IMG/VR virus record: IMGVR_UViG_3300035158_000907
Coordinates: 1-30,420 of that record
From: a virus
Length of the DNA: 30,420 nt
Direction: 5' to 3' (one strand)
The notes beneath the pieces were generated by a model. The model was not told where the DNA came from. It did not search any database and saw only the letters and a program-made list of their open reading frames with translations. Of this stretch, positions 1 through 30,420 are shown one piece after another. The position numbers were made by a program, and so were the translations under genes. Numbering within the stretch: position 1 is the stretch's first letter; every line of letters starts with the position of its first letter.

Positions 1-78
1 AACGCAGAAGAATTCTCTCCAGATGCGTTGTTATCATAACCTAACGCAGAAGAATAAAGTCCAGATGCAGTATTCCCA
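1..78 (-). repeat. YadA-like head repeats in the fibre gene
   Basis: In the minus-strand frame, two consecutive units of about 14 residues are visible: NTASGLYSSALGYD and NNASGENSSAL, the second cut by the edge. The pattern xxASGxxSSALGxx is that of left-handed beta-roll heads of trimeric autotransporter adhesins. The array probably continues beyond the window. Confidence 0.7.
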
Positions 79-872
79 TCACCAAACACAATTGGAGTGC
101 TCAAGCCATTCAAGTCCTGTGATCCAAGTCCTGTCACATGACCATTGCCATCCAGAGTAACATTCTGAATAACAACAACACCTGAGTTGTCTACACTTGT
201 CTGACTTGATGTATCGGCATGAGAGATTACACCACTTGAGTAGGTGATTCCTGTGCCACCCGAGAGATGTGAATCAACTCGCCCAGTCGTGAAATACAGA
301 TTTGATCCTTCATCAACATCATCGGTATCTAGATCGACTGTGGACATTCCTGTGATATGTCCATAGGTGTCCAGAGTGATGTTCTGAATAACTGTTCCCT
401 GTGTATTGGAATTCAGAGAGGCTTGGGATGATGTGTCAGAATGATTGAGCGTGATCGTGTTGTTGGATGTCTGATTGGTCGTAAAGCTGCCACCAGTGCT
501 CAATCCCGATCCTGCACTGATCGTAATCGTTGCATTACCGATTGTAGGAGTGTTGGTAAAATTATTGTAGTTGAGGTAGTAGGAACCTTCCTGATTATCA
601 AGTAGATCGGCATTGAGAGAAGACCCCGGCCCGTCTACTGTGATCAATTTGTTCAGAACATCGTTAGCATTGTAGGATGCTGAATCAAGCTTGGTATTCA
701 GCTCAATATCTACAAAGTTCTTGGTCGGAATGATTGATGCACCGCCTTGGGTGCTTCCGTCATGAACCCGAAGAGAATAATCGTCGGTGCTGACAAAAAT
801 CTCTCCGTCCAGACCTGTGATACCATTGAGATTGAGATCGGTGTCTCGGCGAAATTGTAGTTCGGTAGGCAT
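1..872 (-). CDS. Tail fibre/adhesin with Mtd-like N-terminus and YadA-like head repeats (partial)
   Basis: This gene reads leftwards from ATG at 872 and leaves the window without a stop, so only the first 290 residues are visible. Residues 1-45 (LQFRRDTD...LDGEIFVSTD..LRVHDGST) resemble the N-terminal domain of the Bordetella phage major tropism determinant, which attaches fibres to the particle. Next come fibre modules of the type DLLDNQEGSYYLNY and NLYFTTGRVDSHLSGGTGI. There are two copies of a roughly 37-residue repeat (DTSSQ.S...VIQN.TLD..GH.TG). At the window edge are tandem short repeats, NTASGLYSSALGY then NNASGENSSAL, the pattern of YadA-type trimeric adhesin heads. The likely role is host recognition by a trimeric fibre. 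A late promoter motif lies 25 bases upstream of the start. The fold calls are by eye; the C-terminus and any receptor-binding tip are not visible. Confidence 0.8.
   Translation of the reverse strand, partial: MPTELQFRRDTDLNLNGITGLDGEIFVSTDDYSLRVHDGSTQGGASIIPTKNFVDIELNTKLDSASYNANDVLNKLITVDGPGSSLNADLLDNQEGSYYLNYNNFTNTPTIGNATITISAGSGLSTGGSFTTNQTSNNTITLNHSDTSSQASLNSNTQGTVIQNITLDTYGHITGMSTVDLDTDDVDEGSNLYFTTGRVDSHLSGGTGITYSSGVISHADTSSQTSVDNSGVVVIQNVTLDGNGHVTGLGSQDLNGLSTPIVFGDGNTASGLYSSALGYDNNASGENSSA
111..221 (-). repeat. Fibre repeat, copy B
   Basis: Codes for HADTSSQTSV through VIQNVTLDGNGHVTGL to SQDL. It aligns with copy A in the same gene and copy C in the 524-residue fibre gene. The shared pattern is DTSSQxSVxNSGxxVIQxVTLDxxGHVTxL. 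Confidence 0.75.
330..443 (-). repeat. Fibre repeat, copy A
   Basis: Codes for HSDTSSQASLNSNTQG followed by VIQNITLDTYGHITGM and ending VDL. It is one of three related copies in the window. Its upstream flank (TPTIGNATITISAGSGLS) also matches the flank of copy C (LPTIGNGTITVSGGSGLS), so the shared block is longer than the repeat itself. Confidence 0.75.
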
Positions 873-896
873 AGGGCTTTACAAGATGTTCAGATT

Positions 897-904
897 TATT
901 TATT
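897..904 (-). promoter_or_regulatory. T4-type late promoter core for the partial fibre gene
   Basis: The minus strand reads AATAAATA, close to the T4 late consensus TATAAATA. It lies just after the TAA of the preceding gene (906) and about 24 bases before the ATG at 872. No Shine-Dalgarno sequence is evident in between. Confidence 0.6.
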
Positions 905-905
905 C

Positions 906-2258
906 TTATGCGTTCAGATCAATGACCGTGTTGTACTGAAGAAAAGCAGAAGCATGAAGACCATCCACAGTATCAGAATTGTTGCTGATTGTTTGTACAC
1001 TTACTGTGTTAACAATAAACTCACATTCTTCAGATTGAATAGTAACCGATCCGTCTTCATTAAATGCATAGTTGGCAATTTCAACAGTGTCATTGGCATT
1101 CAAGTACAACATTGTTTCAATTTTGTTATTGGAGAATCTACCATAAGATGCTCCTCGGTCATAATCATAGGTACGAGTACTCACAATTTGGTTGCCATTC
1201 TTCTTCACATAGGCACGAATAGTGTTTCGAGCTGAACTTGTTGAATTTTCGTAAACCATATTGGCATAAATTCGATACCAACCAGACTCTAAGACTGTGA
1301 TCACACCATTGCTATGATTGAAGAAATTGGTGTCATTATGTTCTTCAATATTGAAGTTGACCGTGAACTCATTGGACGAACCTTGGGCTATTGAAGAGTT
1401 CACATTGCTTTTGAGATGACAAACAAAGGTAGAGAAATCATTGTTAGTCAAGTAGATATTGTCCAGATTGACAAAATCAAAGACTTGATCGGTGCTATTG
1501 TAGACAGGAGTCGTATTGTCGGCGAGATTGGTGTCCCGAACATCGTCCAGATCGGTCAGTCTTCCGGCAAAGGTAGGACGCACAAAGATTTCACCAACAT
1601 TTGCATGAACTGTTACCACAACTGCCATAGCGATGTCGTGGTCAGGAGCAGTTGGTTTGATTTTGGTCAGAGCACCTTGCGTATCAGCAGAGACATAAAG
1701 AATGTCCCCTTGCTGCCAGTTTTCACCTCCTCCGGTCGTGTCGATTCCTCGAACCTTACCGAACCATGTAACCTTCCCAGTGTCTCCATTGGCGATATTT
1801 TCGGTGACAACTCCAAGATTGGTCAGAGCATTGACAGTCTCGTCGGCTGATCCGAGACCAACCGAGAGTTTTCCGCTCATCCCAATGCTCCCATTGAATT
1901 TGGCGACAGACCCTTGGTTCAGAGTCGATCCGGTCTGATTGATTACATCGTAGTAGAGTTCTTGTCCATGCTGAAGAGTGACTCCATTGAGGGCGGTCGA
2001 AATTGTATTGTTGTCATCATCCCAGAATGTAGTTCCAGCAGACTCATTCCCGCTGGTTGTGTACGATGTATCGTGATTGACAGTAAGGTAACTGGCTTCA
2101 GTTCCTTGAGCCGCAAAAGACTCAACAGTATTGGCCGGAGATTTGTAATAGACCCGACCATCTGAATAATTGATAGCTAGCTCACCGTAGTCAAGATCGG
2201 ATGGTTGTGGCACTTTGCTCACAACCGATGACTTTTTCAGAATGATTTTGGATGACAT
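906..2258 (-). CDS. Tail fibre/virion protein with C1q-like C-terminal domain
   Basis: A 450-residue virion protein. Residues 1-45 (KIILKKSSVVSKVPQPSD, then YGELAINYSDGRVYYK) form the same short N-terminal attachment module as the two neighbouring fibre genes. Residues 95-235 (HGQELYYDVINQTG...VGEIFVRPTFAGRLTDLDDV) form a domain I associate with tail proteins of marine T4-like phages; that is recalled, not searched. Residues about 278-420 contain features of a C1q/TNF-like jelly roll: NGVITVLESGWYRIYANMVY, RAYVKKNGNQIVS, and MLYLNANDTVEIANY. Such domains form trimers and bind ligands, so a receptor-binding role is inferred. The C-terminus (DTVDGLHASAFLQYN) looks like a fibre module that normally continues, yet the protein stops soon after with IDLNA. 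A late promoter and a hairpin precede the start. Confidence 0.85.
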   Translation of the reverse strand: MSSKIILKKSSVVSKVPQPSDLDYGELAINYSDGRVYYKSPANTVESFAAQGTEASYLTVNHDTSYTTSGNESAGTTFWDDDNNTISTALNGVTLQHGQELYYDVINQTGSTLNQGSVAKFNGSIGMSGKLSVGLGSADETVNALTNLGVVTENIANGDTGKVTWFGKVRGIDTTGGGENWQQGDILYVSADTQGALTKIKPTAPDHDIAMAVVVTVHANVGEIFVRPTFAGRLTDLDDVRDTNLADNTTPVYNSTDQVFDFVNLDNIYLTNNDFSTFVCHLKSNVNSSIAQGSSNEFTVNFNIEEHNDTNFFNHSNGVITVLESGWYRIYANMVYENSTSSARNTIRAYVKKNGNQIVSTRTYDYDRGASYGRFSNNKIETMLYLNANDTVEIANYAFNEDGSVTIQSEECEFIVNTVSVQTISNNSDTVDGLHASAFLQYNTVIDLNA

Positions 2259-2278
2259 GATTGAATAAAAATTCGTAA

Positions 2279-2296
2279 CTCCCGTAAGAACAGGAG
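2279..2296 (-). other. Hairpin in the leader of the C1q-like fibre gene
   Basis: The minus-strand RNA can fold as CUCCUGU-UCUU-ACGGGAG, a seven-pair stem with one G-U wobble and a four-base loop. It sits between the late promoter motif and the ATG at 2258. The 3' arm holds GGGAG, but that is about 20 bases from the ATG, too far for an ordinary Shine-Dalgarno. A U-rich stretch (AAUUUUUAUUC) follows a few bases later, so a weak terminator or a regulatory leader are both possible. Confidence 0.4.
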
Positions 2297-2310
2297 AAGG
2301 GTATGACTGT

Positions 2311-2318
2311 TATTTATG
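2311..2318 (-). promoter_or_regulatory. Late promoter core CATAAATA for the C1q-like fibre gene
   Basis: The minus strand reads CATAAATAAC six bases beyond the stop codon of the 524-residue fibre gene. The extended form ATAAATAAC recurs at several other gene starts here. The implied leader to the ATG at 2258 is about 47 bases, one of the longest in the window. Confidence 0.6.
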
Positions 2319-2323
2319 CTAGA

Positions 2324-3898
2324 CTAAAATGTGCCACCATCGATGACATTGGTCCAGACCGGAGGCCCATTGGCCGAAGATTGGGCAAGGAAAGTGCCAT
2401 ATTGAGCAGTTGATGTGTTGGAATCTGATACAAAAGCAGTACTGTCTGTTCCATCCTGATAGACAACTTCATTGGCTGAACCTCCGACCAGATCAATCGC
2501 CAGATCAGAAGTACCTTCCAGATCGGCGATCAGAGTCGAAGGAGTGTAGGCAAGGTCTCCGGTATCTCCGGCAGTAGCGGTTGTTGTTCCAAGAGCAAAT
2601 TTGTCTTCGCTCTCATCCCAGATCATCAGAGCATTATCACCTGTTGATCCTCGCTCAATGATAACTCCAGAGTCATTGGCATTAGATGAGGCCCCTGAAT
2701 TCAGTTCGATCAGATTGTCCTGAACAGTGGTGTTGGTCGCATTGATTGTGGTTGTTGTGCCATTGACAATCAAGTCGCCATTGACAGTCAGTGCGTCTGA
2801 AATTGTGACACTTGAAGGAAGCCCAATCGTAACTGCTCCGGTTGAAGAAGAGACATCAACCTCATTGGTTGTTCCGGAAATTGAGGTTACCCCGGTGTTA
2901 TTCAGAGTGATTGATGTGCTTCCAGTCTGATTGACTGTGAATGATCCAGAGCCCGAAAGACCAGAGCCACCGCTTACTGTGATGGTTCCGTTTCCGATTG
3001 TTGGCAGACCAGACAGATCAGAATAGGCCAGAGACTTACTATTCAGATTGGTGACATGGCCAAATGTGTCAAGAGTAACACTTTGGATAACGGTTCCACC
3101 GCTATTGCTTACGCTTGATTGGGATGATGTGTCATCATGAGAAATTCTAATCGCGTCTGAAGATGCATCGGCATCAACATCAATTCCGGAACCTGAAACA
3201 AAGGTAAGAGAATCGTTGTTGGAATCAGCAGTGATCGCACCACCTGAAGTGTCAGCAGACCAAGAGTATTCAGTATCGGTATCGTCAACCTCAACTGTCT
3301 TGAAGATATTTTGAGACGATCCTCGATCGGTATTGGTAAATGTGAGTGTGTCGTCAGCAGTAAAATTGATATCAACCCCATTGCCTTCGTTGAAGACCAA
3401 TGTGTCATTGGCAGTCAGTGCATAGGTTGTCCCGTCGCCGTCTTGGGCTGTCCATGACCCGTAATTGTCAACTGTATCGATTACCGAGTCAACATAAGAC
3501 TTGTTGACAGCGTCACCCGAATTGGTAGGAGTTGACAGATTGACAATTTTGTTGGAACTTGCATCAATAGTTCCAATAGGAGAAAGGATGAGATTCCCAC
3601 TTGAAGTAGAAATCGTGTTTCCATTCAGAGCGATATTATCAACATTCCACTCGTCAACCTGCTTGGAAGCTCCCAGAATGACAGATTTGGATGCTGAAAG
3701 AACACCTTCAGATGCACTCAGAAGATTGGTGTAGAATTGGCCTCCAACTTCGCGAGCAATAATATCACCATTGGTATATTCACCAATGAAAAGCTTATCT
3801 GATGCAAAGGAGTAAGCAAGTTCTCCTTGAGCCAGAGCATTGTTCGGTGGAACACTTGTGCTTTGACTTTGTTTGATTTGAATTACTGTAGCTGACAT
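2324..3898 (-). CDS. Tail fibre/virion structural protein, beta-rich repeats
   Basis: A 524-residue, Ser/Thr/Gly/Asp-rich fibre protein. Residues 1-50 (VIQIKQSQSTSVPPN, then QGELAYSFASDKLFIGEY) match the N-terminal module of the other two fibre genes. Then comes a segment ending DASSNKIVNLSTPTNSGDAV.KSYVDS, a module common in phage fibres. The middle holds repeat copy C and the IGNGTITVSGGSGLSGSGSF block shared with the partial fibre gene. Residues about 365-460 (VNGDLIVNGTTTTIN, NLIELNSGASS, SGVIIERGSTGDNALMIWDE) form a domain seen in T4-like marine phage fibres. The start is supported by a strong Shine-Dalgarno, AGGAGGTGG, lying inside the last codons of the preceding gene. Its exact role, shaft or accessory fibre, is not known. 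Confidence 0.85.
   Translation of the reverse strand: MSATVIQIKQSQSTSVPPNNALAQGELAYSFASDKLFIGEYTNGDIIAREVGGQFYTNLLSASEGVLSASKSVILGASKQVDEWNVDNIALNGNTISTSSGNLILSPIGTIDASSNKIVNLSTPTNSGDAVNKSYVDSVIDTVDNYGSWTAQDGDGTTYALTANDTLVFNEGNGVDINFTADDTLTFTNTDRGSSQNIFKTVEVDDTDTEYSWSADTSGGAITADSNNDSLTFVSGSGIDVDADASSDAIRISHDDTSSQSSVSNSGGTVIQSVTLDTFGHVTNLNSKSLAYSDLSGLPTIGNGTITVSGGSGLSGSGSFTVNQTGSTSITLNNTGVTSISGTTNEVDVSSSTGAVTIGLPSSVTISDALTVNGDLIVNGTTTTINATNTTVQDNLIELNSGASSNANDSGVIIERGSTGDNALMIWDESEDKFALGTTTATAGDTGDLAYTPSTLIADLEGTSDLAIDLVGGSANEVVYQDGTDSTAFVSDSNTSTAQYGTFLAQSSANGPPVWTNVIDGGTF
3029..3139 (-). repeat. Fibre repeat, copy C
   Basis: Codes for HDDTSSQSSVSNSGG, then TVIQSVTLDTFGHVTNL, ending SKSL. It is related to copies A and B in the partial fibre gene about 3 kb away, showing that the two fibre genes share sequence blocks by duplication or recombination. 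Confidence 0.75.
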
Positions 3899-3901
3899 TT
3901 T

Positions 3902-4117
3902 TTAAAAACCACCTCCTAAAATCTTTGTATTAGGGTTATTTATTTGTGTTGTAATTTTGAACTTACTTTCATTGCCATCATACAATAGGACTGCCCCATC
4001 GGTTGCATTGGACGAATCAATTTCTTTGATTTGTGACAACGAAATGGTTCCTCCTACCGAAAGAGATTTGGCTTGAACCCTTTGACGAGGTCGAATTTTT
4101 GCCTTGACTCTTTGCAT
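3902..4117 (-). CDS. Small basic virion-associated protein
   Basis: A 71-residue protein with a very basic N-terminus (MQRVKAKIRPRQRVQAKSL) and a small beta-rich remainder ending NNPNTKILGGGF. Small proteins of this form (basic N-terminus, then SVGGTISLSQIKEID and TDGAVLLYDG) occur among fibre genes of marine T4-like phages and are usually labelled structural. No enzymatic motif is visible. It starts three bases after the stop of the gene at 4121. Its last codons contain both a late promoter motif and the Shine-Dalgarno of the next fibre gene, so its 3' end doubles as a regulatory region. Confidence 0.75.
   Translation of the reverse strand: MQRVKAKIRPRQRVQAKSLSVGGTISLSQIKEIDSSNATDGAVLLYDGNESKFKITTQINNPNTKILGGGF
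3937..3944 (-). promoter_or_regulatory. Late promoter core inside the 71-residue gene
   Basis: The minus strand reads AATAAATAAC within the codons for QINNP of the small basic gene. It would give a leader of about 30-40 bases to the ATG at 3898, containing a strong AGGAGGTGG ribosome binding site. Of all promoter candidates here this one has the most conventional promoter-leader-RBS arrangement. Confidence 0.6.
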
Positions 4118-4120
4118 TTC

Positions 4121-4456
4121 TTATCGTGTGACTTCGGGGTTGACCATTATTTGTCCTTCGACGACACGAATGACTTCGGTGTCATTGCTTGTGAAAATTT
4201 CTACATCGTAAACATATCTACCTGCCTTCATTTCTCGGGTCTGACTTGATGTGAGTTCAAGCAGAATTTCACCCGATTGAGGATTGGGAATATTGGCCGA
4301 AAAATCAATTGAATTGGAAGACGAGTAGGTCTTTCTGATTTGACCTCGGGCCGAGTAATTGGTAAGGTCAAACAATTGACCAAGAACATTTTCAACTGTA
4401 ACAATTGAGGAGAAATCAGCACCTTGATCAATGTAAAGATTTGAGTAGACAGCCAT
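4121..4456 (-). CDS. LtfC-like small virion structural protein
   Basis: A 111-residue beta-sandwich-type protein. The sequence runs YSNLYIDQGADFSSIVTV, then LFDLTNYSARGQIRKTYSS, then EILLELTSSQTREMKAGRYVYDVEIF and VVEGQIMVNPEVTR. This order is typical of a short virion protein found in many marine T4-like phages and of the LtfC/p132/Gp6-type family; I recognise it by pattern only. It probably decorates the baseplate or fibres. A late promoter motif fused to the stop of the preceding gene lies only eight bases before the ATG, so the transcript would have almost no leader. The next gene follows after three bases. Confidence 0.8.
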   Translation of the reverse strand: MAVYSNLYIDQGADFSSIVTVENVLGQLFDLTNYSARGQIRKTYSSSNSIDFSANIPNPQSGEILLELTSSQTREMKAGRYVYDVEIFTSNDTEVIRVVEGQIMVNPEVTR

Positions 4457-4464
4457 TATGGAGT

Positions 4465-4472
4465 TATTTATT
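4465..4472 (-). promoter_or_regulatory. Late promoter core fused to a stop codon
   Basis: The minus strand reads GAA TAA ATA AC: the TAA stop of the small membrane protein gene at 4468 is itself part of AATAAATA. The ATG at 4456 follows eight bases after the motif, so initiation at the T4-like position would leave a leader of about two bases. Confidence 0.6.
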
Positions 4473-4707
4473 CAACTCCTTCTTTGCTCTTTTTCAAATC
4501 TTCAATTTCAAGTCTTTTTTTCTGAATGTCCAAATCACGAACTCGAAGGGTCCGCTTGGCAACCTTGATTGCATAGTAACCAGCAATAACCCCCAAAGCA
4601 GCAGCCCCGATTGATATGATAAGATGAGCATGGTTGAGCCATGATGTCAAAGCGGCGGTCAATGAAACCGCCGCCCCCGAAGCAACCTTGATCTGATCAA
4701 CAATCAT
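4468..4707 (-). CDS. Small membrane protein, holin candidate
   Basis: A 79-residue protein from ATG at 4707; an in-frame TTG two codons earlier is less likely. Residues 8-25 (VASGAAVSLTAALTSWL) are amphipathic or hydrophobic. Residues about 28-48 (LIISIGAAALGVIAGYYAIKV) form one clear membrane segment. The tail is highly charged and helical (LDIQKKRLEIEDLKKSKEGVE region), probably a coiled coil. Size and layout suit a type II-like holin, but many phage small membrane proteins look similar. It begins two bases after the stop of the transglutaminase-like gene, suggesting co-translation. A second small membrane protein lies at 6446-6625, so which one is the holin is open. Confidence 0.65.
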   Translation of the reverse strand: MIVDQIKVASGAAVSLTAALTSWLNHAHLIISIGAAALGVIAGYYAIKVAKRTLRVRDLDIQKKRLEIEDLKKSKEGVE

Positions 4708-4709
4708 GA

Positions 4710-5246
4710 TCAATGGCTCCAGACTCTCCAGATTGGATTGGGATAGTCTTTCAATTTGCAGAATTGTCCTGTCGGAAATTCAACAACATACCACCCTTTG
4801 TTGGTGTAAACAGCATTGGTCATGTGCTTGACTCCTGCTCCGATTCCCAGAGCAACTTCATCCATATCGACTCCCAATTTTACGGCCAACAACGAAGATT
4901 CCGAATCCCGGTAGATCATCCGTGTCAAAGCCATCGCCAGAGTCGCCCGATCATCACAGTCTGAAACTTCGGACAGATAACCGTAACCTTCTTGGATCAG
5001 ATTATCTTCCACCGATTTCCACCAACGGGCCAGATGCTTGACATCACGGGCTGCCATCGAACAGAATTCAGAGTCCACAAATTGAGGATGGGCATACTTG
5101 TAAATCTGTTTACATTTCTGCAATGCTTCTCCATAGGAATAGATTTTCTCAGGCTGACCTGTCAATTCCTTGGGAGGATGCGGAATCAGAACTCCTTGAC
5201 CGTCGGTCTTGTTCTGTCTCCCGAAAATGTTGAACAACCATTTCAT
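4710..5246 (-). CDS. Transglutaminase-like cysteine hydrolase candidate
   Basis: A 178-residue protein. The key signature is EVSDCDDRATLAMALTRMI, with Cys97 followed by two Asp residues and a hydrophobic helix. This is the nucleophile region of transglutaminase-like cysteine proteases (DCDDxA type). A candidate catalytic His141 lies in VKHMTNAVYT, followed by a GWYVVEFPTGQF strand with Glu156 as a possible third residue. That fixes a likely Cys-His hydrolase fold but not the substrate. It lies between a lipoprotein gene and a holin candidate, so a lysis role (cell-wall peptide cleavage) is inferred; processing of a virion protein is the main alternative. There is no signal peptide. The start lies two bases after the lipoprotein stop. 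Confidence 0.65.
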   Translation of the reverse strand: MKWLFNIFGRQNKTDGQGVLIPHPPKELTGQPEKIYSYGEALQKCKQIYKYAHPQFVDSEFCSMAARDVKHLARWWKSVEDNLIQEGYGYLSEVSDCDDRATLAMALTRMIYRDSESSLLAVKLGVDMDEVALGIGAGVKHMTNAVYTNKGWYVVEFPTGQFCKLKDYPNPIWRVWSH

Positions 5247-5248
5247 TA

Positions 5249-5788
5249 TTATTCAGACGGTTCAGGAATCGTTGAGAATGTTTCGCCTCCGCTGTCAATC
5301 GCAAATCCTTCAGGAACCACAAAGGATGGTTGCCAGTTGTTGGTTGATGTTTCGGCGACCCCATAAGCCCCAGATGCCAGACTCTTGGTCAGATCATTGT
5401 TATCCCGGTTGATAGCGACATTCTGCCAAGCTCCGATCGCAAATCCAGCCAGAGGTGTGAGTGCTCGGATTGCAGAGATTGCTACATTTTCGGGGATATT
5501 GATTCGACCGATCGCATTGTAGGCAGCCAGAGATGTAGCGGTCATGTCCCGAGGAATTGAGACCGAAGCAATTTCAAATCCTTCTGATTGTTCAACTGTG
5601 TAAGAACCGGGAGGAAGTTTGACTATTACTTCAATCTGATTTTCGGCATTGTACTTGGCCAATTCACCATGCATTGACATGATGCCGATCTGCTTTTGCT
5701 CAACGACTTTTTGAACACTCTCAGGAACAGTTGAGCAACCTACCAGAAAGAGTGAAAGGGAAAGGAATGATGTGATCGCAATTTTCAT
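5249..5788 (-). CDS. Phage-encoded lipoprotein
   Basis: A 179-residue protein with a lipoprotein signal: Met-Lys, a hydrophobic core (IAITSFLSLSLFLVGC) and a lipobox LVGC with Cys18 as the lipidated residue. The start is the ATG at 5788, because it overlaps the upstream stop as ATGA; an ATG five codons earlier would overlap more and has a weaker context. The mature part includes LPPGSYTVEQSEGFEI and a hydrophobic stretch (AIRALTPLAGFAIGAW). It does not look like a short o-spanin (too long, no proline-rich tail), but its membrane anchoring and neighbours suggest envelope disruption or superinfection-related surface change. Exact function unknown. Confidence 0.75.
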   Translation of the reverse strand: MKIAITSFLSLSLFLVGCSTVPESVQKVVEQKQIGIMSMHGELAKYNAENQIEVIVKLPPGSYTVEQSEGFEIASVSIPRDMTATSLAAYNAIGRINIPENVAISAIRALTPLAGFAIGAWQNVAINRDNNDLTKSLASGAYGVAETSTNNWQPSFVVPEGFAIDSGGETFSTIPEPSE

Positions 5789-6420
5789 AGTACTTTTTTC
5801 CATATTGTTTTGGACGGTCCTGTAATCAGTAATCGATAAAAGGGTTGAAAAATGATGAGACCGACTAGTTGCTTGATTCGTTTGATTTGAGTAATTGTCT
5901 GGAGATCATAAGGCCATTGTTCAAGCATCTTGTAGTAGATACGAGCGGCCTCTACTATACCGATATTTATCAGATCAGCATCTTTGGAGTCGATTTTGTT
6001 CAGAAGTTGCTCTCGGTTGGCAATGTTCTGCCATTCTTCAAGTTCGTGGGGATCAATATGAATCACTTGGGCCGGAGAAACCATCATGTCGTGGATTGCA
6101 GATGCGGCCAGAAGTCCTTCCTTTTTTCGATTTCCGATCAGCCATCGAAGCATTTTCCCCAAAAATCCGTGCTTGACCGATGGATAGGATGGGCCGTCCC
6201 AGAGGTATCCCGGCGACGCAATCCACAGTCGATATTCCTTATCGCAATAGACCAGATAGTTCTGGAGTTCCCAACCGTTTTTGTGTCGGTCTCCCTCCAG
6301 AGAAATGATTTCGCATGGATCAGCAATGATATGATCAGTGATCCATGTACCCTCAAAAGAAGATTCCTCTCCGCGCCAAGGAAAGGTCGAATCGGTTGAA
6401 GCTGGACCTCCCGAAGACAC
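5785..6420 (-). CDS. DUF1353-type phage protein
   Basis: About 211 residues from the GTG at 6420. The open frame extends to a GTG at 6501, but that part overlaps the 59-residue membrane gene, so the shorter start is preferred; neither has a clear ribosome binding site. The core matches DUF1353 by pattern: NGWELQNYLVYCDKEYRLW, then SPGYLWDGPSYPS, then LLAASAIHDMM, where the family usually has an ASIP-like loop and an (A)xxHD helix. The family is phage-encoded, of unknown biochemistry, and often lies near lysis genes. The C-terminus is basic and hydrophobic (LIIFQPFYRLLITG), perhaps membrane-associated. Its TGA overlaps the lipoprotein ATG. Confidence 0.65.
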   Translation of the reverse strand: MSSGGPASTDSTFPWRGEESSFEGTWITDHIIADPCEIISLEGDRHKNGWELQNYLVYCDKEYRLWIASPGYLWDGPSYPSVKHGFLGKMLRWLIGNRKKEGLLAASAIHDMMVSPAQVIHIDPHELEEWQNIANREQLLNKIDSKDADLINIGIVEAARIYYKMLEQWPYDLQTITQIKRIKQLVGLIIFQPFYRLLITGPSKTIWKKVL

Positions 6421-6445
6421 GAAAAGGAATCTTGGGTTAGATGTG

Positions 6446-6625
6446 TTAGTCTTCTTTCTTTTTCTCCAGCGGAGAATTGGCAAAGGCAGCAGCAATTGCA
6501 CTCACAGCCGCAATGACTGCTGTGAGAGTATCCTGTACATTGCCAAGGAAGACAAGAGCAGCCGAAAGACCGCCAGCCCCCAGAGAGAAGACCTTACCGA
6601 TAATTTGTTTGGCTCGATGTGTCAT
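6446..6625 (-). CDS. 59-residue Ala-rich membrane protein, holin candidate
   Basis: A short gene from ATG at 6625 to TAA at 6446. Residues about 9-28 (GKVFSLGAGGLSAALVFLGN) and 33-50 (LTAVIAAVSAIAAAFANS) form two hydrophobic segments, and the C-terminus is charged (LEKKKED). This is the layout of small class II holins. It has its own late promoter motif fused to the upstream stop codon and sits at the head of the lysis-like island. Its length explains why automated calls with a 60-codon cutoff would miss it. Without homology data, holin versus other small membrane protein cannot be separated. Confidence 0.7.
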   Translation of the reverse strand: MTHRAKQIIGKVFSLGAGGLSAALVFLGNVQDTLTAVIAAVSAIAAAFANSPLEKKKED

Positions 6626-6632
6626 AGGTCTT

Positions 6633-6640
6633 TATTTATT
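6633..6640 (-). promoter_or_regulatory. Late promoter core fused to a stop codon
   Basis: The minus strand reads CAA TAA ATA AAG: the TAA stop of the DUF4376 gene lies inside AATAAATA. The ATG at 6625 follows seven bases after the motif. It could drive the whole lysis-like island separately from the fibre genes upstream. Confidence 0.6.
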
Positions 6641-7616
6641 GAATGGTGTTTTCAAATGCCCTTTGATATTCAATCTCAACACGATCAAAGGAACGAATTT
6701 GACGAGACTCAATCATGTTTTGAACTGTCATTTCAGCATCAAAGGTTGCTTGAATTTTTTTGCTGACAATATCAGACAGTTCAATGATCTGATCTGATTT
6801 CAGAACGACAAAACCACTTCGACTTTTCCAGTTGACCTGATAGGAAGAATCCTCTTTGGCACGAATTGTAGCAGCCATCAGATTGAGGTTTGATTCGGCA
6901 TCTGATGAAAATTGATAGCCCAAATATTCAACACCTTCTCTTTGCTTGGATTCTCTTTGTTCAACTGCATAAGTTTGCAGATTGTCCTTAGTGGGTTGAA
7001 GAACTGGCTCTTGAGTAAAATGACTAGGGACAGGACCAATTTCTGTGATCTCAACCGGAGTTTCGCCGTCAAACCACATTTCGTCTCGATGGTCCTCAAT
7101 TTCTTCCCATCGATTGTTGCGGAAGATTAGAGAGTAACCAACCTTGTCAAAATTGGGCGGCTTCACCAATGTTTCGTTGGGTCCAATATCAAATTCGTCA
7201 AAATTTTCAATGACTCTTGAAACAGTTCCTTCCTTTTTGTTGTAGACAATTTTGCCTCGGAGGTCATTCTTGACTACCCATTGGTCATTTTCAAAATAGA
7301 CTATTTGCCCTTCTTTGACGATCGGAGGCTCGGTTGATGTCATCACCTCGTCTTCGGCCAAATCAGGTTCACCCAGCTCAAGAATGGTCCTAAGAAGCCT
7401 ACCGTCATTTCTGGAATACACATAATGAAATCTTTTGTCTACAATGTATTTCCATTCTCCATCCTCAAAACGAAGATAGAAACCTTCATAATGGTTAGGC
7501 GGTTCAACTTCGGTCACATCTGAAGGAATCAGAAATGTTCCCGGTTTCTTGGTTGATTCCAGAACGACTTCGGGATGACCACCTTCAATGGTCCATACTC
7601 TTTTTTGCTTTCTCAT
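6636..7616 (-). CDS. DUF4376-type protein with three N-terminal repeats, probable tail-fibre accessory
   Basis: A 326-residue protein. Residues about 216-310 match DUF4376 by pattern (REGVEYLGYQFSSDAES, ATIRAKEDSSYQVNWKSRSG, VVLKSDQIIELSDIVSKKIQ), a domain common in phage tail-fibre-associated proteins. Before it are three degenerate repeats of about 57 residues, each with a PP, a G..L.F...RW core and a later tyrosine/glycine strand: GFYLRFEDGEWKYI, GQIVYFENDQWVV and GYSLIFRNNRWEEI. These resemble the W-rich units of tail-fibre assembly proteins. It directly follows the collar protein gene with an ATGA overlap and an AAGG ribosome binding site, suggesting it helps fold or attach that fibre. 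Chaperone versus structural part is not resolved. Confidence 0.75.
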   Translation of the reverse strand: MRKQKRVWTIEGGHPEVVLESTKKPGTFLIPSDVTEVEPPNHYEGFYLRFEDGEWKYIVDKRFHYVYSRNDGRLLRTILELGEPDLAEDEVMTSTEPPIVKEGQIVYFENDQWVVKNDLRGKIVYNKKEGTVSRVIENFDEFDIGPNETLVKPPNFDKVGYSLIFRNNRWEEIEDHRDEMWFDGETPVEITEIGPVPSHFTQEPVLQPTKDNLQTYAVEQRESKQREGVEYLGYQFSSDAESNLNLMAATIRAKEDSSYQVNWKSRSGFVVLKSDQIIELSDIVSKKIQATFDAEMTVQNMIESRQIRSFDRVEIEYQRAFENTIQ

Positions 7617-8167
7617 ACCTTAATGCAAATAACTGCCGCCATATTTATGGGGCGTGTTTCATTATCACCTCGATTTTCCACAGTGATTGTGTGATTGTGA
7701 GCACCTCCCGATCCTGTATTTACATCTCTAGATCCTCCTTGACCAAGACCTGTACCTCGAGCAACATCGAATTCGAGAAAAAAACTCGTGAATCTATCAT
7801 TATATGAGTGTGTATGATTTCCTACTCCTGTTGAAGATGCTGGGTGATCGTGACTAGTGAAAGCATCATTTTGAGTGCTTCCGATTGATCCTGAAACATG
7901 ATTGCCCGATCCTCCGTGTCCTCTCAAAAATTTACCTCTAAAATCGGGCAGATTGAAAGTGTCTGAACCGTTTCCAGAGCCAAAGGTTGTACCAATAATC
8001 TCAAAGAGATCAGCATAGTCTTGTCTGGAAATCTCGGCACCATTGCAAATCTCCCAGCCGTCCGGAATCGCAGAAGTAATTCCATCCGGAAGAACTTCAA
8101 CCGAAAATTCCATGTATTTTCCGACTGGCTCTTCTCCAGTCGCAACAAATTCTTTGAAATTAGCCAT
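7613..8167 (-). CDS. Short tail fibre / phage tail collar domain protein (gp12-type)
   Basis: A 184-residue protein with a phage tail collar domain: PDGWEICNGAEISRQDYADL, then FGSGNGSDTFNLPDFRGKFLRG (residues about 35-83). After it come three His-x-His motifs (HDH at 106-108, HTH at 118-120, HNH at 157-159), and the protein ends ETRPINMAAVICIKV. This is the layout of the T4 gp12 receptor-binding tip and related collar proteins, where pairs of histidines from three chains bind a metal ion. It is far shorter than T4 gp12 (527 residues) and lacks a long shaft. It overlaps the DUF4376 gene by four bases and starts two bases after the GDSLE-repeat fibre gene, consistent with joint assembly. Confidence 0.88.
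   Translation of the reverse strand: MANFKEFVATGEEPVGKYMEFSVEVLPDGITSAIPDGWEICNGAEISRQDYADLFEIIGTTFGSGNGSDTFNLPDFRGKFLRGHGGSGNHVSGSIGSTQNDAFTSHDHPASSTGVGNHTHSYNDRFTSFFLEFDVARGTGLGQGGSRDVNTGSGGAHNHTITVENRGDNETRPINMAAVICIKV
7642..7649 (-). promoter_or_regulatory. Possible late promoter core CATAAATA
   Basis: The minus strand reads CATAAATA inside the codons for PINM at the end of the collar gene, 26 bases before the ATG at 7616, which also has AAGG. The protein sequence there is conserved in collar proteins, so the motif could be a coding coincidence. Confidence 0.35.
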
Positions 8168-8169
8168 AC

Positions 8170-9249
8170 TTACAGAACCCTCCAGACGCTGTTGGTTTCA
8201 TCCCAAAGAAAATCAACGGTGAATTTTTGTTGGTCAATTGTAATTCCTTCGCCGACAGCCAAAGATTCAATTTGATCTCCTGAAAATCCATTGACAGTTA
8301 CACTTCGACCCAGCGAATCATTTTCAAGTCGAACCGAGAGTCGTCCCTTGTTGCTTGATGGTAGAGTGCAGATAACCTCTTCGCCTTCGTTGGGAGTGAC
8401 CAGAAAAAGTGTGGAAGAGACTGCGCTAAAATTGTTACCCAAAGAATCACCTCCGATCAACGATACCTTGGAAACCACAAATTTGGTAATTTGGTCAAGT
8501 TTGTCAATTGAAGTTTCCAGCGAGTCACCATCTGAAACAGTATTGTCCTCTGTGTAGGATGTACTAAATCCGTCGTCGGCTCCGGTATATGTTTTGATTT
8601 GGGAAAGATCATTTAGTTCTGTATCAAGAACTCCGATTGAATCTTCCAGCGAGTCGCCATTGTTTACAAAGTTGGTACTTGAGTAGATGGGTGTGAAAGA
8701 GTCTGAAGCCCCGACAAATCCTCGAAGGGAATCAATTTCACTTACATTGTTCAGCAACGATTCACCGCTGTTGGTAAAGAAATCATTACCTTGAAACCCT
8801 ACATCCGAATCTGAAGCAAGAAAAACATCATTGGTCGAATTGTACTTGAGGGAAACAATTGAAGGTGATCCAATTTGAAGACCCGCATTATCAGCTTCGG
8901 TCTTGTTTGAGGCATCTTCGTCAACTGTAATAGTTTTGCCCCCAATTACAGTACTTGAAGATTGAGTAGGAGCATCAAGAGTACCATTGACAGTCAGATC
9001 ACCATCAATAGTAACACTGATAATTTGACCTGTTGCATTGGTCTCAATGACCATGCTAGTGTTATCACTGTTGAGATCACCATTGAGTGTCAGATCACCA
9101 TTGATCGGCATTGAGCCGTCATTTTCCAGCTTGGTGGCATTGAGATTCTGGAAATTTGAATCCCCTTCCGAACTATCAAGAGGAGAATTTTTGGTCGTCT
9201 CGTCAAAATTCGGATTGGGAGAATTTTCTCTTAGAATAATGGTACTCAT
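8170..9249 (-). CDS. Tail fibre-like virion protein with GDSLE repeats
   Basis: A 359-residue protein. The N-terminus (NSPLDSSEGDSNFQNLNATK) follows the xPLxxxExDxNFxNL pattern seen at the start of many phage fibres. Residues 48-90 hold NGDLTLNGDL and DGDLTVNGTL strands, a type also found in the 524-residue fibre. Residues 161-253 contain three GDSLE units (SGESLLNNVSEIDS, NGDSLEDSIGVLDT, DGDSLETSIDKLDQ) separated by FVGASDSF/YTGADDGF turns; these suit a trimeric coiled-coil shaft. The C-terminus (FTVDFLWDETNSVWRVL) is a typical fibre end. It is followed two bases later by the collar protein, so the two may form one appendage, shaft plus tip; that pairing is inferred. Confidence 0.82.
   Translation of the reverse strand: MSTIILRENSPNPNFDETTKNSPLDSSEGDSNFQNLNATKLENDGSMPINGDLTLNGDLNSDNTSMVIETNATGQIISVTIDGDLTVNGTLDAPTQSSSTVIGGKTITVDEDASNKTEADNAGLQIGSPSIVSLKYNSTNDVFLASDSDVGFQGNDFFTNSGESLLNNVSEIDSLRGFVGASDSFTPIYSSTNFVNNGDSLEDSIGVLDTELNDLSQIKTYTGADDGFSTSYTEDNTVSDGDSLETSIDKLDQITKFVVSKVSLIGGDSLGNNFSAVSSTLFLVTPNEGEEVICTLPSSNKGRLSVRLENDSLGRSVTVNGFSGDQIESLAVGEGITIDQQKFTVDFLWDETNSVWRVL
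8491..8769 (-). repeat. GDSLE coiled-coil repeats
   Basis: Three units of xGxSLxxxIxxLDx recur every 36-43 residues, joined by GA(S/D)D(S/G)F segments. The spacing suggests alternating short helical bundles and turns in a fibre shaft. Confidence 0.65.
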
Positions 9250-9259
9250 GTGTTTACCT

Positions 9260-9267
9260 TATTTATC
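9260..9267 (-). promoter_or_regulatory. Late promoter core overlapping a stop codon
   Basis: The minus strand reads TGATAAATAAGG: the TGA stop of the gene at 9266 gives the first bases of GATAAATA. The ATG at 9249 follows ten bases after the motif, and AAGG in between could act as a ribosome binding site. Confidence 0.6.
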
Positions 9268-9727
9268 ATCCGATTGTCAGAGTCCAGCTAATGTCAAGAA
9301 TGTCAGATTCTGCTTTGGTGACAGGAGACGAAAGAACTGTTCGGGCGATCATTGTGTCTTGGTCGGTGAAAAGACCGATCTCATTGATATCTTCACTTGG
9401 TGTTTCAGATGCCTCGTCAATAAAAGAAGTAGAAGCAATCCAAGATTTGACTTCAAGAGTTGGCCTTTGAAGAGACAAGAGATTTTTGAAGACCTGATTG
9501 GACCCTGTCAACGCAGTCTGACTCACATCAGGAGCAGTAGTTCCGTCACCTAAACCGATTTGAGAAATGACTTCTGATGTGGTTCCGAGAACTCGATCGA
9601 CCAAGTAGGTTTTCCCTACCTCAGTGATGAGGTTGCGAATTTGCACCTTTTGTCTAGTTTGACGAGTGGCTTGGTCGATCACACGAATCGATACATCCCC
9701 TTTGATACTGACGAAATCTTTAATCAT
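9266..9727 (-). CDS. Virion structural protein of the tail/baseplate-fibre region
   Basis: A 153-residue protein. The order RNLITEVGKTYLVDRVLG (31-48), IGLGDGTTAPDVSQTAL (57-73), INEIGLF (114-120) and ARTVLSSPVTKAESDILDIS (128-147) is a pattern shared by many small phage tail proteins: an RNLI start, a GxGxTxPxxxxTxL loop, an E(I/A)GLF strand and a final K-linked strand with Trp. Such proteins probably sit at the baseplate edge or fibre attachment, but no T4 counterpart is clear. It starts after a late promoter that lies inside the end of the preceding coding sequence, and is followed by the GDSLE fibre gene. Confidence 0.8.
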   Translation of the reverse strand: MIKDFVSIKGDVSIRVIDQATRQTRQKVQIRNLITEVGKTYLVDRVLGTTSEVISQIGLGDGTTAPDVSQTALTGSNQVFKNLLSLQRPTLEVKSWIASTSFIDEASETPSEDINEIGLFTDQDTMIARTVLSSPVTKAESDILDISWTLTIG

Positions 9728-9730
9728 AAT

Positions 9731-9976
9731 TTATTGTTTATTTATTAGTTGAGTTAGCATCTCTTTCAATTCAGTAACTTCATTTTGAAGGTCTTGAATT
9801 CTTTGATTTTCTCGCTGTGCTTTGGCTCTTCTTCGCTTGGCAGCAATATACTCGTCCGGATTGGTATTGATGATTGCTCGCGACCTTGAATCTCGTACCA
9901 GCGAAGGATTCTCTTTGATTTTCTTATACACTTGCAATTGCTCGAAGGTCACGAATCTTACAGACTTGGGCAGCAT
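9731..9976 (-). CDS. Small coiled-coil protein overlapping the large DUF4815 gene
   Basis: An 81-residue protein, most likely from ATG at 9976. The N-terminus (VRFVTFEQLQVYKKIKENP, then IINTNPDEYIAAKRRRAKAQ) is compact and basic. The rest (IQDLQNEVTELKEMLTQLIN) has leucine heptads of a coiled coil. I associate similar short proteins with the same position in marine T4-like phages; function is unknown. The first 53 bases overlap the end of the DUF4815 gene in another frame, and the open frame upstream of the ATG is only a shadow of that gene. No Shine-Dalgarno is seen, so translation may be coupled to termination of the big gene. Confidence 0.72.
   Translation of the reverse strand: MLPKSVRFVTFEQLQVYKKIKENPSLVRDSRSRAIINTNPDEYIAAKRRRAKAQRENQRIQDLQNEVTELKEMLTQLINKQ
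9739..9746 (-). promoter_or_regulatory. Late promoter core inside the coiled-coil gene
   Basis: The minus strand reads CTA ATA AAT AAA CAA TAA, the last codons (LINKQ and stop) of the coiled-coil gene, giving AATAAATA. The ATG at 9727 lies eleven bases after the motif with no Shine-Dalgarno. Confidence 0.55.
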
Positions 9977-12900
9977 CGTTGGAAATGAAAACGATCTTGA
10001 CCGCAAAGTCCGAAAATTCTTCAATGTTTTCGGTGATGTTGGGGTCCGGATTAGGAAGAATGTATTCAATTTCTGAATACTCATTTTCCTTGTCGTGAGT
10101 CGGAATGTCAAAGGCGTTGGTGTTGGAGTCCACCGAGTAAACTGGCATTTCATACCATTTGACATCGTTGGCAAATGACTGATCAACTTCTGAAGAGATT
10201 TGTCTCTTGGCATAGACCCGAATGTCGCAATTGGTCGTCGGACGATTGACCGCCAAGATCACCCGAAGGTCTTCGGCAGGATTCTGAAGCGAAACTCGTT
10301 GGGTAATGTATCGGGAAATTGCATCGCCTCCATTGGCAACACCTTCCGTCCAATCACTTCCGTCCCATGTTGCTCCTTCGTCAAGCGAAATCGGATCATT
10401 GACACGGTTTTCTACACCGATCATGGAAACTCTTTCCAGATCAATCACCGGAGTGATATCAGAATTGTTGGTGACCAGTCGAGCCTTGACATCAACTCGC
10501 TGGGCCGAGTCAATTTGACTCCGAAGAGAATAGTTCTCTTTGTTCTCCAGAGTTCCAAATTGACCTGAAGCATTGATTCTTGTTCCAGACGAGTTGAAGA
10601 AATCAACCTCAAAATCAATTGATGTCGGAGGTAGATTCAAAGTTTCCATATTGAGATTGAACAAAGAGAAAAGAAATGATTCCATGTTCTGACTCTGACC
10701 GTCAATCAGAGATGACAGGGTGAATTCCTTGACTGTTCCGGTCGGGAATACTGCCTTGTTCATCCGAAGCATGACATCCTTGCGCTGGTCTGGAGTCCAT
10801 GTTCTCTTGTTCTGCGACTTGAGCAAGACACCAAAGGAAGGATTCTTGACAATCGGTGTATTGCTGACAACATCCTGTTGCCCGATCTCAGATGTCCAGA
10901 TTCGGTACTCAGGACTCTTGGAGAATATGATCAGAGCATATTCAAATCCAGCCTGTAGATAGACCGGATATTCAAACTCAAAGTTGGTTGCATAATTGGT
11001 GATCGGATCAGAACTTGTCGGATTGCGACCACTGACTGCTACATCACTATTCTTTTTGCGGACCCGAGAACCGGGAATTACATTGGTAGTTGGAATTCCA
11101 TTCTCAACTGAAACCAGATAGACTTCGGCGTCAATTGAATCGTCGTCCGGCTTGGTCGCAAAATACAAATCAACATCGGTCAGAAATGCTCCTTCTGGAT
11201 GGTTTTGGCCAATCACAAATGTCTGAGCCACCGGATCAAATGCATTGAGGGTCGTACGAGAAGAACGAGAAACAATCACACGCGAATCTTCCAGTCGAGT
11301 TTGGGTAAATTCTGGAACTCGGGTTGAAAGAATCTGAGTCTCTTTCTCCTGAATTAGCCCTTCGGCATTGTACTTGGCTTCGGCAAAGGAATCAGATTCC
11401 AGCTCGTTGTTCTGAGGATTATCGGTCAAGCGAAAAACTCTTTGACCTGTCCGGAATCTTTGTTCTTCATTGTTGGGGATTCGGAACACGCCTTCGATTT
11501 CGCCCAGATCGTTGGTGACCAAAGGATTGTTGAAATCACCGCCGGGGGCTGGTTGTCCGTTGTAGGTTGTGACATCCGTGCCGACCGCAAAGGGAACAAA
11601 AGTATCAGGTTTGACAAAGCTGGTCACATCCTCGTCATCAAAAAATGCATACAATTGTGTGTTGGGTTTGAAACCTGTCCCTCGGAAACGAACATCCCGA
11701 GAACGAATCCACGGCACAATGGATAGATCAACCACTCGTTCACCCAGAGATTGCTCAACCGTGTTGAATGAAAGATCGGTGCGAATTCCGGTACGAGTCT
11801 GACCTGTCCGAGTTGTGGTGTTGGTCACAGTTGTGTCCTGAATCCATTGACCGTGAGGAAGACTGCGATCAATTCGACGCGAAGTCGATGAATTGGACGA
11901 ACGACTCTGCCATGCATTCTGCCATGCATTCCACTCTGTCCCCAAAACTCCATCAGCCTCATTGGCGATAAATTCCAGAGCATTGGAGATTCCTTCCAGA
12001 TTGATCGTCGTTGTCGGACGAGTTTGAGTATCGATCCATTCGTCTGACGAAGGGGACAGACGAATTGATCCTTCCCATGTTGTGACCTCGTAGGGTTGGA
12101 CACTCATGGTCTGGGATGCTTTCAGATTGGAAACCAGAATTTCCCGATCACCTTCGTCAAGACTTAGTTGCTCTTGGCCGATTTCTCCCGGCTTGGGCGT
12201 TACCGGAGTTGATCCGTTGACATCCCCGGTAAATTGAAGTCGGTAACTTTCCTGTTTGTAATAGGGTCGAAGAATTCCATTTTCCTTATCAATCGAGCAC
12301 AGATAGTCAGGATTGCGAACATCGCCAACCGAATGACCGATGAATGAATCAACCAAAATTCCACTCTTGAATCTTTCAACTCCTGCTGATTCTTCTCGGA
12401 GATCAAGAATCTTGCGCTCAGTCGCCTCCTTTTCCAGCAAAGATAGAGACGAGTAATATTCCAATTTCTGAACTCGTTTTTCAAGATCACCAATATCGGC
12501 CATTGTGTAACGATTGTTATCGATGTAGGCCAGATCAATGTCCCTTGGATCATAGGTGTAAGGTGGAATATAAAGTTCATACAGAGACATGGCTCCCGAA
12601 GGAGTCTTGGGTGTGATCGGGCTCAAGGCTGGTTTCCCCTTGATGATGTAGAATTCAGATTTGTAATCAACGACCAGCAGATCAGCCCGTGGAAGGTAAT
12701 GGGTAAAATCAATCTGAGCAATGCTGTTGGGCAGAACACGGGCCGGAAGTTCGGCCAAGTTTCCAGACGAGTTTCGCTTCACCCGAAAGTCGATGTAGTC
12801 AGAAAGACGAAGACGCTCAAATTGAGGAATCTCGTCAAAGTTGATTCCAGAATTCTCATAGCTGTCCACCGAAAAGTAATCTCCTGTTCCGGTATGGTTG

Positions 12901-15074
12901 AAATAACTGTAGTCAACAGTGACATTGCTTCCAGCCAAAGAGGCATCCAGCTTGAGGATCGGCGAATCATAGAAATTCAACCCTTGACCGTCGTCGATCA
13001 CAATGAAATCTTCGCCATAATAGTCTCCGGTCACCTCAATTGAAGTCATCAGAACATCCTGATTGTTCAGAATAATCGTACCATCATCCTCGACTGTATG
13101 GGATTCTCCGGTCACCGACTGAATCACCTTTTCCTTGAAATTGGTCGCATCGGTGTCCTCAAAACGAACTGGAAGGATAGATTTGACCGTATCGGTCCCC
13201 ATTGCAATTTTGCCTGTTGAGTTGTCAAACTCAACATCAACATAATCGCCATCGGTGTCTGGGGTGATGCTGTTGATTTCGCTTAGAGGATTCAAATATT
13301 CAAAATTGGTCTCATTGAAAAGGACAAAATCCTGTGCATTCAGACCTGTGAATTTCTCGTTGGTGCTGCCTGAGAAACGGTAAACCGATCCCCCCTGATA
13401 TGTCCCTGTGATGATTTTTTGCTTGACATAAGTGATTGAGTCAAGCGTTTCTGTACCTGCATAAGGAAGAGCAAAGATTGATCGGTTGTTCTCCGGATTC
13501 TTGATCGATGAATCGGTGATAGGAGAACCTCCTCCGATTGTCCCCGGCAGATAACGATACTCAAATCCCTCCGGAAGAGTGACCCCGCTCGGAGTTATCT
13601 CACCTGTAGAAGGATCGGTGTACAGATTGTCAAAATTGTTGTAAACATAAATTCGGTATCGAAGCCAGTTGGGCCTCACAGAAAAGGCTGGATCAGATGA
13701 AGTGACCGATCCAAGGAATTCAATGTTTCGTACCTTCTGACCATAGACTCCATTGGCAAAAAGATCATCAATCGATGAAACAGGATTGTTTTCTGCATCC
13801 CAGACTACATCAATGTAATTACCTCGAATTGCCGCCACATAGACACCCTCAGTCGATTCCAGAGTCCGTGCCTTGTCCACAACAACACCGCGCTTTTCGG
13901 CCAGATCAACTCGATAGCCCTCGACATAGGCAACCGATGGATCAATTTCGGTGAGCAGAAGCTTTCGGGCATCAGATTCAGTCGTAATCCCAAAGGGTTC
14001 ATTTTGGGCCAGATCAGAAGATGTGTATCGACCTCCATTGTTGTTTTCGCGCAGGAATTCCCGAGTATTGACCAGAAAGGGTCGGACTGTGTAGTTGCCT
14101 GATTCCTCAAAGGTGCGTTCGGCCAGAACTCGATCCAGTTGTGAATATTCGGTGCGAGCCTCGGTGAAAACTGAACTTTGGGTGATGCTCAAAATGCGTA
14201 CAAAATCAATCTCGGTCGTAGCCGCATTGAAGACATCGGTTCCTTCATTATTGAGGTTCAGAATTTCTGAATCTTCGGTGAGCAAACCAAGATCAACGGT
14301 GATCTGGTATCGGTCGGCCCCCGGTGCCGCAAAGTTGAATGTCCCGTTGGCATTATCCAGCAGAGTTGTGTCATTTTCTGAGGTTATCGTGTTCTCAAAA
14401 ATCCGAAGGATAATATCGCCGCTGATCGTTTCGTTCTGATCAGTCTTGATCATGTACTTGTTGATTCCGTCAATGGCCACAAAGTATCCCTTGACAAAAA
14501 AGATACCAGACTCCACATGAAGCGAAAAGCCGATCCCGGTTGACTGGACTGTCCCGATGTCACCTGAGATTGTCTGAGTCGTTCCGTCAGGCAGAATGAT
14601 CAGATCGTCCCTAAGATGGATTGCATCTGATGTTTGAAAGACAGCATTTCCGCCTGAAGAATTGAGATATCGAAGCCAGATTCGATATTGATCGGTAATC
14701 TTCTGGACTGCCAGAATCTCAGCTTTGAGTAACGCAACGCCCGAAGACGGATCAACAGTTTCAATGTATTTCTGGAGATCAATGTTGTTTTCCACATCAA
14801 CATTGGTGATTTCCAGATCAATGAAAGGAACATTATCTACAAAGTTGGAACCTCCGTCAATGACAGGTGTACCATTTTCGTAAACAGAAAGACCAAATTT
14901 GTCAATCTGATCCTGAAGGATCGTCTGAAGCTGATTGAGTTCCCGGTTCTGGACGGCATAGGATGGCGAGAAAAGAATACGATAGTATCCCTTATCAGAC
15001 ACGACCAATCCGTTAGAATCCGGAGTGCTGAAATCGTCAAAGTAAGGAGGACGGTTGAATACTGTTACTGGCAT
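9924..15074 (-). CDS. Large DUF4815-type virion/tail-fibre protein
   Basis: A 1716-residue protein, the largest in the window. The N-terminus (RPPYFDDF, then YYRILFSPSYAVQNRELNQL and FGLSVYENGTPVIDGG) matches DUF4815, whose pattern is a YFDDF start, ILFxPxxxVQxREL, and nG.xv. Around residue 860 is a coiled-coil segment (LEKRVQKLEYYSSLSLLEKE). Around 1116 is VPWIRSRDVRFRGTGFKPNT, and around 1278 is FDPVAQTFVIGQNHPEGAFL, both typical of large tail proteins of marine T4-like phages. By position after gp8 it sits where T4 has gp9-gp12, so it may replace the peripheral baseplate parts; this is inference. It begins eight bases after the gp8 stop. Confidence 0.85.
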   Translation of the reverse strand: MPVTVFNRPPYFDDFSTPDSNGLVVSDKGYYRILFSPSYAVQNRELNQLQTILQDQIDKFGLSVYENGTPVIDGGSNFVDNVPFIDLEITNVDVENNIDLQKYIETVDPSSGVALLKAEILAVQKITDQYRIWLRYLNSSGGNAVFQTSDAIHLRDDLIILPDGTTQTISGDIGTVQSTGIGFSLHVESGIFFVKGYFVAIDGINKYMIKTDQNETISGDIILRIFENTITSENDTTLLDNANGTFNFAAPGADRYQITVDLGLLTEDSEILNLNNEGTDVFNAATTEIDFVRILSITQSSVFTEARTEYSQLDRVLAERTFEESGNYTVRPFLVNTREFLRENNNGGRYTSSDLAQNEPFGITTESDARKLLLTEIDPSVAYVEGYRVDLAEKRGVVVDKARTLESTEGVYVAAIRGNYIDVVWDAENNPVSSIDDLFANGVYGQKVRNIEFLGSVTSSDPAFSVRPNWLRYRIYVYNNFDNLYTDPSTGEITPSGVTLPEGFEYRYLPGTIGGGSPITDSSIKNPENNRSIFALPYAGTETLDSITYVKQKIITGTYQGGSVYRFSGSTNEKFTGLNAQDFVLFNETNFEYLNPLSEINSITPDTDGDYVDVEFDNSTGKIAMGTDTVKSILPVRFEDTDATNFKEKVIQSVTGESHTVEDDGTIILNNQDVLMTSIEVTGDYYGEDFIVIDDGQGLNFYDSPILKLDASLAGSNVTVDYSYFNHTGTGDYFSVDSYENSGINFDEIPQFERLRLSDYIDFRVKRNSSGNLAELPARVLPNSIAQIDFTHYLPRADLLVVDYKSEFYIIKGKPALSPITPKTPSGAMSLYELYIPPYTYDPRDIDLAYIDNNRYTMADIGDLEKRVQKLEYYSSLSLLEKEATERKILDLREESAGVERFKSGILVDSFIGHSVGDVRNPDYLCSIDKENGILRPYYKQESYRLQFTGDVNGSTPVTPKPGEIGQEQLSLDEGDREILVSNLKASQTMSVQPYEVTTWEGSIRLSPSSDEWIDTQTRPTTTINLEGISNALEFIANEADGVLGTEWNAWQNAWQSRSSNSSTSRRIDRSLPHGQWIQDTTVTNTTTRTGQTRTGIRTDLSFNTVEQSLGERVVDLSIVPWIRSRDVRFRGTGFKPNTQLYAFFDDEDVTSFVKPDTFVPFAVGTDVTTYNGQPAPGGDFNNPLVTNDLGEIEGVFRIPNNEEQRFRTGQRVFRLTDNPQNNELESDSFAEAKYNAEGLIQEKETQILSTRVPEFTQTRLEDSRVIVSRSSRTTLNAFDPVAQTFVIGQNHPEGAFLTDVDLYFATKPDDDSIDAEVYLVSVENGIPTTNVIPGSRVRKKNSDVAVSGRNPTSSDPITNYATNFEFEYPVYLQAGFEYALIIFSKSPEYRIWTSEIGQQDVVSNTPIVKNPSFGVLLKSQNKRTWTPDQRKDVMLRMNKAVFPTGTVKEFTLSSLIDGQSQNMESFLFSLFNLNMETLNLPPTSIDFEVDFFNSSGTRINASGQFGTLENKENYSLRSQIDSAQRVDVKARLVTNNSDITPVIDLERVSMIGVENRVNDPISLDEGATWDGSDWTEGVANGGDAISRYITQRVSLQNPAEDLRVILAVNRPTTNCDIRVYAKRQISSEVDQSFANDVKWYEMPVYSVDSNTNAFDIPTHDKENEYSEIEYILPNPDPNITENIEEFSDFAVKIVFISNDAAQVCKIRDLRAIASV

Positions 15075-15082
15075 GATAGTTT

Positions 15083-16693
15083 CTAGAAATTGAGAATAAA
15101 GTTGATAGATTCAATCTGATTTTCGCTTCGGGTAATTGACTCGCGATTCTTGATGAAAAGAATGTTGCCCGAATATGGAAGATAATCAGGTTGAGTGATA
15201 CTATCTATTTGTGTGTTTTCAGATGATCTGGAACCCAGAACAACTTCATTTTCCTGAAACGGAATTGAATTGGATTGCTCGTCGTCACGAATCACTCGAA
15301 TTGAACTGTCAGAAGGAATATCAACAAGGGTTGCTCTGGCACCGGAATTTGTACCTACAATAAGTTCATCAAGTTGAAAGTTGGAAGTTTGACCGTTGGC
15401 AGTATTTATGGTTGTCATTCCAGAAAGGCTTTCCTGAGTGGCCTTGTCACCGTTTTGGAGAAGCGGATTTTCCAGTAGACCAATTGTTCGAAAATCAAAG
15501 TTTTCATCTACCGGAAAATCGTCATCATTTTCTCCATAGATAATACGCACATTGAATAACAATGAATTGGCATAGAGTTCAATCTGCGGATTTGAACCGT
15601 GGCCACCGGGAGGAGAAATGACAGGTTGGGTGACTGCTCCCAGACCGACTCGATTGACCAGAAAAGTTTGAGCCCGAGTGAAATTGCGACCAGATTCTTC
15701 AATATCAATTCGTTGAATATTGCCTTGATTATTGACCTTGGCAAATGCAACACAACTTGACTGAACAACTGAGGCTGTGCCTACTCGATAGTTGGTTCCT
15801 TGCTGAATGATTTCCAGATCGGTGATTTGACCATTGGAATTGACAGTTGCCCAGCCAAATGCCAGTTCCTTTTCTTCCAGTGATTGGACCGTTGCTGTTT
15901 CTTTTACGGTCTGGCGAATTAGGACCGGAAGTCTGCCTTCGTAGGTCTCAATAATATCATAGCCTGATCCTGCATTGGTAATGGCAAAACTGCCGGGACG
16001 AATTCCTTGAGTCCCCGGCGAAAGATTCTGAATATCAATTTGACAAGTCGCATTTTCGTCCCCATTACCTTCAACAAAGACTGGAATGATTGAATTGGGT
16101 TCAAAATTGCTTCCACCACTTTGCACAATGATTTTCTCGATGGAACCAGAAATCGCATCATTTTCCACATCCTCGTCTCTGGAGAAAGGAAGATATTCTT
16201 CCAGATCGTACTTACGAAGCAAGGGCTCTGAAATGTTGAACATATACTTCCAGATGTAATTGTCGCTGGTACGAATCAGAGAAGTAGAAGTACCTTCAGG
16301 AGCGACCAGAGATGGAGCACCATTGTTGTTGTCAATACACTTGTAGATATTGTTGTTGCTGGTATTGATCACATAGAAAACTTCATCACTCAAATCTCTT
16401 TGGTCGGTATATTCAACATAGACAGTGTTGGGTGTCCATTCGTACTTATTGAATCCCAGCGAAATGTCATTTTCGTTGACTCTCTTGAGAGACACAATAT
16501 TACTCTTGGTCGAGTTCTCTTCGTTGATTGAATCTTCGACCTGATCAGGAACATCGGGAACAGTATAATCAAGCGGACGAGCATAGAAAAAGTAAACATA
16601 CTCGTCAGACGCAAAATTGATGTTCTTAAACTTCTCTTCGATGCTCTTGAGGAGTCTAAAATTGAAATTTTCTGTGAGTGTCTGGGTACTCAT
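15083..16693 (-). CDS. gp8: Baseplate wedge protein gp8-like
   Basis: A 536-residue protein. The N-terminal 170 residues carry the T4 gp8-like order as found in marine relatives: DEYVYFFYARPLDYTVPDVP, then NIVSLKRVNENDISLGFNKY with EWTPNTVYVEY, then VFYVINTSNNNIYKCIDNNN and SDNYIWKYMFNIS. T4 gp8 (334 residues) holds wedge proteins gp6 and gp7 and carries gp10. Here the protein is longer because of an inserted or added block of G(S/T)xY beta-repeats (SGGSNFEPN, NAGSGYDI, QQGTNYRV, ESGRNF) in residues about 180-375. It follows the gp7-position gene after a late promoter, and precedes the DUF4815 gene, the order expected for gp7-gp8. Confidence 0.82.
   Translation of the reverse strand: MSTQTLTENFNFRLLKSIEEKFKNINFASDEYVYFFYARPLDYTVPDVPDQVEDSINEENSTKSNIVSLKRVNENDISLGFNKYEWTPNTVYVEYTDQRDLSDEVFYVINTSNNNIYKCIDNNNGAPSLVAPEGTSTSLIRTSDNYIWKYMFNISEPLLRKYDLEEYLPFSRDEDVENDAISGSIEKIIVQSGGSNFEPNSIIPVFVEGNGDENATCQIDIQNLSPGTQGIRPGSFAITNAGSGYDIIETYEGRLPVLIRQTVKETATVQSLEEKELAFGWATVNSNGQITDLEIIQQGTNYRVGTASVVQSSCVAFAKVNNQGNIQRIDIEESGRNFTRAQTFLVNRVGLGAVTQPVISPPGGHGSNPQIELYANSLLFNVRIIYGENDDDFPVDENFDFRTIGLLENPLLQNGDKATQESLSGMTTINTANGQTSNFQLDELIVGTNSGARATLVDIPSDSSIRVIRDDEQSNSIPFQENEVVLGSRSSENTQIDSITQPDYLPYSGNILFIKNRESITRSENQIESINFILNF
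15565..16145 (-). repeat. Gly-Tyr/Asn beta-repeats in gp8
   Basis: Four degenerate units, SGGSNFEP, NAGSGYDI, QQGTNYRV and ESGRNFTR, each follow an I.xI or similar strand at intervals of about 40-60 residues. A related single unit (DSGQGYEIGDRV) is present in the gp7-position protein. Confidence 0.55.
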
Positions 16694-16707
16694 ATATATG
16701 TGCTAGT

Positions 16708-16715
16708 TATTTATC
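16708..16715 (-). promoter_or_regulatory. Late promoter core for gp8
   Basis: The minus strand reads GGGATAAATAAC just after the TAG of the gp7-position gene, with the ATG at 16693 fourteen bases after the motif. The extended ATAAATAAC form matches other promoters here. No ribosome binding site is visible. Confidence 0.6.
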
Positions 16716-16717
16716 CC

Positions 16718-18391
16718 CTAGAAATTTGATTTTTGGACATTGGTTGACTGACTTCCCGAAGGACCGCTTGAAACAGTTTGAAAGCCCTTGGAAAAATAGT
16801 CATCTGCAAAATAGTTCCCTTTGATGTAGTCCTGAAGGTTGACCGACAGAGTCGTTTCAACAGTTTCGGTTTCGGTAATTTGTATTTCAGGCGGCTGATA
16901 ATCTTCAATTACTACAAGTTCTGGATCCAGATCAAGGTCAAGAAAGAAACGGGATGTGTCTTCAATTTCGTTGAAGATGATGAATCCAGAAGGATGAACC
17001 AAATTTTCAAATTCAGACCTCCAGTCCGAGATTGAAAAACTTGATCGAATCACATAAGAAAAAGTCTGATAGAAAAACGAATCCTGAATGACTGTGCTGG
17101 AAGAAGTGCGGCCAATCTGATTTTCGTAGAATCCGGTAGTTGTGATCAAGTTACCAAATCGAAGATCAATTGAGCCTCCTTGGCCATTTTCAGATTCAAT
17201 AACAAGGTTGCTCAGAGTTCGAAACTCATTGTCAAAATTCAAACTTTGTCCAGTTTGGTAAAATTCAAAGTCATGATAGGTGATCAAATTATCATCGGTG
17301 ATCACATTGTCAACTTTGATTAGATTTTGTGATTTATCAATAAATCCGCTAACATCTGCCCATTGATTTTGATAAAATGAAAAATCAATGTTCAAATTTT
17401 CAACACTCTCAATATTGAACAAAATTTCAGTATTAAAACGAGAAACCTGCAATTGATTTTCGTCATTGATGTATCCCCGAACATAGACACGAACCCCATC
17501 TTCGGTGAAATCGTTGACTGTCAAACCTTCTTCATAATGCACTTCGCTTGATTGTCCATACGATTTGATGGAAACCGATTGAATTTCGCCATTGGGACCG
17601 ATCTTTTCAACCAAACCGACAAATGTCACATTGCCGATTCCATCGATAAAAACTCGATCTCCAATTTCATAACCCTGACCTGAATCGGTCACCCGAAGAT
17701 TAGTCATGGTGCGAACCAGATTGGCTCGGAATTTTCCGTCCGAGCTTATCACTGGGAATCCAGAGACCAGAGCACCACTGAAGGTTTCGCCCCTCAGAGT
17801 GACCTCATAAAAAATTTTCTCCTTGTAAAATTTCTGAACAAAATTCTTGACATCAACCTGAGCCAAAGAATTTCCACGACCATCAAACTGCTGAAGCTGA
17901 CTTCCGGTCAGAAGTTCGCCTTCACCCTGATAGGGAACCAACAGAATTTTTGTGTCAAAGGACCATCTTCCGCTGGATGGAATAAGCACATTGTCCCAAG
18001 GATAATAGATGTCAACTGCCTCATTAAAAAACACCCTAAAGAAAAACTGAATCGATTCTTTGCTGCCTCGGATGTTGTAATATTCAATAAGTCGTTTCAG
18101 AAGAAAAACCTTCTGGACATAGGGACTATCAGGAATTCCTCGGGCAACTTCATAGGTGATCTTGTCCAGATAAAGAGGGTCCGTCACCAAATCAATATCG
18201 TGTTCCGCAATGATTCGTGAGATTACATAGGACGGACTTTCTTTCTGATTCAGAAATTCATAATATTCTTTCAGAAAGGAACGAAATGTTTCTGTATTGG
18301 GAGCAAACTGAACCGGAAGCAGAGTGTCAACCCTGCTTGATTCGATATTGGATTGCCCAAATTCTCTGAGTGATTCAATCGAGATAGACAT
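16718..18391 (-). CDS. Baseplate wedge/tail protein in the gp7 position
   Basis: A 557-residue protein. The N-terminal 130 residues have a recognisable phage baseplate pattern: FRSFLKEYYEFLNQKESPSY, then VFLLKRLIEYYNIRGSKES, then FFRVFFNEAVDIYYPWDNVL and PSSGRW. This module begins many tail proteins of T4-like marine phages. It lies between gp6 and gp8, where T4 has gp7, and the gp6-gp7-gp8 order is strongly conserved, so a gp7 role (wedge initiator) is the best guess. T4 gp7 is nearly twice as long (1032 residues), so homology is not shown. The middle holds one DSGQGYEIGDRVFIDG beta-repeat. It starts six bases after the gp6 stop. The Ser/Gln-rich tail looks disordered. Confidence 0.78.
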   Translation of the reverse strand: MSISIESLREFGQSNIESSRVDTLLPVQFAPNTETFRSFLKEYYEFLNQKESPSYVISRIIAEHDIDLVTDPLYLDKITYEVARGIPDSPYVQKVFLLKRLIEYYNIRGSKESIQFFFRVFFNEAVDIYYPWDNVLIPSSGRWSFDTKILLVPYQGEGELLTGSQLQQFDGRGNSLAQVDVKNFVQKFYKEKIFYEVTLRGETFSGALVSGFPVISSDGKFRANLVRTMTNLRVTDSGQGYEIGDRVFIDGIGNVTFVGLVEKIGPNGEIQSVSIKSYGQSSEVHYEEGLTVNDFTEDGVRVYVRGYINDENQLQVSRFNTEILFNIESVENLNIDFSFYQNQWADVSGFIDKSQNLIKVDNVITDDNLITYHDFEFYQTGQSLNFDNEFRTLSNLVIESENGQGGSIDLRFGNLITTTGFYENQIGRTSSSTVIQDSFFYQTFSYVIRSSFSISDWRSEFENLVHPSGFIIFNEIEDTSRFFLDLDLDPELVVIEDYQPPEIQITETETVETTLSVNLQDYIKGNYFADDYFSKGFQTVSSGPSGSQSTNVQKSNF

Positions 18392-18397
18392 ATTTCA

Positions 18398-20278
18398 TTA
18401 TGTTCTGAACCGAGAAATCGGTCGGTAGTTGGTTCCTCCGCTGGATGAGGAGATCACGGTCGGATCAGAATTTCCAGTGATTGTGGTGCGGGAAAGATCA
18501 ATTGACAGAAGTTGATTCCGAATCGTGGCCACATCATAGGAGTTGGGCCTTGTTGTGATATTGATCTGTGTGTTGAATGTAGTCGGAAGAGGTTCCAGAG
18601 CCAATCTTCCTGTTTTGATATTTAGGATTCCGGCATTGGGAATGACCTTGATCTGGGTCGAAAGATCATTGGAAAGTCGATAGACAAAGAGACGGCGATT
18701 GACTGTTTCACCTTCAATCGGTTCGTCGGCCAGAAAATAATTCTGATTGTTGAAGGTCCATGAACTACTTGAAATCAATGAATCATTTTCATCCACATCT
18801 CCAAAAAGTTCAAATTTAAAATCAACATTGAAAGGTGTTCGGTTGGATGCTACCAGATCAACTGTTTTCAGAACAAAAATTCGAGCAAAAGAGTTGAGAA
18901 TTGATTCGTCAGCATTGTCAATCGTGTTCAAGAAATTGGAATATCGAAAAACTTTGTCAAAGTCTTCCAGAAAATTGGAGTTGAAATTTATGATTGAGTT
19001 GCGAACTTTACTTTCAAGCTGAGTTTCAGACAGATTTGTTCGATTTCGGTTGTAGGAAAAGAAAACATCAAAGAACAGGAAGATATAATTGGGATCAACA
19101 ATTTCAGGCTTGACTGTCAGGACATTGACCGACTCAAGATAGTCCAGAATTTGCTGTCTCTGCACCGAGGACAGAAAGAGATCATCCTTGGGCTTGGCCG
19201 ACAGAAAGACCTTTCCGTAAATCGGAGGATCATTGTACTGACCGCCCCAGATTGAGAGTGCTTCGATGTTGGGAATGTTCTCACGAATCAGGGCCTCATA
19301 ATCGTTGGTTGTTACTCCTCGATTTTGAGCAATAAAAGCATAGGGAGCAGTCCGACGAATTGACTCAACCGATTCTCTTTCGTCGCCTCCCGATGCAAGA
19401 CTGATTGTGTTGAGTGAGATCACTTCTTCGTTGGTGGCCGATGCAAAAGCTGGATCACCCGAAGTTTCAAAGGTGAAAATATTGGTTCCGTTGGCTTCGG
19501 CTCCTGAAGTGGTCAGATAGACCAGTTCGACCACATTGAGATTTTCCAGTTTACGCCCAATTGTTCCATCCCCAAATTCTACCTGATATTTGCCTTCAAA
19601 GTTTTCAGAAAGGAAATAGACCCGAGAATCTGAATCAATCTGATTGAACGACTCGCGAGGCAGAAATGTAGTTGCATTGGTCGTCTGCTGATGGTCAAAA
19701 ACTCTGACAATCAAAGTACTGGTATCAATGGTTTCGTCATCAATCAGATATTTCTGGGTAGGATTGGATGTGTCTACCAGAAATCGAAGGCGATCCAGAA
19801 CACCTTGAGAGATTTCCACATCGGAAAATCGGAATCCGTCAATGGTTGAGTCGTAGGTTGCTTCCGAATCATTCAGAGTAGTGAACACATAAGTAGTGTC
19901 GTCAAAAGATGCCGTAAATCGAGAACCCCGAGGAAGAGTGAGATTGACCACCGTAGATGCCGGATTACGAGCAAATATGATGTTCAGTCTTGCAACGGCT
20001 CCTCGACGAGATCGAGGAGTGTATCCGATCAATTTGGCCCTTGACACAACATTGGAACGAATCTGAGCTGAGTCCAGAAATGACTCGTTCATACTTACAT
20101 GGGCATTGACCGCATTGTAATGGGTATTGTAGGCAAGGATGTCAAGTAAATAATTGAGACCTGACCCTTCAAAATTCCAGTCACGAAACGGTGAATCCTC
20201 GCGTTGAAAATAGTTTTTGAGATTGGATTTGATATTTTCAAAATCCAATTCAGTTACTTTTGAAATTTCTGCTGACAT
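18398..20278 (-). CDS. gp6: Baseplate wedge protein gp6
   Basis: A 626-residue protein, close to the size of T4 gp6 (660). The N-terminus is characteristic: FRDWNFEGSGLNYLLDILAY followed by NTHYNAVNAHVSMNESFLDSA and SRAKLIGYTPRSRRG. Around residue 320 is RGVTTNDYEALIREN, the baseplate J-like core shared with gpJ of P2-type phages. gp6 dimers form the continuous inner ring that ties the six wedges together and changes shape when the sheath contracts. It follows gp25 with a short gap, and gp25 and gp6 bind each other in T4, so the gene order fits. No late promoter motif precedes it; it is probably cotranscribed with gp25. Confidence 0.93.
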   Translation of the reverse strand: MSAEISKVTELDFENIKSNLKNYFQREDSPFRDWNFEGSGLNYLLDILAYNTHYNAVNAHVSMNESFLDSAQIRSNVVSRAKLIGYTPRSRRGAVARLNIIFARNPASTVVNLTLPRGSRFTASFDDTTYVFTTLNDSEATYDSTIDGFRFSDVEISQGVLDRLRFLVDTSNPTQKYLIDDETIDTSTLIVRVFDHQQTTNATTFLPRESFNQIDSDSRVYFLSENFEGKYQVEFGDGTIGRKLENLNVVELVYLTTSGAEANGTNIFTFETSGDPAFASATNEEVISLNTISLASGGDERESVESIRRTAPYAFIAQNRGVTTNDYEALIRENIPNIEALSIWGGQYNDPPIYGKVFLSAKPKDDLFLSSVQRQQILDYLESVNVLTVKPEIVDPNYIFLFFDVFFSYNRNRTNLSETQLESKVRNSIINFNSNFLEDFDKVFRYSNFLNTIDNADESILNSFARIFVLKTVDLVASNRTPFNVDFKFELFGDVDENDSLISSSSWTFNNQNYFLADEPIEGETVNRRLFVYRLSNDLSTQIKVIPNAGILNIKTGRLALEPLPTTFNTQINITTRPNSYDVATIRNQLLSIDLSRTTITGNSDPTVISSSSGGTNYRPISRFRT

Positions 20279-20289
20279 TTTTGGTAAGA

Positions 20290-20733
20290 TTAGCGAATTC
20301 GATTGAGTTCAAAATCAACTTCCTGACGACCCAAAGCTGTATTTTTGATTGAAAATCCGATGGTCACTCGGTAGGCATTCTGATCCAGATTGTTGTCAAC
20401 CTGTACTTCAATATCAGCAACTCTGGGTTCAAAATTCTGAAGAACACTTTTGATTTCCTCTTGGATTGAGATGGCCGTGGTATATCCAACTGGCTCAAAA
20501 AGGTAAGATGTAACATTGCCTCCAAAATCGGGACGAAAGAGTTTCTCCCCAAAATTGGTCAAGACCAAATTTTTCACAGCTTGCTTGACCGCATCCAAAT
20601 CGGTCAGAGGAACAATGTCTTCGGTTTTGGGATGAATCGGCATTGACAGATTGAGGTCCGCAAAAAGTTGACGAGACGAAACCGGAATCGCTCTCTTTCC
20701 GTTTTGGTTGAAATCTGAAAGTTGAGATGACAT
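20290..20733 (-). CDS. gp25: Baseplate wedge protein gp25
   Basis: A 147-residue protein of the gp25/GPW family (T4 gp25 is 132 residues). Visible family marks are LSMPIHPKTEDIVPLTDLDA, VKNLVLTNFGEKLFRPDFGG and the terminal strand pattern YRVTIGFSIKNT. gp25 lies at the top of the wedge beside gp6 and gp53 and is thought to start sheath polymerisation by mimicking a sheath handshake domain. A perfect TATAAATA late promoter, fused to the stop of the previous gene, lies only seven bases before its ATG, so it is probably the first gene of a gp25-gp6-gp7 transcript as well as part of longer read-through RNAs. Confidence 0.94.
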   Translation of the reverse strand: MSSQLSDFNQNGKRAIPVSSRQLFADLNLSMPIHPKTEDIVPLTDLDAVKQAVKNLVLTNFGEKLFRPDFGGNVTSYLFEPVGYTTAISIQEEIKSVLQNFEPRVADIEVQVDNNLDQNAYRVTIGFSIKNTALGRQEVDFELNRIR

Positions 20734-20740
20734 TCTTGGT

Positions 20741-20748
20741 TATTTATA
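20741..20748 (-). promoter_or_regulatory. Perfect late promoter core fused to a stop codon (gp25)
   Basis: The minus strand reads CTA TAA ATA ACC: the TAA stop of the 440-residue gene lies inside a perfect TATAAATA. The ATG at 20733 follows seven bases after the motif, leaving almost no leader. Confidence 0.7.
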
Positions 20749-22066
20749 GGCCAAAAGAAGGAATCCCATCAAAAGAAAACGAAGGAGAGATGGAGCCGCT
20801 GATACTTGCTCCCAGAGGCAGCGAGATTGATCCGGAAATTCCGGCATCTGCCAAGAAATCGGTGATCTTGAAATCTGCAATATCGATCAAAGCTCCCAAA
20901 CCTATTGTCTGGAAGAACGATTTTCCGGCCCCCAGAATGAAATCGGTGGTCAGATACCTTCTCCAGTTGTGACGAAAATGATACAAAGCTTCCACATAAC
21001 GATGAAATTGTCTTTCCAAAGACCGAATCCTCTCAAAAACTCGACCCCCAATGATGTCCAGAGGAGTGAATCCAAAAATGGATATGCTTTCAATGGCCCC
21101 GACGATCTGGGCCTGAAGAGATCGAACCGGAGCCAATGCACTTTGGATTGCTTGATTGGCAGCATTTATGGCCATTCCTTTCAGATTTCCGACGACCGAA
21201 TCAATGATTCCGGTGGCCAGAGAAGCAATATCAGGAGGGTTGATCAAGCTGAAAGCAAGCGATCCTGCTGCACCGGGAAATTTTCCAAACAGACCATTGA
21301 TTCCAATATCGATTGCGTCAAGCAGTTTACCCTTGACTTCTGAGACTGCATAGGAAACGACATTCTCAAAAATGAGATCAGGAGCAATCACACCACAGGC
21401 ATTGGTCCATGCATTGAAGGGAGAAGACAGAAAATTGGTCACTATTTGAATCTTTCCGTCCAGAATATCAATCGAATTGTTCAGCACATCAGTAATCTGA
21501 GATGCAATCTGTCCCTTGAGGTTGGCCATGAATGCTTGAGGATTTGAGGCCAGATCAAGCAAATTGAGATCAATCCCCAGAATTGAAACATCAAATGGAA
21601 GGTCTGGAATAATGCTTCCGATCGCACTTGCAATCTTGGACAAAGCAAGAGCTTGCATATCTTCAAACAGAGCAGTGATTCGTCTTTCCCATTCAATTTC
21701 CGGAATTCTCAAAGTTGGCAGAATGGGCGAAGATAACTGAAATGGAAATCCAGATAGGTCAATTGCAATACCCGCAGTATTGAGTGCATTGGCTATTGCG
21801 GCTGCCTCGTCCGAAAGACCTGCTATTGAAAGGATAGATGGAAGAGTGACTGCCGAATTCAATGCAGATACAATGTCACTCTTTTGGGGGATCAGACTCA
21901 GAGGGTCCAGAGTCGGAGCAAGGCCACCCAGATCAATCGAGCCGGAAATTCCCAGTCCTCCGATGTCAAAAGAAACATCGGAACCAAAGGAAAGATTTCC
22001 GATCGATGCCGGAAGACTTGGAATATTGAATTCCGGAACATCAAAACTGAAATAGGAATCAAGCAT
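20744..22066 (-). CDS. Unrecognised 440-residue hub-region virion protein
   Basis: I do not recognise the family. The start is the ATG at 22066, which overlaps the end of gp5 by eight bases; the open frame upstream of it is only an antisense-like extension through gp5. The protein is rich in Ile, Leu, Ser, Gly and Ala with few charges. It contains Gly-Ser-Ile strands at both ends (GLGISGSIDLGG near the start; DAGISGSISLPLGASISGSI near the end), and long amphipathic stretches between (SKIASAIGSIIPDLPFDVSI, GQIASQITDVLNNSIDILDG, SLATGIIDSVVGNLKGMAIN). A more charged segment (ERIRSLERQFHRYVEALYHF) lies before the end. Lying between gp5 and gp25, it is likely a baseplate-hub or tail-tip part; membrane contact is a possibility only. 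Confidence 0.75.
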   Translation of the reverse strand: MLDSYFSFDVPEFNIPSLPASIGNLSFGSDVSFDIGGLGISGSIDLGGLAPTLDPLSLIPQKSDIVSALNSAVTLPSILSIAGLSDEAAAIANALNTAGIAIDLSGFPFQLSSPILPTLRIPEIEWERRITALFEDMQALALSKIASAIGSIIPDLPFDVSILGIDLNLLDLASNPQAFMANLKGQIASQITDVLNNSIDILDGKIQIVTNFLSSPFNAWTNACGVIAPDLIFENVVSYAVSEVKGKLLDAIDIGINGLFGKFPGAAGSLAFSLINPPDIASLATGIIDSVVGNLKGMAINAANQAIQSALAPVRSLQAQIVGAIESISIFGFTPLDIIGGRVFERIRSLERQFHRYVEALYHFRHNWRRYLTTDFILGAGKSFFQTIGLGALIDIADFKITDFLADAGISGSISLPLGASISGSISPSFSFDGIPSFGL

Positions 22067-23240
22067 TGAGATCGATAATAGGTGCGTTGAGATCGATAAT
22101 GGAAGCCGAGTTGATCTGAATCGGACCATTGGCCGAGGTGACTTGGCCACCCAGATAAATTTCGCTGGCCGATCCTTGGGTCGATTCCTGAAGTGAACCA
22201 CCAATAGAAATTATCTCGTTGATTCCGATATTCATTGCATGATTCATTCTGTAATCTTCAATCACATCCTTGAGGACAGTCTGTCTCAATTCTCCTTCGA
22301 TCAATTCGGTACGATTTCCCTTGACATGAACATAATGATCACCTTCGATCAGAGTTCGGGCATCGCCTTCGATCGTAACATTGCAATTCCCCTTGATATT
22401 CACATTGGAGTCCCTGACCACGATTCGGTACTCGTCACCCACAATCACCACGGTCTCATCACCCTTGGGTGTCCACTCAGAATAGGTTCCGCTCTTATGC
22501 ATTGTTGAGACTCGTTCAAAATCCGGAGTCACATCAAATTCCTGAATATGCATTGTCTTCTCAGGCTCTTCCCCTTGGTCACCCGAAAATTTTTCTTTGC
22601 CTCGTCTCAAGATTCCAGAAGGATTTCCAGCTTGATCATTGACAGGCTCCAGTTCAATCTTTCGTTCAAAGGCATGAACATGATTTTTAGGATACTGAAC
22701 CTGAATGATCTCGTCCAGCGGAGGCAATTCCCATTCGTCCGCAAAGGCGATCGGAACAGGATCAAGATTCTCTCGATGCTCGTCCTTTTTCAGATAGGAA
22801 AATGATTCTTCATATTTCTTATCCTTGGAAACAGCCTCTTCAGGTGTATCAATTTGATCTACCTTGTCTCCATAAGGATATTGCTGATTAGGGTCAGAGA
22901 ATCCTACCGAATAATCAACTGATCCACTCATTGAGGGAATTGCCCCCATGATGATCGGGTCTTGAGCACTCTTCCCGTCCCTAAAAAACCCGACAACCCA
23001 TGAACCTCGTACCAGTCCGGTCGGAGATTGGCCAACTCCGCTGGTGGATGCTGATGTGACTGGCATCATTACATGAGCCCACGGAAGAGTCGTGGTCGGA
23101 ATGTATTCTTTGGACTCAGTATGGTAACCAAAGCAACGGACTCGGACCCTGCCCATCTGCTCTGGGTCCAGAACATCCTCAATGACTCCGGTGAAAAAAG
23201 AGGTGTTGAGATAATTATCTTTGGTTTCAGGTGTCAACAT
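22059..23240 (-). CDS. gp5: Baseplate hub/central spike gp5-like, without lysozyme domain
   Basis: A 393-residue protein from ATG at 23240; a TTG two codons earlier is less likely. Residues about 12-105 form a gp5/VgrG OB-fold (FFTGVIEDVLDPEQMGRVRV, then SWVVGFFRDGKSAQDPIIMG). Residues about 110-250 are a charged linker. From about 255 to the end there are short VxGxxx repeats of the triple beta-helix needle (VVRDSNVNIKGNCNVTIEGD, then VHVKGNRTELIEG), ending with a tandem IIDLNA-P-IIDLNA. T4 gp5 (575 residues) carries a lysozyme domain between these parts; here no lysozyme motif is seen, and the length fits its absence. It follows the gp27-like hub gene, the partner on which the needle sits. 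Confidence 0.88.
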   Translation of the reverse strand: MLTPETKDNYLNTSFFTGVIEDVLDPEQMGRVRVRCFGYHTESKEYIPTTTLPWAHVMMPVTSASTSGVGQSPTGLVRGSWVVGFFRDGKSAQDPIIMGAIPSMSGSVDYSVGFSDPNQQYPYGDKVDQIDTPEEAVSKDKKYEESFSYLKKDEHRENLDPVPIAFADEWELPPLDEIIQVQYPKNHVHAFERKIELEPVNDQAGNPSGILRRGKEKFSGDQGEEPEKTMHIQEFDVTPDFERVSTMHKSGTYSEWTPKGDETVVIVGDEYRIVVRDSNVNIKGNCNVTIEGDARTLIEGDHYVHVKGNRTELIEGELRQTVLKDVIEDYRMNHAMNIGINEIISIGGSLQESTQGSASEIYLGGQVTSANGPIQINSASIIDLNAPIIDLNA

Positions 23241-23246
23241 AATCAA

Positions 23247-24617
23247 CTATCTTGGAAAACTGTCTCGTTTGACTCGGATTCTTACAAAGTATTCACGGTT
23301 TTTGAATTCATGAATTGCCGAAGTCACAATGTATTTACCCGAAAGATGTCGATCAATAAGATCGTCCTGACCGACCTGTTCTGGATCAACCGCCCGAGGA
23401 AATTCAAGTTCAATCTTGGTTCCAGCCTTCAAATCCATATCTCCAAAAAGAACCAGATCATGGACATAGGTATTGAAGACGCCTTCAAACGCATTGAGAC
23501 GGTAAATGGAATCTGATGACAAAGAGGTAGAATAGTTCTGGAAACTTCCTTCAAAGGCTGAACTATTGGTTGCGATATGTTCCATATAGGAGAAGAAATT
23601 GGCTCCCATTTCTTCTTCCTGTTCGGTCGGAGCCGGAGCCGAGAAACTCTGATTCAGATAGGAATTGTTGAGTAAAATCTGTGGCTCAAATGGAGGAGGA
23701 GGTTCCAGAACACTGCGACCTTCCAGTGTTGAGGAAAGTGGAAATTGGCCGGGATAGGAATAGTATTTTCGGGAGAATGATTTCTGAGCGATGTCCAGAT
23801 AGTTGTTTTCGGAAGCAAATGTTCCTTTTTCAGACGGAAAATATTTGGACAGATTGAGGTCGGACGAAACATCAACGATTCTTCGGCGACGAGATTCGTA
23901 GTCCAGTTCGGTAGCTACATCATTCCGAAAATCCCGGCTATCAATGTATCTGTCATAGACCTGATCGTTGGCGATAACAGTATGGGATTTCAGGTTGATA
24001 ATTCCGTCAATTGTCTGAAAGAGGTAAAAAGGTGCAAACTGACCATCAAAGGTACGGCGTCGAAACCAGTCAGCAGCTTGCATAGGTGGCTGGATGTTGA
24101 TAATACCCTGTCCCTTAGATATTGCAGCACCCTGTACATTCAAAGACTGACCAAAGGCATCCTGATAAATCTTGACAATCTGATCAGAAGTCGGTCCTTT
24201 CCAGAATCTTGAAATCTTCTGCTGGGAATTTCGAAATGCATGGGGCGAAATCCCCCTCAAGGTGTAGACTTGAGTATGTTGCTCTTTGGGTCGACCAAAA
24301 ACAGGATATTCGGTCAGATAAAATTCCAGCGAGATTCTCTGGTCTGGTCCGTTTTCACCCGATTGACGATAGACCGAAATGCGAATGGTTTCCTGTCCGT
24401 AGAGTGGAAGAGTTTCCAGAAGATTGACATTGTCCTTGACAGAAAGAGAACAGAAAAGAGAAGGACTGTACAAACTTTCGGTAATTGAGAACTCAGTCAC
24501 CAGATTCTGGATGTCCGCAGTCTCCCCGATTTTGTTGGTGATCACAATTTCATCAATCAGAAATGCTGACGGAACCAGAGCGACTCCGTCTGGAGTGATA
24601 TTCTTGAGCCGACTCAT
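23247..24617 (-). CDS. Baseplate hub protein gp27-like
   Basis: A 456-residue protein in the position of T4 gp27 (391 residues), directly before gp5. The N-terminal domain (NLVTEFSITESLYSPSLFCS, then LPLYGQETIRISVYRQSG) is the strand order of hub proteins of the gp27/gpD/VgrG group, and WKGPTSDQIVKIYQDAFG and AADWFRRRTFDGQFAPFYLF follow the pattern of the next domain. The C-terminus (LKAGTKIELEFPRA, then HLSGKYIVTSAIHEFKNREY) closes the hub barrel. gp27 trimers form the cup linking tail tube and spike. A proline-rich and glutamate-rich loop (LEPPPPFEPQ, PAPTEQEEEMG) in the middle is an extra of this phage group. gp27 identity is by pattern and position, not by a search. Confidence 0.82.
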   Translation of the reverse strand: MSRLKNITPDGVALVPSAFLIDEIVITNKIGETADIQNLVTEFSITESLYSPSLFCSLSVKDNVNLLETLPLYGQETIRISVYRQSGENGPDQRISLEFYLTEYPVFGRPKEQHTQVYTLRGISPHAFRNSQQKISRFWKGPTSDQIVKIYQDAFGQSLNVQGAAISKGQGIINIQPPMQAADWFRRRTFDGQFAPFYLFQTIDGIINLKSHTVIANDQVYDRYIDSRDFRNDVATELDYESRRRRIVDVSSDLNLSKYFPSEKGTFASENNYLDIAQKSFSRKYYSYPGQFPLSSTLEGRSVLEPPPPFEPQILLNNSYLNQSFSAPAPTEQEEEMGANFFSYMEHIATNSSAFEGSFQNYSTSLSSDSIYRLNAFEGVFNTYVHDLVLFGDMDLKAGTKIELEFPRAVDPEQVGQDDLIDRHLSGKYIVTSAIHEFKNREYFVRIRVKRDSFPR

Positions 24618-24629
24618 GATGATAATATG

Positions 24630-25700
24630 TTAGGCCGAAAGTCTTCCGGTTGATGTCAATGTCTGTTGAAATCGTCGAGAAAATGTTCGAATCAAGCTTG
24701 GTTCAATCACTCGAATCAATCGGCGTTGGAAGTTTTTCTGTTCTTCTGCCTCATAGTTGGTCAACGGAAATCCTTCATTATTGAGAACGCAGAATAAGGG
24801 ACAGATAGGATCACCATTGATATCCAGAAAAGTCCGAGGAGCGTTGGCTGCATTGTTGTAGAGTTGGCTTGGCTCAAAACGAAGTCTGTCCATAAAGGCA
24901 TCTTTGAGTTCTTGGGCCGTAGTCGCCTGAAGAGCTTGCTGATATTCTTCGGTGTACAGATTGTAATTTTCGGCCAGATTGCGAAGCCAGTTATCTCGAA
25001 CCGAGATCAGCCATTCAAAATCTCCGGCTGGATTCTCTCCGGTCAGAAAGAAAACCAGGTTTCGATTGGGATTAGACGAGAAAAAGAATCGATCCTGATT
25101 ATTGTAAACCCAGAGTTGAAATTTTCGAGAGTCAAATTCAGCAATCTGAGCACCTCTTTCTGGTTCGGTCGAAATTTCTCGACGAACCCGAAGACCCTCA
25201 TACTTGTAATCAATACCTTGAATGGTGTTTTCCCCCGAAAATACAGTTGTTGAGAATCCGAAAATGGTAGAGATGACATTCTGAAGATCATAACTTGGTC
25301 CCGGCAGATTCAAGTCAATTGAATCCAGATTTGTTGAGTTGAGATCAAGGCTGGTATTTTCAGTGGAAGGTGGAATGACTGCAACTCCATAACCTTCATA
25401 TTTGCGTCGAATAAACTCTTCAAATTCATAGGACGAAAGAGGCCACTCCTTCATTCCGTCCTTGAGACGATCATTGACAATAAAGAAGGTCCAATAAAAA
25501 TTGGGTGTATTGTAAAGTTTGGCCGATACGATATCAGGACGATCACCGTCTTCGATTTCGTACCATTGATAGTTGGCATAATTGTCCAGAGCCACATCAT
25601 TGACATCAACAAAACGAAACATATCGGTGTAGGACACAATGTTTCCATTGCCCAGAGGATCAATGTCAACCGAAGGAAATTGAGAGAAGAAGGTAGCCAT
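24630..25700 (-). CDS. gp53: Baseplate wedge protein gp53
   Basis: A 356-residue protein. The N-terminal 110 residues carry the gp53 family pattern: YTDMFRFVDV, YQWYEIEDGDRPDIVSAKLY, NTPNFYWTFFIVNDRLKDGM, WPLSSYEFEEFIRRKY. In T4 gp53 joins neighbouring wedges around the hub through a LysM-like fold. T4 gp53 is 196 residues; here a C-terminal extension of about 200 residues follows, with a charged region (NLAENYNLYTEEYQQALQAT) and a basic end (IRTFSRRFQQTLTSTGRLSA). It starts eight bases after the gp48 stop and is followed by the hub genes, so wedge and hub parts come from one transcript. Confidence 0.9.
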   Translation of the reverse strand: MATFFSQFPSVDIDPLGNGNIVSYTDMFRFVDVNDVALDNYANYQWYEIEDGDRPDIVSAKLYNTPNFYWTFFIVNDRLKDGMKEWPLSSYEFEEFIRRKYEGYGVAVIPPSTENTSLDLNSTNLDSIDLNLPGPSYDLQNVISTIFGFSTTVFSGENTIQGIDYKYEGLRVRREISTEPERGAQIAEFDSRKFQLWVYNNQDRFFFSSNPNRNLVFFLTGENPAGDFEWLISVRDNWLRNLAENYNLYTEEYQQALQATTAQELKDAFMDRLRFEPSQLYNNAANAPRTFLDINGDPICPLFCVLNNEGFPLTNYEAEEQKNFQRRLIRVIEPSLIRTFSRRFQQTLTSTGRLSA

Positions 25701-25708
25701 AATGACTT

Positions 25709-26605
25709 TTATGGAGATCGAGCAATCTTGTTATGGAAATTTGCGCTTGGATTGAGACGAAGTGAACCCCTGCGAGAATCACCTCGTTCAAAATCCTGAC
25801 GAATGAGAGTTCGCGTTTCCTGAAAATTGAGGGTGAAATCAATCTCGACCGGAGCCCCGTCTCTTCGAAACATACTTGACGAGCTGTTCAGATTGGTTGT
25901 CATTCCGGTCAGATAGCATTCATAGATTTTGGGGATGAACTGATTTTCCATAATGCCTCTCTCGGCCTCGGAAAATGTGTCAAAAAACTTGATCGTCCAG
26001 ATGTCAGGATAATTGAGTACAATGTTATCATCAGAATTGTCCGACTCTGGATAGGTGTAGTAACGGAAAGTCTCATGAATATCACGAATTCGTTTGGAAT
26101 CTTCGGGTGATCTTCCGACCAATTTGAATGTGAACGAAAAATTTCGAAGAGTAACTCCGGTGAAAGTCGTGTTGGTATTGGGATTGGCGATTCGTTTGGT
26201 CGAAAAGAGTGCGGCTTGTCCGAGTTCAGTTTGGGAAGCAAATCCTGAAACCGCAACTCGAGCAACCTTGGATGATTTTGGGGTGAATTCGCCTTGAAAT
26301 GCATCTTTGAGGGTCTGGGTAAAACCTTCGTCCAATGCATTGGTGGCTAGATCAGACACTGTCTTGCCGATGAATCCCAGATCAATGGTTGAATATTCGG
26401 CCCCGTCGGAAAATGAAAGACCTTCCGGAATTGGAAGATAGATATTGACATTGGATTTCACGGTCCCAAATCTCATAAAGGGGCGACTTCGATTGTACTT
26501 TAGAGCTTCGCTGATACTGTCATCCAACTCATAGGGAAATGAATAATTGACAGCAAGTTTGTTGACTACCGATTCATTGGTAAGTGGTGTGGTAAGACTT
26601 GGCAT
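25709..26605 (-). CDS. gp48: Baseplate tail-tube cap gp48-like
   Basis: A 298-residue protein at the start of the minus-strand unit. The C-terminal half carries the tube-like pattern: FTGVTLRNFSFTFKLVGRSP, then DNIVLNYPDIWTIKFF, then FIPKIYECYLTGMTTNLN, and the very end APVEIDFTLNFQETRTLIR. This matches gp48 of T4-like phages (T4 gp48 is 364 residues), which with gp54 caps the baseplate and starts the tail tube. The N-terminus (SVVNKLAVNYSFPYELDDSI) is phage-specific. No Shine-Dalgarno is seen; an ATAAATA motif lies nine bases upstream and another perfect TATAAATA about 84 bases upstream, inside the divergent gp4 gene. Confidence 0.88.
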   Translation of the reverse strand: MPSLTTPLTNESVVNKLAVNYSFPYELDDSISEALKYNRSRPFMRFGTVKSNVNIYLPIPEGLSFSDGAEYSTIDLGFIGKTVSDLATNALDEGFTQTLKDAFQGEFTPKSSKVARVAVSGFASQTELGQAALFSTKRIANPNTNTTFTGVTLRNFSFTFKLVGRSPEDSKRIRDIHETFRYYTYPESDNSDDNIVLNYPDIWTIKFFDTFSEAERGIMENQFIPKIYECYLTGMTTNLNSSSSMFRRDGAPVEIDFTLNFQETRTLIRQDFERGDSRRGSLRLNPSANFHNKIARSP

Positions 26606-26612
26606 ATAAATA
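26605..26612 (+). promoter_or_regulatory. Late promoter core for gp4 (plus strand)
   Basis: A perfect TATAAATA followed by CTTATTT, eleven bases before the ATG of gp4. By T4 rules transcription would start near 26618, giving a leader of about six bases. It faces a minus-strand copy two bases away. Confidence 0.6.
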
Positions 26613-26614
26613 CT

Positions 26615-26622
26615 TATTTATC
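26615..26622 (-). promoter_or_regulatory. Late promoter core for gp48 (minus strand, facing)
   Basis: The minus strand reads GATAAATAAG, nine bases before the ATG at 26605. It lies two bases from the plus-strand TATAAATA, and together they form a near-palindrome with one mismatch in eight. Expected start sites would give overlapping divergent RNAs. Confidence 0.5.
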
Positions 26623-26623
26623 T

Positions 26624-27082
26624 ATGACCTACAAAGGTAAATATCGAGTCAAGTATCCCCAGAAGTACAAAGGAGATCATACACAGGTTATTTATAGATC
26701 ATTCTGGGAACGACAAGTTTTCAGATGGTGCGAGGAAAATTCAAATGTTCAATGGTGGAATTCTGAATCCGTTGTTATCCCCTATCGGTGTGCAACTGAT
26801 AATCGTTTTCATAGGTATTTTCTTGACCTACAAATACGGTTTACTAATGGTGAAATTATATGTGTTGAGATCAAACCTAAAATTCAAACTGAGCAGCCTC
26901 GTCCCAAAAAGGGCAAGACCAAGAAAAGACTCACCGAGGAAACTCTGATCTATGCCAAGAATGTTTCCAAATGGGAAGCAGCCGAATCTTTCTGTAAAGC
27001 AAGAGGCTGGAAATTTCAGATATGGAATGAAGAAACTCTTCAAGCAATGGGCATCAAACTCATGATGAATCGCAATAAATAA
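26624..27082 (+). CDS. gp4: Head completion protein gp4 (gp50), endonuclease-like fold
   Basis: A 152-residue protein, almost the length of T4 gp4 (150). Family marks are HTQVIYRSFWERQVFRWCEE, then VQWWNSESVVIPY, then FHRYFLDLQIRF and ICVEIKPK. The residues Glu29, Asp68 and the Glu-x-Lys at 82-84 match a PD-(D/E)xK/TnsA-like nuclease core. gp4 acts after DNA packaging to complete the head before the neck is added; whether it cuts DNA is uncertain. The C-terminal half is basic (RPKKGKTKKRLTEETLIYAK). It opens the plus-strand unit and its stop codon overlaps the next gene's late promoter. Confidence 0.9.
   Translation: MTYKGKYRVKYPQKYKGDHTQVIYRSFWERQVFRWCEENSNVQWWNSESVVIPYRCATDNRFHRYFLDLQIRFTNGEIICVEIKPKIQTEQPRPKKGKTKKRLTEETLIYAKNVSKWEAAESFCKARGWKFQIWNEETLQAMGIKLMMNRNK
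26689..26696 (-). promoter_or_regulatory. Perfect minus-strand late promoter core inside gp4
   Basis: The minus strand reads TATAAATAACC, the same extended form as the gp25 promoter. It would give gp48 a leader of about 77 bases. The codons belong to a conserved part of gp4 (VIYRS), so a coding coincidence cannot be excluded. Confidence 0.5.
27074..27081 (+). promoter_or_regulatory. Late promoter core overlapping the gp4 stop
   Basis: The plus strand reads CGC AAT AAA TAA G, the last codons and stop of gp4, giving AATAAATA. The ATG at 27092 follows ten bases after the motif. Confidence 0.5.
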
Positions 27083-27091
27083 GACTGAATT

Positions 27092-27733
27092 ATGCCAACA
27101 ATCGACCGCAGAACAAGTGCTATTCTGGATCGTTACACCCAGCGAGCCCGTCAAGCCGACACCAAGCCTTTCACACAGGAATCTCTGGACTGGTACATGA
27201 AGAAAGTGGCCTTTCTTCGTCGTTCGCCTTCCCGAAGAAAGCTCCTTCAGGACGACGATGTCATTCCGGTGACCAGCCGCCAGATGATCGGCAAAATGTA
27301 TATGTTTTTCTATGATCCCAAATGGAAAAAAAAGTTGCCCTATTATGACACTTTCCCTTTGATCTTTCTGGTCGATCGTCCCAAAAACAGACCGGGACGG
27401 GGTAAAGGATTCTATGGTCTCAATCTCCATTACCTCAAACCTCGGACTCGGGCTTACTTTGTAGATACTCTTTACAGCAACTATGTGTCAAACGACAAAC
27501 TGGACGGAAACACAAGACTAAGAATTTCTTATCAGATTCTCAAGAATGCTTCCAGACTCAAAGCATTCCGTCCGACCTTCAAGCATTATCTTCCGGCCCA
27601 TATTGAGAGCCGAATCGTGATGATTCCGGCAGATCAATGGGAGACTGCTATTTTCTTGCCCACCCAATCCTTTCGGAAGGCCAGTCGTTCCAAGGTTTGG
27701 GGAGATTCTGAACAAATCATTGATCCTGTATGA
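27092..27733 (+). CDS. Conserved T4-like phage protein, function not recognised
   Basis: A 213-residue, strongly basic protein. I recognise the block RQMIGKMYMFFYDPKWKKKL, PYYDTFPLIFLVD, GKGFYGLNLHYLKPRTRAYF as one conserved next to head/tail completion genes in T4-like marine phages, but not its function. The sequence starts with a helical basic part (SLDWYMKKVAFLRRSPSRRK) and ends KASRSKVWGD. It lies between gp4 and a tail-tube-family gene, so a role in head completion, DNA-end handling or the neck is plausible. A gp2 (DNA end protector) role is a guess with no motif support. The stop is one base from the next ATG. Confidence 0.75.
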   Translation: MPTIDRRTSAILDRYTQRARQADTKPFTQESLDWYMKKVAFLRRSPSRRKLLQDDDVIPVTSRQMIGKMYMFFYDPKWKKKLPYYDTFPLIFLVDRPKNRPGRGKGFYGLNLHYLKPRTRAYFVDTLYSNYVSNDKLDGNTRLRISYQILKNASRLKAFRPTFKHYLPAHIESRIVMIPADQWETAIFLPTQSFRKASRSKVWGDSEQIIDPV

Positions 27734-27734
27734 T

Positions 27735-28289
27735 ATGATTGATCAACTCAAATCTATTATCGGAAAGAGAGGTGGATTGGCTCGCAATAATCTCTTTGAA
27801 GCTTCCATCTTTCCTCCTACAGGCATCAATTTCTCGGTCCTTCGGGATGTACCTATTTTGTGTGAAAGTACATCTCTGCCGGGACGCCAGATCACATCCT
27901 TTGAGTATCCTCTTTTTTCGTTTCGTCAGGATGTCAAGGTGCCCAACGGATATTTGAATGCTGACCTTGATGTCACCTTTCTGATGACCAACGATTTTTC
28001 GATCAAAGAGCTTTTTGAAGTGTGGTCAGATTTTGTTATTGATAATCGAAGTTACACGATCAACTATGTTCGTGATTATTGTGGCACAGTCCGGATTCGA
28101 AGCTTGAACCAGAAGAAAGAGAAAAACTATGAAGTGATTTTGCTCAATGCATGGCCGATCACTTTGAATCCAATTGATCTTGATAATCAGACAACTGATG
28201 ACTACATTCGATTTCAAGTAACCTTCACCTTTGAAGACTTTGAGACCGTTTTCTTTGGGAACACTCCCAATGAAATCTTTCAACCCTAA
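27735..28289 (+). CDS. Tail-tube-family protein, gp54 candidate
   Basis: A 184-residue protein from ATG at 27735, one base after the upstream stop; a TTG five codons earlier is less likely. The pattern LARNNLFEASIFPP, PILCESTSLPGRQI, FEYPLFSF.QDVKVP, FLMTNDFSIKELFEVW, INYVRDYCGTVRI, NYEVILLNAWPITLNPIDLD, RFQVTFTFEDFE is that of the tail-tube fold (T4 gp19, gp48 and gp54 are related). The length is closer to gp19 (163) than to T4 gp54 (320), but the neighbours are baseplate and hub genes, and the tube gene normally sits beside the sheath gene gp18, absent here. I therefore favour a tube-initiator role (gp54), with a second tube protein as the alternative. Confidence 0.75.
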   Translation: MIDQLKSIIGKRGGLARNNLFEASIFPPTGINFSVLRDVPILCESTSLPGRQITSFEYPLFSFRQDVKVPNGYLNADLDVTFLMTNDFSIKELFEVWSDFVIDNRSYTINYVRDYCGTVRIRSLNQKKEKNYEVILLNAWPITLNPIDLDNQTTDDYIRFQVTFTFEDFETVFFGNTPNEIFQP

Positions 28290-28309
28290 TAATATTATCA
28301 TACACAATT

Positions 28310-29008
28310 ATGCCATTACCCAAAATTGAAACACCTACCTATGAACTCACCGTGCCTTCAACAGGTGAATTGATTGAGTTTCGTCCCTTTCTGGTCAAGG
28401 AAGAGAAAATTCTGATGCTTGCCCAAGAGAGCGGAGGAGTGAAAGATATGATTCGAGCCTTGAAACAGATCATTTCATCCTGCACCTTTGAGAAGGTCAA
28501 TCCAGACTCACTGGCATCCTACGATCTTGAATACATCTTTCTTCAACTTCGGGCCAAGAGTGTCGGCGAGTCCTCAAAATTTCAACTCAAATGTGAAAAG
28601 TGTGGAGAATTTAATCCGGTTGAAATTGATCTGACAACGATTGAAGTCGTTTTCCCTCTGGAAAAAGATGACAACACAATTCAACTGACCGATAATGTTG
28701 GGGTTGTTCTTCGATCAATCCATCTGGACGAGATTGAAAACATCGGCGAGAATGTTGAAGATTTCACCAAGATTCTGGCTCTGACCATTGACAAAATCTT
28801 TGACGACACCCAAGTCTACAATTCAAGTGACATTTCCAACAAGGAATTGATCGAATTTGTTGAATCACTCTCACGATCTCAAGTATCAAAAATCGAGAAT
28901 TACATTGAGAATCAACCCTATCTTGAAAAGATTGTTGAATTTCAATGTAAAGAGTGCGGTCATCATAATTCGGTCCAGTTGAGAGGGCTTGACTCTTTTT
29001 TCGGATAG
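28310..29008 (+). CDS. gp26: Baseplate hub protein gp26-like with zinc ribbon
   Basis: A 232-residue protein of the T4 gp26 (T4 baseplate) family (T4 gp26 is 208 residues). The start (MPLPKIETPTYELTVPSTGE, then IEFRPFLVKEEKILMLAQES) and the helix DMIRALKQIISSCTF are typical. Two CxxC pairs (Cys95/Cys98 in LKCEKCGEF and Cys213/Cys216 in FQCKECGHHN) suggest a zinc ribbon. gp26 is needed for hub assembly together with gp51. It is followed by a short gap and gp51, as in T4. No late promoter precedes it. Confidence 0.9.
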   Translation: MPLPKIETPTYELTVPSTGELIEFRPFLVKEEKILMLAQESGGVKDMIRALKQIISSCTFEKVNPDSLASYDLEYIFLQLRAKSVGESSKFQLKCEKCGEFNPVEIDLTTIEVVFPLEKDDNTIQLTDNVGVVLRSIHLDEIENIGENVEDFTKILALTIDKIFDDTQVYNSSDISNKELIEFVESLSRSQVSKIENYIENQPYLEKIVEFQCKECGHHNSVQLRGLDSFFG

Positions 29009-29055
29009 CCCTTTCTCATGACAGTATTGTCAATCATTATCAGACAAATTTCTCA

Positions 29056-29196
29056 ATGATGCAACATCACAATTACTCGTTGAATGAAATTGAAACAATG
29101 ATTCCGTGGGAAAGGGAAATGTATGTCAGTATGCTAGTTGAATATTTGAAAGAAGAAAACGAACGAATCAAACAGCAGCAGCAGAAAAATAGATGA
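29056..29196 (+). CDS. gp51: gp51-like baseplate hub assembly protein (46 residues)
   Basis: A short gene from ATG at 29056 to TGA at 29196. The core MIPWEREMYVSMLVEYLKEE is characteristic of the short gp51-like proteins that follow gp26 in T4-like marine phages; the glutamine run at the end (KQQQQKNR) is variable. T4 gp51 (249 residues) is much longer and acts catalytically in hub assembly, so equivalence is by position and the short core. Its TGA overlaps the ATG of the next gene as ATGA, showing translational coupling. The short length would hide it from many gene finders. Confidence 0.75.
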   Translation: MMQHHNYSLNEIETMIPWEREMYVSMLVEYLKEENERIKQQQQKNR

Positions 29197-30420
29197 ACGA
29201 AAAACTCCAAGAGATCATTGCTTCGCTCAAGAGGTCCAACGAAAAATACACGATCATTGGCGATGTCAATGTAGGACTCACTCCTATGAACTCGGCGGCT
29301 CCTTCGGCGGGTCAGCCAGAGTCGCCTGATTCGTTGACGGACAATCTGAACAAACTGATCAAAAAGCTCGATTCCAAGCTGGAGAACTTTGGAAAAGGAA
29401 TTCGTCGTTCTCTTTTTGACATTTCCAAAATCGGGGAGCCGTTCAAGAATTTTGCGGGTGGAATCCAGAGTCTCATAACTGCTCCGATTCGGGCTGTTCA
29501 GGAAAGTGTAAGTGCTGTTCAAGAAACCTTTGCCAGCATAGGCAGCGGAATCAAGAATGCGATCGGTGGTATCTTCTCACGATTCAGTGTAGACAAGGAG
29601 AAACTGGCCCAGACCGAGTTGCTGTCCAAAATCAGTGTCAAGATCAATGAGCAGTCAGATTCAATTACCAAACTTGTCAGCATAAGTCAAGCAGGATTTG
29701 ACAAATTGTTTCGATCATTTCGGTCTCTTGCCGAAATTCTGAGGGGCGATGAGCTTCAGCAGATTGAAAACCAGCGCAAGAATTTTGCACTCTTCACCGA
29801 CATTTCGGAAAGTCTGGGTGGAATCGAAAAGTCCGCAGAAACAAGTGCAGAGAAAGCTGACGACGAAAGAGGTCTTTTTGGATTCCTTCCGGTTGTTACA
29901 TTGAAAACACTTCGGAAGTTTGCTTCGACCGCTCTCAAGGGGGCCAGAATCGCTGGCCTTGTGACTCTTGCGGTGGCCGGAATTTTTGGTGCAGTTCGAT
30001 CAGCCTTTGAAGGTTATGATTGGGCATCTGAACTAGATGTTGAAGGAATTTCGGGTGCTATTGGAGGATTCTTGGGCGGCAGTAAAGAGTCCAAAAGCAT
30101 CATCAATTCAATCCGAAAGGCCAGTGAATTTGCAGGAATTGGAGCAGCCGTCGGAGTAGTCGGAGGAATTCCCGGCATCATTGGAGGTGCTCTGGTGGGT
30201 GCCGGAGTTGGGGGTATTCTTGGCTGGATCGGAGGAGGAAATATCGCCGAATTCATGGACCCGGTGGTCAAGAAAATGAAGCGACTTCTGGGTGCTGCAA
30301 TTGATGTGACCGAAGAAGAGTTGATCGAGGCCACCAATCTTGCCGAAGACATGAGAGTTGAAGTTGATCGCGTCAAAGAACAGATCAAGGAACAGGCTCG
30401 TCTGATTCGAGAAGCAGTCA
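29193..30420 (+). CDS. Putative tail tape measure/hub protein (partial)
   Basis: At least 409 residues, cut by the right edge. The start overlaps gp51 by four bases. Residues 1-150 are helical with coiled-coil character (SDSITKLVSISQAG, LTDNLNKLIKKLDSKL). Residues about 247-272 (GARIAGLVTLAVAGIFGAV) and 315-365 (GIGAAVGVVGGIPGIIGGAL, then GAGVGGILGWIGGG) are glycine/alanine-rich hydrophobic segments. The rest visible is charged helix (VTEEELIEATNLAEDMRVEV). A coiled-coil protein with central membrane-like segments following gp26 and gp51 fits the tape measure (gp29 position in T4 order 26-51-27-28-29), but a DNA-ejection or hub protein is also possible. Confidence 0.6.
   Translation, partial: MNEKLQEIIASLKRSNEKYTIIGDVNVGLTPMNSAAPSAGQPESPDSLTDNLNKLIKKLDSKLENFGKGIRRSLFDISKIGEPFKNFAGGIQSLITAPIRAVQESVSAVQETFASIGSGIKNAIGGIFSRFSVDKEKLAQTELLSKISVKINEQSDSITKLVSISQAGFDKLFRSFRSLAEILRGDELQQIENQRKNFALFTDISESLGGIEKSAETSAEKADDERGLFGFLPVVTLKTLRKFASTALKGARIAGLVTLAVAGIFGAVRSAFEGYDWASELDVEGISGAIGGFLGGSKESKSIINSIRKASEFAGIGAAVGVVGGIPGIIGGALVGAGVGGILGWIGGGNIAEFMDPVVKKMKRLLGAAIDVTEEELIEATNLAEDMRVEVDRVKEQIKEQARLIREAV

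Follow-up and report, generated by a model that had tools for sequence, protein, structure and literature searches.

A virus record of 30,420 bases (IMGVR_UViG_3300035158_000907) makes up the window, in full. Its baseplate, fibre and neck-type genes are those of a T4-like phage, from whose larger genome these 30 kb are a fragment. The largest gene has approximately 30% identity to its counterparts in Pelagibacter, Pseudomonas pf16, C48C1, cyanophage and rhizobial myoviruses, which are the closest annotated relatives. Five consecutive genes on the minus strand (6625..4468) form an island, in the order TM59, DUF1353, lipoprotein, Cys-His protein and TM79. On its two sides are a DUF4376 fibre-assembly gene and the gene for a 111-aa homologue of the L-shaped fibre assembly protein. 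The features of the island are as follows.

6633..6639, minus strand: ATAAATA late-promoter-like motif at the island head, 8 nt before the TM59 start
6446..6625, minus strand: TM59, 59 aa, with hydrophobic segments at 8-26 and 30-48; predicted to be holin-like from its size and layout
5785..6420, minus strand: DUF1353-like protein, 211 aa from a likely GTG start; the ORF is open from 6501
5249..5788, minus strand: lipoprotein, 179 aa from the ATG in the ATGA overlap with DUF1353; its signal peptide ends in the lipobox LVGC (Cys18)
4710..5246, minus strand: Cys-His protein, 178 aa, containing SDCDDRA ... GVKHMTN ... WYVVEFPTG
4468..4707, minus strand: TM79, 79 aa, with one strong hydrophobic segment, a weaker one ahead of it and a charged C-terminus; holin-like
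4465..4471, minus strand: ATAAATA late-promoter-like motif at the island end, 9 nt before the next fibre-assembly gene

The initial annotation described a tight group of five genes between fibre genes, joined by an ATGA overlap and two-base gaps, and both descriptions were confirmed; the gaps between the last four genes are -4, 2 and 2 bases. The DUF1353 ORF has no ATG start; its likely GTG start, at 6420, follows TM59 after 25 bases. The lipoprotein would span 5249-5803 if its first ATG were used. Close spacing is widespread in this operon and by itself does not make the island special. Unlike the spacing, the clustering of hydrophobic segments and a lipobox within these five genes is special. 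Three of the island proteins exceed a Kyte-Doolittle value of 1.7 over 19 residues (1.72, 1.97 and 2.04), a threshold passed outside the island only by an ORF that is cut by the contig end (1.86); the ORF at 20744 reaches 1.62. This last ORF (20744-22060), located between gp25 and gp5, encodes a 438-aa protein that is rich in Gly and Ile, includes a hydrophobic stretch and matches no family significantly. The adjacent gp5 homologue (22059-23237) has the OB and C-terminal trimerisation domains without an intervening lysozyme domain.

The ATAAATA motif, which resembles the late promoters of T4 and cyanophages, is present in 16 copies in the window, against 2.5 expected. For 13 of these a gene start follows within 60 nt, where random positions would give 0.8. 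Most copies are 8-53 nt ahead of a start codon, and several overlap the stop of the preceding gene, 8-12 nt from the ATG. If the copies are promoters, very short leaders would follow from this placement. The late promoter of cyanomyoviruses is NATAAATA (PMC2984593). With a copy of the motif at its head and another at its end, the island has the look of a separate late unit. For the dedicated promoter proposed earlier, the ATAAATA copy ahead of TM59 is a candidate; no sigma-70-like site stands out, with 8 identified in a scan against 6.9 expected and none just upstream.

The small membrane proteins and the lipoprotein have few likenesses to known families. There was no match to TM59 in the family libraries, and the best holin-family match for either TM protein, that of TM79 to the holin phrog_4237, has an E value of only 0.03. 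The lipoprotein, likewise without a match in the libraries searched, has Ser at +2 and would therefore be expected to be sorted to the outer membrane. A check of the island for spanins returned the Rz-like spanin phrog_1267 at an E value of only 0.2, together with the lipobox of the lipoprotein. No PADLOC profile for anti-phage defence systems matched any of the five proteins at E 1.

The Cys-His protein had been put forward as a hydrolase on the basis of its motifs, an impression that the family searches did not bear out. No relative or hydrolase family was found for it, and the profiles of the Transglutaminase-like, C93, Agglutinin_C and NlpC-P60 cysteine hydrolases (PF01841, PF06035, PF18021 and PF00877) were unmatched in the window at E 10. 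A single-sequence AlphaFold model has a pLDDT of 39. From its residue layout the protein is a possible cysteine hydrolase. Two apparent leads were discarded: a degenerate DNA pattern for the cysteine-hydrolase layout DCDD...H..N...ExP identified nine loci, all chance matches, and one hit in the genome contigs (L209) was a 23-residue chance match. No peptidoglycan hydrolase family matched the island proteins, so the island has no demonstrated wall-cutting enzyme. The absence of an endolysin from the 30,420-base window, reported in the initial annotation, holds for the families searched. It carries little weight because the window is a fragment of a larger T4-like phage genome, elsewhere in which lysis genes are possible.

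The second gene of the island is the one with recognizable relatives. Its assignment to DUF1353 had been made from sequence, and PF07087 scores the protein at 17.3 bits (DNA) and 16.8 bits (protein), below the Pfam gathering cut-off of 22.5 bits. The assignment is upheld instead by profile comparison: against 17 phage DUF1353 proteins, hhalign gave a probability of 94.2% (E 1.1e-7, 56 columns), and the family core GFxxDGASxP...HD is homologous to WDGPSYP...GLLAASAIHD in the window protein, with the homology spanning the N-terminal half. An HMM of the 17 members scores the protein at 11.0 bits, and a bridging relative, L170 (genome G002), scores 24.1 bits with PF07087, above the cut-off. The structure model of the window protein (pLDDT 70, pTM 0.70) has two clear matches in a library of viral structures, of which the top one is unnamed and the second is named DUF1353 (probability 0.97). 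The same model had no significant match in a fold search of the PDB, in which no PLA2 fold was seen, and gave one VIA row (Z 2.0), results equally compatible with the presence or the absence of such a fold. Judged by profiles and model, the window protein is a divergent DUF1353 member. With L086, L169 and L170 it makes up a subfamily, and its C-terminal hydrophobic stretch is conserved.

A biochemical function has been demonstrated for one member of the family. TtaP, the DUF1353 protein encoded in the typhoid toxin islet, has phospholipase A2 activity and a dyad made up of a His and an Asp 15 residues downstream, and its D85A mutant has no activity in the assay of that paper (PMC11525133). TtaP and the muramidase TtsA are encoded in the same islet, and the authors propose the same activity for other DUF1353 proteins (PMC11525133). 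Phage lysis is not treated in the available text of this function paper, and in the available parts of phage papers DUF1353 genes appear in genome tables.

Does the window protein retain this active site? H113-D114 (numbering of window 5785-6429) is invariant in the four subfamily members, as is the corresponding H62-D63 in 17 of 17 others. At the column of the dyad Asp (D85 of TtaP), all four subfamily members have Ala and the 17 other proteins have an invariant Asp, D77; this alignment crosses an insertion, and HMMER offers a second solution that pairs a different Asp, for the window protein only. An acidic residue, Asp or Glu, is present two positions before the Ala column in 4 of 4 members, and this conserved residue might replace the missing dyad Asp. 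Either the active site of the subfamily would be re-registered, or the subfamily would not be an active PLA2.

The neighbours of DUF1353 genes were investigated in a sample of 17 phages. Fnu1 and Cygsa01 were left out of the test, their neighbours having been known beforehand, and the remaining 15 had been chosen for organism variety with their neighbours disregarded. The following genes are found near DUF1353.

Fnu1: amidase
Cygsa01: endolysin
DMCA: M15 peptidase and lipoprotein
Carin1: amidase, 3-TM protein, lipoprotein and 61-aa TM protein
SYP: lysozyme
FNU4: cell-wall hydrolase and annotated holin
Derbicus: phrog_894 endolysin (5e-27)
Bjorn: lysozyme
Bakedbeans: phrog_3427 holin (3e-29), overlapping DUF1353
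Melnitz-3, a T4-like marine phage: Rz-like spanin pair (5e-17, 8e-15) directly before DUF1353

A peptidoglycan hydrolase is within three genes of DUF1353 in 6 of the 15 phages, against 0.70 expected. The associated P value is about 2e-5 for one hydrolase per genome and about 9e-4 for two. These values are indicative, since the phages were few and were chosen by hand for variety, and the base rate was modelled in a simple way. A holin or Rz-like spanin pair adjoins DUF1353 in two further phages. The other seven (pv27, GAP32, F207, D6, FLC8, the Helicobacter prophage and HTVC008M) are without a nearby lysis gene by annotation or family match. In HTVC008M a protein with an N-terminal TM segment and a small lipoprotein directly follow DUF1353, and have a spanin-like look with no family match. 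As in the window, a lipoprotein directly adjoins DUF1353 in DMCA, Carin1 and Melnitz-3. In Melnitz-3 (MZ577098; L195 2468-3203) the spanin pair ends exactly at DUF1353, and its lipoprotein gene overlaps the inner-membrane gene. The Melnitz text on lysis, as far as available, discusses curli pores and gp67 and does not mention this pair. The tie between DUF1353 and phage lysis genes looks general.

Is the island, then, a set of genes for lysis? We consider the chances about even that it is a late envelope-attack module. Its role would probably be accessory to lysis, and it would most likely be a lysis cassette, accessory or complete, that was inserted among the fibre genes. Part of the backing for this comes from the recurrence of DUF1353 genes in phage lysis cassettes, often by lipoproteins or small membrane proteins. 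The lysis module proposed in the initial annotation gains from this recurrence, from the phospholipase activity of TtaP and from the late motifs, and is weakened by the lack of a demonstrated peptidoglycan-cutting enzyme. Also against the lysis reading are the Ala at the dyad Asp column of the window subfamily, the relatives with a lone DUF1353 gene (below), the seven sampled phages with no recognised lysis gene near DUF1353, the missing family matches of the other four proteins and the PDB search without a PLA2 fold. The biochemical activities of all five products, and their joint action, are ones that we infer. TM59, TM79 or both would be small holin-like proteins of the inner membrane, opening or depolarising it. 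The DUF1353 protein would bind membrane phospholipids and may hydrolyse them, possibly anchored to the membrane by its C-terminal hydrophobic stretch. Membranes are destabilised by lysophospholipids. In the outer membrane the lipoprotein would help to open it, in a spanin- or disruptin-like role, and the Cys-His protein may cut peptide bonds of the wall. A much bolder extension strikes us as unlikely, namely that DUF1353 lipid hydrolases make up a class of lysis proteins, common among phages but so far overlooked, which adds the cutting of membrane lipids to the steps carried out by holins, endolysins and spanins. The island would then be a version that achieves lysis entirely with its two small membrane proteins, its lipoprotein, a diverged member of DUF1353 and a cysteine hydrolase of a new kind.

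Relatives have in part the arrangements that the initial annotation took to speak against a lysis module, which were genes carried apart from each other and conventional lysis genes elsewhere. In L086 and L169 a close DUF1353 relative is present without the other four island genes. The closest relatives of the window protein (L086, L166, L167 and L169) stand alone behind the same tail genes and ahead of a fibre gene. The genome of L169 (G001; 141,905 bases) has a Hydrolase_2 endolysin approximately 30 kb from DUF1353 (1.8e-12; phrog_938 3.6e-19). A 108-base terminal repeat of the same genome lies within a repetitive fibre gene. Downstream of DUF1353, fibre-like proteins in both loci (L086 18200-20538; L169 7265-8871) start with apparent signal peptides. 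Such peptides are odd for tail fibres, which assemble in the cytoplasm.

The main rival explanation begins from the position of the island inside fibre genes, one of them encoding the L-shaped fibre assembly homologue. The island might serve receptor masking or superinfection exclusion, with the lipoprotein coating or jamming the receptor late in infection and so sparing progeny from debris, and the membrane proteins blocking re-injection. A site among receptor-binding fibre genes would fit, as a fibre and its blocker would co-evolve, and the phage T5 lipoprotein Llp does jam its receptor, FhuA (PMC9586334). However, the lipoprotein of the window has no family match in the libraries searched, and masking leaves both DUF1353 and its association with lysis genes unexplained; we regard this explanation as improbable. 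It is also possible, although we would be rather surprised by it, that DUF1353 is a virion or tail-assembly protein and that the other four genes are unrelated to it. DUF1353 is directly between a tail protein gene, no more than about 10 nt away, and a fibre gene in L086, L166, L167 and L169, and DUF1353 genes in phage records (L194, L195, L197 and L203) are often labelled 'tail assembly chaperone', apparently via phrog_1158. This label is probably wrong, because the characterised member of the family is a phospholipase A2. No chaperone or tail domain was found in the DUF1353 protein, two DUF1353 proteins have an N-terminal TM segment, and in Melnitz-3, HTVC008M, Carin1, SYP, Bjorn and others the gene is beside membrane or lysis genes and away from tail genes, all of which argue against a role in the tail.

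Additionally, the five genes may be a chance run of unrelated morons that were acquired recently, the fibre locus being variable, and that share no function. Detectable relatives are lacking for four of the five proteins: none came from approximately 200 loci for the Cys-His protein, the lipoprotein, TM59 or TM79, from phage records for the Cys-His protein or the lipoprotein, or from viral and genome contigs for the Cys-His protein. Among 74 loci of the flanking fibre-assembly gene, L022 is the only one in which two small TM proteins are encoded close to it; one of the two matches holins weakly, and on a reading of the sequence a UDP-galactopyranose mutase-like gene precedes them. L022 is evidence that the fibre locus can acquire membrane genes, and says nothing on their role. 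Set against a chance run are the coupling of the genes (-4, 2 and 2 nt), which with late-promoter motifs at both ends suggests one co-transcribed unit, and the concentration of envelope features in these five genes. We give this explanation, too, a low probability, well short of that of the envelope-attack module.

Annotation of lysis genes is poor in T4-like marine phages. Should DUF1353 enzymes turn out to be part of lysis, many genes now called 'tail assembly chaperone' would be renamed, and it would become possible to find the lysis genes of these phages. Whether phage release includes the cutting of lipids could then be tested directly, and there would be a hint at how the typhoid toxin islet came by a DUF1353 gene next to a muramidase.

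Several known systems resemble the island in part. TtaP belongs to the same Pfam family, shares the His-Asp pair with the window protein and is encoded near a phage-type muramidase; the window protein, a putative enzyme, differs in its greater length, in a C-terminal extension and in the absence of the second dyad Asp from the aligned position. For Wolbachia phage WO a patatin-type lytic cassette has been proposed, in which a phospholipase-like gene is by a small holin-like protein, near tail genes and with no canonical endolysin adjoining (PMC9203015). Patatin, however, is a phospholipase of unrelated fold, the description includes neither a lipoprotein nor a Cys-His gene, and that cassette is likewise a proposal (PMC9203015). 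The Methylophilales phage Melnitz-3 is a T4-like relative in the Kyanoviridae in which DUF1353 adjoins a lipoprotein and small membrane proteins, the region comprising the Rz-like spanin pair, DUF1353 and a coiled-coil protein with a C-terminal TM segment. It differs in being beside DNA primase and reductase genes, in its clear spanin matches, and in a DUF1353 protein with a canonical dyad and an N-terminal TM segment; no Cys-His gene was seen in it. Compared with the lambda-type holin-endolysin-spanin cassette, the island has no recognisable endolysin or spanin and no member that is homologous by any search, yet the two have in common small membrane proteins, a lipoprotein and a candidate enzyme in a late operon.
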